Assembly (NCBI GenBank): GCA_030054175.1
Contig: JASGCM010000006.1
Coordinates: forward strand, 1-64,000
Direction of reading: 5' to 3'
Origin: Alphaproteobacteria bacterium
GTDB lineage: Bacteria; Pseudomonadota; Gammaproteobacteria; Burkholderiales; Burkholderiaceae_C
Length of the DNA stretch: 64,000 bases
Shown here: piece by piece, positions 1 through 64,000 of the stretch
How positions within the stretch are numbered: position 1 is the first letter of the stretch
How the letters are laid out: every line of letters starts with the position of its first letter
The notes under the pieces: generated by a model
Told to the model about the DNA's origin: nothing
What the model saw: the letters and a program-made list of their open reading frames with translations, nothing else
The model's database searches: none
Program-made: the position numbers and the translations under genes

Positions 1-28
1 CCATCCAAAACCAATTCACCCAACCGCC

Positions 29-148
29 TCACACACAGAAATACTGACAGTCCCCCGTGGCCACTTTGTTATCCTTTTTTCCCGCGTTCAGCAGTGTCCC
101 GTCCATGGATGTCATTGGCATCGCCTCCGGCATGGCTTTGTCGGCCAT
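29..148 (-). CDS. Possible 39-residue peptide, Met-rich with C-terminal CxxxC
   Basis: Reading the minus strand from the ATG at 148 gives 39 codons and a TGA. The N-terminal part holds five methionines after the start within about 15 residues, the middle is lysine-rich (AGKKDNK), and the chain ends with TGDCQYFCV, so two cysteines sit three residues apart at the extreme C terminus. There is no good Shine-Dalgarno sequence in front of the ATG. I do not recognise a family. It could be a chance ORF, a remnant of a larger gene or a small secreted or modified peptide whose partners lie left of the window. Nothing in the visible context supports a function. Confidence 0.2.
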   Translation of the reverse strand: MADKAMPEAMPMTSMDGTLLNAGKKDNKVATGDCQYFCV

Positions 149-336
149 CTTTGCAAAAAAGCTCTTATTCCTGCTTTAGAAGTCATGGCGACAGATGGGT
201 GGCGTATTCTGCTGCCCTATGGGCAGTATTCAACGGTGCGTCTGCTTTGCAACCAAGGTTTGGGGTTAGGACGGACTGGTGAAATCCCGGCCTGAGAGGC
301 AAATGACGTCGGCCAGTCCTTGACTTGGGCCGCATG

Positions 337-365
337 TTGACTTCAGCCTCGCAGATAGTTATCAT
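337..365 (+). promoter_or_regulatory. Sigma-70 promoter of the 394-1552 module
   Basis: TTGACT at 337-342 and TATCAT at 360-365 are separated by 17 bases. Transcription would begin near 372, about 20 bases before the ATG at 394. This supports the start at 394 rather than the in-frame upstream ATG at 325, which would lie before the promoter. Confidence 0.5.
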
Positions 366-393
366 TTGCTTGACAACAAAAAACGTTCCAATC

Positions 394-939
394 ATGTGGA
401 AAAGAACCGATGCAACGAAGCTCAAAAAGCTTGCTGGGGTCTACAAGCTCGCTGGTGGTTGCTGGGCTGTTTTAAAGATCGAGGCTGACTCGCACAAAAA
501 TCCCACTGCTGCGCAGAAGACACCTGAAGGTTATGTCTATACATGGGCCGTGTTGGCTCCCGGTAAGCCGCCCAAGCTGCGGGGGCACAGAATGGCCGGC
601 ATCGACAACGCGGACGACAAGCGTGTGAGGGATCAGATCAAAGCAAACCCGAAGGGGCCACAACATCGAGCCCATCGACATCATCCAAACTGGAAAGACA
701 CCAAAGTCGTGCGTGATGAAGAATGGCCAGTTGCTGGGCCTGGCATTCAACTGAAAGCTGCGCCCGCTTCCCCGGAAGAATTTTGGCAAATGTGTACAGA
801 GTGCTTGAACGACGTTTTGGATGAATTAGGGCTGGATGTTCCTGACGAGATGCAGCTTTTGAATGGTCGCATGATTGAAAGTGACTTTTATGAATTGCAA
901 AAAGAACACACCCAAAATTTCGAAGTCTCTGCTCAATGA
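394..939 (+). CDS. Putative TumE/DUF6516-like toxin of a two-gene module
   Basis: This 181-residue protein is basic in its N-terminal part and contains GIDNADDKR followed by a histidine cluster (HRAHRHHPN, about residues 96-104) and then PEEFWQMCTECLNDVL. The order DN..., H-x-H..., then an S-P-E-E-F-W-type segment recalls TumE-family (DUF6516) toxins, though this protein is longer than the roughly 100-residue norm. The following gene encodes a winged-helix protein of the kind paired with TumE. I chose the ATG at 394 because the in-frame ATG at 325 lies upstream of the best promoter. No strong ribosome-binding site is visible. The toxin assignment is an inference from motif layout plus partner; the gene could be an unrelated hypothetical. 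Confidence 0.45.
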   Translation: MWKRTDATKLKKLAGVYKLAGGCWAVLKIEADSHKNPTAAQKTPEGYVYTWAVLAPGKPPKLRGHRMAGIDNADDKRVRDQIKANPKGPQHRAHRHHPNWKDTKVVRDEEWPVAGPGIQLKAAPASPEEFWQMCTECLNDVLDELGLDVPDEMQLLNGRMIESDFYELQKEHTQNFEVSAQ

Positions 940-970
940 TGGTCATTGATCGTATGAACTGGAGAGTCAA

Positions 971-1552
971 ATGACAGCTAAAAAGCCCACCACTCATCGA
1001 GATGGCGTTGTATCGGCATTTTTGTCTGGTCGTGGCCCCAACCCAATTCCCGAAAAAAAGCGTGTGAAACCAGGCCCTCTGGAAAAAAAGTTTGTCAACG
1101 ATGCCATGCGAGAGATTGCCGAGCAGGATAAGGAAAACTCTCGAAAGATCACCCCAAGCCTAAGCGATGAATTACTCAATGTGTTGAGGCTGATTCGTGA
1201 TAACCAGGAACTCATCCATCTTGTGCGTAGCAAAAGGTCACCAACCATTTCGGATTTGGCCGCAAAGTTGGGGTGCGAGTTACCAAACGTTTCACGTAGA
1301 TTGTCGCGAATGGCTGCATATGGCTTGGTCGGATTTGATGCGAGCGGCAAAGACGCAAGAATCAAGAGGCCCGTCTGGTTACTGCCTGAGCAACCCGCTT
1401 ATAGTGACTTGGACTGGATTCAGCTCTATTGCTTGACACAAGCGCTGAAAAGTAAACGCCAGTGTTTGCGCAAGAGGGGGCTGGCTGAAATGGATGTGGT
1501 TGTCAGAGATTTGTTCGAAACAGCCGCAGAAAAAATCGCAATGACAGCTTGA
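971..1552 (+). CDS. Winged-helix DNA-binding protein, HVO_A0114/TumA-like antitoxin
   Basis: This 193-residue protein has a basic, disordered N terminus (about 1-60) and a MarR-like winged helix from about 65 to 135. The helix-turn-helix reads TISDLAAKLGCELPNVSRRL, followed by a wing ending RIKRPVWLL. That layout matches the HVO_A0114 family of DNA-binding proteins, which often accompany TumE-type toxins. It starts 31 bases after the upstream stop with GGAGAG before the ATG, so the two genes are probably one transcript. Likely role: antitoxin and autorepressor. The C-terminal extension (about 135-193) is larger than in short antitoxins and is unexplained. Toxin-first gene order is unusual but known. 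Confidence 0.5.
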   Translation: MTAKKPTTHRDGVVSAFLSGRGPNPIPEKKRVKPGPLEKKFVNDAMREIAEQDKENSRKITPSLSDELLNVLRLIRDNQELIHLVRSKRSPTISDLAAKLGCELPNVSRRLSRMAAYGLVGFDASGKDARIKRPVWLLPEQPAYSDLDWIQLYCLTQALKSKRQCLRKRGLAEMDVVVRDLFETAAEKIAMTA

Positions 1553-1645
1553 AGCGGGTCGCTTGACCCCCTGACATCACGAAAGCACGACGGTCATCCC
1601 ATGGGGCCTGAATGGCTCCCGCGTCAAAGCCACGCAGCGCCCCCC

Positions 1646-4600
1646 TCACCCCACCAACTCCCCCCACCTCACCTGCGCCTTGGCCAGATGCCGCTCTTTC
1701 ACATGGCCATAGCCTTTGATGCTCTCGGGCCAGCGGGCCACCTCCAGCGCATGCTCACGGGTCTCGGTCCCCAGCGTCGCCAGCAGTGACTCCATCCCTT
1801 GCCGGTACTGCCCGATCAGGGCACGCTCGCTGCGCCGCTCCTCGGTGTAACCAAACGGGTCCAGCGCCGTGCCGCGCAAGAACTTCAGCTTGGCCAGCAC
1901 TTTGAAGGCGCTCAGCATCCACGGCCCATAGGCCTGTTTTTGCAACTCGTCCTTGTCGTTGCGCCGGGCCAGCAGCGGCGGCGCCAGGTGGTATTGCAGC
2001 CGGTAGTCGCCCTCAAAGCGCTCGCCGATGCTGCGCACGAACCCGGGGTCGCTGTGCAAGCGCGCCACCTCATACTCGTCTTTATAGGCCATCAGCTTGT
2101 ACAGCCCTTGCGCGACCGCCCGCGTCAGGCTGTCCTGCCCCGGCAGCGCTTTTTCTTCCGCCAGCCGCACCCGCTCTACAAACTCGCCGTACTGGCGCGC
2201 ATAGGCGGCGTTTTGGTATTGCGTCAGCAACTCGACGCGCCGTGCCACCAGCTCGCCCAGCTTTTGCGGGCGGTGCAAGGTCACCACCTGCGCCGGTTGC
2301 AGCAGCGCCTGCACCGCCGCCCAGTCATGGGCGCAGTGGCGGCCCCACTCAAACGCCGCCTTGTTCTTGTCCACCTGCACCTCATTGAGCTCGATGGCCC
2401 GCCACAACGATTCCAGGCTCAGCGGAATCCAGCCCTTTTGCCATGCATAGCCCAGCACCATCGGGTTGATAAAGATGCTGTCGCCCAGCAACTGCGTGGC
2501 CACCAGATTGGCGTCAAACACCCCCAGCAAACCCGGGTGCGCCGTTGCCTCGATGGTGGTGGCGATGTCGCTCACGCACTGCTCCGAGGGGTCGCGCCAG
2601 CCGCCGTCCTTCACAAACGCGGCGGTCGGCGTGCTGTGGCCGTTCAGCGCCACATGCGTGCGCCCGCCCAGCATCCGTTGCAGCGTCTCTTTGCCCGCAC
2701 TCACGATCGGGTCGCAGCCCAGCACCAGATCGGCACCGGCCATGCCCACGCGCGTGGTGCTGATGTCCTCCTGGCGCGGCGCCAGCACCACATGCGCCCA
2801 GGTCGCCCCGCCCTTTTGCGCCAGGCCTGCCGAATCCTGCGTCACCACGCCCACGCCGTCGATGTGCGCCGCCATGCCCAGCAACTGGCCGATGGTGATC
2901 ACCCCGGTGCCGCCCACCCCCGCCACCACGATCCCCCACGGGCCTTGCAAGGCCTTGCGCTCAGGCTCGGGCAGGCCGCCCTGGGGCAAGGCCGTGGCCC
3001 GGGAACTGCCTTTTTTCAGCTGCCCGCCTTGCACCGTGACAAAGCTCGGGCAAAAGCCTTTCAGGCAACTGGTGTCCTTGTTGCATGTGCTCTGGTTGAC
3101 GGTCCGCTTGCGCCCCAGCTCGGTCTCCAGCGGCTCGATGCTGATGCAATTGCTCTGGTCGCTGCAATCGCCGCAACCCTCGCACACCGCCGGGTTGATC
3201 AGCACCCGCAGTGCCGGGTCCACCATGGTGCCGCGCTTGCGCCGCCGCCGCTTCTCGGTCGCACAGGTCTGGTCATAAATGATGACCGTGCAGCCCTTGA
3301 TCTCGCGCATCTCGCGCTGAATCGCATCCAGCCGGTCGCGGTGCTCAACCGCCACCCCCTCGGGCAGGCCCCGCACCCCCTCGTACTTCTCGGGCTCGTC
3401 GGTCACCACCACCACGCGCCGGGCGCCCTCGGCCACCATGCTCTGCGCGATCTGCACCGGCGTGTGCCCCTCGGGCCGCTCGCCCACCGGCTGGCCCCCG
3501 GTCATGGCCACGGCGTCGTTGTACAAAATCTTGTACGTGATGTTGACCCCGGCCGCCACGCTCTGGCGCACCGCCAGCAAGCCACTGTGAAAGTAAGTGC
3601 CGTCGCCGATGTTGGCAAAAATGTGCGCGTCGTGGCTGAAGGGCTGCTGCCCCACCCAGGGCACCCCCTCGCCCCCCATCTGGGTAAAGCCGCTGGTGCT
3701 GCGGTCCATCCACAGGCTCATGAAGTGGCAGCCGATGCCCGCCATGGCGCGTGAGCCCTCGGGCACCTTGGTGCTGGTGTTGTGCGGGCAGCCCGAACAG
3801 AACCAGGGCAGGCGGTCGGCCTGCACATGCTGCGTTTGCAGGCTGCGCTCTTTGGCGTCCAGCAGCGCCAGGCGCGCCTCGATGCGTGCGCGGGTGTCGG
3901 CATCCACCCCCAGCGCCAGCAGGCGGCGTGCGATGGCACGCGCGATCAGCGCCGGGTTGAGTTCGTGGTTCGGACGCAGCAGAAAGCCGCCCGTGCCCTC
4001 GGGGTGGTCAAACTTGCCGTTCACCTCGGGGCGCTGGCCGTCGGGCCAGTGGTAGAGCAGCTCCTTGATTTGCGGCTCCAGGATCGGGCGCTTTTCTTCC
4101 ACCACCAGAATCTCGCGCAGGCCGCGGGCAAAGTCGCGCAGACCCTCCGGCTCAAGCGGCCAGACCACGCCCACTTTGTGCAGACGCACCCCCAGCCGTT
4201 GGCAGGTGGCTTCGTCCAGCCCCAGGTCGTTCAGCGCCTGTCGCGTGTCGTTGTAGGCCTTGCCGCTGGCGATCAGGCCAAAGCGGTCTTGCGGCCCCCG
4301 GATGATGTCGTGGTTCAGCCGGTTGGCACGCAAATAGGCCTGCACCGCCGGCCATTTGTGCTGGAACAACCGCGCCTCTTGCGCCAGCGCCTCGTCGGGC
4401 CAGCGGATGTGCAGCCCGCCGGGGGGCAGCTCAAGCTCAGGCAGCACCACCTGCACCCGCCGGGGGTCGATGGTGGCGGTCGCGCTCGACTCGACAATCT
4501 CCTGTATCGTCTTCATGCCCGCCCAAAGCCCGGCATAGCGGCTCAGCGCAAAGGCATGCAGGCCATGGTCCAAGATGTCTTGCACGCTGGCTGGGAAAAA

Positions 4601-5146
4601 CACCGGTGTGCTGCATGCCATGAAGATCGGGTCGCTTTGGTGCGCCGCCGTGGAGCTTTTGGCCACATGGTCGTCGCCCGCCACCGCCAGCACGCCACCC
4701 CAGGGGGTGGTGCCCGCCATATTGGCGTGCTTGAAAACATCCGAGCAGCGGTCCACGCCAGGGCCTTTGCCGTACCAAATGCCGAACACGCCATCAAAAC
4801 GGTTATTGCCCGGTGGGGCGAAGCCCAATTGCTGTGTGCCCCACAATGCCGTTGCCGCCAATTCCTCATTGACGCCGGGCTGGAAGACGATGTGCTGGGC
4901 TTGCAGGAATTTTTTGGCCCGCCAAAGCGCTTGGTCGTAGCCGCCCAGCGGCGAGCCCCGGTAGCCACTGATGAAGCCAGCGGTATTTTTGCCGGCCATG
5001 GCGTCGCGCTGGCGCTGCAGCATGGGCAATTTCACCAAGGCCTGCACCCCACTCATGAAGGCGCGGCCATGATCGAGTGAATACTTGTCGTCCAGGGTCA
5101 CGGTTTCCAGAGCCTGGCGGATGTGTTCAGGCAAGGGGGCGTTCAT
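1646..5146 (-). CDS. Fused indolepyruvate:ferredoxin oxidoreductase
   Basis: This 1166-residue protein carries the alpha and beta/gamma parts of the archaeal IorAB enzyme in one chain, as is usual in proteobacteria. It oxidatively decarboxylates aryl pyruvates (indolepyruvate, phenylpyruvate) to aryl acetyl-CoA, passing electrons to ferredoxin. An N-terminal pyruvate-oxidoreductase-like part is followed by SGCPHNTST, a thiamine-diphosphate segment near residue 515 (GDGTYFHSG), a ferredoxin-like cysteine cluster near 659 (CEGCGDC and downstream cysteines) and a gamma domain beginning near 747 (GVGGTGVITIG). The ATG at 5146 fits the family N terminus. It is transcribed alone, and an 11-base G run lies 67 bases upstream of the start. 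Aromatic amino-acid catabolism is the likely role; the true substrate is not visible. Confidence 0.92.
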   Translation of the reverse strand: MNAPLPEHIRQALETVTLDDKYSLDHGRAFMSGVQALVKLPMLQRQRDAMAGKNTAGFISGYRGSPLGGYDQALWRAKKFLQAQHIVFQPGVNEELAATALWGTQQLGFAPPGNNRFDGVFGIWYGKGPGVDRCSDVFKHANMAGTTPWGGVLAVAGDDHVAKSSTAAHQSDPIFMACSTPVFFPASVQDILDHGLHAFALSRYAGLWAGMKTIQEIVESSATATIDPRRVQVVLPELELPPGGLHIRWPDEALAQEARLFQHKWPAVQAYLRANRLNHDIIRGPQDRFGLIASGKAYNDTRQALNDLGLDEATCQRLGVRLHKVGVVWPLEPEGLRDFARGLREILVVEEKRPILEPQIKELLYHWPDGQRPEVNGKFDHPEGTGGFLLRPNHELNPALIARAIARRLLALGVDADTRARIEARLALLDAKERSLQTQHVQADRLPWFCSGCPHNTSTKVPEGSRAMAGIGCHFMSLWMDRSTSGFTQMGGEGVPWVGQQPFSHDAHIFANIGDGTYFHSGLLAVRQSVAAGVNITYKILYNDAVAMTGGQPVGERPEGHTPVQIAQSMVAEGARRVVVVTDEPEKYEGVRGLPEGVAVEHRDRLDAIQREMREIKGCTVIIYDQTCATEKRRRRKRGTMVDPALRVLINPAVCEGCGDCSDQSNCISIEPLETELGRKRTVNQSTCNKDTSCLKGFCPSFVTVQGGQLKKGSSRATALPQGGLPEPERKALQGPWGIVVAGVGGTGVITIGQLLGMAAHIDGVGVVTQDSAGLAQKGGATWAHVVLAPRQEDISTTRVGMAGADLVLGCDPIVSAGKETLQRMLGGRTHVALNGHSTPTAAFVKDGGWRDPSEQCVSDIATTIEATAHPGLLGVFDANLVATQLLGDSIFINPMVLGYAWQKGWIPLSLESLWRAIELNEVQVDKNKAAFEWGRHCAHDWAAVQALLQPAQVVTLHRPQKLGELVARRVELLTQYQNAAYARQYGEFVERVRLAEEKALPGQDSLTRAVAQGLYKLMAYKDEYEVARLHSDPGFVRSIGERFEGDYRLQYHLAPPLLARRNDKDELQKQAYGPWMLSAFKVLAKLKFLRGTALDPFGYTEERRSERALIGQYRQGMESLLATLGTETREHALEVARWPESIKGYGHVKERHLAKAQVRWGELVG

Positions 5147-5212
5147 GCGCTGTCTCCGTGAGGGAAAGAATTTCCAAGGTTAGATCTTACGGCGAATAAC
5201 GAGGCCATGCAT

Positions 5213-5223
5213 GGGGGGGGGGG
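5213..5223. repeat. Homopolymeric G tract upstream of the oxidoreductase gene
   Basis: Eleven consecutive G bases lie between the end of mltA and the start of the fused oxidoreductase, 67 bases from its ATG. Tracts of this kind can slip during replication and change promoter spacing, and they are also prone to sequencing length errors. Confidence 0.85.
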
Positions 5224-5248
5224 CGTCACCTGTGCATGCGGATCAGGA

Positions 5249-6388
5249 TCAGCGCGGCCACAGTGTCCATAAACGCAGGTTTTGCCTCAGGCGACCAGCC
5301 ATCTCGCCGGCGGCGTCACCACTGCCGACATAGTAATCGGCCCGCACTGCACCAACGATGGCGTTACCGGTGTCTTGGGCCAGCACCATCTTGCGCAAAG
5401 GGAATGCCCCCTCAGACACCAGCCATACCGGCGTGCCGTAGGGCAGACTTTGGGGGTCGATGGCGATGGACCGGCCCGCCGTCAACGGAATGCCTTGTGC
5501 CCCATTGGGGCCCACACCGGGGTCTTTCAGGGCCTCCTCTTTAAAGAAAACATAGCGCGAGTTCGACCACAGCAATTCGTTGCGGCGCTGCGGGTTGGCC
5601 GCCAACCAGGCTTTGATGCCGGGCCAAGTGGCGTCGCGGGTCAGTTGACGATCGAGCAGCCAACGCCCGATGCTTTGGTAGGGGTGCTGATTGGTAGCCG
5701 CGAATGCCAGGCGAATCTGGCGGCTTGAGCCGTCGGGTTCTTGTATCGTCAATCGGCCCGAGCCTTGAATGTGCAACACCATGGCGTCGATGGGGTCGCG
5801 CAGAAATGCGATCTCACGGCCGCGCACAGCAGCTTGGGCTTGTGGCAAGGTTTCGATCTCGCGGCGGGTGTACCAGGGTATGCCTTCGCGGGCTCGCAGC
5901 ACCTCAGGGGGCGGGGCATACAAAGGCACTTCAAAGCCGGGACGACGCGTGCGGCTGGCGTTCAACACAGGCTCATAATAGGCGGTCAGCAAACCTTGGT
6001 CGCGCCCATCCGGAGACTCTATACGATAGGGTTTTAGGCGTTGCTCCAGCCACAGGCGGCGCTCAACCGACCCGGCACGATCAAGTTCACGCAGTTCGGC
6101 ACAAATTTGAGTCCAGGCAGGCCGAGGTCGCAGGCAATTGCGTTGGGCGGCTGGCCAAAAATCTTCCAAGCCGTCCTGACCCCAGCCCGGCAAGTCAGAC
6201 CAATTCACGGCCACCCAGCGGCTTCGCGACAGCGTCGGAGTGGCTGGCCCCTCTCTGGCACCACCAGAGTCTAACGGGGCCTGGGCGGTGGCGATTGGGC
6301 TGACGGGCGAAGGGGGCATCGACACCTTGGGGGTCGAGCAAGCAGTCAGGCTTCCTACAATGACCACCCATGAGAGGACATGCCACAT
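5249..6388 (-). CDS. mltA: Membrane-bound lytic murein transglycosylase A
   Basis: MltA cleaves the glycan strands of peptidoglycan, leaving 1,6-anhydromuramic acid ends, from the inner face of the outer membrane. From the ATG at 6388 the protein is 379 residues and begins with a lipoprotein signal (WVVIVGSLTAC), so Cys would be the lipidated residue. The C-terminal part has the 3D-type domain with AQDTGNAIVG and RADYYVGSG, where the catalytic aspartate region lies. The frame stays open upstream to a TTG at 6472, with ATGs at 6454 and 6427, but these overlap the small plus-strand gene at 6387. The start at 6388 is preferred because it puts the lipobox about 17 residues in. No good ribosome-binding site marks any of the starts. 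Confidence 0.88.
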   Translation of the reverse strand: MWHVLSWVVIVGSLTACSTPKVSMPPSPVSPIATAQAPLDSGGAREGPATPTLSRSRWVAVNWSDLPGWGQDGLEDFWPAAQRNCLRPRPAWTQICAELRELDRAGSVERRLWLEQRLKPYRIESPDGRDQGLLTAYYEPVLNASRTRRPGFEVPLYAPPPEVLRAREGIPWYTRREIETLPQAQAAVRGREIAFLRDPIDAMVLHIQGSGRLTIQEPDGSSRQIRLAFAATNQHPYQSIGRWLLDRQLTRDATWPGIKAWLAANPQRRNELLWSNSRYVFFKEEALKDPGVGPNGAQGIPLTAGRSIAIDPQSLPYGTPVWLVSEGAFPLRKMVLAQDTGNAIVGAVRADYYVGSGDAAGEMAGRLRQNLRLWTLWPR

Positions 6389-6506
6389 GGGACTGATTTT
6401 GCTGGAAGCGCTGGCCGCTGGAGCCATCTTGGTGCTGATCGTTTGGTGGACCATGTTCAGTGGGCGCGACAAGGGCGAGCTGAAAGACCGCGAAAAAGAC
6501 GACTAA
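6387..6506 (+). CDS. Small single-pass membrane protein, 39 residues
   Basis: The sequence starts MGLILLEALAAGAILVLIVW, a clean transmembrane helix, and ends with a charged tail (SGRDKGELKDREKDD). GAGG lies nine bases before the ATG, which supports translation. Its ATG and the mltA ATG share one CATG at 6386-6389 in divergent orientation. Very similar short proteins are, to my memory, common hypotheticals in Comamonadaceae. The function is unknown. A helper of the divergent MltA lipoprotein or of the envelope in general is only a guess from position. Confidence 0.6.
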   Translation: MGLILLEALAAGAILVLIVWWTMFSGRDKGELKDREKDD

Positions 6507-6515
6507 GTCCAACGC

Positions 6516-7151
6516 TCATGCGCCGCCTCCGGAGCGAACCAGATTTGAGAGTTCGACCGCTGACTTCACCCCCATTTTTTCAAAGACACGAGCCCGGTGC
6601 ACTTCCACCGTGCGAACGCTGATGCCCAATTGATCGGCAATCAATTTATTGGGCAATCCTTGGACAACCCGGGTCATGACATCATGTTCGCGCTCGGTCA
6701 AGTCGGCCAGTCGTTGCTGTTGGCGTGCCGCGTGGCGCTGCTGGTCCATGTTTTGTTTCGAGAGCGCCAAGGCCTGCTCAATGCGGTCGACCAATGTGTT
6801 GTCTGAAAAAGGTTTTTCGCAAAAATCAAAGGCCCCGCGCTTGACCGCATCTACGGCGGTAGGCACATCGGCATGGCCTGTCAGGAAAATCACCGGGCAC
6901 AGGTCGATCAGGCCGCGCGAAATCCACTGTTCAAACAAGGCCAAGCCACTGGTGCCAGGCATCCGTACGTCAAGTAACAAGCAACAGGGCTCAGTACGGG
7001 TTTTGTGCCCGTTCCAATGTGCAAGAAAGTCATCGGCACTGGCGTGTTCCATGCTGGTCAGACCCCGTGAGCGCAGCAGCCAGGCCAAAGCTTCCCGCAC
7101 GCTGGCGTCGTCGTCGATGAGATGAATCAAGGCAAATTTAGGCGGCTGCAT
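6516..7151 (-). CDS. FixJ/NarL-type response regulator
   Basis: This 211-residue regulator has a receiver domain (about 5-125) with acidic residues at 13-15, phospho-acceptor Asp61 in LLLDVRMPG, and the conserved FCEKPF lysine. A LuxR-type helix-turn-helix fills about 148-205 (LTEREHDVMTRVVQGLPNKL, then GISVRTVEVHRARVFEKMGV). The two-residue FixJ style separation of domains and the SVRTVEVHR helix place it in the FixJ/TodT group of transcription activators. Its ATG directly abuts the stop of the sensor kinase gene, so the kinase at 7152-9191 is the cognate partner. Target genes cannot be read from the window. Confidence 0.9.
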   Translation of the reverse strand: MQPPKFALIHLIDDDASVREALAWLLRSRGLTSMEHASADDFLAHWNGHKTRTEPCCLLLDVRMPGTSGLALFEQWISRGLIDLCPVIFLTGHADVPTAVDAVKRGAFDFCEKPFSDNTLVDRIEQALALSKQNMDQQRHAARQQQRLADLTEREHDVMTRVVQGLPNKLIADQLGISVRTVEVHRARVFEKMGVKSAVELSNLVRSGGGA

Positions 7152-9191
7152 TCAGGCCTCTCTCGGTTCGGTGGTGTGGCGACAGGGCAGGGTGAAGCTG
7201 AATACAGTGCCGCGTGGGTGGTGGGGGCGGTGGATCAGTTGGCCACCGTGCTGTTCCACCACCGTACGACACAGACTCAGTCCCAGTCCCATGCCTTCTT
7301 CCTTGGTGGTGAAAAATGGCGTGTACAAATTCAATTCCACATTGGGGTCGATGCCACAGCCCAGATCGGTCACCTCCACCACCAACTGTGGGTTGGAGTT
7401 GTGACCGTCGGCGATGCGCATGGTCAAGGTCAAGCGGCGACCGCCGGTATTATTGGGTTCCAACCCATCCATGGCTTGCATGCCGTTTCGGGTCAAGTTC
7501 AAAATCACCTGCTCGACCATGGCCTGGTCACACCACACCGCAGGCAAGTCATCCGGGACATTGAACTGTAAATCGATCAGCAATTTGCGCCCCTGCAGGC
7601 GGACCAGAGGCGTCACGCTGTCGAGCAAATCCCTGGGCCGCACCCACTCCCTGGAAGGCGCACGTCGGCGCACAAAATCATGCACGCTCTTGATGACTTG
7701 ACCGGCCCTCTCGGCCTGTTGGGCAATCCGCAACACCGCTTCTGACAGGTGTCTGCGCAATGACGGCGAGTCGGATTCTTGTCCATCTTGAAGCAGATTG
7801 CGGCTGCCGTTGGCATAGCTGGAAATCGCAGCCAGCGGCTGGTTCAACTCATGGCTAAGTAAAGACGCCATTTCCCCCATGCTGGCCAAGCGGGCTGTGG
7901 CTTGCAACCTTTCCTGTGAAGCGCGCGACAGCTCTTCAATTCGACGCTGCTCGCTGATGTCCAGGATGGCGCTCATCCAGCCGGTTTGGGTGCCGTTGGC
8001 ATCGATCAGGGGCGCTTCGAATATCAGCACCGGGAACCGTTCCCCGTTGTGGCGCATGAACACCGACTCAATCCCTTCGCGAGGAGGGGCGTTACCGGCC
8101 AGTCGCAGCGCCTGGCGACGGCCATATTCTGTGATCATCTCGGGCGGCCAATAAGGAGGAGGGTTGGAAGAGCCCAACAGAGTTTCTGGAAGCAAACCCA
8201 CCATTTCGCAAAACGCCGGATTCACATAAGTGATGCGTCCTTGCAGATCGCGTGCGCGCAGTCCGGTAACCAGCGAGTCTTCCATGGCTTTGCGAAATGC
8301 CAAAGCTTCGGCCAATTCATGCTCGGCTTTTTGGCGACGGCGTGTATCGCGTCCCAACAACGCCAGCACGGTCAACAGCGCCAGGCTCAAGGCGGCAACC
8401 ACGGCGGTCAGTAAGTTGGGGAACAAGTCTGGCCCGGTGCGCCGGCTGTCGACCCGCAACACCAAAGATGATCCTGGCAACCCAAGCAGCTGTTGGCTGA
8501 CGAAAATCCGCCGTCCATCTCGCATTTGCCCGACCATGGCCAGACGGGTGCCATCTGCCTCAACAAACGAAAGTTGTTGCCCGCGATAGAGGCTGGGTGA
8601 AATCAGTTGACTCAACACCTCGGGCAAGGCATAGCTGGCCACCAAGTACCCCGCTGCTTGTCCATCTTGAGCCCAAGGCAGGCACATTTGAACCACTTCG
8701 ACGCCACCGCCCTCTTCACCTGCCACATAAGTGCTGGGCGAATAGGTGGCGTAGCCCCAGCGGCGGGCTTGTCTGCAAGCGAGTTGCGTTTCAGCGGCCA
8801 AATGCTCCACACTCCAACGACCGGTCAACGGTTGGCTGGAGGGGCTGTTGACCGCGGCCACCACTCGAAGCCCCATGTCTCGCCATTCCAATCGCAGCCA
8901 TTCCCGGCGTTCGCGCAGCAGGGCTTCGGCCTGCAAGGTCCACGCAGTGCCGTTCACCTGTGCGGGGATGATCGATTCCAGCAATCGAATGTTCTGATTG
9001 AGGCCCACGCGCAAATCGCTGATGGCATCGCTGGCTTCCCGATCCGTTTGCATTTGCAATTTTTCAGACTCGAAGCGCCCTGCCAGCCATACCAGGGTCA
9101 ACAAAACAGACAACACCAAACTCACCAAGGCGCCCCAAAGCAAGCCGCGTCGGTGCAGACGCCAAAGCGTGCGCAACTGGGGCCAGATCAT
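7152..9191 (-). CDS. PAS-domain sensor histidine kinase (FixL/DctB-like)
   Basis: This 679-residue membrane kinase has a helix near residues 17-38, a periplasmic sensing region to about 255, and a second helix near 257-280. A PAS domain follows (about 300-415), then the dimerisation segment with His447 in LSHELNQPLAAI and an ATPase domain with DLGCGIDP and GMGLGLSLC near 634. The H-box with NQPL is typical of the FixL/TodS/DctB kinase class. Its start codon overlaps the TGA of the large upstream AsmA-like gene by four bases, and the regulator gene follows with no gap. The ligand is unknown; the periplasmic domain could see a dicarboxylate or a related solute. Confidence 0.88.
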   Translation of the reverse strand: MIWPQLRTLWRLHRRGLLWGALVSLVLSVLLTLVWLAGRFESEKLQMQTDREASDAISDLRVGLNQNIRLLESIIPAQVNGTAWTLQAEALLRERREWLRLEWRDMGLRVVAAVNSPSSQPLTGRWSVEHLAAETQLACRQARRWGYATYSPSTYVAGEEGGGVEVVQMCLPWAQDGQAAGYLVASYALPEVLSQLISPSLYRGQQLSFVEADGTRLAMVGQMRDGRRIFVSQQLLGLPGSSLVLRVDSRRTGPDLFPNLLTAVVAALSLALLTVLALLGRDTRRRQKAEHELAEALAFRKAMEDSLVTGLRARDLQGRITYVNPAFCEMVGLLPETLLGSSNPPPYWPPEMITEYGRRQALRLAGNAPPREGIESVFMRHNGERFPVLIFEAPLIDANGTQTGWMSAILDISEQRRIEELSRASQERLQATARLASMGEMASLLSHELNQPLAAISSYANGSRNLLQDGQESDSPSLRRHLSEAVLRIAQQAERAGQVIKSVHDFVRRRAPSREWVRPRDLLDSVTPLVRLQGRKLLIDLQFNVPDDLPAVWCDQAMVEQVILNLTRNGMQAMDGLEPNNTGGRRLTLTMRIADGHNSNPQLVVEVTDLGCGIDPNVELNLYTPFFTTKEEGMGLGLSLCRTVVEQHGGQLIHRPHHPRGTVFSFTLPCRHTTEPREA

Positions 9192-12100
9192 GGTTTAGCG
9201 ACGGATTTGAAGGGAACCTGGGTGACCCGAGGCTCGCTCCAGGTGCCATCGATGTGGAACTGTTGGGTGTTCGACTCCGACAATGGGCGTCGCAGCACAT
9301 ACTGGGCAATGAAGGTGGTCAGTCCCACCACGGGGTTGATCGCAGAGTACACCAGAGAGGCCCCGCCGGCGTTGATATCGGGAATGACCATGATTTTCAG
9401 GTCCTGTGTTTCCTGCGCGATATTGGTTTGCCCTTCCATCAGCACGGCCACATTCACGCCCTTCATTTGCAAATTGTTTGAACTGGCCACGCCCCGGTCA
9501 ATTTTGACGTTACCCCGGAAAAAGTCGAAAGCAAAACCTTCACTGAAGACATCACGGAAATCCAACATCAGTCGCCTGGGGAGCGACTGCAGGCTGAGCA
9601 CGCCCAGCAAGCGGGCGGCTCCAGGCTCGCTCTTTAAAAATCGACCTCGCTCGATCTCCACATTGAATTGTCCTGCCATGCTGTTGAGATCGGGTGCGAC
9701 AGGAGAACCGCTCCAGCCCACCTGACCCTCGATGCTGCCTTGGCCGTTTCGCACTGCATCTGGCAAGCCCAAGCGCTGGAGCAAGTCACCGGCATTCTTG
9801 ATATTCAGGCGGAAATCGAGTTGGGTTTGGCTGGCAGCCCTTGCGGGGGATTTACGCCAAACGCCTTCGGCTTTGAATTCGGCGTCGTCATTGACAATCT
9901 GTAATTTACTCAGCTGCCATTCGTTGGCCCCGTCTGGACGCGATCGATTCTGTGCCAGCAACTCCAAGGCGCCCAAACGCTTGCCGCGCAAATCCAGGTC
10001 TTTGACCTGTATGTCCAGTGTGGGCAGGTCTTGCAGGCCGCCATCCAATAAAAGGTCGTGATCGATCGTGGCACTGGCTGGCACAGTCAAGCGGACCAGC
10101 CTGGCTTGCAAACGCGCCATGTCTGGGCCTTTGGCCGGCTGATAGTGCAATTCACCTTCCAACTCCTGCGAGGACATCTGGCCACGCCACATGTCTTGAT
10201 TGCGCTGGGCATTCAAGCGGACTTGATTCAGACGTCGTCCTTGCGCCAGCACTTGAGCTGCTTGAAAGTCGATGCGTTGCGGTGCGTAGTCCCAGACCCC
10301 GTCGCCCGACTCGCTGGTGCCCGTGAAAGGTTGCATCCAATCCGTCCATTCACTCAGATTGATCGCATCGACATTCAGGCGCAAAGTGACCCCTTGGGCG
10401 GGCATCTGCGGTGGTGCTGTTGAGTTGCCCCATCGAATCAAGCCGCGCAGGACTTTGGGCTTGGAGCCCGAGAGATCGCGAACGAAACGAGCCTCTAGCT
10501 CACTGCCCATGCGCAGCGACATTTGTTCCAGCATAGGCCCACTGAGGGTTGATTCCGGGCTCAGACTGTTGTCCCAACGCAGTGGCATGGCTTGCGCCTG
10601 ACTTTTACCCAGGCCGGCTGGTGCCTGTATGGCCATGCCCACCAAGTCACTGTGAACCTGGGCTTCGAGTTGACCTCGACGCCATTGCAATTGGGCGTTA
10701 TATTGTGCGTTGCCTTGTATCCTTTTCAGGTGCGAGGCCCACTCATTCAATTCTGGGGCTTCACGCAAACCGGCGGCGGTAAGTAGCCCCTGAGCCCGAA
10801 TCTGGGCTTGTGCCGAACCGGCGGGCGGGCGGGCTTTGGCGCCGCCTTCCAGTCTCAACTCGCCCCCCCATAGTTGGGCCTGCATGCCTTGCAGGTCAAA
10901 TCCCTCCTGGGTGAAAGCCACAATGCCACGGGCTCGACTCAGCGTGGGGGTTGCGGGCGCCATTGTGAACTCATTGCCGCTCAACGTCACAGTTCCTTTG
11001 ATGCCGGTTTGTTCGGGGCGCTGGATCGGTATGCTCAAGCTCATTTTGAAATCGGCCATGCCTTGTGCCTTGGCCCCATCCAAGACGCGCTCGGTCATCT
11101 CATTGAGCGGCGAGCTTTTCCAAAGTGACAAAGCCTCGTTCAGCGGGCCTTTGCCTTCGGCGCGTATCTCAACCACGGCTTGCCCCAGATTTTTGATTTG
11201 TGCCTCTAGCACGGGCCATGTAATGGCTGGCGCTTGAGCCAAACGGGTTTTGACTTTGCTCAGTCGCATCGAGTTGCGCTCAAACACCAACTCGCCGCTC
11301 AAATCTTGGAACACAGGCCACTCGCCCACGGTTTTGGCATCCATCAGCAAACGGGGTGCGCTGAGAAAACGCACTTTAGAGAGTTGGGAGCTGATGCGAA
11401 AATCTCCCGAGCCTGGTTTTTTAAATGGAAATTCGTCCAATCGCCCCAAGACCCTCACGTGAGTTTGGCGTACCTCACCCTGAGGCAGGGCTTGCTTCAA
11501 ATACTGACGAAACGAATCCGGTAGCGTCATTGGTAGCCAGCGCAAAACTTGATGCGCTTGTGCTTGCGGGACATCCCCCACCAGATCGATGCGTCCCAGT
11601 GGGTCGCTGGGTGAGTGAATCCAGCTCAGGTTGAAATCAGCCTGGGCATCACCGGTTTGTAGATGGGCTGATTTCAATTGCAGTCGTCTGCCATTTGGGC
11701 CGTCGGTGAGACTGACGTCCGACCTGAATGACTGAATGTCATGCCTCGCTTCTTCCCAAAAGCCAGGCCAACTCAGTGTGCCGGAGCGCACATTGACCTT
11801 CCCCTTGACCTCCAAGCCTTTTCCTTCCAATTCCAGATCCAGCCCCATCAGTCCTGGCCAGGTCGCCCACTTGGTCCCGCTGCCGATGGGGCCGGATTGC
11901 CAAGCCAAGCCGTCGGCCGATGCCTGCCAAGACAACACCCGCATGGCCTCAACGGGGCCGCTCCAGCGCCATTGGGCTTGGCGCAAGCGTCCCTGAGGCT
12001 GAGCCTGATCCCAATGGGTTTGCCAAACCATCGGAGCCCATGCCATCCAGGGCTGCAGGTTGTTCAAGTCCAAATGATCGATTTGCGCCTGCCCACCCAG

Positions 12101-13174
12101 GATCGCGCCCTGGCTTGAGCGTTGCAGTTCCAGGCTGGCCCGACTCAGCCGGCCTTGTGGTGCCTGTTGTGTTTGCCAAGCCCATTGTTCAAAAGTCCAT
12201 TTCTCTTCCTCGCCGCCTGACCAGCCCAATCGGCCTGCGACTGAGTCCAGCTTAATCGTGGTCGGAACCGAGCCCATTGCGGTGAGGCTGGCTTGAACCG
12301 AACTCAACCCCAAATCGGCGCTCCAACTCGCCAGCTGTCCGGTGCGCAGATCAGCCCAAGCCCGCACCCAACCCTGACCTCGGTCCAAGCGCAAGGCTTC
12401 GGGCATAGGCAAGAGTGGCATCAAAGCGGCCCAATCGATCCGGCCGGCTTGCACATAGGCCTGTCCGCTCCACTCTTCCCACAGGCCGGACTGGGTGCTC
12501 AGCAGGGGTTGTCGAAAACGGCCTCGCAGGCTGAAGCGATCACCCAGGCTGGGGTCTGGATTTCCATCCAGCCGGAACTGATGCACGCGCAGGCCGTTGC
12601 GCAACAAGCCGTCGATGTCATCGATCGCGACCGTTTCTCCCGAACCCATCCGGTCAGTCCAGCGAATTCGGCTTTGACGCAGCACCCATTCCCATTGCGA
12701 GAACACCCAGTTGCGCAGGCGGTTGTCATGAGCGCCCTCCAGCACATCGATCCCCGCGATCCGGATGCGCCCTAGATCATCGCGTTCGATCTCCAGATCC
12801 AGCCCGTCCAAAGAAATCTGACTGAAGACCCCCTGCAGGGCTGAAGTCGGTGTCAGGGCCAAGTTCACCTGTCGCAGTTCCATCTGAGCCAGACCTTGGG
12901 CATCCAACAGCCGAACGTTGTCCAACTGGAATTCGGTGACCAAGCCTCGGGTGTTACCTGACAACTGGCCTAACTCGACCCGAATTCCCATCGCCAGCGA
13001 TGCCCGCTCTTGCAACCATGGGCGAAATTGGTCGATTCGGGGCACAATGATCCAGTGCAAGGCCATCCACAACGCCAGCAACAGCACCCAACCCGAGGCA
13101 AGACCCCAAAAGAGCCAGCCGGCTACACGGGCATAAAGTGCAACCCATCGTTCGGGCATTTGGATGGCAAGCAT
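9188..13174 (-). CDS. yhdP: YhdP family AsmA-like inter-membrane lipid transport protein
   Basis: This protein of about 1328 residues has one N-terminal transmembrane helix (WLFWGLASGWVLLLALWMAL) followed by a very long periplasmic part with the DUF3971 and AsmA_2 C-terminal layout (LLGVLSLQSLPRRLMLDFRD, then DLKIMVIPDINAGGASL and PLSESNTQQFHIDGTW near the end). In Escherichia coli YhdP is one of the AsmA-like bridges moving phospholipids to the outer membrane. The chosen ATG at 13174 gives a short cytoplasmic head; ATGs at 13159 and 13240 are alternatives, and none has a strong ribosome-binding site. It is divergent from glnE and heads an operon with a kinase and a regulator, which is an uncommon pairing for this family. 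Confidence 0.88.
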   Translation of the reverse strand: MLAIQMPERWVALYARVAGWLFWGLASGWVLLLALWMALHWIIVPRIDQFRPWLQERASLAMGIRVELGQLSGNTRGLVTEFQLDNVRLLDAQGLAQMELRQVNLALTPTSALQGVFSQISLDGLDLEIERDDLGRIRIAGIDVLEGAHDNRLRNWVFSQWEWVLRQSRIRWTDRMGSGETVAIDDIDGLLRNGLRVHQFRLDGNPDPSLGDRFSLRGRFRQPLLSTQSGLWEEWSGQAYVQAGRIDWAALMPLLPMPEALRLDRGQGWVRAWADLRTGQLASWSADLGLSSVQASLTAMGSVPTTIKLDSVAGRLGWSGGEEEKWTFEQWAWQTQQAPQGRLSRASLELQRSSQGAILGGQAQIDHLDLNNLQPWMAWAPMVWQTHWDQAQPQGRLRQAQWRWSGPVEAMRVLSWQASADGLAWQSGPIGSGTKWATWPGLMGLDLELEGKGLEVKGKVNVRSGTLSWPGFWEEARHDIQSFRSDVSLTDGPNGRRLQLKSAHLQTGDAQADFNLSWIHSPSDPLGRIDLVGDVPQAQAHQVLRWLPMTLPDSFRQYLKQALPQGEVRQTHVRVLGRLDEFPFKKPGSGDFRISSQLSKVRFLSAPRLLMDAKTVGEWPVFQDLSGELVFERNSMRLSKVKTRLAQAPAITWPVLEAQIKNLGQAVVEIRAEGKGPLNEALSLWKSSPLNEMTERVLDGAKAQGMADFKMSLSIPIQRPEQTGIKGTVTLSGNEFTMAPATPTLSRARGIVAFTQEGFDLQGMQAQLWGGELRLEGGAKARPPAGSAQAQIRAQGLLTAAGLREAPELNEWASHLKRIQGNAQYNAQLQWRRGQLEAQVHSDLVGMAIQAPAGLGKSQAQAMPLRWDNSLSPESTLSGPMLEQMSLRMGSELEARFVRDLSGSKPKVLRGLIRWGNSTAPPQMPAQGVTLRLNVDAINLSEWTDWMQPFTGTSESGDGVWDYAPQRIDFQAAQVLAQGRRLNQVRLNAQRNQDMWRGQMSSQELEGELHYQPAKGPDMARLQARLVRLTVPASATIDHDLLLDGGLQDLPTLDIQVKDLDLRGKRLGALELLAQNRSRPDGANEWQLSKLQIVNDDAEFKAEGVWRKSPARAASQTQLDFRLNIKNAGDLLQRLGLPDAVRNGQGSIEGQVGWSGSPVAPDLNSMAGQFNVEIERGRFLKSEPGAARLLGVLSLQSLPRRLMLDFRDVFSEGFAFDFFRGNVKIDRGVASSNNLQMKGVNVAVLMEGQTNIAQETQDLKIMVIPDINAGGASLVYSAINPVVGLTTFIAQYVLRRPLSESNTQQFHIDGTWSEPRVTQVPFKSVAKP

Positions 13175-13259
13175 TCGAATGTTGTATCGAAATGAGGTTT
13201 TTGCGTTGAGCCCGATTATCCCCATCTTGGAGCCAGCCAAGGTAGATTCTGTGACCGCT

Positions 13260-15971
13260 ATGGCATTGACAGGCGATATTTTGAATGTTTTGGCGAGTCA
13301 TTCGCGCTTTGTTCAGCGCATTCGACGTCGTTATGAGGGGCATTTGGCAGCCCTGCCCCCTGGCCCGCCCGATCGGGCCACCATGAACCATGCCCTTCAA
13401 ACGCTCGAGCCCCATTTCCCCGCACTCGGTGACCGCTTGCGGGTCTTGCGTCACTTGGTCATGGAGCGTCTGGTGGTGCTCGATTGCGAACAGAATGCCC
13501 CCATGGAAGTCGTCACCCATGCCATGACGCATTTGGCTGAATTGGTCTTGGACTTGGCTTGCCAAGACGCCATGGCCCAGTTGGATGGCACGCACGGCCC
13601 ACCATTGAAGAGCGATGGGCAACGCGCGGTTTTTTGGGTCATCGGCATGGGTAAACTGGGTGCCCGCGAACTGAATGTGTCGAGCGACATCGACCTGATT
13701 TATGTCTATGACTTGGCCGGTGAAACTACCGGCCGCGCTGACGGAGGCGGGCGCATCAGCCACCAAGAGTATTTCTCTCGCTTGGTCAAAGTGCTGTATG
13801 CCATGATTGGCGATACCACCGAGCATGGTTTTGTTTTTCGGGTCGATCTGGCCTTGCGGCCAAACGGTCAATCGGGCCCGCCGGTGGTATCTTTGGGGGC
13901 TTTGGAAGAGTACTTCCAAGTGCAAGGCCGCGAGTGGGAGCGTTTTGCTTGGCTGAAAAGTCGAGTGGTCGCACCTGCCGATGCTGTTGCCCAAGGCAAT
14001 GCCCTGCGCGATGTGGTTCTGCCCTTTGTTTTTCGTCGCTACCTCGACTACAGTGTGTTTGAGTCGTTGCGTCATTTGCACCGTCAAATTCGCGAGCATG
14101 CGGCACGCCGCAGCGCGGGCCGACCCAAACGGGCGAATGACGTCAAACTCTCACGCGGCGGCATACGGGAAATCGAGTTCATTGTTCAGTTGTTGCAAGT
14201 CGTGCGCGGCGGTCAATTCCCCGAACTATCGACCCGTGCCACCTTGCAAGCGCTCGAGCGCTTGGTGCGTGCCCAACTCATGCCCCCCGAGACGGCTGAC
14301 GCCTTGGCCCGGGCGTATGTGTTCCTGCGCCGTGTCGAGCACCGAATTCAATACCTGGATGACCAGCAAACCCATGTGTTGCCCGTCGAGGACCCCGACC
14401 TGAGTTGGCTTGCTCTGACTTTGGGCTACGGTGATCCCAGCGATTTTCTGGCCGATCTCAATGCCCATCGCGAGCGTGTGGCGCTGGAGTTCGATCAATT
14501 GCTTGGGCAGTCGGGACAGGCGGCGGATGGGGCCGAATGCAAAGGATGTCGAACGAGAGGTGCCGACGACGATTTGGAACTCCTGATCGACGAACTCGCC
14601 CCCGCTTTCGCGGACAAAGTCCGAACTTGGTTGGATAACCCCAGAGTGCGCGCACTGAGAGAAGAAGGTCGGCAGCGTTTGACGGTACTGGTGCAACGCA
14701 CCCAATCTTGGTTGAGTGCAGGCCGCATCAGCGAAGAGGCGGTATTGCGTTGGATGGACTGGGTGGAGCCGCTGCTTCGACGTGAAAGTTATCTGGCATT
14801 GTTGGTCGAGCGGCCCAAGGTTCACGAACAACTGTTGCGGTTGCTGGGTGCCGCTCGTTGGCCGGCGCGTTACCTTTTGTTGCATCCTGGCGTCATAGAC
14901 GAATTGGCCAGTCCGGGGCTGCTGGCCGAGCGCTTTGACTCCTTGGTGTTCGAGCAAGAACTGGAGTATCGACATCGTTCTTTGGCTGAGGTCGGCCAAG
15001 ATGACGAAGAAGGCTTATTGAACGTCTTGCGCCGCGCCCAGCATGCTGAAGTGTTTCGGACTCTGGCGCGCGATGTCGAAGGGCGATTGAGCGTGGAGCA
15101 AGTGGCCGACGATTTATCGGCCTTGGCCGATAGCGTATTGCGTGTGTGCCTGCGTTGGGTCTGGACGCGGTTGAAGCAAAAGCACCGCGAGGAGCCGCAG
15201 GTCGCCATCATTGGTTACGGCAAACTGGGCGGCAAAGAGTTGGGTTATGGTGGCGATTTGGACATCGTTTTCGTCTATGACGATCCGCATGATCAAGCCG
15301 GAGAGATTTATGCTGCATTGGTGCGCAAGCTGATCAATTGGCTCACTGTCAAAACAGGAGAGGGTGATCTGTACGAGATCGACACCGCACTGCGGCCCAA
15401 CGGCAACTCTGGCCTGTTGGTCACCTCATTCGAGGCCTTTGCTCAATACCAAACCCAACGTGGCAGCAACACTGCTTGGACCTGGGAGCACCAGGCCATG
15501 ACCCGAGCGCGCTGCTGCGTTGCCCCGGAGGTCTTGGCTCACAAACTGGAGACCGTGCGCCGTGAGGTCGTGTCTGCCCCGCGCGACGCGAACCCCTTGC
15601 GCGACGAGATCATTGCCATGCGCGAACGCATGCGTGCGGCTCGCCTGGTGCCTGAGGGCCTGTTTGACGTCAAGCACAGCCCGGGAGGGATGGTCGATGC
15701 CGAGTTTGTCGTTCAGCACCTTGTGTTGGCGCATGCTTGTGATCACCCGGAACTGCTCGATAACGTCGGCAACATTGCTTTGTTACACCGGTGTGAACAA
15801 GCTGGTTTACTGCCTCAAGGGGTCGGTCTGGCAGCGGCCAATGCTTACCGTGACTTGCGTCGCGCCCAGCACGGCGCCAGGTTGGATGAGAAGCCGACCC
15901 AGTTTGCGCAGGCGCAATTCGCTGATCAAGCCCAAGCCATCAAGGCTTTGTGGCAGGCGGTGTGGCCCTGA
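13260..15971 (+). CDS. glnE: Bifunctional glutamine synthetase adenylyltransferase/deadenylase
   Basis: GlnE attaches AMP to glutamine synthetase and removes it again under control of PII proteins, setting nitrogen assimilation. The 903-residue chain shows both nucleotidyltransferase halves: GMGKLGARELNVSSDIDLIY near residue 130-150 (deadenylase half) and GYGKLGGKELGYGGDLDIVF near 652 (adenylylase half), each with the DxD metal ligands. Length is normal for the family. The frame is open upstream to 13164; I prefer ATG 13260, with GTG 13251 (AAGG a few bases before it) as a good alternative. Its last 32 bases overlap the convergent rfaE2 gene. Confidence 0.95.
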   Translation: MALTGDILNVLASHSRFVQRIRRRYEGHLAALPPGPPDRATMNHALQTLEPHFPALGDRLRVLRHLVMERLVVLDCEQNAPMEVVTHAMTHLAELVLDLACQDAMAQLDGTHGPPLKSDGQRAVFWVIGMGKLGARELNVSSDIDLIYVYDLAGETTGRADGGGRISHQEYFSRLVKVLYAMIGDTTEHGFVFRVDLALRPNGQSGPPVVSLGALEEYFQVQGREWERFAWLKSRVVAPADAVAQGNALRDVVLPFVFRRYLDYSVFESLRHLHRQIREHAARRSAGRPKRANDVKLSRGGIREIEFIVQLLQVVRGGQFPELSTRATLQALERLVRAQLMPPETADALARAYVFLRRVEHRIQYLDDQQTHVLPVEDPDLSWLALTLGYGDPSDFLADLNAHRERVALEFDQLLGQSGQAADGAECKGCRTRGADDDLELLIDELAPAFADKVRTWLDNPRVRALREEGRQRLTVLVQRTQSWLSAGRISEEAVLRWMDWVEPLLRRESYLALLVERPKVHEQLLRLLGAARWPARYLLLHPGVIDELASPGLLAERFDSLVFEQELEYRHRSLAEVGQDDEEGLLNVLRRAQHAEVFRTLARDVEGRLSVEQVADDLSALADSVLRVCLRWVWTRLKQKHREEPQVAIIGYGKLGGKELGYGGDLDIVFVYDDPHDQAGEIYAALVRKLINWLTVKTGEGDLYEIDTALRPNGNSGLLVTSFEAFAQYQTQRGSNTAWTWEHQAMTRARCCVAPEVLAHKLETVRREVVSAPRDANPLRDEIIAMRERMRAARLVPEGLFDVKHSPGGMVDAEFVVQHLVLAHACDHPELLDNVGNIALLHRCEQAGLLPQGVGLAAANAYRDLRRAQHGARLDEKPTQFAQAQFADQAQAIKALWQAVWP

Positions 15972-16449
15972 TTTTTTGCACCAACTGGGTGGTCGAGTAG
16001 CCAGAGACAAAAGGCAGCGCCAGAGCTTGCCCGCCCCAGCTGTTCACCAAAGCCGTTTCCGGCAGACGCGTCATGTCGTAGTCCCCACCTTTGACGATGG
16101 CGTCCGGACGCAAGGCGGCAATCAGGGCCAGTGGTGTTTCCTCATCGAACCAAGTCACCAAACTCACGGATTCCAAGGCGGCGATCACCATGGCTCGATC
16201 GACTTCGGAATTCAAGGGCCGATCCGGGCCCTTGTTCAAGAGCCGCGCCGAAGCATCGGTATTCAGGCCGACGATCAAGCGATCGCCCAATGCTCGCGCA
16301 TGCGCCAGATAGCTGACATGACCTCGGTGAAGCACATCGAAAACACCATTGGTGAAAATCAGCCGCTCGCCGCGCGCGCGCCAATCGGCCACACGAGCTT
16401 GAGCCAGTGCGGGCGCTTCGATTTTGTTGATGAAGGCAGGGACATCCAC
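15940..16449 (-). CDS. rfaE2: D-glycero-beta-D-manno-heptose 1-phosphate adenylyltransferase
   Basis: This 169-residue protein is the stand-alone cytidylyltransferase-fold half of HldE. It makes ADP-heptose for the lipopolysaccharide inner core. The nucleotide-binding motif is FTNGVFDVLHRGHVSYLAHA with the HxGH signature, and the family motif IVKGGDYDM is present. It lies 19 bases downstream of the MerR-B12 regulator gene on the same strand, so it may be read from that promoter, although the two have no obvious functional link. The 3' end overlaps glnE by 32 bases in tail-to-tail orientation. Confidence 0.93.
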   Translation of the reverse strand: MDVPAFINKIEAPALAQARVADWRARGERLIFTNGVFDVLHRGHVSYLAHARALGDRLIVGLNTDASARLLNKGPDRPLNSEVDRAMVIAALESVSLVTWFDEETPLALIAALRPDAIVKGGDYDMTRLPETALVNSWGGQALALPFVSGYSTTQLVQKIRATPPATKP

Positions 16450-16468
16450 CCTGACATGTTAACCGCTG

Positions 16469-17410
16469 TCAACTGCGCTGATGTTGTCGCCAGTCCCGAA
16501 CTTGCCCCGGGATCAGCTCAAGTGAGCCCAGTATTTGCACGCCTGCGATCGGGCGACGGCGCAAGACCGGGTTGCGGCCGCCGGCCCAGATCGCGATGGA
16601 TTCGGGCAGCAGGCGACGCAACTCTTGCAAGCCATCGAACACTTGATTGGGGTTCAGGTTCAGACTGAAACTGAGCGCTACGATGTCCACTTGATGTGCC
16701 TGGGCTGCTTTGGCAATATCAGGCAGAGGGGTTTGTGTGCCCAAGGACAGGCAGCGACAACCCTCCAGGGACAGCAGGCACTCCACCATCAACAAGCCCA
16801 AGCCATGAGACTCTTGGGGAAAGGTGGTCAGCAGCACGCTGGGTCGACTTTGTTGTTGCGCCTGCGGCACGTTGCCGATGGCATGTCGCAGCACCGAGAT
16901 CACGCATTCGGTATAAAGGTGCTCTTCAAAAATCTCCAACTCACCGCGCATCCATGCGTCACCGATCATGCCGTTGAGCGGCGCCACCAAATCAGTGATG
17001 AAGCGGTAATGGCCAAGAGCCACAACGGCTTGATTCAAGCGTCGGCGCAACTGTTCGGCTTCGTGCTGTTGCACGCAATCGAGAAAATCGCGTAAATCGG
17101 TTCCGCCGCCGGGCTCCATGCTCAATTTTTGGGGTGTGCTGGTTTGGCCTTGACTCAAACGCGTCAGCGTCTCCATGGGGAGTGACACGATCCGGCCAGG
17201 CCGATGCCCTTGGTCGAGCAGGCGCTTGATCGCGCGCAGCTTTTCCACCTGCTCCAAAGGGTAGCAGCGCTCTCCAAAAGCATCGCGTCCAGGCGTAGGA
17301 AAGCCGTAACGGCGTTCCCAAATGCGCAGGGTGTCTTTGCCAATTCCAGTGTCCCTCTCCACGGCGGCAATGGATACCGACATGGGCTCGGGAGGTGTTC
17401 GCTGATTCAT
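16469..17410 (-). CDS. MerR family regulator with cobalamin-binding domain (CarH/LitR-like)
   Basis: This 313-residue protein has an N-terminal MerR helix-turn-helix (about 12-75, GIGKDTLRIWERRYGFPTP). A B12-binding region follows from about 110 to the end, with the four-helix part and a Rossmann part. It has the signature of the adenosylcobalamin photoreceptors: Trp153, nine residues, Glu163-His164, and then ExH with His202 in PQESHGLGLL, the position of the lower axial cobalt ligand in Thermus CarH. CarH/LitR proteins repress in the dark and release DNA when light breaks the cobalamin-carbon bond. It is divergent from the lipid-modification operon at 17491-23806, and a 15 bp palindrome lies between them. 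Light control is inferred from motifs and neighbours. Confidence 0.82.
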   Translation of the reverse strand: MNQRTPPEPMSVSIAAVERDTGIGKDTLRIWERRYGFPTPGRDAFGERCYPLEQVEKLRAIKRLLDQGHRPGRIVSLPMETLTRLSQGQTSTPQKLSMEPGGGTDLRDFLDCVQQHEAEQLRRRLNQAVVALGHYRFITDLVAPLNGMIGDAWMRGELEIFEEHLYTECVISVLRHAIGNVPQAQQQSRPSVLLTTFPQESHGLGLLMVECLLSLEGCRCLSLGTQTPLPDIAKAAQAHQVDIVALSFSLNLNPNQVFDGLQELRRLLPESIAIWAGGRNPVLRRRPIAGVQILGSLELIPGQVRDWRQHQRS

Positions 17411-17446
17411 GGGGCTAAAAGGATGATGTCAGGTGGGGCTTTTCAC

Positions 17447-17461
17447 TTTGTCCTAGACAAA
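17447..17461. promoter_or_regulatory. Palindromic operator candidate between regulator and operon
   Basis: TTTGTC and GACAAA form perfect six-base arms around CTA in the 80-base gap between the divergent MerR regulator and gpx genes. This is the natural place for the operator of the regulator. The assignment to the MerR protein is by position only. Confidence 0.5.
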
Positions 17462-17490
17462 TCACCCATATTGCATCATCATGCGTCAAT

Positions 17491-18099
17491 ATGAATGCAA
17501 AATCAATCCATAACCGCTGGAGCCATGGGGTCGTTGCTGCTTGGATTGGGTGGCCAATCGCCATGATCCTGTTTTGCGGTTTGTGGTGGTCTGGCCCTGT
17601 TCAGGCATCAAACTCGGCCTGCCCCACAGTATTGCAGCATGTGTTCCCACGCTTGCAAGACGAAAAACCACAAGACTTGTGTCAGTATGCGGGTCAAGTG
17701 GTGGTGGTGGTGAATACTGCCAGCTATTGCGGGTTTACCCCTCAGTACAAGGGCTTGGAGTCGTTGTATTCCAGATACAAAGCCAAAGGCTTGGTGGTGC
17801 TGGGCTTCCCTTCCAACGATTTCAGCCAAGAGCCCGATAACAATCAAAAAATCGCCGACTTTTGCGAAAACACCTTTGGGGTGAAGTTCCCGATGCTGGC
17901 CAAGACCTCGGTGCGTGGACCACAAGCCGCCCCCATATTTCAGCAACTGGCGCAACGCACAGACACCACCCCCAAGTGGAATTTTTACAAATACGTGATC
18001 TCGCGCGATGGCCGAGAGATCACGGCCTTTGGCAGTATGACCGGACCGACCGACCGGAAATTCATCGCCGAAGTTGAACGGATACTGCAAAAACCATGA
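17491..18099 (+). CDS. Glutathione peroxidase family protein, exported
   Basis: This 202-residue member of the glutathione/thioredoxin peroxidase family reduces lipid or hydrogen peroxides with thiols. An N-terminal hydrophobic segment (IGWPIAMILFCGLWWSG) followed by VQASNSACP suggests export or membrane anchoring. The catalytic set is visible: Cys80 in NTASYCGFTPQY, Gln113 in FPSNDFSQEP, and Trp163-Asn164 in KWNFYKY. Cys rather than selenocysteine is used. It is the first gene of the operon facing the MerR-B12 regulator and overlaps the next gene by ATGA. A periplasmic lipid-peroxide reductase fits the membrane-lipid genes that follow. Confidence 0.87.
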   Translation: MNAKSIHNRWSHGVVAAWIGWPIAMILFCGLWWSGPVQASNSACPTVLQHVFPRLQDEKPQDLCQYAGQVVVVVNTASYCGFTPQYKGLESLYSRYKAKGLVVLGFPSNDFSQEPDNNQKIADFCENTFGVKFPMLAKTSVRGPQAAPIFQQLAQRTDTTPKWNFYKYVISRDGREITAFGSMTGPTDRKFIAEVERILQKP

Positions 18100-19431
18100 A
18101 GACACCTGACATGCATTGGCCCCGCGTGGCGGTGGTGGGTTCCGGCATTTCGGGCTTGGTCACCGCCCATGGACTGAAAGATCATGCGCGGGTGACTCTG
18201 TTTGAAGCTGGCACTTACTTTGGCGGGCATACCCACACTGTCGACGTGACACTGCCCAATGCTGAGGGTCAACAGGTTCGTCATGGCGTCGATACCGGGT
18301 TTCTGGTTTTCAATCAGAAGACTTACCCGGGTTTGATCGCCTTATTCCATGAACTACAAGTCGACATTGCACCCTCCGACATGTCCTTTTCAGTCCAGGT
18401 CCCACGCGCATTTGGTGCTCAAGCGTTGGAATGGAATGGTGCCGATCTCGATGCCGTTTTCGCCCAGCGCTCTAACCTCTGGCGTCCCAAGTTCTGGCGC
18501 ATGCTCTCTGACATCGTGCGCTTCAACCGCCTGGCCACCGAGTTGGCATTGGCTGAAAGAGACGCGCAGTTGCTGATGCCCCTAGAGGATTTCCTTGCCC
18601 ACCATGGTTTTGGTGAGGTGTTTCGGGATTGGTATTTGTTGCCCATGTTGGGTTGCATCTGGAGTTGCCCCACCGATCAAATGTTGCGCTTTCCAGTCGC
18701 GACCATGGTGCGCTTTTGCCACAACCACGGACTGATCCAAGTCAACGACCGACCGCAATGGCTGACAGTGCGCGGCGGCGCGCGACATTATGTCGAGAAA
18801 ATCATCGGTCAACTGAGTGAAGCCCGATTGAACAACCCGGTTTTGCGCATCGAACGAGATGACAACGGGGTTTGGCTGCATACAACTCATGGCAGCGAGC
18901 GATTCGACCAGGTGGTACTGGCTACCCACTCCGACCAATCCTTGGCTCTGTTGGCTCAACCGTCACAGGCCGAGAGCGAGGTCTTGGGCGCCATTGCGTA
19001 CCATCCCAATAAGGCTTTCTTGCACACTGACACGAACGTCATGCCTCGGCGGCCTAAAGCCTGGGCGGGCATGGAACTACGAGCGAGCAGAGCCCACTGA
19101 AGGCGGCGCACGCCCTGTGTGCCTGCACTATTGGTTGAACCGACTGCAACCCTTGCCGTTTCGCGACCCGGTTTTCGTGTCACTCAATCCGGTGCGGGAC
19201 ATTCGGCCAGAGTGCGTGTTGCAGGAATTTGAATACGCCCATCCGGTCTTCGACCTCGCCGCCATCGACGCGCAACGACGTGTGCCTGAATTGCAAGGCC
19301 AACAACGCACCTGGTTCGCTGGTGCCTGGATGGGCTACGGTTTTCATGAAGACGGTTTGCGTGCCGGTCATTCGGTGGTGCGGAGCTGGCTGTCCCGTCA
19401 TGCGCCCAACGCATTGGGGGCCAACGCATGA
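18096..19431 (+). pseudogene. FAD-dependent amine oxidase/desaturase-like protein, frameshifted
   Basis: The first frame (18096-19100) starts with an FAD-binding motif (VAVVGSGISGLVTAHGL) and matches the NAD(P)-binding FAD oxidoreductases found beside DUF1365 and Cfa genes. The family reading continues in another frame with WNYERA, PLPFRDPVFVSLNPV and the C-terminal FAD motif WFAGAWMGYGFHEDGLRAG. The break lies at GGG 19067-19069: removing one G restores a continuous AWAAWNY. The whole would be about 445 residues. The gene overlaps gpx and DUF1365 by ATGA at either end. One extra base in otherwise intact sequence suggests either a recent mutation or a sequencing error. The exact substrate is unknown; a role in fatty-acid desaturation or oxidation is likely. 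Confidence 0.8.
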
Positions 19432-20198
19432 CCGCTTGGTTGGGTTTGGGTGAAGTGCGGCACACCCGCTTGCGTCCGGTGCGGCATGCCTTTGTCCATC
19501 CGACCTGGTTTCTGATGTTGCCCATGCGCAAGCTCAGTTCCCAAGGTGATATGGGCGTCGCGATCAATCGGCGCGCTTGGGTGGCCTTTCACGATGCCGA
19601 TCACGGCGACGGCCGTGGACCCGAGGTCGGTGGCGCCTTGGCTTGGTTGTTCGAGATGCTGGCTGACCAAGGTGTGGATGACGTCGACGGGGAGGTGTGG
19701 TTGCATTGTTACCCCCGTGTATTGGGTTACGCCTTCAAGCCCGTGAGCTTTTGGTACGCCCATCGTGCCGACGGTAGCTTGCGCGCGGTGGTCGCCGAAG
19801 TCAACAACACGTTTGGTGAGCGCCATAGTTACTTGCTCGACCATCCGCGTGAGGGACAAGTCCTGACCGCTCGCAAGGTGTTTCATGTATCGCCCTTTTG
19901 TGAGGTCAAGGGAGAATACCAATTCCGTTTCATGCGCACATGGACCGCCCCAGGGCAGCCCAGTCGCACAGTGGCGCGCATTGATTTACACGACGACGAA
20001 GGTCTTTTGCTTCAAACCAGCATATGCGGACGGCTACAAGCAGCCAATCCCGCTGAGTTGCGGCGCGCGGTTTGGCGCCACCCTTGGCTCACCCTTGGAG
20101 TGATTCTGCGCATTCATTGGCACGCTTTGCAGTTGTGGCGCAAGCGCGTGCGGTTCTTCCACAAGCCGACGCCACCGGCTGATTTCGTGACACGCTGA
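19428..20198 (+). CDS. DUF1365 domain protein
   Basis: This 256-residue protein matches the DUF1365 family throughout: an N-terminal VRHTRLRPVRHAFVHPTWFL, a central YPRVLGYAFKPVSFWYAHR, and VAEVNNTFGERHSYLL. Such proteins are nearly always encoded between an FAD amine oxidase and a Cfa-like methyltransferase, and in alphaproteobacteria they belong to singlet-oxygen-induced regulons. The biochemical role is not established. The ATG overlaps the stop of the preceding gene by four bases, and cfa starts four bases after its stop, which indicates co-translation. No signal peptide is visible. Confidence 0.88.
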   Translation: MTAWLGLGEVRHTRLRPVRHAFVHPTWFLMLPMRKLSSQGDMGVAINRRAWVAFHDADHGDGRGPEVGGALAWLFEMLADQGVDDVDGEVWLHCYPRVLGYAFKPVSFWYAHRADGSLRAVVAEVNNTFGERHSYLLDHPREGQVLTARKVFHVSPFCEVKGEYQFRFMRTWTAPGQPSRTVARIDLHDDEGLLLQTSICGRLQAANPAELRRAVWRHPWLTLGVILRIHWHALQLWRKRVRFFHKPTPPADFVTR

Positions 20199-20202
20199 TG
20201 CC

Positions 20203-21438
20203 ATGAGACCTACCAGTTCATCCGTCTCTGCACGACCCTTGGGAGATGCCCGGGTCGGCAACTCCATGCGCCAGATCATTGCTTTATTGGCTCACGCCCG
20301 CCATGGGACCCTGACCCTTCAAGAGCCCGATGGGCAGACACGCGTCTACGGCGCCGGCCAATCTCCGCATGCCATGATCAACGTGCACGATCCAGCGGTG
20401 TTCGACATGGCTTTGAAATCGGGCGATATCGGCTTTGCCGAGGCCTACATTGAGCGCCATTGGTCCACCCCTGATTTCAGTTTGCTGTTGCAGTGGGCCC
20501 TGGTCAACCGACGCGCGCTGGATGATGTGATCTATGGCCGTTGGTGGGGCCGCCTGTTCTATCGGTTGCGCCATTGGTCACGTCGCAACACACGCACCAA
20601 CAGCGCCAAAAACATCCACGCGCACTATGATTTAGGCAACGATTTTTACCGCCTGTGGCTCGACTCGACCATGAATTATTCGTCGGCCTGGTTCCAGGGC
20701 GATGCCAGCCTGCCATTGCCGCAGGCCCAATTGGCCAAGATGACACGTGCGTTGAACCAAGTGGGTTTGAGTGCAGTCGCCGACCAAAGGGTTTTGGAGA
20801 TAGGTTGCGGCTGGGGGGCAATTGCCGAGATGGGCGCACGCGACCATGGTGCGCGCATGACTGGAGTGACTCTCAGTCAGGAGCAGCTGGCTTGGGCCCG
20901 GCGCCGACTGGATGACGCAGGCTTGAGCGCCGACTTGCGCTTGCAAGACTACCGCGATATCGCCGATGAGCCTTTTGATGCCATTGTGTCCATCGAGATG
21001 CTCGAGGCGGTTGGGCAAGCTTACTGGCCCACTTACTTCCAATCGGTGCGTCGCCTCTTGAAGCCCGGAGCCAAGGCCTGCATACAAACCATCGTCATTG
21101 ACGACGCCTTGTTTGATCGCTACATCAGAGGCACTGACTTCATCCAGCAATACATTTTCCCCGGGGGCTGCTTGCCCAGTCCATCCCGCTTTTGCCAGGC
21201 TGCTGAACGCGCCGGTTTAGTGGTTGAAGACAGTTTCAATTTTGGCCGTGATTACGCCCAAACTTTGCGGGTCTGGCGCCACGACTTTTTGGCTCGTCGC
21301 GAGGAGGTGTTGGCTCAGGGCTTTGACGACCGCTTCATCCGGACCTGGGAGTTTTACTTGGCTTATTGCGAAGCGGCCTTTGAGCAAGGCAGTACCGACG
21401 TGGTGCAGTACACCCTGAGCCACCCCGCCCAATCATGA
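20203..21438 (+). CDS. cfa: Cyclopropane-fatty-acyl-phospholipid synthase family methyltransferase
   Basis: This 411-residue S-adenosylmethionine-dependent enzyme acts on unsaturated acyl chains of membrane phospholipids, adding a methylene (cyclopropane) or methyl group. Family landmarks are IHAHYDLGNDFYRLWLDSTM, a SAM motif near 198-206 (VLEIGCGWG), VSIEMLEAVG, and the IFPGG segment. The length agrees with family members. In clusters with DUF1365 and amine oxidases, paralogs of Cfa can instead methylate unsaturated chains on the way to furan fatty acids, so cyclopropanation is not certain. It sits mid-operon, with the next gene overlapping by ATGA. Confidence 0.9.
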   Translation: MRPTSSSVSARPLGDARVGNSMRQIIALLAHARHGTLTLQEPDGQTRVYGAGQSPHAMINVHDPAVFDMALKSGDIGFAEAYIERHWSTPDFSLLLQWALVNRRALDDVIYGRWWGRLFYRLRHWSRRNTRTNSAKNIHAHYDLGNDFYRLWLDSTMNYSSAWFQGDASLPLPQAQLAKMTRALNQVGLSAVADQRVLEIGCGWGAIAEMGARDHGARMTGVTLSQEQLAWARRRLDDAGLSADLRLQDYRDIADEPFDAIVSIEMLEAVGQAYWPTYFQSVRRLLKPGAKACIQTIVIDDALFDRYIRGTDFIQQYIFPGGCLPSPSRFCQAAERAGLVVEDSFNFGRDYAQTLRVWRHDFLARREEVLAQGFDDRFIRTWEFYLAYCEAAFEQGSTDVVQYTLSHPAQS

Positions 21439-21986
21439 CCGCCTTCACCCGTCGCCATGGCTTGCTGTTGCTGGCTCTGGCGGCCTTGTCCGTTGCCGCC
21501 CAATGGCCGTCTGGCGCTGAGTGGTTGGTGACCATGGATCGAGAGCAAGGTCGCCATCGTTTTCGCTTTTGGGGCTTGGATGTCTATGAGGCGGTGTTGC
21601 GCGTCGCTCCAGGATTTGAGCCTTCACAGTGGGAGCGCCACCCCTTGGCCTTGTCACTGACCTACGCCAGAACCTTCAAAGGGACGGACATTGCCAGACG
21701 CTCTCTGGACGAGATCGAGCGACAAACGCCTTTGGATCCCGTTTTGCGCCAGCGCTGGCAGAGTCAGTTGACGGCGATTTTCCCGGATGTTGTTGCCGGT
21801 GATACCCTGTTGGGGGCGTACCGTCCCGATCTGGGCGTGGTGTTTTGGCGGCGCAGTGGCGGTTGGCAAGCAGTGGGTCAGGTGCCCGATGTCGAGTTGG
21901 CTCGGCGCTTCATGGGCATCTGGTTATCGCCCCAAACCAGTCAAACCGGCATGCGATCGGCTTTATTGGGTTGGGGGCCCGGTTGA
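21435..21986 (+). CDS. Chalcone-isomerase-like periplasmic protein
   Basis: This 183-residue protein has an N-terminal signal-like segment (HGLLLLALAALSVAAQWPSG) and the layout of the chalcone isomerase-like domain: FRFWGLDVYEAVL, LALSLTYARTFKG, and the GDTLLGAYRPDLGVVFWRR region. Bacterial members of this fold are probably fatty-acid-binding proteins rather than flavonoid enzymes. The ATG overlaps the cfa stop by four bases. In this setting it may carry or bind modified acyl chains in the periplasm; this is an inference from fold and neighbours. Confidence 0.75.
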   Translation: MTAFTRRHGLLLLALAALSVAAQWPSGAEWLVTMDREQGRHRFRFWGLDVYEAVLRVAPGFEPSQWERHPLALSLTYARTFKGTDIARRSLDEIERQTPLDPVLRQRWQSQLTAIFPDVVAGDTLLGAYRPDLGVVFWRRSGGWQAVGQVPDVELARRFMGIWLSPQTSQTGMRSALLGWGPG

Positions 21987-22012
21987 GGTTGACCTGATTT
22001 GGAGAAACAAAG

Positions 22013-22558
22013 ATGAACCGTAGATCCTGGCTGTTGGCAACCACCTCCTCGGTGGCCTGGGTGGGTCTGAGTGGCTGCGCCAGCCCGAAAGTGTCCGACT
22101 ATGCCACCGAACAACCCAGCTTGGACTTGCGCCAGTATTTCCAGGGCAAGATCGACGCATGGGGCGTATTCACTGACCGCTCGGGGCGTGTGGTCAAGCG
22201 TTTCGCGGTCGAGATGGATTGTCAGTGGAGCGGTGACGAAGGCGTGCTCGACGAACATTTCACCTATTCAGATGGCACCATCCAACGTCGCGTCTGGCGC
22301 TTGCGCCATGAAGGCGGCGGCCGCTACAGCGGGCGTGCCGATGACGTGGTCGGTATCGCCAGCGGCCAAACCAGCGGCAACGCCTTTCGCTGGGGTTATA
22401 CCTTGTCCTTGCCGGTCGATGGCCGGGTCTGGGAGGTTCAATTTGACGATTGGATGTTTCTCATGAACGATCGCGTTATGTTGAACAAAGCGCGCATGAG
22501 CAAGTGGGGCATTGATTTGGGCGAGGTGACTTTGTCCTTCATCCGGCGGGGGCACTGA
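22013..22558 (+). CDS. DUF3833 lipoprotein
   Basis: This 181-residue protein has a lipoprotein signal (SSVAWVGLSGC at about residues 11-21). The mature part matches DUF3833: LRQYFQGKIDAWGVFTDRSG near the start and WMFLMNDRVMLNKARMSKWG near the end. DUF3833 proteins recur in clusters with Cfa, DUF1365 and SDR genes, but their function is unknown. It begins 26 bases after the preceding stop and is followed by the SDR gene one base after its own stop. The mature protein should sit in the outer or inner membrane facing the periplasm. Confidence 0.82.
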   Translation: MNRRSWLLATTSSVAWVGLSGCASPKVSDYATEQPSLDLRQYFQGKIDAWGVFTDRSGRVVKRFAVEMDCQWSGDEGVLDEHFTYSDGTIQRRVWRLRHEGGGRYSGRADDVVGIASGQTSGNAFRWGYTLSLPVDGRVWEVQFDDWMFLMNDRVMLNKARMSKWGIDLGEVTLSFIRRGH

Positions 22559-22559
22559 C

Positions 22560-23354
22560 ATGAGGGTCGCCGGATTAAACCCTGCCGTGGCTGATTGGCG
22601 AGGCCGCAGTATCTGGTTGGTGGGTGCCTCCAGCGGCATCGGGCAGGCTTGTGCCCAAGCCTTGATGGCGGCCGGTGCACGGGTGGCCGTATCGGCCCGC
22701 CAAGCCACCTTGCTCGAACAACTGTGCGCCGGTCACGACGCCCTGCCTGTGCCCTGCGATGTGACCGATTTGGAATCGGTGCGCGAGGCGGCCGAACGGG
22801 TGCGAGCCCATCAGGGCTTGGACTGGGTGGTTTATTGTGCGGGTCATTACAAGCCCATCCGGCCTTTGGAAAATCTGAATTTACCCGAATTGCTGCGCCA
22901 TCAGGCCGTCAACTACAACGGCGTACTTCACGTGCTCGACGCCGTGTTGCCCGCCCTCGTTGAACAGGGCCGAGGACACATCAGCATGGTGGGCAGTGTG
23001 GCGGGTTATCGGGGATTGCCCATGAGCATGGCGTACGGGCCAACCAAGGCGGCCATGCATCACTTGGCCGAAATCTTGTACATGGAACTCAAGCCTGCGG
23101 GCATAGGCGTGAGCGTGGTCAACCCGGGTTTTGTGGCCACACCGCTGACGGCTCAAAATCAATTTCACATGCCGGCTCTGCTCCAGCCTGATGAGGCCGC
23201 GCGTGCCATGCTGCATGGCTGGGAGCGTGGCGAGTTTGAAATCCATTTCCCTAAACGCTTCAGCCGATTTCTGAAATGTTTGCGCTGGCTGCCCGACCGC
23301 TGGTATTTTCCTTTGGTTTGGCGCGCCACTCAAGGCAGTCTGAAAAAACCATGA
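22560..23354 (+). CDS. Short-chain dehydrogenase/reductase
   Basis: This 264-residue classical SDR has the cofactor motif GASSGIG at 22-28, CDV after strand 3, the NYNG region, the catalytic serine in SMVGSVAGYRG, and Tyr159-x3-Lys163 (YGPTK). The C-terminal HFPKRFSRFLKCLRWLPDRW resembles SDRs acting near membranes on acyl substrates. It is fused translationally to its neighbours (one base after DUF3833, ATGA overlap with the next gene). An NAD(P)-dependent reduction or oxidation of a lipid intermediate fits the operon, but the substrate cannot be told from sequence. Confidence 0.87.
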   Translation: MRVAGLNPAVADWRGRSIWLVGASSGIGQACAQALMAAGARVAVSARQATLLEQLCAGHDALPVPCDVTDLESVREAAERVRAHQGLDWVVYCAGHYKPIRPLENLNLPELLRHQAVNYNGVLHVLDAVLPALVEQGRGHISMVGSVAGYRGLPMSMAYGPTKAAMHHLAEILYMELKPAGIGVSVVNPGFVATPLTAQNQFHMPALLQPDEAARAMLHGWERGEFEIHFPKRFSRFLKCLRWLPDRWYFPLVWRATQGSLKKP

Positions 23355-23806
23355 ATACCACCCATGATCGTGCGAGCCTGGACGCTGCTTTGACAGAATT
23401 GGTGAGATTTTTTGAGCAACTCAGTTCCGAGAGCGTGAGCCAGCTACCACTTCATTACGCTGCCGATGTGCGATTCAAGGACCCGTTCAATGAAGTACAG
23501 GGCTTGGCCGGAGTTGAGCACATTTTTCGGCACATGTTCGTCCAACTCGAACAGCCGCGCTTTATCGTGAGGGCGCACCTGCTTCAGGGCCGACAGGCTT
23601 TCTTGACTTGGGATTTTTGCTTTCGTTTTCGCCGTTTTGACACAGTCAGCCTGCAAACCGTGCGCGGGGCCACGCACCTGATATTCAACGACCACGGCCT
23701 GGTCGTTGAACACCGTGACTATTGGGATGCCGCCGAAGAGTTGTATGAAAAACTGCCCATGGTGGGTGGGCTGATGCGTTGGCTCAAAGCCCGCGCCCGG
23801 TCATGA
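23351..23806 (+). CDS. NTF2-like (SnoaL-type) protein
   Basis: The 151-residue protein has the cone-shaped NTF2-like pattern: a helical start (LTELVRFFEQLS), YAADVRFKDPFNEVQGLAGVEHIF, and strands ending HRDYWDAAEELYEKLPMVGG. Similar proteins close the Cfa/DUF1365/SDR clusters of many proteobacteria. Its ATG at 23351 overlaps the SDR stop, which chooses this start over the longer frame from 23276. It may be an isomerase, cyclase or binding protein for the product of the pathway. Its last six bases overlap the convergent GST gene. Confidence 0.78.
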   Translation: MNTTHDRASLDAALTELVRFFEQLSSESVSQLPLHYAADVRFKDPFNEVQGLAGVEHIFRHMFVQLEQPRFIVRAHLLQGRQAFLTWDFCFRFRRFDTVSLQTVRGATHLIFNDHGLVVEHRDYWDAAEELYEKLPMVGGLMRWLKARARS

Positions 23807-24418
23807 CGGGCGGGTATCGATGAAACTGGGCCGTTGCATCAGCCGCTCATGCAGGCGTTGCAGGTTCGGGTAGGGGGTGCTCCAGTCCACCTCGGGAAAG
23901 CGGAAATCGAGGTAACCCAGTGCGCAACCCACGGCGATGTCGGACAGCGACAGGTGGATGCCGCTGCACAATGCGTTGTCTCCCAGTCCGCGGCTCATGG
24001 CGGCCAAGCTGTCATGCACCTTGTCCATTTGGCGGTCGATCCAAGCCTGTGAGCGTTCTTGGACCTGGCGATGCGGCCAGTGCCGCTCAAGACGCGCCAG
24101 GATGGTGGCATCGAGCAATCCATCGGCCAAGGCCTCCCAGGTTTTGACAGCCGCCCGGTCGCGCCCGGTGGTGGGGATCAATCGACCCACAGGCGAGAGA
24201 GCGTCGAGGTATTCGACGATCACTCGCGAATCAAACACGGCCTCGCCACCTTCGAGTACCAAACAAGGCACCTTGCCCAGTGGATTCGATTCAGTGATCC
24301 GGGTCTGGGCCGACCAAACATCTTCGGGAATGAACTCGTAGTCGAGTTTCTTTTCAGCCATCACCACGCGTACTTTGCGGACATAAGGGCTGGCGACGGC
24401 GCCAATGAGTTTGAGCAT
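23801..24418 (-). CDS. Glutathione S-transferase family protein
   Basis: This 205-residue cytosolic GST has an N-terminal thioredoxin-like domain (LIGAVASPYVRKVRVVMAEK, then NPLGKVPCLVLEGGEAVFDSRVIVEYL, with the cis-proline in KVPCL) and an all-helical C-terminal domain. The Ser-Pro-Tyr near residue 9 is where the catalytic residue usually sits. It is convergent with the lipid operon and divergent from purB. The substrate is unknown. Confidence 0.87.
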   Translation of the reverse strand: MLKLIGAVASPYVRKVRVVMAEKKLDYEFIPEDVWSAQTRITESNPLGKVPCLVLEGGEAVFDSRVIVEYLDALSPVGRLIPTTGRDRAAVKTWEALADGLLDATILARLERHWPHRQVQERSQAWIDRQMDKVHDSLAAMSRGLGDNALCSGIHLSLSDIAVGCALGYLDFRFPEVDWSTPYPNLQRLHERLMQRPSFIDTRPS

Positions 24419-24502
24419 GATGTGTCAGTGTTGCCTTTTTGATTAGAACGCTCATTTTAATGCGCTTGATGGCGGTGCGTCGTGAGTATGGGCATGACTT
24501 AA

Positions 24503-25933
<1,431 letters not shown>

Positions 25934-25964
25934 GGACGTTTGCCGCACTCAACTCCGGGATGTA

Positions 25965-26375
25965 TCAGGAGTCACGGCTGGCGCGCTCGGCATAGCGGTT
26001 GAAGCGCCAAGCATCTCCGGCCAATGTGATCCGTCGCCAGGTGGCCCGTTTGGCAAAGGGACTCATCTCGGTCCAGCGCTGAACTTCGTCAAAGCTTCGC
26101 CCGCACCCTTTGCACACGGGGTCCCCCTGACTGGTCGAGCAAATCGCGATGCAAGGCGTGTCGGGGGTACTGTCGTACCATTCTTGCCAAGCCTGTAGCG
26201 CCTTGGACGGAAACCCTCGAACCGCCACTTCGTCCTCATGATGGAAGACCATCAATGCGTATACCTCGCCCAATGCCCGCAGTTGGGCAGGCAGCATTAC
26301 CCCATCGGTAGATGGGTTCTTGAGACGCCAAAAATTGATGGCAGCCTCGATGTCGTTGATGTGGATGGATTCCAT
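25965..26375 (-). CDS. DUF3717-DUF1289 two-domain protein
   Basis: This 136-residue protein joins two small families. The N-terminal part (about 1-70, IHINDIEAAINFWRLKNPS and LPAQLRALGEVYALM) matches DUF3717. The C-terminal part (about 72-125) matches DUF1289, with the four-cysteine pattern TPCIAICSTSQGDPVCKGCG and the EVQRW..M helix. The cysteines probably bind a metal. It is divergent from the small membrane protein gene at 26436. Its function is unknown. Confidence 0.82.
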   Translation of the reverse strand: MESIHINDIEAAINFWRLKNPSTDGVMLPAQLRALGEVYALMVFHHEDEVAVRGFPSKALQAWQEWYDSTPDTPCIAICSTSQGDPVCKGCGRSFDEVQRWTEMSPFAKRATWRRITLAGDAWRFNRYAERASRDS

Positions 26376-26435
26376 GTGAAGTAAATCATAGTCCCCGGCG
26401 CTGCATTCTGCCGACGTGGTGGTATTCTCGAAAAA

Positions 26436-26795
26436 ATGAAACTATTGCTCAAATGGTGCCTGAGCGCCATGGCTTTGATGGCCTTATCACAATTGGATTC
26501 ATCCATCGCAGTCAGCGGTTTTGGCAGCGCTCTGTTGGCTGCCTTCGTGATTGGTTTATTGAACCTGTTTGTTCGCCCCGTTTTGGTGGTGTTGACCTTG
26601 CCCGTCACGCTGCTCAGCCTGGGACTATTTTTGTTTGTCATCAATGCCCTGTTGTTCTGGGCCGCATCAGAAGTGCTTGAAGGCTTTCAAGTGGCCAGTT
26701 TTGGCCATGCCCTTTTAGGCTCTTTGCTGTACTCGATCATGGGCTTGGTGATCGACTCAGCGCTGGAGCGCCTGTTCCCTTCGCGCTTGTCTTAA
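26436..26795 (+). CDS. Phage-holin-4-like (PF04020) membrane protein
   Basis: This 119-residue protein has about four membrane helices (LLAAFVIGLLNLFVRPVLVV, LPVTLLSLGLFLFVINALLFW, HALLGSLLYSIMGLVI). Despite the family name this is a chromosomal membrane protein found in many bacteria, not evidence of prophage. Its 3' end overlaps the M48 protease gene tail to tail by 39 bases. Confidence 0.82.
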   Translation: MKLLLKWCLSAMALMALSQLDSSIAVSGFGSALLAAFVIGLLNLFVRPVLVVLTLPVTLLSLGLFLFVINALLFWAASEVLEGFQVASFGHALLGSLLYSIMGLVIDSALERLFPSRLS

Positions 26796-28325
26796 TTGCC
26801 TCAGACGGGTGTCGATGATCGAGGCGTCGATTTCTTGCGCACGGGTCAAGGGGCCTTGTCGGCTCAGTGCCCTCACCAGATCTTGTGCTGCCAGCAAGCG
26901 GTCGATCGCGGCAACGAAATCAAACCGTACCGCCCTCGACTCGGCTTGGGCCCTGAGGCTGCGCAGTGGATCGCCCACCAACTCCAGGCCTTGCGCGCTC
27001 ATTTCCCACACTTGGCCATCCCGTCCACGCCGCGACAGCCACAGATCGATTTCGCCATTGGCCAGTCGCACATCGGGCAACTGTCTTGAGGCCAGCAAGG
27101 CTTGCCAACGCAACACGAAATGCGCTCTTTGTCCGGCAGATGCGGCCGAGACATTCGCCAACTCGGACAAGGCCCGTGCAGGTTGACCCTGTCGCAAATT
27201 CAACTCCGCCGCCAACCAAGCCAATCGATCTTGCGCCATCCCGCTGCCTGGCAGGGCCAGGCGCAACCTGCCCAACAACTGCTCGGCCTGGAGGTATTGC
27301 TGGGCTTGCATGTGAGCCACCACACCTGCATACCATGCCGCCATGGTCGATAACAGAGTGGGCATTGGAGAAGCAGGTCGCTCTTGAGCCTGCAGGATCA
27401 ACAGGCGCTGACCGTCTGCACTGGTGTCTGTCAAAGCCCCGGCCCGGGCTGACATCAGCGCATGCATCACATCGGCTGGCTGGGTTTTGTCGGCCAAGCC
27501 CAATTGCTGAGCTCGGCCCGTCATGTCCGCCATGCGCTCGGTGCTCATCGGGTGGCTGCGCAAATAGGGGTAAGCACCCGAGTCATTCAGCCTTGCGGCC
27601 TGAATCAGCTTGTCAAACAAGGTGATCGCCCCTTGGCTGTGGAACCCCGCTGGAGCCAGTAATCCAAAGCCCACCCGGTCGGCCTCGCGTTCCATGTCAC
27701 GCGAAAAGCTCAATTGGGTTTGCAGGGCGGCGGCCTGTCCGCCCACCATCAAGGCGCCGGCAGCATCCGGGCTGCGGCTGGCAGCCAGCAAACCCAGCAG
27801 CATGGCGCCCAGCACCAGGGGTGTGGTTTTGCTTTCTTGCGCGAACATGCGTGCGATGTGCCGCTGGGTCACATGACTGGTCTCGTGCGCCAGCACGGCA
27901 GCCAACTCATCGCGGTTGCTGGCCACCGCGATCAGACCCAAATGCACGCCCATGTAGCCACCAGGCAGGGCAAAGGCATTGACCGAACGGTCGCGAACCA
28001 ACACCATGTCCCAAGCGAATCGCTGGTCGAGTTCGGCCGACAACTCGCCACGTTGCCGCGCTGCCGACAACAAGGGGGACCAAAGCCCTTGCACATAGTC
28101 CAGCAACACCGGGTCGTCAATGATGTCCGGGTCGCGCCACACCTGCGCCATGATGGCATCGCCCAGTTGTCGTTCTTCGCCCAGCGCCCACTCGGCCCCA
28201 TCACCCAAAGAGGGCAAACGCAAAGGGGCTTGGGCTTGGCTGGCCAGACCCAGGCACAGCACGGGCATCACCAGCCAGCGTTGCCAACGGCTTCGTTTCA
28301 ATCGCGGTAGCATGTCGCTTATCAT
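26757..28325 (-). CDS. M48 family zinc metalloprotease with TPR-like C-terminal region (BepA-like)
   Basis: This protein of about 522 residues has a signal peptide (WLVMPVLCLGLASQAQA) and an M48 protease domain with the zinc motif HETSH near 145 and the downstream region around EREADRVG that supplies the third ligand. The C-terminal half is helical with TPR character. BepA-type proteins degrade stalled outer-membrane proteins and assist LptD assembly in the periplasm. The ATG at 28325 or 28313 fits the signal peptide; the ATG at 28349 would overlap moaC. The 3' end overlaps the neighbouring holin-like gene. Confidence 0.88.
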   Translation of the reverse strand: MISDMLPRLKRSRWQRWLVMPVLCLGLASQAQAPLRLPSLGDGAEWALGEERQLGDAIMAQVWRDPDIIDDPVLLDYVQGLWSPLLSAARQRGELSAELDQRFAWDMVLVRDRSVNAFALPGGYMGVHLGLIAVASNRDELAAVLAHETSHVTQRHIARMFAQESKTTPLVLGAMLLGLLAASRSPDAAGALMVGGQAAALQTQLSFSRDMEREADRVGFGLLAPAGFHSQGAITLFDKLIQAARLNDSGAYPYLRSHPMSTERMADMTGRAQQLGLADKTQPADVMHALMSARAGALTDTSADGQRLLILQAQERPASPMPTLLSTMAAWYAGVVAHMQAQQYLQAEQLLGRLRLALPGSGMAQDRLAWLAAELNLRQGQPARALSELANVSAASAGQRAHFVLRWQALLASRQLPDVRLANGEIDLWLSRRGRDGQVWEMSAQGLELVGDPLRSLRAQAESRAVRFDFVAAIDRLLAAQDLVRALSRQGPLTRAQEIDASIIDTRLRQLRQARREQALQR

Positions 28326-28347
28326 GCCCGAAAACCGTTGCTGAACC

Positions 28348-28824
28348 ATGAATCTGACACATTTTGACGCTCAGGGCCAAGCCCATATGGTCGATGTCGC
28401 CGCTAAAGCGGCCACCCACCGCGTGGCCATTGCGGGTGGTCAAATTCACATGTTGCCCGCCACCCTCCAGTTGGTTTTGCAGGGAAACGCCAAAAAAGGC
28501 GATGTGTTGGGCATCGCGCGCATTGCCGGCATCCAAGCCGCCAAGAAAACCAGCGACCTTATCCCCTTGTGCCACCCTTTGGCCTTGACCCGTGTCGCCA
28601 TTGACTTTGACACCCGCGAGCACCCCCCGCTCGTGCAAGTCAGTGCCACCGTCGAGACTGTGGGGCCGACCGGCGTGGAAATGGAAGCCTTGACCGCCGT
28701 GCAAGTCGCCCTGCTGACCATCTATGACATGCTCAAGGCGGTGGATCGGGGCATGACCATCACCGATGTGAAGTTATTGGAAAAACACGGGGGCAAGAGC
28801 GGTAGTTTTGTCGCGAGCATTTGA
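28348..28824 (+). CDS. moaC: Cyclic pyranopterin monophosphate synthase
   Basis: MoaC closes the pyranopterin ring of the molybdenum cofactor precursor after MoaA. All 158 residues fit the family: [37 protein letters not shown] and [17 protein letters not shown]. It is a lone gene, divergent from the M48 protease. The window also has a molybdopterin hydroxylase large subunit at 43137 that would need this cofactor. Confidence 0.96.
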
Positions 28825-28897
28825 ACATGCCCTCTGGGGTTCACTCATAATCGATCGCCATACAGATGCCTTTCCATGGCACAGCGTCGGTTGACAT

Positions 28898-29413
28898 TCA
28901 ACGGCATTCAGGAGGCGCCAATTGCGCACGCAGTCGCGTACCGGCGGGCAGGGCAATGTTGGCTGGAGCCGTTCCACCTTGCGTCAAACATTTCCACAGC
29001 AGATTGCCTTGGCTGGGTGGTGTGAAGGCGCTGGTGCCGTTCGGCAGGGCCACTGGCGCATTGGGGTTGCCGGTGTAGGGCACCAGCAAAACCAGCCCCC
29101 CGCCGGCTGCGGCTGTGGTTTTGATGCCGATCACCCCGGTTTCTGGCTCGATCGTCAAGCTCTGGATGTTGGCGGTGGATGCCGGGGCCACATAGCCTTG
29201 CGAGTAGCCCTCGGGCGAACTTCCGGGGTTGCCCCCCGATAGGTTTTCCAGCACCTGAGTTTTGGCACCTGCAGCCAAAGCCAAGCCTTCAGACACCCGT
29301 GCGCGCACCAGATGATCCTGATAGGCCGGCACGGCGAAAGAGGCCAACAAGCCGACGATGGCGATCACCACCATCAATTCAATCAAGGTAAAACCGCGTT
29401 GTAAAAGCATCAT
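28898..29413 (-). CDS. Type IV pilin (PilA-like)
   Basis: This 171-residue prepilin has a very short leader (MMLLQRG) and then [20 protein letters not shown]. PilD would cut after the glycine and methylate the phenylalanine, and Glu5 of the mature protein is present. Two C-terminal cysteines (WKCLTQ and PPECR) could form the D-loop disulfide. ATG codons at 29413 and 29410 are adjacent. AAGGAG lies six bases before the first. Both the ribosome site and the start codon are inside a 12 bp perfect hairpin. Major pilin versus minor pilin cannot be decided here. Confidence 0.9.
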
Positions 29414-29444
29414 GGCCAGCTCCTTAGGGGATGCTGGCCATGAT
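29409..29444 (-). promoter_or_regulatory. Hairpin enclosing the pilin ribosome-binding site and start codon
   Basis: ATCATGGCCAGC (29409-29420) and GCTGGCCATGAT (29433-29444) are perfect 12-base complements around a 12-base loop. On the pilin mRNA the loop holds most of AAGGAG and the stem holds the start codon. Formation of the stem would block initiation. Confidence 0.7.
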
Positions 29445-29483
29445 AGGAAAAAAAGCGCTGAAAAAACGGGTTAAATGTGTGAG

Positions 29484-30179
29484 CTATGCACCATGTGAAG
29501 GTCCGTTGGATGCGTGCTTGCGACCCATGTATTTTCCGATCAGAACCACCAGGATGGCGCCAGCGGCGGCGGCCACGTAGTGCAGCGCAGGGTTATCTTC
29601 GACCACTCCTTTGAGCGCCACATCGCTGATCATGGTTTCGCCGCCGACCCAGCCAATCAGCGCAGCGCCCAGGGTCACGATGATCGGGTAGCGTTCCATC
29701 AACTTGATCATCAGCGTACTGCCAAAGATCACCAAGGGAATACTGATGGCCAAGCCGATGATCAAGAGCGTCGTCGAACCTTTGGCTGCAGCGGCCACGG
29801 CAATGACGTTGTCCAAGCTCATCACGATGTCGGCGATCAAGATGGTGCGAACGGCGACCATCAGCCCTTTTTGCTCAGCCTCGCCTTCGTTTTCCTCTTC
29901 TTCATCGCCCAGCAATTGCACGCCTATCCAAAGCAGCAGCAAGCCACCGATCAGTTGCAAATACGAAAGGGCCAAGAGTTGCACCGCCACTACCGTCAGT
30001 GCAATACGCAATACCACGGCAGCTCCGGAGCCAAACAAGATGGCTTTCTTTTGCTGGTGAGGGGGCAATGACCGGGCGGCCAGCGCAATGACCACGGCGT
30101 TGTCGCCAGAAAGAATGATGTTGATCCAAATGATCTTCATCAGGCCGATCCAAAAATCGGCATCGTTCATGAATTCCAT
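29484..30179 (-). CDS. TerC family integral membrane protein
   Basis: The 231-residue protein has seven to nine predicted helices with the family motifs LSGDNAVVIALAARSLP and ADIVMSLDNVIAVAAAAKG, whose aspartates and asparagines are thought to line a metal-transport path. An acidic cytoplasmic loop (DEEEENEGEAE) follows the third helix. TerC/Alx/YjbE proteins export manganese or help load exoenzymes. The ATG at 30179 is chosen because AAGGAG lies nine bases upstream; the frame is open further to 30275. I looked for a yybP-ykoY manganese riboswitch upstream and did not find one. Confidence 0.88.
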   Translation of the reverse strand: MEFMNDADFWIGLMKIIWINIILSGDNAVVIALAARSLPPHQQKKAILFGSGAAVVLRIALTVVAVQLLALSYLQLIGGLLLLWIGVQLLGDEEEENEGEAEQKGLMVAVRTILIADIVMSLDNVIAVAAAAKGSTTLLIIGLAISIPLVIFGSTLMIKLMERYPIIVTLGAALIGWVGGETMISDVALKGVVEDNPALHYVAAAAGAILVVLIGKYMGRKHASNGPSHGA

Positions 30180-30314
30180 GAAAAGTGACTCCTTGCGGGT
30201 TTGACCCGGCATGTTTTGTAGCGTGAAGTAGTGTAACGGCTCAGCTGACCCCCGCAGTTTCGTGCAACTGCTCATACAGGCCCTGATCAGTCACTAAGGG
30301 GATAGTTGGGCAAG

Positions 30315-30339
30315 AAAAAACCGCCCGAGGGCGGTTTTT
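30315..30339. terminator. Rho-independent terminator downstream of sucD
   Basis: CCGCC (321-325 of 30 kb) and GGCGG pair around a four-base loop, extended by A/T pairs on both sides. On the minus strand the stem ends in six T bases, fitting the end of sucCD. The A run on the other side makes it usable in both directions. Confidence 0.8.
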
Positions 30340-30363
30340 GCTAGAGAAATGACCTACAAAATG

Positions 30364-31257
30364 TCAGATCATGGCCTTGAGCAATTTGCCCATCTCAGAG
30401 GGGTTGCGCGTGACCTTGAAGCCACACTCCTCCATGATGGCCAGCTTGGCGTCTGCCGTGTCGGCTCCGCCCGAGATCAGCGCACCTGCATGGCCCATGC
30501 GCTTACCCGGGGGGGCGGTCACGCCGGCAATGAAGCCAACGACAGGCTTTTTCATGTTGGCCTTGCACCAGCGGGCCGCTTCGGCTTCATCAGGGCCCCC
30601 GATCTCGCCGATCATGATCACGGCATCGGTTTCGGGGTCGTCGTTGAAGGCGCGCATCACGTCGATGTGCTTGAGACCGTTGATCGGGTCACCCCCAATG
30701 CCCACGGCGCTCGACTGACCCAAGCCGATTTCGGTCAATTGAGCCACGGCTTCGTAAGTCAAGGTTCCCGAACGCGACACCACGCCGATGCGACCCTTGC
30801 GGTGGATGTGGCCCGGCATGATCCCGATTTTGATTTCGTCGGGGGTGATCAGGCCGGGACAGTTCGGTCCCAGAAGCAGGGTTTTCTTACCGCCGGCAGC
30901 CTCCTTGGCCTTCATTTTGTTGCGCACTTCAAGCATGTCACGCACCGGGATGCCCTCGGTGATGCAGATCGCCAAATCCAGATCGGCTTCAACGGCTTCC
31001 CAGATGGCGGCAGCGGCCCCTGCGGGCGGCACATAGATCACGGAGACATTGGCGCCGGTTTGATGGGCCGCTTCTTTGACCGAAGAGTAGATGGGGATGT
31101 CAAAAATACGTTCGCCGGCTTTCTTCGGGTTGACGCCTGCCACAAAGCAATTCTTGCCATTGGCGTACTCTTGGCACTTTTCGGTGTGGAACTGACCGGT
31201 TTTGCCGGTGATGCCCTGGGTGATGACTTTGGTGTTCTTGTTGATGAAGATCGACAT
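30364..31257 (-). CDS. sucD: Succinyl-CoA synthetase alpha subunit
   Basis: SucD forms the CoA-binding and phosphohistidine half of the enzyme that couples succinyl-CoA cleavage to nucleotide triphosphate synthesis in the citric acid cycle. From ATG 31257 it is 297 residues. The CoA-binding fold ([17 protein letters not shown]), the [10 protein letters not shown] motif and the active-site histidine in [11 protein letters not shown] are present. It lies 44 bases downstream of sucC and ends at a strong terminator. Confidence 0.97.
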
Positions 31258-31301
31258 GATTGGGTCCTTCGCAGGCCGGGCATAAGCCCGGCCCAATTCA
31301 T

Positions 31302-32462
31302 TTATTGAACGGTGGCCACCACTTTTTGGGCCGCTTCGGCCATGCTGTCGGCGCTGATGATGGGCAGGCCCGATTCGGCCAACATCTTCTTGCCCAACTC
31401 TTCGTTGGTGCCTTTCATGCGCACGACCAAGGGCACGTTCAGGTTCACCGCCTTGCAGGCGGTGATCACGCCGGTGGCGATGGTGTCGCAGCGCATGATG
31501 CCGCCAAAAATGTTGACCAAAATGGCTTTCACCTTGGGGTTCTTCAACATGATCTTGAATGCTTCGGTCACTTTTTCGAGAGTAGCGCCGCCGCCCACGT
31601 CGAGGAAGTTGGCCGGCTCGGCGCCGAACAGCTTGATGGTGTCCATGGTTGCCATGGCCAGGCCAGCGCCGTTGACCAGACAGCCGATGTTGCCGTCCAG
31701 GCTGATGTAGGCCAAGTCAAATTTCGAAGCCTCGACTTCGGCTGGATCCTCTTCGTCAAGGTCACGATAGGCGACGATTTCCGGGTGACGGAACAAGGCG
31801 TTGCTGTCAAAGTTGAACTTCGCATCCAGGGCGATGATGTTGCCTTGGCTGTCACAGTTCAAAGGGTTGATTTCAACCAGTGACGCGTCAGTTTCCATGT
31901 AGCACTTGTAGATTTTTTGGAACACATCGGCGGCTTGCTCGGCAGACTTGCCGCTCAGGCCGATGCCTTGAGCCACTTTCAGTGCTTGGGCTTGACCCAA
32001 GCCCGTCAAGGGGTCAACCAATTCGGTGATGATTTTTTCCGGGGTGCTGTGGGCCACTTCTTCGATGTCCATACCGCCCTCACTCGAGGCGATCAGCGCG
32101 ACTTTTTGGCTGGCGCGATCGGTCACGATCGACACGTAATACTCTTTTTGGATGTCCGCACCTTCTTCAATGTACAGGCGACGTACTTTTTGGCCTTCGG
32201 GGCCGGTTTGGTGGGTTTTGAGTTGCATGCCCAGAATCTGGCTGGACAACTCTTTGACCTGATCGATCGACTTGGCCACTTTCACGCCACCGCCCTTGCC
32301 GCGGCCGCCGGCGTGAATCTGGGCTTTGACCACCCACACCGGGCCGCCCAATTTTTGCGCGGCTTCCACCGCTTCTTGCACGGTGAAGGCCGGAACGCCC
32401 CGTGGCACTGGAACACCAAACTGACGCAAGATATCCTTGCCTTGGTACTCGTGAATATTCAT
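31302..32462 (-). CDS. sucC: Succinyl-CoA synthetase beta subunit
   Basis: SucC is the nucleotide-binding, ATP-grasp half of succinyl-CoA synthetase. The ATG at 32462 gives 386 residues, close to the 388 of E. coli, starting [20 protein letters not shown]. Further marks are [18 protein letters not shown], the VEINPL motif and [10 protein letters not shown]. The open frame continues upstream to 32774 but has no family match there. It heads the sucCD operon and is divergent from argC. Confidence 0.97.
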
Positions 32463-32534
32463 GAGGTCTCTCTTTGCACAGGTGGAAACACTTTGGGCGA
32501 AGACCGAACCTGCCCGCACAACGCAAGTTGAGGT

Positions 32535-32563
32535 TTGGACTTCTACGCCGTGAAATGTATCAT
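32535..32563 (+). promoter_or_regulatory. Probable argC promoter
   Basis: TTGGAC (32535-32540) and TATCAT (32558-32563) are 17 bases apart, 38 bases before the argC ATG. Confidence 0.45.
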
Positions 32564-32600
32564 GTTGCAATGCACCAACCTGATTCCACGCTGACAAATC

Positions 32601-33518
32601 ATGGCCACCGTATTCATTGACGGCGAAGCCGGGACCACTGGGCTTCAAATTCGCGAGCGTCTGTCCCAGATGCCGCAGGTCGATATGCTCTCTATCGATC
32701 CGGCTCTGCGCAAAGACCCGCAGGCCAAACGCGACCTCATGGCCGGCGCCGACTTGGTGGTTTTGTGTTTGCACGACGATGCTGCCCGCGAATCAGTGGC
32801 CATGATCGACGGGCTGTCCGGGCGGCGTCCGCGCATCATCGATGCGTCCACCGCGCACCGCACGGTCCCAGGGTGGGTCTTTGGTTTTCCGGAATTGTGT
32901 GTGGCCCAAACGGAGGCCATCCGCCACGCCGAGCGAGTGGCCAATCCCGGCTGTTATGCCACCGGCGCCATCGCCATATTGCGTCCTCTGATGGATGCTG
33001 GTTTGATCCCCTCAGATTACCCGGTGAATCTGCCGTCGGTAAGCGGTTACTCAGGTGGCGGGCGTGCCATGATTGAGGCCTACGAAGCGGGCACCGCCCC
33101 ACTGTTCGAATCCTACGCCCTGGGCTTGCAGCACAAGCACATCCCTGAGATCATGGCCTACAGCGGTCTGACCCGGCGCCCCTTGTTTGTTCCGGGCGTG
33201 GGGAATTTCCGTCAAGGCATGCTGGTGCAGTTGCCCCTGCATCTCGACGACTTGCCCGGCCGCCCCCAAGCGGCAGACCTCGAGTTGGCATTGCGCCGAC
33301 ACTATGCCCAAACCCAGGGTGGATGCGTGAGCGTGCCTGACGCCACTGCCGACGGCAAACTCGATGCCACGGCCTTGAATGACACCAATCTGTTGGAAAT
33401 CCGGGTCTATGCCCATCCGGTTCATCGCCAGGCAGTGGTCATCGCCCGCTTGGATAACCTGGGCAAAGGTGCCAGTGGGGCCGCGGTGCAAAACCTCAAG
33501 CTGATGCTGGGTCTGTGA
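32601..33518 (+). CDS. argC: N-acetyl-gamma-glutamyl-phosphate reductase, short (type 2) form
   Basis: ArgC reduces N-acetylglutamyl phosphate to the semialdehyde in arginine synthesis. This is the 305-residue type 2 form, marked by [13 protein letters not shown] in place of the usual GASGYTG nucleotide motif. Active-site Cys118 lies in NPGCYATGA, and [10 protein letters not shown] and [10 protein letters not shown] follow. It sits between recX and sucC on the opposite strand to both. Its stop and the recX stop are on adjacent bases. Many Burkholderiales have a second, long-form ArgC elsewhere, so redundancy is possible. Confidence 0.93.
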
Positions 33519-33995
33519 TCAAGAGCAGTCGTTATCGCCTTGGGTGACGCGACGCACCACTTCGGCATCGAACCCGCGCGCCAATAAAAAACGTGCTTGC
33601 CGGGCTCTTTCTTTGGGTTCGTTGGCCAGTGCACCGAACTTTTTGCGCCAAACTTCACGTGCCCGTTCTATTTCGGTGGTTTGCAGGCGTTGAATAGCCT
33701 CGGTCATTGCGGCGGCACTGACCCCCTTGGCCTGCAATTCTTGGCGTATTCGGCGCGTGCCCAGTCGGCGGGCTCGGCTGTGCAGGACCGATTCGACCAC
33801 CCGCTCTTCGCTGATGAACCCCTTGGTCTGCAGGTCATCCAAGGCCAGCCTCAACTCCTCCGGGTCAGGGTCATGGCGCGCCAGTTTTTTTTCTAGCTCG
33901 GTGCGTGTGTGCTCGCGCAGGGCCAGCAGACGCAGGGCCCGCCCCTTGAGAGAAGGGCCACTGCGCTGTGGTGGTTCGGTCGCCAAAGGAGTCAT
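33519..33995 (-). CDS. recX: Recombination regulator RecX
   Basis: RecX binds RecA filaments and limits their growth. The 158-residue protein is helical with the three-repeat RecX pattern (SLKGRALRLLALREHTRTEL, LAKHDPDPEEL-like segment, GFISEERVVESVLHSRARRLG and RIRQELQAKGV). It lies 24 bases downstream of recA on the same strand, the normal arrangement, and abuts argC tail to tail. Confidence 0.93.
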   Translation of the reverse strand: MTPLATEPPQRSGPSLKGRALRLLALREHTRTELEKKLARHDPDPEELRLALDDLQTKGFISEERVVESVLHSRARRLGTRRIRQELQAKGVSAAAMTEAIQRLQTTEIERAREVWRKKFGALANEPKERARQARFLLARGFDAEVVRRVTQGDNDCS

Positions 33996-34019
33996 GCCGG
34001 TCTGGTCCCGGCGACGGAT

Positions 34020-35072
34020 TTACGCTTCATCGACTTCGACTTGGGGGGGCAGCAGGGGGATGCCCAACGACTCTCGGACCTTGTTTTCAATTTCAAAGGC
34101 CAAATCGGTGTTTTCGCGCAGGAACTCGCGCGCGTTATCGCGTCCTTGGCCGATTTTTTCACCGTTGTACGCGTACCAGGCACCCGATTTCTCAATGATG
34201 CGAGCGTTCACGCCCATGTCGATGATCTCGCCCTCGCGGCTGATGCCTTCGCCAAACAAAATATCGAACTCGGCGGTTTTGAACGGCGGAGCCACCTTGT
34301 TTTTGACCACCTTGACCTTGGTTTCGTTGCCAATGGCCTCGTCGCCTTTTTTGATGGTGCCGGTGCGGCGAATGTCGATGCGCACCGAAGCGTAAAACTT
34401 CAACGCATTGCCGCCAGTGGTGGTCTCTGGCGAGCCGAACATCACGCCAATTTTCATGCGGATCTGGTTGATGAAGATCACCATGCAATTGGTTTTCTTG
34501 ATGGTAGCGGTCAGCTTGCGCAGGGCCTGGCTCATCAGGCGGGCTTGCAAGCCGGGCAGCGAGTCACCCATTTCGCCCTCCAGTTCGGCCTTGGGTGTGA
34601 GCGCGGCCACCGAGTCGATCACGATCAGGTCAACCGCGCCTGAGCGCACCAAGCTGTCGACAATCTCCAAGGCCTGTTCGCCAGTGTCGGGCTGGCTGAT
34701 CAGCAGATCGGACAGGGTCACGCCCAGTTTTTGGGCGTACTGCACGTCCAAGGCGTGTTCGGCATCGACGAATGCGCAGGTGCCGCCCTGTTTCTGCATC
34801 TCGGCGATCACTTGCAGGGTGAGGGTGGTTTTGCCTGACGATTCTGGACCATAAATCTCGACCACCCGGCCACGCGGCAGGCCGCCCACGCCCAGGGCGA
34901 TGTCGAGTCCCAAAGAACCCGTGGACACCACCTGAATGTCTTCGATCACCTCACCTTCGCCCAGGCGCATGATGGTGCCCTTACCGAACTGCTTTTCGAT
35001 TTGAGCCAGTGCGGCTTGCAGGGCTTTGGCTTTTTCGCCGTTTGGGGTCAGGCCTTTGACGGGTGCGTCCAT
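34020..35072 (-). CDS. recA: DNA recombinase RecA
   Basis: RecA drives homologous strand exchange and stimulates LexA self-cleavage in the SOS response. The protein is 350 residues from ATG 35072, with AAGGAA upstream. The Walker A motif GPESSGKTT is at 75-83, and [14 protein letters not shown], the [15 protein letters not shown] region and [20 protein letters not shown] are all standard. A perfect LexA half-site pair lies 45 bases upstream of the start, so autoregulation through LexA is expected. recX follows. Confidence 0.98.
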
Positions 35073-35116
35073 GGTGTTTCCTTTGTGAATCAATGGGTTA
35101 GGCTTGTCAACAGGGC

Positions 35117-35132
35117 CTGTGTTTGAACACAG
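35117..35132. promoter_or_regulatory. LexA (SOS) box of recA
   Basis: CTGT, eight bases, ACAG: the sequence CTGTGTTTGAACACAG matches the LexA consensus core exactly and is nearly a perfect palindrome. It lies 45 bases before the recA ATG in the recA/marR gap. Confidence 0.9.
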
Positions 35133-35133
35133 G

Positions 35134-35149
35134 CTGGATGCTTGAACAG
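35134..35149. promoter_or_regulatory. Possible second, degenerate LexA box
   Basis: CTGG, eight bases, ACAG lies directly next to the main box, 17 bases centre to centre and therefore close to the same face after one and a half turns. One core base differs from consensus. Confidence 0.35.
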
Positions 35150-35215
35150 TAATGTAGCGCAGGGATAAAAGGGAAACAAGGTATTATTTGGTCAGTTTTC
35201 CTTATCATATAAGTG

Positions 35216-35731
35216 ATGCATGCACCCATGACCGACGTCCCGCCCACAGACACCCCAATGGGTCCAGATACCGATTGGCGACGCAATCAATTGGGGCGAC
35301 TTTTAGGTCAAGCGATGCGGCGCTTTGACGATCGCGTGTTGTACCTCATGGCCCATCAACCTCAAGTCCCATTGGCCTTGTCCAACCTGGCCGCTCGGCG
35401 ACAGGTCAGCGCCGCGCACATTCACATCACCCGGCATGTGGGTCTGCACGGGTCGAGATTGAGTGAGTTGGCCGACAGTGCAGGCATGAGCAAGCAAGCC
35501 ATGGGGGATTTGGTCGACCAATGCGAGGCTTGGGGACTGGTCCAAAGAGAGCCCGACCCGCGCGATGCGCGCGCCAAGTTGATCCGTTTCACGGCCACCG
35601 GGCTCGACTGGTTGCATGCCTTTGAGTGGGCGGTACAGCAAGCCGAGGTGGAGCTCCGGGAACAGGTCGGAGTAGAGGTGGCCACCGTGCTGCGCTTGTG
35701 CTTGGAAATATATGCCGCCGAAGGGGATTGA
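35216..35731 (+). CDS. MarR family transcriptional regulator
   Basis: The 171-residue protein has a MarR winged helix at about 60-130: HGSRLSELADSAGMSKQAMG as the helix-turn-helix and DPRDARAKLIRFTATGLD as the wing. Helices at both ends would dimerise. It is divergent from recA; the LexA box lies about 85 bases upstream of its start. ATG 35216 is chosen; GTG 35213 and ATG 35228 are alternatives without better ribosome sites. The ligand and targets are unknown. Confidence 0.85.
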   Translation: MHAPMTDVPPTDTPMGPDTDWRRNQLGRLLGQAMRRFDDRVLYLMAHQPQVPLALSNLAARRQVSAAHIHITRHVGLHGSRLSELADSAGMSKQAMGDLVDQCEAWGLVQREPDPRDARAKLIRFTATGLDWLHAFEWAVQQAEVELREQVGVEVATVLRLCLEIYAAEGD

Positions 35732-35762
35732 AGCGCTCCGCCAGTCATCGCAAGTGGGTTGA

Positions 35763-35793
35763 AACCCCGACAGTAAAATGCACAAACGGGGTT
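35763..35793. promoter_or_regulatory. Inverted repeat upstream of the OmpR-type regulator
   Basis: AACCCCG and CGGGGTT form seven-base arms around 17 bases, 35 bases before the regulator start. It could be an operator or an mRNA hairpin. Confidence 0.35.
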
Positions 35794-35827
35794 AGCATGA
35801 CCGATAAACAGGCCCCAAGGAGACGAC

Positions 35828-36502
35828 ATGCGCATACTCATCGCCGAAGACGATCAGGTGTTGGCGGATGGCTTACTTCGAACTTTACGCGCCTCCGGCG
35901 CTGCGGTGGATCATGTGGGCAGCGGCACCGAAGCCGATGCAGCCCTCATGACCACCGATGAATTCGATTTGCTCATCCTTGATCTGGGCTTGCCCAAGAT
36001 GCATGGGCTGGATGTCCTGAAACGCTTGCGCGCCCGTGGCAGCGCCGTCCCCGTGCTCATTCTGACGGCGGTCGATGGGGTCGAAGAGCGCGTCAAGGGA
36101 CTCGATTACGGTGCCGACGACTACATGGCGAAACCCTTCAGCCTGCAAGAACTGGAAGCCCGAGTCCGAGCGTTGACACGGCGCGGCATGGGGGGCACTT
36201 CCTCGGCCATCAAGCATGGCCCCTTGTTCTACGACCAGGTCGGTCGGGTGGCCACCATCGACGGCAAAATGGTCGAGTTGTCGGCGCGTGAGTTGGGTTT
36301 GCTCGAAGTGCTTTTGCAACGCGCCGGGCGTCTCGTCAGCAAAGACCAGTTGGTCGAGCGCCTGTGCGAGTGGGGCGAAGAGGTGAGCAACAACGCCATT
36401 GAGGTCTACATTCACCGCCTGCGCAAGAAAATTGAAAAAGGCCCCATCCGCATTGCCACGGTGCGCGGCCTGGGTTATTGCCTGGAAAAAATCCCCAATT
36501 GA
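35828..36502 (+). CDS. OmpR/TctD-type response regulator
   Basis: The 224-residue regulator has a receiver domain with acidic residues at 8-9, phospho-acceptor Asp52 in LLILDLGLPKMHG and the conserved MAKPFSLQE lysine. The C-terminal winged helix (about 130-222) has ELSARELGLLEVLLQRAGR and NAIEVYIHRLRKKIEKGPI. It resembles TctD and QseB. The next gene encodes its kinase and starts before or at its stop codon. AAGGAG lies upstream of the ATG. Confidence 0.92.
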   Translation: MRILIAEDDQVLADGLLRTLRASGAAVDHVGSGTEADAALMTTDEFDLLILDLGLPKMHGLDVLKRLRARGSAVPVLILTAVDGVEERVKGLDYGADDYMAKPFSLQELEARVRALTRRGMGGTSSAIKHGPLFYDQVGRVATIDGKMVELSARELGLLEVLLQRAGRLVSKDQLVERLCEWGEEVSNNAIEVYIHRLRKKIEKGPIRIATVRGLGYCLEKIPN

Positions 36503-37941
36503 ATTTGTTTGGGCGTGAGCAACGGTCGCTGTTCGGTGAGATCCTCGATTGGATGCTCACCCCCCTGTTGTTGCTTTGGCCCATCAGCCTGGTGCTGACA
36601 TGGCTGGTGGCCGAGGGCATCGCCGGCCGACCTTTTGACCGTGCGCTGGAGTACAACGTGCAGGCGCTGGCGCAATTGGTGCGCTCAGATGGCGTTCGGG
36701 TCGATTTCAATCTGCCTGGTCCGGCACGCGAAATCTTGCGCGCCGACGACATCGATTTGATTTACTACCAGGTCTTGGGTGCGCGCGGTGAATTTCTCAG
36801 TGGCGAGCGTGATCTGCCCTTACCGATCGAGGAAGAACGAGAGTCCACAGGCATTGTCATGCTGCGCAACGATGCAGTTCGCGGCACTCCGGTGCGGGTG
36901 GCGTATTTATGGATTGGGGTCGAGGCACCGGGATCCACCCCCGTGTTGGTGCAGGTGGCCGAAACCTTGGAGAAACGCTCGGTGCTGGCCACCGAGATCA
37001 TTAAGGGTGTGATGTTGCCCCAGTTCGTCATCTTGCCGCTGGCGGTTTTGCTGGTTTGGCTGGCTCTGGCGCGCGGTATCCGACCGCTCAACCGGCTCGA
37101 AGAGCGCATCCGCCAGCGCAAGCCCGATGACTTGAGCCCTCTTGATGACCATTCGGTGCCGCTAGAGGTCGCGCCGCTGGTGACCGCCATCAACGGTTTG
37201 CTGAATCGACTCAAAGAGTCGATCGCCACCCAAAAGCGTTTTTTGGCCGATGCCGCCCATCAGCTCAAAACCCCCCTGGCGGGTTTGCGCATGCAGGCAG
37301 ATTTGGCGCAACGAGAGAATTCCAGTGCTGTCGAGCTCAAGCAATCCTTGCATCTGATTGGGCGTGCCAGCATCCGAGCCACCCACACGGTCAACCAGTT
37401 GCTGGCTCTGGCCCGGGCGGAGAGCGGTGGTGCCACCCTGGGTCGACAGAATTGCGACTTGGTTGAACTGGCCATGGATGTTTTACAAGATTCCTTGCCC
37501 CGCGCCATGGACAAGCGAATAGATTTGGGCTACGAAGGCGTCGACCCCAGTAGCCCTGGCGTGAAAGTTGAGGGCAACCCCACTTTACTCAAAGAACTCA
37601 TGCGTAACTTGGTTGACAACGCCTTGAACTATACCCCGTCGACCGCTGAGCACCCGGGCGTGGTCACGGTGCGTATTCTGGCCGACCGCTTTGGCCATGT
37701 GGTGGTCTTCCAAGTCGAGGACAACGGGCCAGGTGTATCCGATGGCGAGCGCGAGTTGGTATTTCAGCCCTTTTACCGGGCTTTGGGCGCCGAAGCGGAT
37801 GGTTCGGGTCTGGGTTTGCCGATCGTGCTCGAGATTGCCCAGCAGCACCAAGCCCAAGTCACTATGGATGCGGTTCAGCCGGGCAAGCCCTCGCCTGGGG
37901 CACGCTTTTCGGTGCGATTCAACAGCTTGCCCGAGGCTTGA
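36478..37941 (+). CDS. TctE-like sensor histidine kinase
   Basis: The kinase is 487 residues from TTG 36478; the TTG at 36499, which overlaps the regulator stop as TTGA, is equally possible. Helices at about 24-48 (MLTPLLLLWPISLVLTWLVA) and 177-200 (MLPQFVILPLAVLLVWLAL) flank a periplasmic domain (TctE N-terminal type). A HAMP-like linker, His261 in FLADAAHQLKTPLAGLRMQA and an ATPase domain (NLVDNALNYTP, ADGSGLGLPIV) follow. TctE kinases usually sense tricarboxylates, but no transporter genes lie nearby. Its partner is the regulator at 35828. Confidence 0.9.
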   Translation: MPGKNPQLNLFGREQRSLFGEILDWMLTPLLLLWPISLVLTWLVAEGIAGRPFDRALEYNVQALAQLVRSDGVRVDFNLPGPAREILRADDIDLIYYQVLGARGEFLSGERDLPLPIEEERESTGIVMLRNDAVRGTPVRVAYLWIGVEAPGSTPVLVQVAETLEKRSVLATEIIKGVMLPQFVILPLAVLLVWLALARGIRPLNRLEERIRQRKPDDLSPLDDHSVPLEVAPLVTAINGLLNRLKESIATQKRFLADAAHQLKTPLAGLRMQADLAQRENSSAVELKQSLHLIGRASIRATHTVNQLLALARAESGGATLGRQNCDLVELAMDVLQDSLPRAMDKRIDLGYEGVDPSSPGVKVEGNPTLLKELMRNLVDNALNYTPSTAEHPGVVTVRILADRFGHVVVFQVEDNGPGVSDGERELVFQPFYRALGAEADGSGLGLPIVLEIAQQHQAQVTMDAVQPGKPSPGARFSVRFNSLPEA

Positions 37942-37963
37942 GTCGGCGTTCTGGGTCGACCGA

Positions 37964-38620
37964 TCAACTGCCTCGATACATGTTCAAGTTCAGGCGCTCG
38001 CGCTCGATGGTGCGCGCCACGCCGGGTTGTTCAGCCACCTGTTGCACATGGGTCCATAAAACTGGGCGTTGCTGTGGATCGTGTCCGGCGATGCTGCCCC
38101 AGCGCGTCAGCGTCAGCGCATAGGCGTCCAAGGGGCCCCAACGATCGCCGCTGAGCCAAGGTTGGCCGCGGCTTTGCTCATGCGCCACCATCTGCTGCAG
38201 ATCGTCCAGATAGTGCCCAAACTGAACCACGGCAAACTCACGAATGGCGCCTTGTACTTGGGTGTCATCGTGGAATTTTTGTGGCATGAAGACATGGGTG
38301 AAAGTGGGATGCACCGTGTTGTTCATCCAGGCCAGATTCGACAAGGCCTGGGTTCGCGCGATGGGATCTCGAGGCAAAAACCCACGTTCGGGGCACAGGG
38401 CGTCGATGTGCAAGCACAAAGCGACGATTTGGTTCAGGGCCACACCGTCTTGCACCAGTACAGGCACCTGACCCCTGGGATTCAGGGCTTTGAAGGGCTC
38501 GGCATTTTGCTCGCCCTTGTGCAGTTTCACCATGATGGGTTCATACACCAAACCACTCTCTTCCAGCAGTGCGTGCGGCACGAACGAGCAGGCTCCAGGA
38601 GAAAAATACAGTTGAATCAT
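37964..38620 (-). CDS. Glutathione S-transferase family protein
   Basis: The 218-residue protein has the GST layout: IQLYFSPGACSFVPHALLEE at the N terminus with the Ser/Cys region of beta-class enzymes, NPRGQVPVLVQDGVALNQI with the cis-proline, and a helical C-terminal domain. Beta-class bacterial GSTs use the cysteine near residue 11. It is the last gene of a coupled trio with birA and a 55-codon gene; its ATG overlaps the stop of that small gene. Confidence 0.88.
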   Translation of the reverse strand: MIQLYFSPGACSFVPHALLEESGLVYEPIMVKLHKGEQNAEPFKALNPRGQVPVLVQDGVALNQIVALCLHIDALCPERGFLPRDPIARTQALSNLAWMNNTVHPTFTHVFMPQKFHDDTQVQGAIREFAVVQFGHYLDDLQQMVAHEQSRGQPWLSGDRWGPLDAYALTLTRWGSIAGHDPQQRPVLWTHVQQVAEQPGVARTIERERLNLNMYRGS

Positions 38621-38784
38621 GGTGAGTTCCTCACATGTTGAAGGGCATCGGGTCGCAGTTGTTGTTCAAACCGCTCGGGTTCGTGATCGTGGACTGGTGC
38701 CCAACCCCAGGGAGACAGAGCCCCCCGGGCCCAAGCAGCCCAAGCCACGTTGGCCAGCAACAGCGATACTGCAATCCATTTCAT
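38617..38784 (-). CDS. Small exported or anchored protein, 55 residues
   Basis: Reading the minus strand from ATG 38784 gives 55 residues: an N-terminal helix (MKWIAVSLLLANVAWAAWAR), a short linker with SPWGWAP, and a charged tail HDHEPERFEQQLRPDALQ. Both ends are coupled by four-base overlaps, ATGA with birA upstream and ATGA with the GST downstream, which is strong evidence that it is translated. The sequence resembles the start of the SPOR-domain proteins that often follow birA in Comamonadaceae, so it may be a shortened member that lost the peptidoglycan-binding SPOR domain. That comparison is from memory. Confidence 0.7.
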   Translation of the reverse strand: MKWIAVSLLLANVAWAAWARGALSPWGWAPVHDHEPERFEQQLRPDALQHVRNSP

Positions 38785-39587
38785 GGTGATGTCATTTTAA
38801 GCGGACGCACGCTGATGTCCGAACTCTCCACCCGTTTCAGTCCCTGCTCGGTATCCAGCAACAAAGCCCCATGTTCGTCAACGCCTCGCCCCAACCCTTG
38901 CAACCCTTGGCTGGTTCGCAAGGCTTGGCCCAACAACAAGTCGCGCGAGGCATAGCGCGCCAACCAGGGCGCCGCACCTAGGCGCTCAAACCCGACCAGC
39001 AGTTGCCCCAGCGCAGGGGCCACTTGTGCCAGCACAAGGCCCGGTTCCGGGGGCGGGCCCCAATGTTCGAGACCTCGGGGTGCAATGCCCCCGGTCTGAA
39101 TGTCGGGCGTGTGCAGATTGATGCCCACGCCGATGATCACGTAACGACCCATTGCAGGGTCAGGCAAGGACAAGGTTTCGATCAAGATGCCCCCCACCTT
39201 GCTTGGGGCCTCGGGTTGGGGCCAGTGCCAAAGGTCATTGGGCCATTTCAAACCCAGGCCCATGTGATGCTGCGGATCCAGTGCTTCGGCCAAAGTCAGT
39301 CCCACGGCCAGTGACAGGCCGGACCAACTGGGTGGGTTCAGTGCCATGCCCAAAGAGAAGGTCAGCGCGCTGCCCGCTGGGGTCTGCCAATCCCGGCCCA
39401 GTCGTCCGCGACCAGCGGTTTGGTGTTCGGCCACCAACAGCAGTCGATCAGACTGTCCACGGCGAACCCGTCGCGCCAACTCGGTGTTGGTTGAATCGAT
39501 CTGGGGCAGCCATTCCACGCTCAAGCCTGGCCAACAGTCTTGCAGACTCAGCCACAAGTCTTCCAAGTGCCATTCGGGGCGGCTCAT
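38781..39587 (-). CDS. birA: Biotin-acetyl-CoA-carboxylase ligase
   Basis: BirA activates biotin to biotinyl-AMP and attaches it to the carboxyl carrier protein. The 268-residue protein has the catalytic domain with IDSTNTELARR, the biotin loop AEHQTAGRGRLGRDWQTP and LKWPNDLWH, and a small C-terminal domain. It lacks the N-terminal helix-turn-helix of the E. coli protein, so it should be an enzyme without repressor activity. It heads the small operon ending in a GST gene. Confidence 0.94.
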   Translation of the reverse strand: MSRPEWHLEDLWLSLQDCWPGLSVEWLPQIDSTNTELARRVRRGQSDRLLLVAEHQTAGRGRLGRDWQTPAGSALTFSLGMALNPPSWSGLSLAVGLTLAEALDPQHHMGLGLKWPNDLWHWPQPEAPSKVGGILIETLSLPDPAMGRYVIIGVGINLHTPDIQTGGIAPRGLEHWGPPPEPGLVLAQVAPALGQLLVGFERLGAAPWLARYASRDLLLGQALRTSQGLQGLGRGVDEHGALLLDTEQGLKRVESSDISVRPLKMTSP

Positions 39588-39602
39588 GGCGGTGCACCGG
39601 CC

Positions 39603-40097
39603 TCAACGGCGCTTTTTGCCGCTTTTCCTGCGCTCGGGACGAGCCAACAAGGTGCCTCGGCATTGGCGGTTGCCGCACCAACAGGGATACTGGGCCTTGA
39701 GTTGCGGCGTCATCGGTTCGTCAATGATCAGGCCATAGTCGTAGTTCAACTCTTCGCCGGCGCGGATCGGGCGAAGGGCCTTGATGAAGACCCGACCACC
39801 GATTTCGTCGGCTTCGCAGTTGGGGTTGCACGAATGGTTGAACCAGCGCGAAGAGTTGCCTCCATACAACGCATCGATCACATGGTTTTCGTCGATGTGA
39901 AAGTAGAAGGTGTGATTGGGATCGTTCGGGTCATGAGGATGGCGGCGCAGGGCCTCTTTCCAGTCGATGATTTCCCCGATGTACTCAATGATGGTTTCGC
40001 CAGCGGCGATCGGGGCCAGGGCGAACACACCCTTGCCATGGACGCCTGAACGGCGGGCTTGGATGCGTCGCGCTGGTGCGGAAGATTTTGTCGACAT
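39603..40097 (-). CDS. SET-domain protein lysine methyltransferase
   Basis: From ATG 40097 the protein has 164 residues. It shows the SET fold motifs in order: RSGVHGKGVFA (about 16-26), RWFNHSCNPNCE (84-95, the knot that binds SAM), ELNYDY (116-121, with the catalytic tyrosine) and a post-SET zinc site CWCGNRQCRGT (139-149). The C terminus is very basic (ERRKSGKKRR). Such enzymes methylate lysines on proteins; in chlamydiae a SET protein modifies histone-like proteins. It is divergent from topB, whose product has a lysine-rich tail. The frame is open to 40172, but that part runs over the alternating GC/GT tract and is unlikely to be coding. Confidence 0.88.
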   Translation of the reverse strand: MSTKSSAPARRIQARRSGVHGKGVFALAPIAAGETIIEYIGEIIDWKEALRRHPHDPNDPNHTFYFHIDENHVIDALYGGNSSRWFNHSCNPNCEADEIGGRVFIKALRPIRAGEELNYDYGLIIDEPMTPQLKAQYPCWCGNRQCRGTLLARPERRKSGKKRR

Positions 40098-40118
40098 GGC
40101 AAATCTCTGGTAAGTTGA

Positions 40119-40163
40119 ATGTGTGTGCACGCACGTGTGCGCGTGTGCGCATGCGCGCGCGTA
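40119..40163. repeat. Alternating purine-pyrimidine tract, Z-DNA prone
   Basis: Every base from 40119 to 40163 alternates purine and pyrimidine, mostly GT, GC and AC steps (GTGTGTGCACGCACGTGTGC continuing to GCGCGCGT). It occupies the 128-base gap between the SET-domain gene and topB. GC/GT alternation of this length is the classic sequence for left-handed DNA under negative supercoiling. Confidence 0.9.
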
Positions 40164-40225
40164 AGACTGCATTGTAAGCAGATGCCCTCGGGGCTTCTGG
40201 CAGGATACTGAGATAAAGGGAAAAC

Positions 40226-43135
40226 ATGAGCAAAACGCTGGTCATCGCTGAAAAACCATCCGTCGCCCAAGACATCGTGCGGGCCTTGACGCCCGATGCG
40301 GGCAAGTTTGATAAGCATGACGATCATTTCGAGAACGACCGCTATGTCGTCACCAGTGCCGTTGGCCACTTGGTCGAGATCCAAGCGCCCGAGAAGTACG
40401 ACGTCAAGCGTGGCAAGTGGAGCTTTGCCCATTTGCCTGTCATCCCGCCGCATTTCGAACTCAAACCGGTGGACAAGACTAAGTCACGTCTGAACGCCGT
40501 GGTCAAGTTGGCCAAACGCAAAGACGTCAACGCCCTGATCAACGCCTGTGACGCTGGCCGCGAGGGTGAACTGATCTTCCGTCTGATTGAGCAATACGCC
40601 GGGGGAGGCAAAGCCCTGGGCAAGCCGGTGCGGCGTCTGTGGCTCCAATCCATGACGCCCCAGGCCATACGCGATGGCTTTGCCCAGCTTCGCACCGAGC
40701 AAGACATGCGTGGATTGGCCGACGCCGCTCGCAGCCGCTCCGAAGCCGACTGGCTGGTGGGTATCAACGGAACCCGCGCCTTCACGGCGTTCAATTCGCG
40801 CGACGGCGGCTTTTTCCTGACCACCGTTGGCCGGGTCCAGACCCCCACCTTGGCCATTGTGGTGGAACGTGAGGAACAAATCCGACGCTTCGTGAGCCGC
40901 GATTTCTGGGAAATTCACGCCCAATTTCAGGCCCATGCCGGCTTGTACCCGGCCAAATGGTTTGACCCGAAGTGGAAAAAGACCGAAGACGGCGAACTCA
41001 AGGCCGAACGGGTCTGGAGCCTGAAAGAGGCCGTAGCCATTGCCGATGCAGTGCGCGGCCGCACCGGTACAGTCAGCGAAGAGAGCAGGCCCAGCACCCA
41101 GGCCAGCCCTGCATTGTTTGACCTGACCAGCCTGCAGCGCGAGGCCAATGGTCGCTTTGGCTTTTCGGCCAAAAACACCTTGGCTTTGGCTCAAAGTCTC
41201 TACGAGCGACACAAGGCCCTGACTTACCCCCGGACCGACTCGCGTCACTTGCCCGAAGACTACGTGCCGGTGGTCAAGCAAACGTTCGAAATGCTGGCCG
41301 ATAGCGGGCTCAAACACCTGGCGCCGCACGCCTTGGTTGCACTGAATCAATCGCATGTGCGCAAAATTCCCCGCGTCTTCGACAACGCCAAGGTGTCTGA
41401 CCACTTCGCCATCATCCCGACCCTGCAAGCCCCCAGTGGTTTGTCTGAAGCCGAGCAGAAAATCTACGATCTGGTGGTGCGCCGCTTCATGGCGGTGTTC
41501 TATCCCAGTGCCGAATACCTGGTCACCACCCGCATCACTCAGGTGGCCCATGCCGGTGTCAGCCACCATTTCAAGAGCGATGGCAAGGTGTTGGTCAAGC
41601 CCGGTTGGCTGGCCATCTATGGCAAGGAAATCGACACCGACGAAGCCGATGGCAAGACCTTGATCGCCGTCGATCCCGACGAGACTGTGCGCAACGAAAG
41701 CAGCGAGGCCAAGGCCCTGAAAACACGCCCTCCGGCGCGTTATTCCGAGGCCACCTTGCTGGGCGCCATGGAAGGCGCCGGTAAACTGGTTGACGATGAT
41801 GAGTTGCGTGAAGCCATGCAAGACAAAGGTCTGGGGACGCCGGCGACCCGCGCGGCCATCATCGAAGGATTGCTGAACGAAAAATACATGCTGCGTGATG
41901 GGCGCGAGCTGATTCCCACCGCCAAGGCCTTTCAACTCATGACTCTGTTGCGGGGTTTGCAGGTCGAAGAGCTCTCGCGCCCCGAACTGACCGGTGAGTG
42001 GGAGCACAAGCTCTCTCAGATGGAGCACGGCCAACTCTCGCGTGAGGCCTTCATGCGCGAAATTGCCGACATGACCGAGCGGATGGTCAAAAAAGCCAAG
42101 GAATACGACCGCGACACGGTGCCCGGCGACTACGCCACTCTCACTACGCCTTGCCCCAAGTGCGGTGGTGTGGTGAAGGAGAACTACAGACGCTATGCCT
42201 GCGCAGGCCAAGGTGGTGAAGGCGAGGGTTGTGGGTTTTCGTTTGGCAAAACCCCGGCTGGGCGCACATTCGAGTTGGCCGAAGTCGAGCAATTTCTGCG
42301 CGATAAACGCATCGGCCCCTTGGACGGGTTCAGATCCAAGGCCGGCTGGCCTTTCACCGCCGAAATTGCGCTCGCCTACAACGAGGAAGAGCAAAACTGG
42401 AAACTCGAATTTGATTTTGGCGATGACAAAAACGCTGACAGTGGCGAGATTGTGGATTTGGCTGAACAGCCCGTGTTGGGCGCATGCCCCAAGTGTGGCG
42501 CCGGCGTGCGCGAACAAGGCTCAAACTATCTATGCGAAAAATCGGTGCCCACCCCATCCCAAACCACACCCAGTTGTGACTTCAAGAGCGGCAAGGTGAT
42601 CTTGCAGCAACCCGTCTCGGTAGAACAAATCACCAAACTGTTGAATACCGGCAAGACCGACTTGTTGGACAAATTTGTCAGCATGCGCACACGGCGCGTA
42701 TTCAAGGCCTTCCTGGCCTACGACGCTGAGCAAGGCAAGGTCGTGTTCGAGTTCGAGCCGCGCACCAGCAAGTTCCCGCCGCGCAAAACCTCAGCCCCTG
42801 CGAAAGGTGTGCCAGCGGCCAAAAAGGCGGCAGCAGGCAAGACGGCGAGCAAGACAGCCGCCAAAAAAGCGCCAGCCAAAAAGGCCGCAGCCGAACGCAA
42901 ACCGCGTGCAGGTAACCTGACGGCCAGCACCGCTTTGCAGGCTGTCATTGGACCCGGCCTGGTATCCAGAACCGAAGTCACGAAAAAGCTATGGGATTAC
43001 ATCAAGGCCCAAGGACTGCAAGACCCCAAGGACAAGCGTACCATCCGTGCCGATGACAAATTGCGGGCGGTGTTCGGTAAAGACGCCGTGACCATGTTTG
43101 AAATCGCCAAGGTCATCGGCCCCCATTTGTCTTGA
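40226..43135 (+). CDS. topB: DNA topoisomerase III with lysine-rich linker and SWIB domain
   Basis: This 969-residue type IA topoisomerase cuts single strands and decatenates DNA. The Toprim domain begins LVIAEKPSVAQDIV and has NACDAGREGELIF. The active-site tyrosine is in YPRTDSRHLP near 333. Two zinc-ribbon-like segments follow (CPKCGGVVKENYRRYAC near 641, CPKCGAGVREQGSNYLC near 753). A histone-H1-like stretch of Lys, Ala and Pro (about 855-893) then leads to a C-terminal SWIB/MDM2 domain (about 893-968, GPGLVSRTEVTKKLWDYIKA, DDKLRAVFG). The SWIB tail is seen in other Burkholderiales and is otherwise a chromatin-remodelling domain. The stop lies one base before the stop of the convergent molybdo-enzyme gene. 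Confidence 0.95.
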   Translation: MSKTLVIAEKPSVAQDIVRALTPDAGKFDKHDDHFENDRYVVTSAVGHLVEIQAPEKYDVKRGKWSFAHLPVIPPHFELKPVDKTKSRLNAVVKLAKRKDVNALINACDAGREGELIFRLIEQYAGGGKALGKPVRRLWLQSMTPQAIRDGFAQLRTEQDMRGLADAARSRSEADWLVGINGTRAFTAFNSRDGGFFLTTVGRVQTPTLAIVVEREEQIRRFVSRDFWEIHAQFQAHAGLYPAKWFDPKWKKTEDGELKAERVWSLKEAVAIADAVRGRTGTVSEESRPSTQASPALFDLTSLQREANGRFGFSAKNTLALAQSLYERHKALTYPRTDSRHLPEDYVPVVKQTFEMLADSGLKHLAPHALVALNQSHVRKIPRVFDNAKVSDHFAIIPTLQAPSGLSEAEQKIYDLVVRRFMAVFYPSAEYLVTTRITQVAHAGVSHHFKSDGKVLVKPGWLAIYGKEIDTDEADGKTLIAVDPDETVRNESSEAKALKTRPPARYSEATLLGAMEGAGKLVDDDELREAMQDKGLGTPATRAAIIEGLLNEKYMLRDGRELIPTAKAFQLMTLLRGLQVEELSRPELTGEWEHKLSQMEHGQLSREAFMREIADMTERMVKKAKEYDRDTVPGDYATLTTPCPKCGGVVKENYRRYACAGQGGEGEGCGFSFGKTPAGRTFELAEVEQFLRDKRIGPLDGFRSKAGWPFTAEIALAYNEEEQNWKLEFDFGDDKNADSGEIVDLAEQPVLGACPKCGAGVREQGSNYLCEKSVPTPSQTTPSCDFKSGKVILQQPVSVEQITKLLNTGKTDLLDKFVSMRTRRVFKAFLAYDAEQGKVVFEFEPRTSKFPPRKTSAPAKGVPAAKKAAAGKTASKTAAKKAPAKKAAAERKPRAGNLTASTALQAVIGPGLVSRTEVTKKLWDYIKAQGLQDPKDKRTIRADDKLRAVFGKDAVTMFEIAKVIGPHLS

Positions 43136-43136
43136 G

Positions 43137-45452
43137 TCAGCGGCCCTGCCGCAACATCGACCACAACCTTGAGGCTGTGATTGGCATTTGCAGCTGCGGC
43201 GACAAATCAGCGCGACCATGGCGCGCCAAAGCGTCGGCCACCGCGTTGACCACTGCCGGTGTGGCGCCGATGGTCCCTAGTTCGCCCACGCCCTTGACGC
43301 CCAGTACGTTGTTCTTGCTGGGCACGCTGCTGTCGGTGTGGGTGTCGAACATCGCCGGCATGATGTCGGCACGTGGCGCCGCATAGTCCATCAGCGAACC
43401 GGTGACCGGTTGGCCGGAAGCCGGGTCGTACACCATGTGCTCCAGCAGGGCCTGGCCGATGCCTTGCACGGCGCCGCCGTCAAGTTGACCCCGCACGATC
43501 ATGGGGTTCACCACTCGGCCGATGTCATTCATTGAGCTGTAGCGCACCACCTGCACCTCGCCGGTTTGCGGGTCGACTTCGACTTCACAAATGTGACAGC
43601 CATTGGGCCAGGTGGGGCCACTGGCGGCAGTCTTGCTGACGAGTTCAATGCGGCCCTGGGACTGCCTTTGAGCCAGTTCGCCCAACCCGATCTTCAGGTC
43701 CGTGCCAGCCACGCTGAACAGGCCCAGGGCATAGGTCAAATCGGCTGGGGCTGCTTCCAGCGCTTCGGCGGCCAACTCGCGCGCTTTGTCCAAGGCCTGT
43801 CGCGAACCCACGCTGATGGCCGAGCCGCCGGTGAACAACGAGCGCGAACCGGCGCTGCCAAAGCCATTGCCACGGTCGGTGTCACCCAGTACCACCCGCA
43901 CCTGCGACAGCGGCACATCGAACACATCGACCACCAACTGGGCCAGGGAGGTGGCAATGCCTTGACCCATTTGGTTCACGGCGCTGAACACCTCGATTAC
44001 GCCGTCACTCAGGATGCGTATGTTCACGTTCTCTTCCAGGGCATTGCCGCCTGTCCACTCCAGAAAGGTCGCAATACCGAGGCCGCGCCACATGCCGCGC
44101 GACGCCGACTCGGCGGCACGGGCTTCGAAGCCCGACCAGTCGGCCACTTTCAGGCCCTGCTCCATCATCCGGCCAAAGTCACCGGTGTCATAGGTCTGAC
44201 CCATGGGGTTTTTATAGGGCATTTGTTCGGGGCGGATGAAGTTCCGTCGCCGGATCTCCAAACGATCGATGCCGCTCACGCGCGCCGCCTCATCGATCAA
44301 ACGCTCGATGTTGTAGATGGCCTCGGGGCGGCCGGCACCACGGTAGGCGCCGGTTGGGGCGGTGTTGGTCATCACGGCGGTGTAATGGAAGTCGATGCAA
44401 CCCATGTCATAGACGCTGGTCTGCACCCAAGGGCCGATCATGATCTGAATGCTCACGCCGGTCATGCTCGGGTAGGCCCCCACATTGGCCCGGGTCTGGA
44501 TGCGCAAAGCCAACATCTTGCCTTGAGCATCCAGAGCCAACTCGCCGTGGCATTCGATGTCGCGGCCATGGCAGCTGGACAAAAACTCTTCCGATCGATC
44601 AGCAATCCACTTCACCGGCTGCTGCAAACGGTGCGCGCAAAATGCCACAACCAATTCTTCCGGATAGGCTCCGGTCTTCATGCCAAAGCCACCGCCCACG
44701 TCCCCCACCAACACCCGCACATGGGTGTCTTTGAGGCCGATCAGGTCACAAATTTGGGTGCGGATGCCGGTGGGCATTTGCGAGCTCATGCGCACCACCA
44801 GTCGACCATCCTCCACATGGGCTTGGACCGAGCGCGGCTCAATGGACAGAGCTGCCACGCGTTGATTCGTGATGTCCAGCTTCACCACATGGCGGGCTTG
44901 GGCGAAGGCGGCTTGAGCCTGTGCCGCATCGCCATGACGCGACTCTGCCACCCGGTTGTCGGGGGCATCGCTCAACAGGGGGGCTGCGGGTGACAGTGCG
45001 TCACTGAGGGTGACCGCATGCGGTAGCGGCTCGTAATCTACTTGCACGGCTTCGGCGGCATCGCGGGCTTGTTGCTCGGTATCGGCCACCACGGCCGCCA
45101 CGCATTCGCCAACAAAGCGCACCCGATCCACTGCCAGGATGTCGCGATTCGGCGAAGCCGGCGGACCGCCATCAGCGCGCTTGTGCATGATGGGTTTGGC
45201 CATGGGCTTGACCCCGGCAGCCTGAATATCCGCGCCAGTCAACACCAAGCGCACCCCGGGCATTGCCCTTGCCGCACTCGTGTCGATGGAGACAATGCGG
45301 GCATGCGGATGCGGCGATCGCACGAAGCTCAGGCGGGTCAGCCCTTCGGCTTTGACATCGTCAGTGAAAACGCCTTGACCGGCGAGCAAGGCGTCATCTT
45401 CCAGTCGGCGTACTTCTTGACCGCTGCCGAAGCGGGTTTGGAGTGTGTTCAT
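43137..45452 (-). CDS. Molybdopterin-binding large subunit, xanthine dehydrogenase/CO dehydrogenase family
   Basis: From ATG 45452 the protein is 771 residues with the aldehyde oxidase N-terminal domain (RRLEDDALLAGQGVFTDDV) and the cofactor domain, including GDVGGGFGMKTG, AYRGAGRPEA and the catalytic glutamate in KGVGELGTIG near 720. AYRGAGR instead of AYRCSFR excludes true form I CO dehydrogenase, so this is a form II-like hydroxylase of unknown substrate. The usual FAD and iron-sulfur subunit genes are not adjacent. They may lie elsewhere, or the protein may pair with subunits of a paralog. Confidence 0.88.
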   Translation of the reverse strand: MNTLQTRFGSGQEVRRLEDDALLAGQGVFTDDVKAEGLTRLSFVRSPHPHARIVSIDTSAARAMPGVRLVLTGADIQAAGVKPMAKPIMHKRADGGPPASPNRDILAVDRVRFVGECVAAVVADTEQQARDAAEAVQVDYEPLPHAVTLSDALSPAAPLLSDAPDNRVAESRHGDAAQAQAAFAQARHVVKLDITNQRVAALSIEPRSVQAHVEDGRLVVRMSSQMPTGIRTQICDLIGLKDTHVRVLVGDVGGGFGMKTGAYPEELVVAFCAHRLQQPVKWIADRSEEFLSSCHGRDIECHGELALDAQGKMLALRIQTRANVGAYPSMTGVSIQIMIGPWVQTSVYDMGCIDFHYTAVMTNTAPTGAYRGAGRPEAIYNIERLIDEAARVSGIDRLEIRRRNFIRPEQMPYKNPMGQTYDTGDFGRMMEQGLKVADWSGFEARAAESASRGMWRGLGIATFLEWTGGNALEENVNIRILSDGVIEVFSAVNQMGQGIATSLAQLVVDVFDVPLSQVRVVLGDTDRGNGFGSAGSRSLFTGGSAISVGSRQALDKARELAAEALEAAPADLTYALGLFSVAGTDLKIGLGELAQRQSQGRIELVSKTAASGPTWPNGCHICEVEVDPQTGEVQVVRYSSMNDIGRVVNPMIVRGQLDGGAVQGIGQALLEHMVYDPASGQPVTGSLMDYAAPRADIMPAMFDTHTDSSVPSKNNVLGVKGVGELGTIGATPAVVNAVADALARHGRADLSPQLQMPITASRLWSMLRQGR

Positions 45453-45471
45453 GCGTTCTATGATAAGCGGC

Positions 45472-45975
45472 ATGAACCCACGTTGGAAACCCAGTGTCAC
45501 CGTGGCGGCCATCATTGAACGCCAGGGCCGCTACCTGTTGATAGAAGAACACACGCCCGAGGGCGTGAAGCTGAATAACCCTGCTGGCCACATGGAAGAA
45601 GGCGAGGATCCGATCGCGGCCTGCGCCCGCGAAGCGCTGGAAGAAACGGCGCACCCTTTCGAACCCGAGCATCTGGTTGGGGTGTACCTGGCCCGTTTTC
45701 AACGTCCAGTCCGAGGTGCTCAAGCCCCTGAAGACGTCACTTATTTGCGTTTTGCCTTTTGCGGGTGCCTGGGTGAAGCGTTGCCGCAGCGCTCGCTGGA
45801 CCAGGGCATCGTGCGAATTCTTTGGCTGAGTCTGGACGAGGTGCGAGCCAGTTCAAATCGACACCGCAGCCCGCTGGTCCTTCAATGCATCGAAGACCAT
45901 GCCCGGGGTCAGCGGTTCCCTTTGTTGGCCATCCATGCTCACCCTTCACTAAGGGTTCCGATTGCCCTGAATTAG
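45472..45975 (+). CDS. Nudix hydrolase
   Basis: The 167-residue protein has a complete Nudix box at about 39-61: Gly39, five residues, Glu45, seven residues, then REALEET. It is of the NudJ (Orf1-like) kind, which removes phosphate from thiamine pyrophosphate and nucleoside triphosphates. The start at 45472 places the fold correctly (RWKPSVTVAAIIERQGRYLL). In many relatives nudJ precedes mnmA, which is not the case here. Its last four bases overlap the convergent transporter gene. Confidence 0.9.
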   Translation: MNPRWKPSVTVAAIIERQGRYLLIEEHTPEGVKLNNPAGHMEEGEDPIAACAREALEETAHPFEPEHLVGVYLARFQRPVRGAQAPEDVTYLRFAFCGCLGEALPQRSLDQGIVRILWLSLDEVRASSNRHRSPLVLQCIEDHARGQRFPLLAIHAHPSLRVPIALN

Positions 45976-46868
45976 ACCGGCCGCCGATTGACCAGCACGA
46001 TACCGGCCGCAACACCCAGAAGCGCCACCAAAAGGCCTTGCGTTAAAGGCTCGCCCAACCACAAGGTGCCGCAGATCAGGGCAAATACTGGTGTGAGAAA
46101 AGCGAAGGTACTCAATCGGGTCGCCGGGTATCGACCCAGCAACCACATCCACACCAGGTAACTCAAAAATGCCCCAACCAACGCTTGAATGCCCAATGAT
46201 CCCCAGGCCCAGGCGCTTAAATCCAGGCTCAGATTCTCGCCTGCCAAAAAGGCCAGCACAGGCAGAACCAGGGCGCAATTGGCGATTTGGTAGAGCAGCA
46301 ATCGCTCTGGGCTGACGCGCGCCAGGGATGTGCTGCGGATGGCCACCGTGGTCAATCCCCAAAATGCCCCTGCCCCCAAGGCCAACACATCGCCCCACCA
46401 TTGGGTGGGTAAACCGGGTTGCAACAAACCGTCGCGCAAGGCGTAGCCCACCGAAGCGAAGGCCAAAACCAAACCCAACCATTGACCAGGGTGCATGCGT
46501 TCGCTCTTCACCCACAAGGGCAACAGCATCGCCACCCAAAAGGGCGCAGTGTAGAGAAAGATGGTCAAGCGCGAGGCTGTGGTGTATTGCATACCTACGT
46601 AGATGCAGACGAATTCACAAGTGAACAGCAGGCCCACGGCCAGTCCGGCGCGTCCCGTGCCGTCCCTCAACCACAACGCCAAGCCTCGCCAGCGCATCCA
46701 CAGCAGCAGCAGCAGGGTGGCCCCGACGAATCGCAATGCCGCCTGCCAAATCGGTGGCACGTCAGGCAGTGTCGCCTTGACCAGCACCTGCTGAGCACCC
46801 CAGAACATGCAGCAGACCAGCAGCATCAGGCTGGCCAAGGCGTCAAGGTGGGTTTTGCGCTGATCCAT
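45972..46868 (-). CDS. DMT superfamily (EamA) transporter
   Basis: The protein of about 298 residues has ten predicted membrane helices in two EamA repeats; the second begins near WWGDVLALGAGAFWGLTTVA and ends FLTPVFALICGTLWLGEPLT. Members export amino acids or other metabolites. An ATG at 46886 is also possible; neither start has a clear ribosome site. It is divergent from the NicX-like gene. The substrate is unknown. Confidence 0.87.
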   Translation of the reverse strand: MDQRKTHLDALASLMLLVCCMFWGAQQVLVKATLPDVPPIWQAALRFVGATLLLLLWMRWRGLALWLRDGTGRAGLAVGLLFTCEFVCIYVGMQYTTASRLTIFLYTAPFWVAMLLPLWVKSERMHPGQWLGLVLAFASVGYALRDGLLQPGLPTQWWGDVLALGAGAFWGLTTVAIRSTSLARVSPERLLLYQIANCALVLPVLAFLAGENLSLDLSAWAWGSLGIQALVGAFLSYLVWMWLLGRYPATRLSTFAFLTPVFALICGTLWLGEPLTQGLLVALLGVAAGIVLVNRRPV

Positions 46869-46915
46869 GCGGGTTACTCTTGTCATAATGGATGAATATC
46901 AAGGATAACCGCTTC

Positions 46916-47953
46916 ATGCTGCAAGAACGAATCGAGCCCGCCTGGCTGGACGCCTTCCAGACCGTGTTGTCGCAGTGCGGCATCGCCGTCGACACCACCG
47001 TGGCAGTATTGTGCGAAACCCAAAGCCGTCCCGTATTGGTCGAACTCGCCCGACTGGCCGCGGCTCGCTTGCAAGCCCGGGTGTTTATGGTTCAGGTCAG
47101 TAGCCCGGCGCATCAGGCGGGTCTTCCCGTTATCCGCTCCACCGGTGCCTGCCATGCCCTCCAAGGCCTGTGGCCCGTTGTCAACTCACTGGCCACGTCG
47201 ACCCTGGTGGTTGACTGCACTGTCGAAGGACTCATGCACGCCCCTGAGTTGCCCGCCATCTTGAAGGGGGGGGCCCGGGTCATTTATGTCAGCAACGAGC
47301 ACCCCGAAACCTTGTGCCGCTTGATGCCCAGCGCGGCGGTCGAACAAAGCGTCAAGGACCACATCAAGCGCCTGCGCGGCGTGCGACGCATGCAGGTCAC
47401 TTCCCCTGCCGGTACCGATTTGAGCATTGACCTCGAGGGTGCGGTGGTGGGAGGTAACTGGGGCGTGACGGCTCGACCGGGCACCCTCACCCATTGGCCC
47501 GGCGGGCTGGTGTTGGCCTTCCCGCGCGCCGGCAGCGTGCAGGGTACGCTGGTGTTGGCCGAGGGCGATGTCAACCTCACTTTCAAGCGCTACCTTGAAC
47601 GTCCGGTTGTCTTGCGTGTCAAAAATGACCACATCGAAGACATCCAAGGCCAGGGCTTGGATGCTGAACTCATGCGCAGTTACATCGCCGCCTGGGGCGA
47701 CCGCGCGGCCTACGCCGTCAGCCATGTTGGCTATGGTTTGAACCCGGCAGCGCGTTGGGACAGCATGGCCATGCTTGATAAGCGTGACTTCAACGGCACC
47801 GAGCTGCGAGCTTTCGCTGGTAATTTTCTCTACAGCACCGGGGCCAACGAGGTCGCCAGCCGCCATACGCTGGGCCATTTCGACTTGCCCATGCGCCATT
47901 GCACCGTCATGCTCGATGGTGAGGTTGTGGTGCGCGATGGGCAACTGGCATGA
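46916..47953 (+). CDS. NicX-like 2,5-dihydroxypyridine dioxygenase (M29-like fold)
   Basis: The protein is 345 residues from ATG 46916, which has AAGGA ten bases upstream; ATG 46892 would add eight residues. It belongs to the M29-like group that includes NicX, the Fe(II) enzyme opening 2,5-dihydroxypyridine to N-formylmaleamate. The three iron ligands reported for Pseudomonas NicX have counterparts here: a histidine in AVSHVGYG (His270) and the H-x-D pair in LGHFDLPMRH (His321, Asp323), with nearly the same spacing. It overlaps the following hydrolase gene by ATGA. A general M29-like leucyl aminopeptidase annotation is the alternative; the ligand pattern favours the dioxygenase. Confidence 0.7.
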   Translation: MLQERIEPAWLDAFQTVLSQCGIAVDTTVAVLCETQSRPVLVELARLAAARLQARVFMVQVSSPAHQAGLPVIRSTGACHALQGLWPVVNSLATSTLVVDCTVEGLMHAPELPAILKGGARVIYVSNEHPETLCRLMPSAAVEQSVKDHIKRLRGVRRMQVTSPAGTDLSIDLEGAVVGGNWGVTARPGTLTHWPGGLVLAFPRAGSVQGTLVLAEGDVNLTFKRYLERPVVLRVKNDHIEDIQGQGLDAELMRSYIAAWGDRAAYAVSHVGYGLNPAARWDSMAMLDKRDFNGTELRAFAGNFLYSTGANEVASRHTLGHFDLPMRHCTVMLDGEVVVRDGQLA

Positions 47954-48750
47954 GCCGCATTCCCAACTACTCCTCTTTGGGTGCGGGACCGGTGGTCCTG
48001 TTTCTGCATGGCATTGGCGGTGGGCACTTGGCCTTCGCGCCCCAATTGGAGACTATGGCCGAGGCGGGTTTTCGTGCCGTCGCCTGGGACATGCCGGGTT
48101 ACGGTCACAGCGATCCCATCGAGCCTTATACCTTCAAGGGGTTGGCCGAAAAATGCATCGCCTTGATCGAAGCACTGGCTTCTCGCCATGGCCCACAGGT
48201 CAGTTTGGTGGGTCACAGCATGGGTGGCATGGTGGCCCAAGAGGTCATGGTGCGTCGTCCCGACTTGGTTCGCCAATTGGTGCTCTGTGGCACCTCGGCC
48301 TCGTTCGGTCGTGCCGATGGGGAATGGCAACGCCAATTCATCGAGCAGCGCATGGCCCCTTTGCTGGCAGGTCAAACCATGGCTGATGTGGCTCGCCGCT
48401 TGGTGCCGGCCATGGCTGGCCCGCGCGCCTTGCCCGAGGGACTGCGACTCGCCGAGCATTGCATGTCTGGCGTCAATCCGGGCACTTACCGGCGTGCGCT
48501 CGAGGCCTTGGTCACCTTCGACCGCCGCACCGAACTCTCGCAGATCGCCGCCCCCACCTTGCTGGTGGCTGGTGAAAACGATCCCAACGCCCCGCCCGAG
48601 GTCATGCAAAAGATGGGGCAACGCATATTGGGAAGCAAAATGGTGGTGATGCCCGGTAATGGTCATCTCATGAATCTGGAGTCGCCTGACGATTTCGACC
48701 CCTTGCTGATCGGCTTTCTGAGGGAAAATCACACCTTGGTGCGGCACTGA
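47950..48750 (+). CDS. Alpha/beta hydrolase, possibly NicD-like deformylase
   Basis: The 266-residue alpha/beta hydrolase has an oxyanion region FLHGIGGGH, the nucleophile elbow VGHSMGGM, an acid in VAGENDPNAPP and the catalytic histidine in PGNGHLMNLE. Position after a NicX-like gene, with a four-base overlap, suggests it acts on the ring-opening product, as NicD removes formate from N-formylmaleamate. The sequence alone would only support a general hydrolase call. Confidence 0.78.
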   Translation: MSRIPNYSSLGAGPVVLFLHGIGGGHLAFAPQLETMAEAGFRAVAWDMPGYGHSDPIEPYTFKGLAEKCIALIEALASRHGPQVSLVGHSMGGMVAQEVMVRRPDLVRQLVLCGTSASFGRADGEWQRQFIEQRMAPLLAGQTMADVARRLVPAMAGPRALPEGLRLAEHCMSGVNPGTYRRALEALVTFDRRTELSQIAAPTLLVAGENDPNAPPEVMQKMGQRILGSKMVVMPGNGHLMNLESPDDFDPLLIGFLRENHTLVRH

Positions 48751-48814
48751 ATCGGTCGCCCGCTGACAGCCTTTCAGTACAAATTGCTAGGGTTTGTCCT
48801 GTAGGGATCATGAC

Positions 48815-48845
48815 CTGAACGATTCTCATGTAAGCTATCGTTCAG
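48815..48845 (+). promoter_or_regulatory. Inverted repeat 1 in the pntAA leader
   Basis: CTGAACGAT and ATCGTTCAG are perfect nine-base complements around 13 bases, about 64 bases before the pntAA start. It may be an operator or an mRNA stem. Confidence 0.55.
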
Positions 48846-48868
48846 CAAAATCATCACAAAAACCAACC

Positions 48869-48894
48869 GATTTCAAGCATTGATGCTTGAAATC
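48869..48894 (+). promoter_or_regulatory. Inverted repeat 2 next to the pntAA ribosome-binding site
   Basis: GATTTCAAGCAT, TG, ATGCTTGAAATC: twelve-base perfect arms with two bases between, ending two bases before AGGAG. The position just before the ribosome site suggests translational or transcriptional control of pnt. Confidence 0.6.
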
Positions 48895-48908
48895 ATAGGA
48901 GTGCGTCC

Positions 48909-50024
48909 ATGCAGATAGGCGTCCCAGCCGAAACAATGGCCGGAGAAACGCGTGTTGCCGTGACCCCCGAAACGGTGAAAAAACTGGTGGCTCAGGGCCA
49001 CTCGGTCAGCGTTCAATCCGGAGCTGGTGTTGCCGCCAGCGTCACCGATGAAGCCTATGTGGCTGCCGGTGCTCAAATCACCGATGCCGCTGGCGCCTTG
49101 GGTGCCGAGGTGGTCCTTAAAGTTCGCGCCCCTCAGGCCGATGAACTGCGCCACTTCAAAGCGGGCTCGACCCTGGTGGGCATGCTCAATCCGTTTGACG
49201 CCGAAGGCCTGCAACGCTTGGCCACGGCGGGACTGACCGGTTTCGCCCTCGAGGCGGCACCACGCACCACCCGCGCGCAAAGCATGGACGTGCTGTCCAG
49301 TCAGGCCAACATCGCTGGCTACAAAGCCGTGATGATTGCCGCCGACCGCTATCAGCGTTTCTTTCCCATGCTCATGACCGCTGCGGGCACTGTGAAAGCG
49401 GCTCGGGTCGTCATTTTGGGTGTGGGCGTGGCCGGATTGCAGGCCATTGCCACTGCCAAGCGCTTGGGCGCCGTCATCGAAGCCTCCGACGTTCGACCCA
49501 GCGTCAAGGAGCAAGTCGAGTCCTTGGGGGCCAAATTCATCGATGTGCCCTACGAGACGGCTGAAGAAAAAGAAGCCGCCGAAGGCGTTGGCGGATATGC
49601 CCGTCCCATGCCCCCCAGCTGGCTCGAGCGCCAAAAGGCCGAAGTCGCCAAGCGCGTGGCTTTGGCTGATGTGGTGATCACCACTGCACTCATTCCCGGC
49701 CGTGCTGCGCCGGTTTTGGTGACTGAGGACATGGTCAAGAGCATGAAGCCCGGATCGGTCATCGTTGACTTGGCCGCGCCGCAAGGTGGCAACTGCCCCC
49801 TGACCGAACCGGGTCAGACCGTCACCAAGCACGGTGTGGTCATTGTGGGCGAAACCAATCTGCCGGCCTTGGTCGCTGCCGATTCCAGCGCGCTCTACGC
49901 ACGAAACGTGATCGACTTTCTCAAGCTCATCCTGCCCAAAGAGGGCGGGGTCAAAGTCGATATGGAAGACGACATCGTCGCCGCCTGTCTCATGACGCAA
50001 GACGGCCAGGTCAAAAGGAAATAA
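48909..50024 (+). CDS. pntAA: NAD(P) transhydrogenase subunit alpha part 1
   Basis: PntAA is the NAD(H)-binding soluble domain I of the proton-pumping transhydrogenase that makes NADPH from NADH. The 371-residue protein starts MQIGVPAETMAGETRVAVTP and has the nucleotide motif VILGVGVAGLQAIATAKRLG plus the RPSVKEQVESLGAKF mobile region. E. coli carries this fused to its membrane part; here, as in Rhodospirillum and many betaproteobacteria, it is a separate gene. AGGAG precedes the ATG, and a strong palindrome lies just before it. Confidence 0.96.
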   Translation: MQIGVPAETMAGETRVAVTPETVKKLVAQGHSVSVQSGAGVAASVTDEAYVAAGAQITDAAGALGAEVVLKVRAPQADELRHFKAGSTLVGMLNPFDAEGLQRLATAGLTGFALEAAPRTTRAQSMDVLSSQANIAGYKAVMIAADRYQRFFPMLMTAAGTVKAARVVILGVGVAGLQAIATAKRLGAVIEASDVRPSVKEQVESLGAKFIDVPYETAEEKEAAEGVGGYARPMPPSWLERQKAEVAKRVALADVVITTALIPGRAAPVLVTEDMVKSMKPGSVIVDLAAPQGGNCPLTEPGQTVTKHGVVIVGETNLPALVAADSSALYARNVIDFLKLILPKEGGVKVDMEDDIVAACLMTQDGQVKRK

Positions 50025-50027
50025 AAC

Positions 50028-50345
50028 ATGGAACTGGTATCCCCCACACTGACCAACCTCATCATCTTCGTGCTGGCCATTTATGTCGGTTACCACGTGG
50101 TTTGGACGGTTACCCCCGCCTTGCATACCCCGCTGATGGCTGTGACCAACGCCGTTTCTGCCATCGTCATCGTCGGCGCCATGCTGGCTGCGGCCCTCAC
50201 TGAAACCGGCCTGGGCAAGACCATGGGCGTATTGGCTGTGGCTTTGGCCGCAGTCAATGTCTTTGGCGGCTTTTTGGTCACCCGACGCATGCTCGAGATG
50301 TTCAAGAAGAAAGACAAAAAACCGGCCTCGGGAGACAAAGCATGA
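50028..50345 (+). CDS. pntAB: NAD(P) transhydrogenase subunit alpha part 2
   Basis: This 105-residue protein supplies the first three or so membrane helices of the transhydrogenase proton channel (TLTNLIIFVLAIYVGYHVVW, AVTNAVSAIVIVGAMLAAAL, MGVLAVALAAVNVFGGFLVT), ending in a lysine-rich tail. It lies three bases after pntAA and overlaps pntB by four bases. Confidence 0.95.
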   Translation: MELVSPTLTNLIIFVLAIYVGYHVVWTVTPALHTPLMAVTNAVSAIVIVGAMLAAALTETGLGKTMGVLAVALAAVNVFGGFLVTRRMLEMFKKKDKKPASGDKA

Positions 50346-51781
50346 GCATGAATCTGGTCACGCTGCTCTACCTGATCGCCAGCGTTTGTTTTATTCAGGC
50401 CCTCAAAGGCCTGTCGCATCCTACCACCTCGATTCGCGGCAATGTGTTCGGCATGACCGGCATGGCGATTGCCGTGCTGACCACCGCCGCGCTCATCGTT
50501 CAACTCGCCGCTGACGGCGGCGTGGGCATGGTTTATGTGCTGATTGGGCTGTTGGTCGGTGGCAGCGCCGGTGCCATCATGGCGCAGCGCGTCGAGATGA
50601 CCAAGATGCCCGAGTTGGTCGCCTTCATGCACAGCATGATCGGCTTGGCCGCCGTGTTCATCGCCATTGCTGCCGCCACCGAACCTCAGGCGTTCCAAAT
50701 CGTGACCAAGGTTGCCGACGGAACCGTGCCTCACATCCCCATGGGCAATCGACTCGAGTTGTTTTTGGGTGCAGGCATCGGCGCCATCACCTTCAGCGGC
50801 TCCGTCATCGCCTTCGGCAAGCTGTCGGGCAAATACAAGTTCCGCCTCTTCCAAGGGGCCCCCGTGGTTTTTGCCGGGCAGCACAAGCTCAATTTGCTGC
50901 TGGGCTTGGCCACCCTGGGGTTCGGCCTGGTCTACACCGTCACCCAAGACCCGCTGGCCTTCTACGGCATGTTGGCTTTGTCTTTCGTGATGGGCGTGTT
51001 GATCATCATTCCCATTGGCGGCGCTGACATGCCGGTGGTGGTCTCGATGCTCAACAGTTACTCCGGTTGGGCCGCGGCCGGCATTGGGTTTTCGCTCAAC
51101 AACAGCATGCTGATCATTGCCGGCTCGTTGGTGGGCAGTTCGGGCGCGATCCTGAGCTACATCATGTGCAAGGCCATGAACCGCTCGTTTTTCAACGTGA
51201 TCCTGGGTGGTTTTGGCGGTGAAGCTGGTTCCGCCTCGGCGGGCGCCCAACAGCAGCGCAACGTCAAAAGTGGCAGCGCCGATGACGCCGCGTTCATCAT
51301 GGGCAATGCCGAGACCGTCATCATCGTTCCAGGCTATGGCCTGGCCGTGGCCCGTGCCCAACACGCCGTGAAAGAACTGGCCGCCAAACTCACCGAGAAA
51401 GGCGTCACCGTCAAGTACGCCATTCACCCTGTGGCCGGTCGCATGCCGGGACACATGAACGTGTTGTTGGCCGAAGCCGAAGTGCCTTACGACCAGGTCT
51501 TTGAGATGGAAGACATCAACAGTGAATTCGGTCAAGCCGACGTCGCCATCATTTTGGGTGCCAACGACGTGGTCAACCCGGCCGCGCACATCAAGGGCAG
51601 CTCGATCTACGGGATGCCCATCCTTGAGGCCTACAAAGCCAAGACCATCATCGTCAACAAGCGCTCGATGGCAGCAGGTTACGCGGGCCTGGACAATGAG
51701 CTTTTCTATATGGATAAGACCATGATGGTGTTTGGTGATGCCAAGAAAGTGGTCGAAGACATGGTCAAGGCCGTAGAGTGA
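50342..51781 (+). CDS. pntB: NAD(P) transhydrogenase subunit beta
   Basis: PntB combines the remaining membrane helices with the C-terminal NADP(H)-binding domain III. The 479-residue protein has about nine helices to near 280, then VIIVPGYGLAVARAQHAVKE, the HPVAGRMPGHMNVLLAEAEV segment and the VIGANDVVNPAA-like motif (ILGANDVVNPAA). It completes the pntAA-pntAB-pntB operon. The next gene, fadD, starts 48 bases later with its own strong ribosome site. Confidence 0.97.
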   Translation: MSMNLVTLLYLIASVCFIQALKGLSHPTTSIRGNVFGMTGMAIAVLTTAALIVQLAADGGVGMVYVLIGLLVGGSAGAIMAQRVEMTKMPELVAFMHSMIGLAAVFIAIAAATEPQAFQIVTKVADGTVPHIPMGNRLELFLGAGIGAITFSGSVIAFGKLSGKYKFRLFQGAPVVFAGQHKLNLLLGLATLGFGLVYTVTQDPLAFYGMLALSFVMGVLIIIPIGGADMPVVVSMLNSYSGWAAAGIGFSLNNSMLIIAGSLVGSSGAILSYIMCKAMNRSFFNVILGGFGGEAGSASAGAQQQRNVKSGSADDAAFIMGNAETVIIVPGYGLAVARAQHAVKELAAKLTEKGVTVKYAIHPVAGRMPGHMNVLLAEAEVPYDQVFEMEDINSEFGQADVAIILGANDVVNPAAHIKGSSIYGMPILEAYKAKTIIVNKRSMAAGYAGLDNELFYMDKTMMVFGDAKKVVEDMVKAVE

Positions 51782-51829
51782 TTCTGGCTTTGGCTTGGTT
51801 GTGTTGAAGTGCCCGCAACAGGAGGTTTC

Positions 51830-53506
51830 ATGAACGATCGTCCGTGGTTGCAGGCCTACCCCGAAGGGGTGCCTGCCGACATCGATGCCCAAGCTTATGG
51901 TTCCTTGGTGGCTTTGCTCGAAGAAAGCTTCAGGCAGCACGGCCCCAAGTCGGCTTTCAGTTTCATGGGCAAAGAGCTCAGCTACACCGATCTCGACCAG
52001 CAAAGCCGAGCCATGGCCGCTTATTTGCAATCGCTCGGGTTGGCGCGTGGCGACAGGGTCGCCATCATGCTGCCCAATGTCTTGCAATACCCTGTTTCTG
52101 TGGCGGCTGTTTTGCGCGCCGGCTACGTGGTTGTCAACGTCAACCCCTTGTACACCGCACGAGAGTTGCAGCACCAACTCCAAGATTCGGGCGCCAAGGC
52201 CATCATCATCATCGAGAACTTTGCCGCCACTTTGCAGCAATGTCTGGCTCAGCCCCCTGTGCAGCACATCGTGCTGTGCGCCATGGGCGATCGCTTGGGC
52301 CTGCTCAAGGGTGCCGTGGTCAACCATGTGGTGCGAAAGATCAAGAAACTGGTGCCCCCGTTCCAGTTGCCCAAGCTGGTACGCTTCAACCAGGCCTTGG
52401 CCATCGGCGGTGCGCTGAATCTGCAGCCGGTCCCTGTCGGTCTCGACGACATCGCCGTATTACAGTACACAGGTGGCACCACGGGCGTCTCCAAAGGCGC
52501 AGTGCTGCTGCACCGACAGGTGATCGCCAACGTCATGCAGTCCGAGGCCTGGAATTCGCCAGTCATGAAGCGCATACCGGCCTCAGAGCAGCCCACCAAC
52601 GTCTGCGCTTTGCCGCTCTATCACATCTTCGCCTTCACAGTGAACATGATGCTTTCGCTGCGCACGGGCGGCAAAAGCATTTTGATTCCCAATCCTCGGG
52701 ACATCCCCGCCGTACTCAAAGAGTTGTCCAAACACGTGTTTCACTCTTTTCCGGCGGTCAACACCTTGTTCAACGCTTTGGCCAATCATCCCGATTTCAG
52801 CACCGTCAACTGGGGCAACCTGAAGGTGTCTTTGGGCGGTGGCATGGCCGTACAGGCCTCGGTGGCCAAGCTTTGGTTAGAAAAGACGGGCTGTCCAATC
52901 TGTGAAGGTTATGGTTTGTCAGAAACCAGCTCCTCGGCCAGCTGCAACCCCACTATCGCCAGTGAATTCACCGGCACCATCGGTGTGCCCATCCCCGGGA
53001 CCCGCATGATGATCATCGATGACGAGGGGCGGCCCTTGCCCCTGGGTCAGGCGGGCGAGATCGCCATTCAGGGCCCGCAAGTCATGGCCGGTTACTGGCA
53101 GCGACCCGAAGAAACCGCCAAGGTCATGTTGCCCGGCGGCTGGTTCCGCACGGGTGATGTGGGCGTCATGGATGAACGCGGGTATTTCAAGACCGTTGAT
53201 CGCAAGAAAGACATGATTTTGGTCAGCGGCTTCAATGTCTATCCCAACGAGATCGAAGAGGTGGTGTCCTCCTGTCTTGGTGTGCTTGAATGTGCCGCCA
53301 TCGGCGTGCCCGACACGGAATCAGGCGAAGCCGTCAAACTGGTGGTCGTCAAAAAAGATCCGAACCTGAGCGAAATCCAGATTCGCGAGCACTGCCGCGC
53401 CAACCTCACCGGCTACAAGCAGCCGCGCGTGATTGAGTTCCGTACCGAACTGCCCAAGACCCCAGTGGGCAAAATTCTGCGCCGCGAATTGCGACAAAAC
53501 GCGTGA
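51830..53506 (+). CDS. fadD: Long-chain fatty acid-CoA ligase
   Basis: This 558-residue AMP-forming enzyme activates long-chain fatty acids to acyl-CoA. The AMP motif YTGGTTGVSKGAVLLH, the EGYGLSETSSSA region, GWFRTGDVGVMDERGYFKTV and the C-terminal catalytic lysine in LPKTPVGKILRRELR are present. ATG 51830 follows AGGAGG at a good distance; the frame opens at 51809 without one. The stop overlaps the GTG of the nucleosidase gene. The nearby pnt operon and Cfa-type lipids give context but no proof of co-regulation. Confidence 0.94.
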   Translation: MNDRPWLQAYPEGVPADIDAQAYGSLVALLEESFRQHGPKSAFSFMGKELSYTDLDQQSRAMAAYLQSLGLARGDRVAIMLPNVLQYPVSVAAVLRAGYVVVNVNPLYTARELQHQLQDSGAKAIIIIENFAATLQQCLAQPPVQHIVLCAMGDRLGLLKGAVVNHVVRKIKKLVPPFQLPKLVRFNQALAIGGALNLQPVPVGLDDIAVLQYTGGTTGVSKGAVLLHRQVIANVMQSEAWNSPVMKRIPASEQPTNVCALPLYHIFAFTVNMMLSLRTGGKSILIPNPRDIPAVLKELSKHVFHSFPAVNTLFNALANHPDFSTVNWGNLKVSLGGGMAVQASVAKLWLEKTGCPICEGYGLSETSSSASCNPTIASEFTGTIGVPIPGTRMMIIDDEGRPLPLGQAGEIAIQGPQVMAGYWQRPEETAKVMLPGGWFRTGDVGVMDERGYFKTVDRKKDMILVSGFNVYPNEIEEVVSSCLGVLECAAIGVPDTESGEAVKLVVVKKDPNLSEIQIREHCRANLTGYKQPRVIEFRTELPKTPVGKILRRELRQNA

Positions 53507-54252
53507 AGCTGGGCCTCATGGGTGCTTTGCCCGATGAACTGGCCCCCGCGCTGGCGCGGGCCGTCGGGCAAGCCGATCGGGCCTGTGGGCGCGAGTTCTG
53601 GTCCGGTGTCTGGCACCAACAGCCTTACGTGGCAGTGCTTTCGCGCATCGGCAAAGTCGCGGCCGCCAGCACCGCCGCCTTGCTCATCCAGCGCCACCAA
53701 GTCGATGCCATCGTCTTTACTGGCGTGGCTGGTGGCTTGGCGCATGGCGTTCGCGTGGGCGACGCTGTGGTTGCTACCGAGTTCCTGCAACACGACATGG
53801 ACGCCGCACCCTTGTTTGCGCGCCATGTAATTCCGCTTGACGGCATCAGCCACTTTCCCTCCGACCCCGAACTCAGCCTCCGCCTGGAGCGGGCCGCTCG
53901 ACATGCCCAAGCCCAAATGCGGGCCGAATGGCCACTGGGTTGGCAGGGCTTGGATCTGAGTCGCTCGGCGATCCATACCGGCCTGATCATCAGCGGCGAC
54001 CGCTTCGTCAGCCGAGCGTCTGAAAGTCAAGCGCTGCGTGAACGGCTGCCCGATGCTTTGGCGGTTGAAATGGAAGGCGCTGCCGTCGCCCAAGTCTGCC
54101 GCGACCATGGCATTCCTTTCGCTGCCGTGCGCTTGATCTCCGATCGCGCCGACGACCACGCCCATCCCGACTTCTTGCGCTTGGTCACCGACCTCGCCGC
54201 CCCATTCAGCACCCACCTCCTCGATCATTTGTTGCATAAAAACAACCATTAA
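53503..54252 (+). CDS. mtnN: 5'-methylthioadenosine/S-adenosylhomocysteine nucleosidase family protein
   Basis: The 249-residue protein has the PNP/UDP phosphorylase fold with GLMGALPDELA at the start, RIGKVAAASTAALLI, FTGVAGGLAHGVRVGD, the ribose-binding VEMEGAAVAQVC and the catalytic aspartate in RLISDRADDHA. These enzymes hydrolyse MTA and SAH to adenine and a thioribose. The GTG start overlaps the fadD stop. The last two bases of its TAA are already part of the GGGGTC palindrome that follows. Confidence 0.88.
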   Translation: MKLGLMGALPDELAPALARAVGQADRACGREFWSGVWHQQPYVAVLSRIGKVAAASTAALLIQRHQVDAIVFTGVAGGLAHGVRVGDAVVATEFLQHDMDAAPLFARHVIPLDGISHFPSDPELSLRLERAARHAQAQMRAEWPLGWQGLDLSRSAIHTGLIISGDRFVSRASESQALRERLPDALAVEMEGAAVAQVCRDHGIPFAAVRLISDRADDHAHPDFLRLVTDLAAPFSTHLLDHLLHKNNH

Positions 54253-54271
54253 TTGGGGTCAGACCCCAATT
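54251..54271. repeat. GGGGTC/GACCCC palindromic repeat, copy 1
   Basis: AATTGGGGTC and GACCCCAATT are perfect ten-base arms around a single A. It begins inside the mtnN stop codon. The same element, with T in the centre, follows the peroxiredoxin gene at 59947. It may act as a terminator as well as a dispersed repeat. Confidence 0.85.
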
Positions 54272-54316
54272 TCGAGACACGGATTTCGACCTCTACCCTG
54301 GGTATGCGGTCGGGAT

Positions 54317-54345
54317 TTGACCCTTGACCTCAAATTGGTTATAAT
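54317..54345 (+). promoter_or_regulatory. Strong sigma-70 promoter of the rplC operon
   Basis: TTGACC (54317-54322), 17 bases, and a consensus TATAAT (54340-54345). Transcription would start near 54352, leaving a leader of about 95 bases before rplC. Confidence 0.85.
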
Positions 54346-54346
54346 C

Positions 54347-54431
54347 AAAAGCTCACTTGTAAAGAGTGAGTTTTATTAACCCTCTTTCGCAGATCAAACA
54401 TGCAGGCCAATTGAAGTCGGCGTGGCGAAAG
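54347..54431 (+). promoter_or_regulatory. Structured leader of the ribosomal operon
   Basis: CTCACT (352-357) pairs with AGTGAG (365-370), followed by TTTT, which looks like a weak terminator at the start of the leader. Further on, CTTTCGC (384-390) pairs with GCGAAAG (425-431) just before the ribosome site. Together they suggest attenuation or autogenous control of the operon. Numbers are offsets from 54000. Confidence 0.45.
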
Positions 54432-54447
54432 CACAGGAGTCAAAACA

Positions 54448-55113
54448 ATGTCTCAAAGCACCCGTTTGGGTTTGCTGGGGCGCAAGGTGGGCATGATGCG
54501 TCTGTTCACCGATGACGGCGATGCAGTGCCCGTCACGGTGGTCGATGTTTCTGACAACCGCGTCTCGCAAGTCAAGACCCAGGACAACGATGGCTATGTC
54601 GCCTTGCAGGTGACCTATGGTTCGCGCCGTGCTTCGCGCGTGACCAAGCCGCAAGCCGGCCATTTGGCCAAAGCTGGCGTTGAAGCCGGCGAAATCACCC
54701 AAGAATTCCGTGTCGATGCCGACATCGCTGGTAAATATGCAGCCGGTGCCAAGTTGCCCGTGACCGAAGTTTTTGCTGTTGGCCAAAAGGTCGATGTGCA
54801 GGGTACTTCCATCGGTAAGGGCTTTACCGGCACGATCAAGCGTCACAACTTCAGCTCGCAGCGTGCGTCCCACGGTAACAGCCGATCGCACAATGTGCCT
54901 GGTTCCATTTCCATGGCCCAGGACCCGGGTCGTGTGTTCCCGGGCAAGCGCATGTCGGGCCACATGGGCGACGTGACTGTCACCACCCAAAATCTTGACG
55001 TCTTTCGCATTGATGAAGCGCGCCAATTGCTGCTCATCAAAGGTGCCATCCCCGGTTCCGCCGGTGGCTTTGTCACCGTGCGTCCCGCAGTCAAAATCAA
55101 AGGAGCGAACTGA
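54448..55113 (+). CDS. rplC: 50S ribosomal protein L3
   Basis: L3 binds 23S rRNA near the peptidyl transferase centre early in assembly. The 221-residue protein starts with [20 protein letters not shown] and has [17 protein letters not shown] and the [14 protein letters not shown] glutamine-methylation region. It is the first gene of this operon; rpsJ, its usual upstream neighbour, is absent. rplD begins on its last base. Confidence 0.98.
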
Positions 55114-55733
55114 TGCAGCTCGAACTCCTGAACGACCAAGGCCAGGCGGCCTCCAAGGTGGACGCCCCCGAGACCGTCTTCGGCCGTGAATACAACGAAG
55201 CGCTGGTGCACCAAATCGTGGTCGCCTATCAGGCCAATGCTCGTCAGGGCACCCGTGCCCAAAAAGACCGCGAGCAGGTCAAGCACAGCACCAAAAAGCC
55301 GTTCAAACAAAAAGGCACCGGTCGCGCTCGCGCCGGCATGACCTCCTCGCCGCTGTGGCGCGGGGGTGGTCGCATTTTCCCGAACAGCCCGGAAGAAAAT
55401 TTCACTCAAAAAATCAACAAGAAGATGTACCGTGCCGGCATGGCCTCCATCTTCTCTCAGCTGGCTCGCGAAGGCCGCATTGCTGTGGTTGATTCGCTGA
55501 AGGTCGAAGCACCCAAGACCAAGCTCTTGGCCGCCAAATTCAAAGCCATGAACCTGCAATCGGTGTTGGTCATTGCCGAAGAAGTCGATGACAACCTGTA
55601 TCTGGCCTCGCGCAACCTGCCTAATGTGCTGGTGGTCGAGCCCCGTTACGCAGACCCGCTGTCGTTGGTGCACTACAAGAAAGTGCTGGTGACCAAGGGC
55701 GCCATCGACAAACTCAAGGAGATGTTCGCATGA
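55113..55733 (+). CDS. rplD: 50S ribosomal protein L4
   Basis: L4 lines the peptide exit tunnel. The 206-residue protein has [20 protein letters not shown] and the extended loop [20 protein letters not shown]. In E. coli L4 is the autogenous repressor of the S10 operon, which makes the leader at 54347-54431 worth noting. It overlaps both rplC and rplW. Confidence 0.98.
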
Positions 55734-56044
55734 GCGCCATCAAATTTGATGAAGGCCGACTGATGCAAGTGCTGGTCGCGCCGATTGTGTCCGAGAAGGC
55801 CACCCTGGCCTCCGAAAAAGGCAATGCAGTCACCTTCAAAGTGCTACAAGACGCCACCAAGCCCGAGATCAAGGCGGCTGTTGAACTCATGTTCAAGGTC
55901 GAAGTCGAAGGTGTGAGCGTGGTCAACATCAAGGGCAAAACCAAGCGCTTTGGCCGCTCGGTGGGTCGTCGCGATAACCTGCGCAAGGCCTACGTGACGC
56001 TCAAGCCGGGTCAAGAGCTCAACCTCTCCGGGGAGGCCGCATAA
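55730..56044 (+). CDS. rplW: 50S ribosomal protein L23
   Basis: L23 sits at the tunnel exit and docks SRP and trigger factor. The 104-residue protein shows [20 protein letters not shown] and [20 protein letters not shown]. It overlaps rplD by four bases and shares its last base with the rplB start. Confidence 0.98.
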
Positions 56045-56868
56045 TGGCTGTCATCAAGATGAAACCGACCTCGCCCGGCCAACGTGCCGTGGTCAAGGTC
56101 ACCCGCGATCACCTCTACAAGGGCGAGGCTTATGCCCCCTTGCTCGAGCCGCAGCACCAGAAGTCGGGCCGCAACAACAACGGCCATATCACCACCCGTC
56201 ACAAGGGCGGTGGTCACAAGCACCACTACCGTGTGGTCGACTTCCGTCGCAACAAAGACGGTGTGCCCGCCAAGGTCGAGCGCGTCGAGTACGATCCCAA
56301 CCGCACGGCTCACATTGCTTTGTTGTGTTATGCCGACGGTGAGCGCCGCTACATCATTGCCCCGCGTGGTGTTGAGGTGGGCGCGACCCTGCTGAGCGGT
56401 TCCGAGGCGCCGATCCGTGCTGGCAACACACTGCCGATCCGCAACATCCCGGTCGGCTCTACCATTCACTGCATCGAACTGCAGCCTGGCAAGGGCGCCC
56501 AGATCGCTCGCTCAGCCGGCGCTTCCGCCACCTTGCTGGCGCGCGAAGGTACCTACGCTCAGGTTCGCATGCGTTCGGGCGAAGTGCGTAAGATTCACAT
56601 CGAGTGCCGCGCCACCATCGGTGAAGTGACCAACGAAGAACACAGCCTGCGCCAATTGGGCAAGGCCGGCGTCAAGCGCTGGATGGGCATTCGCCCGACC
56701 GTGCGTGGCGTCGCCATGAACCCAATCGACCACCCGCATGGTGGCGGTGAAGGCCGCACCGGCGAAGGCCGCCATGCTGTCGACCCTTGGGGCAACCTGA
56801 CCAAGGGCTACCGCACCCGCAACAATAAGCGCACGCAGGTCATGATCGTGTCGCGTCGCAAGAAATAA
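56044..56868 (+). CDS. rplB: 50S ribosomal protein L2
   Basis: L2 is needed for subunit joining and peptidyl transfer. The 274-residue protein contains [20 protein letters not shown] and the C-terminal [19 protein letters not shown] with its conserved histidine. It starts on the last base of rplW; rpsS follows 12 bases downstream. Confidence 0.98.
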
Positions 56869-56880
56869 GAGGCAGCCATC

Positions 56881-57159
56881 ATGTCACGCTCTCTGAAAAA
56901 AGGTCCCTTCGTGGATCATCACCTGATGGCCAAGGTTGAGAAGGCCACCGCCGGCAAGGACAAAAAGCCCATCAAGACTTGGTCGCGTCGCTCCATGGTC
57001 CTGCCCGACTTCATCGGTCTGACCATCGCCGTGCACAATGGCAAGCAACATGTCCCTGTTTATGTCACCGACCAGATGGTGGGTCACAAACTGGGCGAAT
57101 TCGCCTTGACCCGTACCTTCAAGGGTCACCCGGCGGACAAAAAAGTCCAGAAGAAATAA
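56881..57159 (+). CDS. rpsS: 30S ribosomal protein S19
   Basis: S19 lies in the head of the small subunit. The 92-residue protein begins [20 protein letters not shown] and ends with [20 protein letters not shown], both fully typical. The spacing to its neighbours is 12 bases on each side. Confidence 0.98.
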
Positions 57160-57171
57160 GGAGAAACACAA

Positions 57172-57501
57172 ATGGAAACACGTGCCGTTCTCCGTGGCGT
57201 TCGCCTCTCGGTCGACAAGGGCCGTTTGGTGGCCGACCTCATCCGTGGCAAAAAGGTGGATCAGGCCCTCAACATCCTGAGCTTCACCCAGAAAAAAGCC
57301 GCTGGCATCGTCAAGAAAGTGCTCGAGTCGGCCATCGCCAACGCCGAGCACAACGATGGCGCCGATATTGACGAGTTGCGCGTCAAGACGATTTACGTCG
57401 AGCAAGGCGCCACCCTCAAGCGCTTCACCGCCCGCGCCAAGGGTCGTGGCAACCGCATCAGCAAGCCCACGTGCCATGTGTACGTGACTGTTGGCAACTG
57501 A
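57172..57501 (+). CDS. rplV: 50S ribosomal protein L22
   Basis: L22 contributes the beta-hairpin of the exit tunnel. The 109-residue protein has [20 protein letters not shown] and [25 protein letters not shown] precedes the ATG. rpsC starts 16 bases after its stop. Confidence 0.98.
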
Positions 57502-57517
57502 AAGGCATCAAGAGACT

Positions 57518-58396
57518 ATGGGACAGAAAATCCACCCCACCGGCTTCCGCCTTTCGGTCAGCCGCAACTGGGCCAGCCGCTGGTACGCCAGCAATCGTGA
57601 TTTCGCCGGCATGCTGGCCGAAGACATCGAAGTGCGCGACTACCTCAAAGGTAAGCTGAAGAGCGCCGCTGTCTCGCGCGTACTTATCGAGCGCCCAGCC
57701 AAAAATGCCCGCATTACCATTTTCTCGGCTCGTCCGGGTGTGGTCATCGGCAAAAAAGGCGAAGACATTGAAAACCTGAAAAAAGAGCTCACCACCCGCT
57801 TGGGCGTGCCCGTCGCAGTGAACATCGAAGAAGTGCGCAAGCCCGAAATCGACGCTCAACTGATCGCCGACAGCATCACCCAGCAGTTGGAAAAGCGCAT
57901 CATGTTCCGTCGTGCCATGAAGCGCGCCATGCAAAACGCCATGCGTTTGGGCGCCCAGGGCATCAAGATCATGTCTTCGGGTCGTTTGAACGGCATCGAG
58001 ATTGCCCGTACCGAGTGGTATCGTGAAGGCCGTGTGCCCTTGCACACCCTGCGTGCCGACATCGATTACGGCTTCTCCGAAGCCAAGACCACCTATGGCG
58101 TCATTGGCGTCAAGGTCTGGGTCTACAAAGGCGACACCCTGGGTCGCGGTGACGCCCCCGTGGCCGCCGAGCCCCGCGCCGAAGAAGAGCGCCGTCCTCG
58201 CGGCCCGCGTCGCGATGGTCGTCCCGGCGAGCGCCGTGGCGGTCCGCGCCGTGCCGCTGGCACCAATGCCGCACCGGTCGATGGCAGCGACAAACCTGCT
58301 GAAGCGACCGATGCCCCTAAAACCACCGTCAAGCGCGTCCGCAAGGTATCCGCGCCCGCCGCCACTGGCACGGCTGCGGACGGTCAAGGAGAATAA
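57518..58396 (+). CDS. rpsC: 30S ribosomal protein S3 with long charged tail
   Basis: S3 forms part of the mRNA entry helicase site. From ATG 57518 it is 292 residues, against about 233 in E. coli. The body ([18 protein letters not shown], the KH domain [19 protein letters not shown]) is normal. The extra C-terminal part (about 215-292) is rich in Arg, Pro and Gly ([20 protein letters not shown]) and then Ala, Thr and Lys. Tails of this kind are common in Burkholderiales S3 and are probably disordered. Confidence 0.97.
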
Positions 58397-58398
58397 GC

Positions 58399-58815
58399 AT
58401 GCTGCAACCGGCACGCCGTAAATACCGCAAAGAGCAAAAAGGCCGCAACACCGGCATCGCGACCCGAGGCAACTCGGTCGCCTTTGGTGACTTTGGTCTC
58501 AAATCCACCGACCGGGGTCGATTGACCGCGCGTCAGATCGAAGCCGCTCGTCGTGCCATTTCGCGCCACGTCAAGCGCGGTGGCCGCATCTGGATCCGCG
58601 TCTTCCCTGACAAGCCGATCTCGCAAAAGCCTGCCGAAGTCCGTATGGGTAACGGCAAGGGCAACCCCGAATACTACGTGGCTGAAATTCAGCCGGGCAA
58701 AGTTCTGTACGAAATTGTTGGCGTGCCCGAAGAGCTTGCACGCGAAGCTTTCCGCCTCGCCGCGGCCAAGCTGCCCCTGCGCACCACGTTCGTCAGCCGT
58801 CTGATCGGCCAGTAA
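58399..58815 (+). CDS. rplP: 50S ribosomal protein L16
   Basis: L16 binds near the A-site tRNA. The 138-residue protein begins [20 protein letters not shown] and has [20 protein letters not shown] and [20 protein letters not shown]. It lies two bases after rpsC. Confidence 0.98.
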
Positions 58816-58828
58816 TCCGGAGCACCAC

Positions 58829-59023
58829 ATGAAAACTTCTGAACTGCGCCAAAAAGACACCGCTGGCTTGCAAACCGAAATCAAAGAGCTGCAAAAAGCC
58901 CATTTCGGCATGCGCATGCAAAAAGCAACTCAACAGCTTAACAATACGTCTCAGATCAAGCTGACCCGTCGCGCCATCGCGCGTGCCAAAACCATCCTCG
59001 CTGAAAAGCGGGCCGCCAAATAA
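58829..59023 (+). CDS. rpmC: 50S ribosomal protein L29
   Basis: L29 is a small two-helix protein at the tunnel exit next to L23. The 64 residues begin [20 protein letters not shown] and include the usual [20 protein letters not shown]. Confidence 0.97.
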
Positions 59024-59032
59024 GGAACGAAC

Positions 59033-59302
59033 ATGACGGACACCCAAAAATCCCTCAAGCGCACCTTGATTGGCAAGGTGGTCAGCGACAAGCGCGCCAA
59101 GACTGTTACCGTGCTCGTCGAGCGCCGCGTCAAGCACGCCCTGTACGGCAAAATCGTGGCCAAGTCCTCCAAGTACCATGCCCATGACGAAAAGGGCGAG
59201 TTCCACATGGGCGACATCATTGAGATCACCGAAAGTCGGCCAATCTCCAAGACCAAGAACTGGGTGGCCACCCGCTTGGTTGAAAAAGCCGCTGCGGTCT
59301 GA
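59033..59302 (+). CDS. rpsQ: 30S ribosomal protein S17
   Basis: S17 is a primary 16S rRNA binder. The 89 residues contain [20 protein letters not shown] and [20 protein letters not shown]. It is the last gene of this operon; a terminator follows 60 bases later, so the spc-type genes (rplN onward) are not attached here. Confidence 0.97.
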
Positions 59303-59361
59303 CACCCTGACCGAGGTCGAGCAGCGTTTCGGCGCTTATTCGACGTTCAGCAAGGTTTTAC

Positions 59362-59394
59362 AAAACGACTCATAATCTGTGGGTCGTTTTTTTT
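59362..59394 (+). terminator. Rho-independent terminator of the ribosomal operon
   Basis: AAAACGAC (59362-59369) pairs with GTCGTTTT (59383-59390) around a 13-base loop, and the T run continues to 59394 (eight T in a row). Confidence 0.85.
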
Positions 59395-59424
59395 ATTGAA
59401 CCTTATCTTGCTGGAGAGAGCAAC

Positions 59425-59931
59425 ATGATCAAAGTCGGAGTCACCCTACCCAACGCCACCCTGATGGAATACTCGGAAGTCGAAGGCAACGGTTGCAGCA
59501 TTGGCCCCAACCCCGTGGATGTTCACAAAGCCAGCGCTGGCAAAACCATTGCCATTTTTGCCTTGCCTGGTGCCTTCACCCCGACTTGCTCGGCCAAGCA
59601 TGTTCCCGGCTATGTCGCCAAGCACGACGAACTGCGTAAAGCCGGTGTCGATGAAATTTGGTGCCTCAGCGTCAACGACGCCTTCGTCATGGGCGCTTGG
59701 GCGCGCGACCAAAAGACCGACGGCAAAGTCCGCATGCTCGGCGACGGCAGCGCCGACTTCGCCAAAGCCACCGGCCTCACCTTGGACCTGACCGCGCGCG
59801 GCATGGGCCTGCGCTCCAACCGCTACTCGATGCTGGTCAAAGACAGCAAAGTCGTGGCCCTGAACGTCGAAGGCCCTGGCAAATTCGAAGTCAGCGACGC
59901 AGACACTCTGTTGGCACAAGCCAAGGGCTGA
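59425..59931 (+). CDS. Peroxiredoxin, Prx5 type
   Basis: The 168-residue protein has the Prx5 signature PGAFTPTCSAKHVPGY with peroxidatic Cys55. IWCLSVNDAFVMGAWARDQK follows in the usual order, and GLRSNRYSMLV is present. Such enzymes reduce hydrogen peroxide and alkyl hydroperoxides using glutathione, glutaredoxin or thioredoxin. It has its own transcript between the ribosomal terminator and a GGGGTC palindrome. It might work beside the glutathione peroxidase of the lipid operon, but nothing links them in sequence. Confidence 0.92.
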   Translation: MIKVGVTLPNATLMEYSEVEGNGCSIGPNPVDVHKASAGKTIAIFALPGAFTPTCSAKHVPGYVAKHDELRKAGVDEIWCLSVNDAFVMGAWARDQKTDGKVRMLGDGSADFAKATGLTLDLTARGMGLRSNRYSMLVKDSKVVALNVEGPGKFEVSDADTLLAQAKG

Positions 59932-59946
59932 AAAAAATAATGGAAT

Positions 59947-59987
59947 AATTGGGGTCTGACCCCAATTATTTTGACCCCAATTATTCC
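59947..59987. repeat. GGGGTC/GACCCC palindromic repeat, copy 2 with extra half
   Basis: AATTGGGGTC, T, GACCCCAATT (59947-59967) repeats the element at 54251. A further GACCCCAATTATTCC (59973-59987) is an exact complement of GGAATAATTGGGGTC (59942-59956), so the first half can pair with either of two partners. Confidence 0.85.
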
Positions 59988-59997
59988 AATTATTTCT

Positions 59998-60492
59998 TCA
60001 GTCTAAATCCACCCGCAAATAGTGCGAGCCCGGGATGGGGCTTTGATAGTAGGGTGGAATTTCGATAAAGCCCAACTCCTCGTAAAGGGCGCGTGCAGCC
60101 TCCATGTCATCCAGCGTATCCAGCAACACGCTGCTGTAGCCCATCTGGCGGGCGGCATCCAGCACCGTTTCGGCCAACAACCGACCCAACCCAAACCGCC
60201 GAAACGGCGGGCGCACATACAAACGCTTCATTTCAGCGGCGTTGGCCACGTCCACATCATCGATCGGACGCAGGGCGCAGCATCCCGCCAATTCGCCCTC
60301 GACCCAGGCCAGCAGCAAGGTGCCACGCGGCGCGCCATACAGGCCTGGCAATGACGCCAACTCTGCCTCGAAGCCCTGGAAGGACAAGTCTATGCCCAGG
60401 CTGTCGCCGTACTCTCTGAAGATCAGCGCCGCCGACTGGAACTCGGTGGGCGACTGCGGCACTGACAAATCAAAAGGCAAAGACTTCATCAC
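59998..60492 (-). CDS. GNAT family N-acetyltransferase
   Basis: The 164-residue protein has the GNAT fold: EMKRLYVRPPFRRFGLGRLL is the acetyl-CoA motif A (RxxGxG/A), with LLAWVEGELAGCCALRPI before it and VLLDTLDDMEAARALYEELG after it. The substrate is unknown. It lies between the palindromic repeat and the cytochrome b gene, four bases from the latter. Confidence 0.9.
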   Translation of the reverse strand: MMKSLPFDLSVPQSPTEFQSAALIFREYGDSLGIDLSFQGFEAELASLPGLYGAPRGTLLLAWVEGELAGCCALRPIDDVDVANAAEMKRLYVRPPFRRFGLGRLLAETVLDAARQMGYSSVLLDTLDDMEAARALYEELGFIEIPPYYQSPIPGSHYLRVDLD

Positions 60493-60495
60493 ACT

Positions 60496-61155
60496 TCACG
60501 TCCTGGGTGCCACCAACCAAAACACGCCAGCCACGCAGATCGACCACAACACCAGTGCCAGCAGGCGCTTGGCAAAATGGTCGTTCGATGGCGTCACGTC
60601 ATCCGTCACCTCCTGGTCGCCCGTGAGCATTGCGTGGACTATCTTGGGGTTGTGACGGTGCGCATGCCAGTGGATGGCCAGCAGATGCAGACCGACCAAA
60701 ATGAGCAGCAGCACCTGACCCACATCCTTGTGGTATTGGCCCGCCAAATCCGACAACCACCCCGGCGCGGCGGCGTACAGCGGCCCGGTAAAACCGTTGT
60801 CTTCATTATTGATCACCAGACCGCTGGCCACCTGCAACGCCAACACGGCCAACATGGCCAGGACCGACAGGGCGCCCAAGGGGTTGTGGCCGGCGGGTGA
60901 GGCATAACGACCTGAAACATAAGCCCTCAGCCGGGCGGGCGTGGGCACAAACTGGGCAAAACGCGACCAACGTCCCCCCACCACGCCCCAAAGCAAGCGA
61001 AACAAAACCAGGCACAGCACGGAGTAGCCCAGCACCGCATGGACATCCAGCGCCATGCCGCTGATCTTTCCCGTCACTACCAAGCCGATCACGCACAGCA
61101 CCAGCGCCCAGTGAAATAGTCGGGTGGGCAGATCCCAAATTCGGGTCTTCTTCAT
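60496..61155 (-). CDS. Cytochrome b561-like membrane protein
   Basis: From ATG 61155 the protein has 219 residues and four to five helices. Histidines that could bind two hemes occur in PTRLFHWALV, DVHAVLGYSV, YHKDVGQVLL and GLHLLAIHWHAH. It resembles the b-type subunits of Ni-Fe hydrogenases and the cytochrome b proteins paired with cytochrome c'. It is divergent from the cytochrome c' gene at 61218, so it probably passes electrons between quinol and that protein. GNAT lies downstream. Confidence 0.88.
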   Translation of the reverse strand: MKKTRIWDLPTRLFHWALVLCVIGLVVTGKISGMALDVHAVLGYSVLCLVLFRLLWGVVGGRWSRFAQFVPTPARLRAYVSGRYASPAGHNPLGALSVLAMLAVLALQVASGLVINNEDNGFTGPLYAAAPGWLSDLAGQYHKDVGQVLLLILVGLHLLAIHWHAHRHNPKIVHAMLTGDQEVTDDVTPSNDHFAKRLLALVLWSICVAGVFWLVAPRT

Positions 61156-61217
61156 GGTCTCTATCTTAATCATGGTTAAATCATGACTGTATCCAATTTT
61201 TATCTCAAGGAGATTCC

Positions 61218-61667
61218 ATGAAACGCATGCTGTCCCTGGTGGTTACCACCGCTGCACTGCTGTTGGCCTTGCCCGCATCGGCCCAATTCGCCAAACCTGA
61301 AGACGCCATCAAATACCGCAAATCGGCCTTGACCGTCATGGGCACCCATTGGGCCCGTTTGGCCGGCATGGCGCAAGGCCGAATTCCTTATGACGCCAAA
61401 GCCGCTGCTGACAACGCCGCAGTGCTCGAGGTGGCGCACAAATTGCCTTGGGCCGCTTTTGGAGCCGACACCCAGAGCGGCGACACCAAAGCCAAGTCTG
61501 AAATCTGGAAAGAGCCGGCCAAGTTCAAGGAAGCCGAAGAAAGGCTTTTTGCCGAGGTCCCCAAAATTGTGGCTGCTGCCCGCAGCGGTAAGCAAGACGA
61601 CCTGAAAGCCGCCTTTGCCGCTGGTGGTGGCGTTTGCAAAAACTGTCACGATAATTTCCGACAGTGA
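61218..61667 (+). CDS. Cytochrome c prime
   Basis: The 149-residue periplasmic protein has a signal peptide (TTAALLLALPASAQ, cleavage after ASA) and the C-terminal heme site CKNCH at 140-144, as in cytochrome c' four-helix bundles with a five-coordinate heme. The family binds nitric oxide and protects against it. AAGGAG precedes the ATG. It is divergent from a cytochrome b gene, a common pairing. Confidence 0.92.
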   Translation: MKRMLSLVVTTAALLLALPASAQFAKPEDAIKYRKSALTVMGTHWARLAGMAQGRIPYDAKAAADNAAVLEVAHKLPWAAFGADTQSGDTKAKSEIWKEPAKFKEAEERLFAEVPKIVAAARSGKQDDLKAAFAAGGGVCKNCHDNFRQ

Positions 61668-61731
61668 GTGGTTCGGCCTGGCTGTGTGCGGTGCGACACC
61701 TGACCGCATCTCACATGCCTACAATGCCTTC

Positions 61732-62979
61732 ATGAATTCTCTCGACGGCATTCGCATCCTTGATTTATCCCGTGTGTTGGCCGGGCCTTGGTGCACTCAA
61801 AACCTGGGCGATCTGGGTGCCGATGTGCTCAAGGTCGAGCGCCCTGGCGCCGGCGACGATACCCGTACTTGGGGGCCGCCTTACCTGAAATACCCCCAAG
61901 GGGCAGACACCACCGAGGCTGCTTACTACTTGGGTGCCAACCGAAACAAACGCTCCATCACCTGCGACATCGCCAAGCCGCGCGGACAAGAATTGGTCCG
62001 TGAACTGGTTAAACACTGCGACGTCTTCATCGAAAACTTCAAAGTCGGCGACATGGCCCGCTACGGATTGGACGCCCAAAGCCTGCTGGCCATCAACCCG
62101 AAGCTGGTTTATTGCAGCATCACCGGGTTTGGACAAAACGGCCCCTACCGCCTGCGTGCCGGCTACGACTATGCCATTCAGGGCATGGGCGGATTGATGA
62201 GCGTCACGGGCGAACGTGATGATCTGGGCGGCGGCCCCCAAAAGGTCGGTGTGGCGGTGGCCGATCTGTTCACTGGCATGTACGCCACAGTCGCTATATT
62301 GGCCGCTTTGCGGCACGCCGAGCGCACCGGTGAAGGTCAGCACATCGACATGGCTTTGCTCGACACACAGGTCGCCATGTTGGCCAATCTGGGTGCGAAC
62401 TATCTGGTCAGTGGTCAGTACGATGGCAAGGTGCCCGGACGCATGGGCAACGCGCATCAAAACGTGGTGCCGTACCAGGTCTTCGAGACGGCGCCCAACG
62501 CTCAAGGTGAACGCGACCACATGATCTTGGCGGTCGGCAACGATGGTCAGTTCGCCAAGTTTTGTAATGTTGCCGGTCATCCCGAGTGGGCCAGCGACCC
62601 CCGATTTGCCAAGAACGCCGATCGGGTCCGCAACCGCAACGTATTGGTGCCCATCCTCGAACAAGCTTTCAAATCACGGCCCAAAGCCGATTGGTTGGCC
62701 GATCTTGAACAACATCAGGTGCCTGCCGGCCCCATCAATAACTTGGCAGAAGTCTTTCAAGACCCGCAGGTGCGTGAACGCGGCATGGTCAGTCAATGGA
62801 CCCATTCGGTTGGAACGCCCTTCGAGTTGGTCTCAAGCCCGCTCAAACTCAGCCGCACTCCGGTGCGCCGCGACTTGCCCCCACCGACCATGGGCCAGCA
62901 CACCGATGAGATTTTGCGGGAAGTGCTGGGCTATAACGATGCGCAAATCAGCGCGTTGCGTGCGTCTCAAGTCATCTGA
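61732..62979 (+). CDS. CaiB/BaiF (class III) CoA-transferase
   Basis: The 415-residue enzyme moves CoA between carboxylic acids. It starts LDGIRILDLSRVLAGPWCTQ, has the catalytic aspartate at 146 (LRAGYDYAIQGMGGLM), and GQHIDMALLDTQVAMLANL follows. ATG 61732 is chosen because homology starts there; the open frame begins at 61615 inside the cytochrome gene. Substrates cannot be assigned. The hydrolase at 63004 follows on the same strand. Confidence 0.92.
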   Translation: MNSLDGIRILDLSRVLAGPWCTQNLGDLGADVLKVERPGAGDDTRTWGPPYLKYPQGADTTEAAYYLGANRNKRSITCDIAKPRGQELVRELVKHCDVFIENFKVGDMARYGLDAQSLLAINPKLVYCSITGFGQNGPYRLRAGYDYAIQGMGGLMSVTGERDDLGGGPQKVGVAVADLFTGMYATVAILAALRHAERTGEGQHIDMALLDTQVAMLANLGANYLVSGQYDGKVPGRMGNAHQNVVPYQVFETAPNAQGERDHMILAVGNDGQFAKFCNVAGHPEWASDPRFAKNADRVRNRNVLVPILEQAFKSRPKADWLADLEQHQVPAGPINNLAEVFQDPQVRERGMVSQWTHSVGTPFELVSSPLKLSRTPVRRDLPPPTMGQHTDEILREVLGYNDAQISALRASQVI

Positions 62980-63003
62980 TCACGTGTAGAGTGGAGTGAA
63001 TCC

Positions 63004-63749
63004 ATGGCGAATTTCGTTTTGATACATGGCGCTTGGCATGGCGCCTGGTGTTGGCGCGAAGTCAGCGCCAGCCTCATTCGGGCAGGCCATCGCGCCCATG
63101 CCGTGACCTTGACGGGCGTGAGCGCGCTCACTTGTTGCGCCCTGGCATCGGTCTTCAAGATCACATCATGGACGTGGTTGCCGCCATTGAAGCCGAGGAA
63201 ATGAGCGATGTGCTGCTGGCCGTGCACTCTTACGCTGGCATGGTGGGCACCGGCGTGGCCGACCGCTTGGGCGCGCGCATCGCACACCTGGTCTATGTCG
63301 ATGCAGTGGTGCCTCGCCCGGGCGAGTCTTGGGGGTCAACCCATGCACGTGCCACCCGCGAAGGCCGACTGGCCGCGGCCCAGGCCAGCCCCAATTCCAG
63401 TTTTCCGCCTCCAGGTGCCAGCCTGTTCGGCCTGAGCGGTGAACAAGAGGCCTGGGTCAATCGCCGCCAAACGCCGCACCCAGCTCAGCCCTACATCGAC
63501 GAGTTGCACTTCTCCATCGATACCCTGGCCGCGATCCCGCGCACCTTCATCAGTTGCACCCAGCCCACTTTGGCTACCATCGATGCCATACGTCCGCGGG
63601 TCACGGATCCCAAGTTTTGGGATGGGTGTTGGCTGCCTGGTTCTCGCGTGATGGAAATGAAAACCGGCCACGACCCCATGGTCAGCGACCCTGAGGGGCT
63701 GACGCAAATTCTCTTGCAGTGCGTGCCTGGTGCAGAGGGCTCCCGATGA
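63004..63749 (+). pseudogene. Alpha/beta hydrolase (salicylate esterase-like), frameshifted
   Basis: The first frame gives NFVLIHGAWHGAWCWREVSA to HAVTLTGV, then runs into unrelated residues and stops at 63204. The family sequence resumes in another frame with ERAHLLRPGIGLQDHIMDVV and AVHSYAGMVG, the nucleophile elbow with serine, and continues to the catalytic histidine in MKTGHDPM, ending at 63749. The break is near 63115-63125 and needs one base (or four) added. The joined protein would be about 248 residues, normal for HGAWHG-type plant-esterase-like hydrolases. The open frame of the rest is clean, which suggests a recent lesion or a sequence error. Confidence 0.8.
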
Positions 63750-64000
63750 GGTTCAAACCACTGGCAAGTCGGATCGCGTTGACTCTGTTGACCTTGGCCG
63801 GCATCAGTGCCTGTAACCCGGCGTTGAATTGGCGCGAAGTGCGCTTTGACGACCGACCGGAAAAACTGCTGTTGCCTTGCAAGCCCGAGCGTGCAGAGCG
63901 TCAGGTGAGCCTGGGCGAGACCGCCACACGTTTGCGCTTGATGGGTTGCGAGGCCGAGGGGATGCACTTCACCTGGTCTCGACTGGACGTGCCCTTGGAC
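63746..64000 (+). CDS. Lipoprotein of unknown function, cut by the window end
   Basis: The ATG at 63746 overlaps the hydrolase stop as ATGA, and 85 codons are visible before the window ends. The start MRFKPLASRIALTLLTLAGI followed by SAC is a lipoprotein signal with Cys23 as the lipid site. The mature part has NWREVRFDD, LLLPCKPERAERQVSLG and MGCEAEGMHF. I recall similar hypothetical lipoproteins in Comamonadaceae but no function. Confidence 0.75.
   Translation, partial: MRFKPLASRIALTLLTLAGISACNPALNWREVRFDDRPEKLLLPCKPERAERQVSLGETATRLRLMGCEAEGMHFTWSRLDVPLD

Follow-up and report, generated by a model that had tools for sequence, protein, structure and literature searches.

Background

B12-dependent photoreceptors of the CarH or class I LitR type, as described in Thermus, Bacillus and Myxococcus, combine a MerR domain containing an RxWERRY recognition helix with B12-binding_2 and B12-binding domains that carry the Wx9EH and ExHxxG motifs. 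Their classic targets are carotenoid genes, and the operators known for CarH consist of 11-bp direct repeats (nAnnTnnACAn). Passages of PMC9304148 state that an intact Wx9EH separates B12-dependent CarH from B12-independent CarA, and place His132 in "many" CarH proteins. The relevant section of PMC11796333 gives GxxW, EH, GxxH and GxxxP as a light signature, and describes the His132 position as variable among light-responsive proteins, so this residue is not strictly defining for CarH. In one study the H132A variant of Thermus CarH (TtCarH) was mostly tetrameric after light.

Light control of ufa genes is already published for Pseudomonas, via a non-B12 class of regulator: the class II LitR proteins PplR and PmlR act with a short LOV protein on a light-inducible polycistron encoding an SDR, an FAD oxidoreductase and UfaM. 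These class II proteins lack the B12-binding domain and have only the four-helix B12-binding_2 domain, receive their signal from the LOV protein, and use a TGTACA-N12-TGTACA operator. The Ufa pathway of Rhodobacter and Rhodopseudomonas consists of an amine-oxidase-type desaturase, a DUF1365 oxygenase and a SAM methylase, and is raised in Rhodobacter on loss of ChrR, as part of the singlet-oxygen response; three of the five genes in the R. sphaeroides operon are dispensable for furan synthesis. The Shewanella RpoE2-ChrR regulon unites a cfa and photolyase operon with a separate periplasmic glutathione peroxidase in one oxidative response, and in Vibrio cholerae MerR and ChrR are both required for the blue-light response. 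Among the matches listed from the open-access literature, none linked a B12-type LitR or CarH to iscR or, in Burkholderiales, to ufa genes, or described an operator of the TTTGTC-N3-GACAAA type for a B12-type regulator.

Organisation of the locus

The window, a 64,000-nucleotide stretch from a freshwater bacterium, contains a MerR/B12 regulator gene divergent from eight genes which together span 17491-23806 (Table 1). Profile searches agreed with the gene identities proposed in an earlier note, except that the amine oxidase is not a single open frame. The four-base overlaps which that note saw at most junctions were found at four of seven, with gaps of 4, 26 and 1 bases at the remainder. The genome has a single DUF1365 match and one full-length match to the CMAS/CFA family, both of them the operon genes, and a second CMAS/CFA match is partial. 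By eye, the glutathione peroxidase and the chalcone-isomerase (CHI)-like protein each start with an N-terminal hydrophobic stretch. Two PF12973 matches to ChrR-type cupins were found in the genome, both under the Pfam cut-off, and the MerR/B12 regulator here differs from the sigma/anti-sigma control of RpoE-ChrR systems.

Table 1. Features of the regulator-operon locus, with positions in the window
Feature	Position	Strand	Evidence
MerR/B12 regulator, CarH-like	16469..17410	-	Pfam MerR_1, B12-binding_2 and B12-binding above cut-off
Palindromic candidate operator TTTGTCCTAGACAAA in the divergent intergenic region	17447..17461	.	Consensus scan
Promoter-like site TAGACA-N17-CATCAT	17454..17482	+	-35 hexamer inside candidate operator
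Exported glutathione peroxidase, Cys type	17491..18099	+	GSHPx E 5.6e-30; GPx-family PDB matches
ufaD-like FAD amine oxidase, frame broken	18096..19431	+	Pieces: 18096-19100, plus an overlapping frame ending at 19431
ufaO-like DUF1365 protein	19428..20198	+	PF07103 E 5.3e-76
ufaM-like SAM methyltransferase, CMAS/CFA-synthase family	20203..21438	+	PF02353 E 6.7e-78
Exported chalcone-isomerase-fold protein	21435..21986	+	Chalcone_3 near cut-off; AlphaFold2 model and Foldseek
DUF3833 lipoprotein, calycin-like beta barrel	22013..22558	+	PF12915 E 6.7e-70
Short-chain dehydrogenase (SDR)	22560..23354	+	adh_short E 6.4e-40
SnoaL/NTF2-like protein, last gene of the operon	23351..23806	+	SnoaL_2 E 4e-11

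The operon had been called complete, but the amine oxidase frame is broken and a gene found in most relatives is absent. A gap of at least 1000 bases with an extra gene separates the CHI-like and DUF3833 genes in 67/73 stretches and at 42 of the 43 named loci, and this gene encodes an MFS_2 transporter in one representative; between 21435 and 22558 of the window there is no gene between the two. The N- and C-terminal pieces of the amine oxidase, which lie in different frames, were searched separately and matched 67 and 66, respectively, of 67 long homologues in named relatives, and 156 of 161 homologues continue for 390 codons or more beyond the point where the match starts; of the five exceptions, one is the window and four are truncated where their stretch ends. 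A programmed frameshift is ruled out because the break is not conserved; it is a strain lesion or an assembly error, and unless it is the latter the UfaD-like step may have been lost in this strain.

The broken frame raises the question of whether the operon is decaying in this strain and its product is no longer made, which we consider unlikely, if the most serious of the alternatives weighed here. The missing gene between the CHI-like and DUF3833 genes would also fit decay, and so would the presence of one candidate operator, since at least two are found at 34 of 62 divergent loci. The other seven frames are open, however, the operator is exact, and the break itself may be an assembly error. 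In L066, a member of the same genus, the extra gene is likewise absent and the operator is weaker still, yet the amine oxidase frame is long, so that the single operator and the absent gene look like traits of the lineage.

A predicted furan fatty acid pathway

The note had left the product as cyclopropane or furan fatty acids, and had linked the amine oxidase and DUF1365 genes to the singlet-oxygen response. The latter link holds through the furan fatty acid pathway: the amine oxidase-DUF1365-Cfa order in the window is that of ufaD-ufaO-ufaM, given as RPA2571-2570-2569 for Rhodopseudomonas palustris in the relevant part of PMC7380195, a likeness based on family and gene order, with the ufaD-like frame broken. 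As to the product, furan rather than cyclopropane fatty acids are the most likely outcome predicted from sequence, because this order coincides with the loss of a bicarbonate ligand. The bicarbonate ligands of the E. coli cyclopropane synthase listed in a passage of PMC11387697 are Glu239, His266 and Tyr317; the operon methyltransferase lacks this three-ligand site, as the His266 position is Gln in all 151 methyltransferase rows, with Glu239 and Tyr317 kept throughout. Synthesis of cyclopropane fatty acids, with the DUF1365 and amine oxidase proteins acting otherwise, is improbable. It would be in line with the CMAS family membership of the methyltransferase and with its best PDB matches, which are cyclopropane synthases, but it is at odds with the substituted ligand, with the ufa gene order and with the name UfaM given to a Pseudomonas homologue in a similar cluster.

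The product of the CHI-like gene scored 26.8 bits against Chalcone_3, just below the Pfam cut-off of 27, while its AlphaFold2 model (mean pLDDT 89.4) matched chalcone isomerases and CHI-like fatty-acid-binding proteins in Foldseek (best E 9.9e-7), which bears out the fold previously suggested; from this model the protein is probably acyl-binding. The DUF3833 model (pLDDT 89.5) matched CpeS, FABP-like and lipocalin barrels in Foldseek. One paper naming DUF3833 was among the literature matches listed, and the passage concerned describes an Erwinia amplicon in which CFAS adjoins DUF3833.

The regulator retains B12 motifs but lacks His132

All three regulator domains score over their Pfam cut-offs (PF13411; PF02607, 35.5 bits against 23; PF02310, 35.4 bits against 32.1), and the best PDB sequence matches are 3whp and CarH 5c8d (E about 1e-25). 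The recognition helix reads RIWERRY. The adenosyl-contacting Wx9EH motif (W153, E163 and H164) is found in 76/78 regulators and the ExHxxG cobalt-ligand motif in 77/78, in accordance with the cobalamin-type regulator that had been proposed, and the GxxW...EH pattern occurs at 80/80 named loci; neither B12 motif was found by pattern in L426, L430 and L431, all outside the order. The window protein has ESHGLG at position 200, SFS after exactly 41 residues and GG after a further 27, the second S being the one deviation from D/ExHx2G x41 SxT/V x22-27 GG. It has three of the four parts of the light signature, with Q for G before ExH; the strict four-part signature is present in 38/78 regulators, and GExH at 24 of 80 named loci. 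A corrinoid adenosyltransferase is encoded in the genome. Since the protein misses the NCBIfam CarH equivalog cut-off (125.3 against 400 bits), we label it CarH-like rather than CarH, from which it also differs in the absence of His132, in its palindromic candidate operator, and in having a lipid operon as its probable main target. From these motifs it is predicted to be an AdoCbl-dependent repressor relieved by light.

The residue equivalent to CarH His132 is Met in the window, and His was found at this position in 0/76 and 0/80 motif-containing proteins of the two regulator sets. As His132 couples light to the break-up of the TtCarH tetramer, the regulator might instead report AdoCbl supply or a redox or anaerobic state, repressing when B12-loaded and not when B12-poor or oxidised; the same motifs would serve, and the family relative CarA binds B12 without needing it. 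We regard this as unlikely, given that CtMerR, with Arg at the His132 position, is still light-responsive according to the section of PMC11796333 cited above, that the targets resemble photo-oxidative defence genes, and that two close relatives face carotenoid genes. Even less probable is that the B12 domain is vestigial and that the regulator, as in Pseudomonas, is governed by another photoreceptor of the LOV or a similar type. While class II LitR works in this way on homologous genes, both B12 domains of the window protein score above their Pfam cut-offs, which rules out class II as its class, and conservation of the cobalt-ligand motif in 77/78 proteins would not be expected of a vestigial site.

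Conserved pairing of regulator and operon

The note had named absence of a conserved linkage as grounds for refutation. Regulator and three core operon genes were paired in 38 of 47 family stretches and at 63 of the 64 named loci whose flanks were long enough, and this conservation far exceeds chance. Two of the nine family stretches without the core are cut by contig ends; the other seven (L084, L088, L092, L097, L099, L105 and L108) lack it despite sequence being there. Outside the order the core was present in just 5/16 regulator-bearing stretches. A TetR gene was found in 14/23 regulator-less stretches against 0/78 regulator-bearing ones. Two close relatives of the window regulator outside the order (one genus), which are not the nearest ones there, have two palindromes each with one mismatch apiece, and face the classic CarH target: the carotenoid operon, scanned in one of the two, encodes a lycopene cyclase, a polyprenyl synthase and an amine-oxidase-type enzyme.

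A palindromic candidate operator

The divergent intergenic region contains an exact TTTGTC-N3-GACAAA palindrome, and no other place in the 3.10 Mb assembly comes within one mismatch of this consensus; the scan covered the palindrome only, as distinct from the direct repeats known for CarH. Within three mismatches it was present at 54/62 divergent loci compared to 42/1240 random 300-mers, and at 0/20 testable regulator-less operons. This suggests that the palindrome is the regulator's operator, its presence tracking that of the regulator. The promoter-like site overlapping it was found once against a mean of 0.2 in shuffles with a consensus scan, a match which alone is no proof of function. Two sites 60-66 bp apart occur at 27 loci, with a promoter of at least 9/12 matches between them at 14/27 loci versus 24/540 shuffles; paired palindromes bracketing a promoter about 63 bp apart suggest that a tetramer, dissolved by light, may hold the DNA in a loop. 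L066 has a degenerate operator only (four mismatches). Individual relatives also had palindromes ahead of genes for a chemoreceptor, a lipocalin and TerC; with one or two genomes each, these may be chance.

The palindrome was further found, with up to two mismatches, before iscR in 12/47 regulator-bearing genomes versus 0/64 others. Of 120 family genomes, 113 had an iscR match and entered this comparison, apart from two ambiguous ones; the comparison was also rerun without four genomes that had been included for carrying the site. The window genome has such a site with two mismatches, which carries little weight alone because at two mismatches the palindrome is frequent genome-wide (43 strand matches versus 17 for the control). 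With this iscR site besides the sole one-mismatch place, a single-target regulator was not upheld, and the operator pattern suggests that the same regulator may also control the iron-sulfur cluster assembly machinery.

Proposed mechanism and implications

The observations of the earlier note are thus partly confirmed and its interpretation is partly supported. Gene content, conservation, motifs and the joint occurrence of operator and regulator are observed directly; from them we infer AdoCbl binding, light response, repression, a furan product and envelope roles, and think it fairly probable that the locus is a local light switch for photo-oxidative membrane protection via a CarH-like repressor and furan lipids. 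In the dark, the AdoCbl-loaded regulator would sit on TTTGTC-N3-GACAAA, covering the -35 region and keeping the operon, and probably its own gene, low; light or loss of AdoCbl would break the cobalt-carbon bond and release the regulator from DNA, and the operon would be transcribed. Starting from unsaturated acyl chains of phospholipids, the UfaM-, UfaD- and UfaO-like enzymes would then produce, step by step, methylated furan fatty acids which would scavenge singlet oxygen, while the exported glutathione peroxidase would reduce lipid peroxides and the CHI-fold and DUF3833 barrel proteins may serve to bind or carry acyl chains in the envelope. The palindrome before iscR, present in a subset of the regulator-bearing genomes and in that of the window, would bring iron-sulfur cluster assembly into the same response. 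More tentatively, a widespread lineage of Burkholderiales B12 regulators without His132 and with palindromic, often paired operators might directly switch on the synthesis of furan lipids and, in some of the genomes including that of the window, iron-sulfur cluster assembly through iscR.

Light is a main stress for freshwater surface bacteria, and carotenoid genes are the targets for which B12 photoreceptors are mainly known. A B12-type sensor is here linked in many genera with membrane furan-lipid genes and, through the operators, with iron-sulfur assembly, and its candidate operator sequence can be tested. The naturally occurring sensors without His132 offer a means of studying possible modes of action for B12 light switches that lack bis-His ligation, and the His266 to Gln change may mark furan-type methylases apart from cyclopropane synthases in annotation. 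If true, the proposed switch would join light sensing to the protection of both the membrane and iron-sulfur clusters.

Anatomy and conservation of the locus

The regulator and the genes it faces form a real and conserved regulatory unit. Gene calls, Pfam matches and four-base overlaps at 4/7 junctions upheld the claim in the earlier note of a MerR/B12 regulator divergent from eight overlap-coupled genes, which follow the order exported glutathione peroxidase, FAD amine oxidase, DUF1365, CMAS-family methyltransferase, CHI-like, DUF3833 lipoprotein, SDR and SnoaL/NTF2-like; that note was mostly right on the anatomy, and right only in part on its meaning. The flanking genes are housekeeping ones: glnE plus a cytidylyltransferase-like gene at one end, and at the other a convergent GST gene and adenylosuccinate lyase. 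Among solved structures, the regulator's top sequence matches were CarH of Thermus (5c8d) and the 'probable transcriptional regulator' 3whp (each E ~1e-25). Its nearest named relative, among the best 80 of 574, comes from a Limnohabitans MAG (71% identity, residues 1-313), which makes a Limnohabitans-like freshwater member of the Comamonadaceae the probable source of the window.

Features of the locus and of related genomes (positions without prefix, window; L, fetched stretches of relatives; G000, own genome; C, its contigs)
Feature	Location	Strand	Remarks
MerR regulator, 313 aa	16469-17410	-	both B12 domains above Pfam cut-offs
Candidate operator	17447-17461		exact palindrome
Divergent eight-gene operon	17491-23806	+	gene calls, Pfam
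Amine oxidase, broken	18096-19100, then other frame to 19431	+	
iscR upstream site TTTGTCTTGTGCAAA	G000 C39:7832-7846 (L309, L445)		219 bases before iscR, two mismatches
Cupin-type matches	G000 C12:150208, C17:100546		under PF12973 cut-off
Gap of at least 1000 bases between CHI-like and DUF3833 genes (example)	L115:8437-9738		
Ferritin/desaturase-like gene	L121:15232-16086, L123:7904-8860		
Regulator-less TetR loci	L109, L118, L125-L129, L132, L144, L146, L148, L152, L153, L158		
Three core genes outside the order	L418, L420, L423, L424, L426		

Regulator matches at E <= 1e-10 were present in 56/120 family genomes, 50 of these (own genome included) at E <= 1e-46, the remainder being weaker, partial or HTH-only. 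The 47 family stretches represent 46 of the 50 strong-match genomes and one weak match (L108), leaving out the own genome and three genomes with the match on short contigs. The three core genes (amine oxidase, DUF1365 and cfa) occur together in 38/47 stretches, and the amine oxidase is present in 39, with the regulator scored as divergent in 38 and divergent by coordinates in L106; of the nine stretches without the three genes, L067 and L070 stop short at a contig end and the other seven lack the genes. In the named sample (best 80 of 574 loci, overlapping partly with the first sample), 63 of the 64 loci whose upstream flank spans 4 kb or more have the divergent core, and together with the family count this bears out the proposed linkage in relatives. 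Cultured relatives with the locus include Curvibacter delicatus (L224) and Rubrivivax gelatinosus (L188).

An order-wide search for DUF3833 gave a match in 110/300 genomes, from which 53 further, mostly top-scoring stretches were taken. The core genes were found in 49 of these and the regulator in 30 (22 divergent, 7 on the operon strand, 1 with no amine oxidase visible), while 23 were without regulator. A TetR gene is located near the operon in 14/23 regulator-less loci (two TetR genes were Pfam-scanned) versus 0/78 regulator-bearing loci, window included. The regulator becomes rarer beyond the order (17/369 class-sample genomes at 1e-40, including two from the family), and the 16 stretches from the other 15 genomes consist of five with the core genes, two facing carotenoid genes and nine with neither.

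A gap of at least 1000 bases separates the CHI-like and DUF3833 genes in 67/73 stretches and 42/43 named loci, filled by an MFS_2 gene in the one representative scanned, and is absent from the window and the same-genus relative L066. A ferritin/desaturase-like gene, with an FA_desaturase_2 match in two representatives, recurs in 44/101 stretches, and is adjoined in L121 by a photolyase-related DPRP gene.

Predicted lipid enzymes and the broken amine-oxidase frame

According to PMC7380195, UfaM methylates cis-vaccenoyl chains, UfaD desaturates and UfaO makes the furan; the counterparts of UfaD and UfaO here are of amine-oxidase and DUF1365 type, respectively. The R. palustris genes for UfaD, UfaO and UfaM (RPA2571, 2570 and 2569) have the same order as in the window, and deleting RSP1087, RSP1088 or RSP1089 singly is reported to leave the fatty acids of R. 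sphaeroides unchanged (PMC7380195).

The amine oxidase, listed in the earlier note among the eight coupled genes, has a broken reading frame in this assembly. Each piece was searched separately against the 67 long homologues in named relatives, with 67 matches for one and 66 for the other. Of 161 homologues (two overlapping samples pooled, window included), 156 extend for at least 390 codons from the match start; the five shorter ones comprise the window copy and four truncated where their stretch ends. Intact copies are the rule among relatives, and the break is either a real lesion or an assembly error.

The bicarbonate ligands of the E. coli cyclopropane synthase are given as Glu239, His266 and Tyr317 (PMC11387697). 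All 151/151 aligned methyltransferase rows retain the Glu and Tyr and have Gln for His, from which we hypothesise that Gln at this position may mark furan-type methylases; no further full-length CMAS-family match was found in the own genome. The model of the CHI-like protein (pLDDT 89.4) resembles those chalcone isomerases and CHI-like proteins of plants, the latter binding fatty acids, that it matched at TM ~0.5-0.6, while that of the DUF3833 protein (pLDDT 89.5) is an all-beta barrel with weak matches to BFA1, CpeS, a FABP-like protein and lipocalins (best E 7.8e-5). These models suggest acyl or lipid binding by both proteins in the envelope.

Is the regulator a B12 photoreceptor?

An intact Wx9EH motif is reported to separate CarH from the B12-independent CarA (PMC9304148), and is kept in 76 of 78 regulators, with ExHxxG in 77 and GxxxP in 76; the 80 named regulators have GxxW...EH in 80 and ExHxxG with GxxxP in 79. 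The long cobalt-ligand motif is kept in the window regulator, except for S in place of T/V. Of the light signature GxxW, EH, GxxH and GxxxP (PMC11796333) it has 3/4, with Q replacing the G before ExH, and the strict 4/4 is found in 38/78 regulators. The equivalent of TtCarH His132 is Met in the window and His in 0/76 and 0/80 regulators, with His in three more distant regulators outside the order (L425, L427, L432). TtCarH H132A is described as mostly tetrameric after light in a report that acknowledges an earlier one of disassembly (PMC10442372), whereas CtMerR is light-responsive despite Arg at this position (PMC11796333), and the position is therefore not decisive. The name 'CarH-like' is used because the regulator falls below the NCBIfam CarH equivalog cut-off. 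A corrinoid adenosyltransferase gene (PF02572) is present in the own genome.

L421 and L422 are stretches from two congeneric genomes outside the order. Their regulators are close to that of the window (E ~1e-97) and fall just outside the operon-linked rows of the tree, without starred support. Opposite these regulators, by a gene scan of one of the two stretches, lie genes for lycopene cyclase, polyprenyl synthase and an enzyme of amine-oxidase type, and each locus has two palindromes with one mismatch each. These genes make up a carotenoid operon, the kind of target classically assigned to CarH.

A palindromic candidate operator

The regions upstream of the regulators share TTTGTC-N3-GACAAA, with 57 exact TGTC-N3-GACA cores versus 0, 1 and 0 for spacers of 1, 2 and 4. 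Scanning with the consensus TTTGTCCWRGACAAA gave a site with <=3 mismatches in 54 and <=1 in 37 of 62 divergent loci (window included), against 42/1240 and 16/1240 random 300-mers from the same loci, although 54/62 is descriptive only because the consensus was derived from these loci. Better controls are the regulator-less operons with visible start (0/20 at <=3 mismatches), the named sample (70/78, genomes partly shared with the first sample) and the iscR test described below. In five of the seven same-strand loci a site precedes the amine oxidase, but none of the seven has one upstream of the regulator itself; a site is present for 6/9 regulators without amine oxidase in view.

Two or more sites occur in 34/62 divergent loci, most often 63 bp apart, and promoter matches of at least 9/12 lie between paired sites (60-66 bp) in 14/27 loci versus 24/540 shuffles. 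The window has one exact site, overlapping a promoter-like -35, which is the only place with <=1 mismatch in the 3.10 Mb own assembly; L066 has only a degenerate site with four mismatches. The palindrome is unlike the direct repeats described as CarH operators (PMC8156234), and also unlike the class II LitR sites presented in PMC9758184. Exact copies are located near chemoreceptor, lipocalin and TerC genes in single relatives (L304, L287, L434, L436).

iscR as a possible second target

The consensus occurs with <=1 mismatch in 24/30 regulator-bearing genomes, with some sites beside iscR. An iscR match was present in 113 of 120 family genomes, and we compared the regions upstream of it, setting aside two ambiguous genomes, one of which (G045) has a three-mismatch site. 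A palindrome with <=2 mismatches precedes iscR in 12/47 regulator-bearing genomes (missing in 35/47) versus 0/64 others (Fisher p 1.3e-5), and in 8/43 versus 0/64 when the four prompting genomes are omitted (p 4.4e-4), these p-values being guides only because related genomes are not independent; with <=3 mismatches it is 15/47 versus 0/64. The own genome is one of the 12. Its iscR, on a contig other than the window's, has genes for an iscS-type aminotransferase and an Hsp70 downstream. Taken alone, the site before it carries little weight, because matches with two mismatches are frequent across the genome (43 strand matches versus 17 for the reversed pattern).

Relation to known light and singlet-oxygen systems

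Light is reported to induce, via class II LitR, a Pseudomonas polycistron that includes SDR, FAD oxidoreductase and UfaM genes, raising ufaM 25-33 fold (PMC9758184). That LitR is described as being without a B12-binding domain and answering to a LOV protein, whereas the regulator here has both B12 domains, and the C-terminus of the Burkholderia class III LitR is given as unlike B12 domains (PMC9758184). V. cholerae is reported to need the MerR protein VCA0056 and ChrR for its blue-light response (PMC5241685), and for Shewanella RpoE2-ChrR a cfa/phrB operon is given as predicted target and a periplasmic glutathione peroxidase as driven by this system (PMC4336711). Light or singlet-oxygen control of such genes is therefore already known: of the idea of a light-controlled lipid operon, the conserved B12-type linkage stands, while light control as such had been published. 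Two cupin-type matches are present in the own genome (see table).

Among the open-access papers listed, no report was found of the B12-type sensor on such genes, of its palindromic candidate operator, or of the possible link to iscR, through which light would open iron-sulfur assembly.
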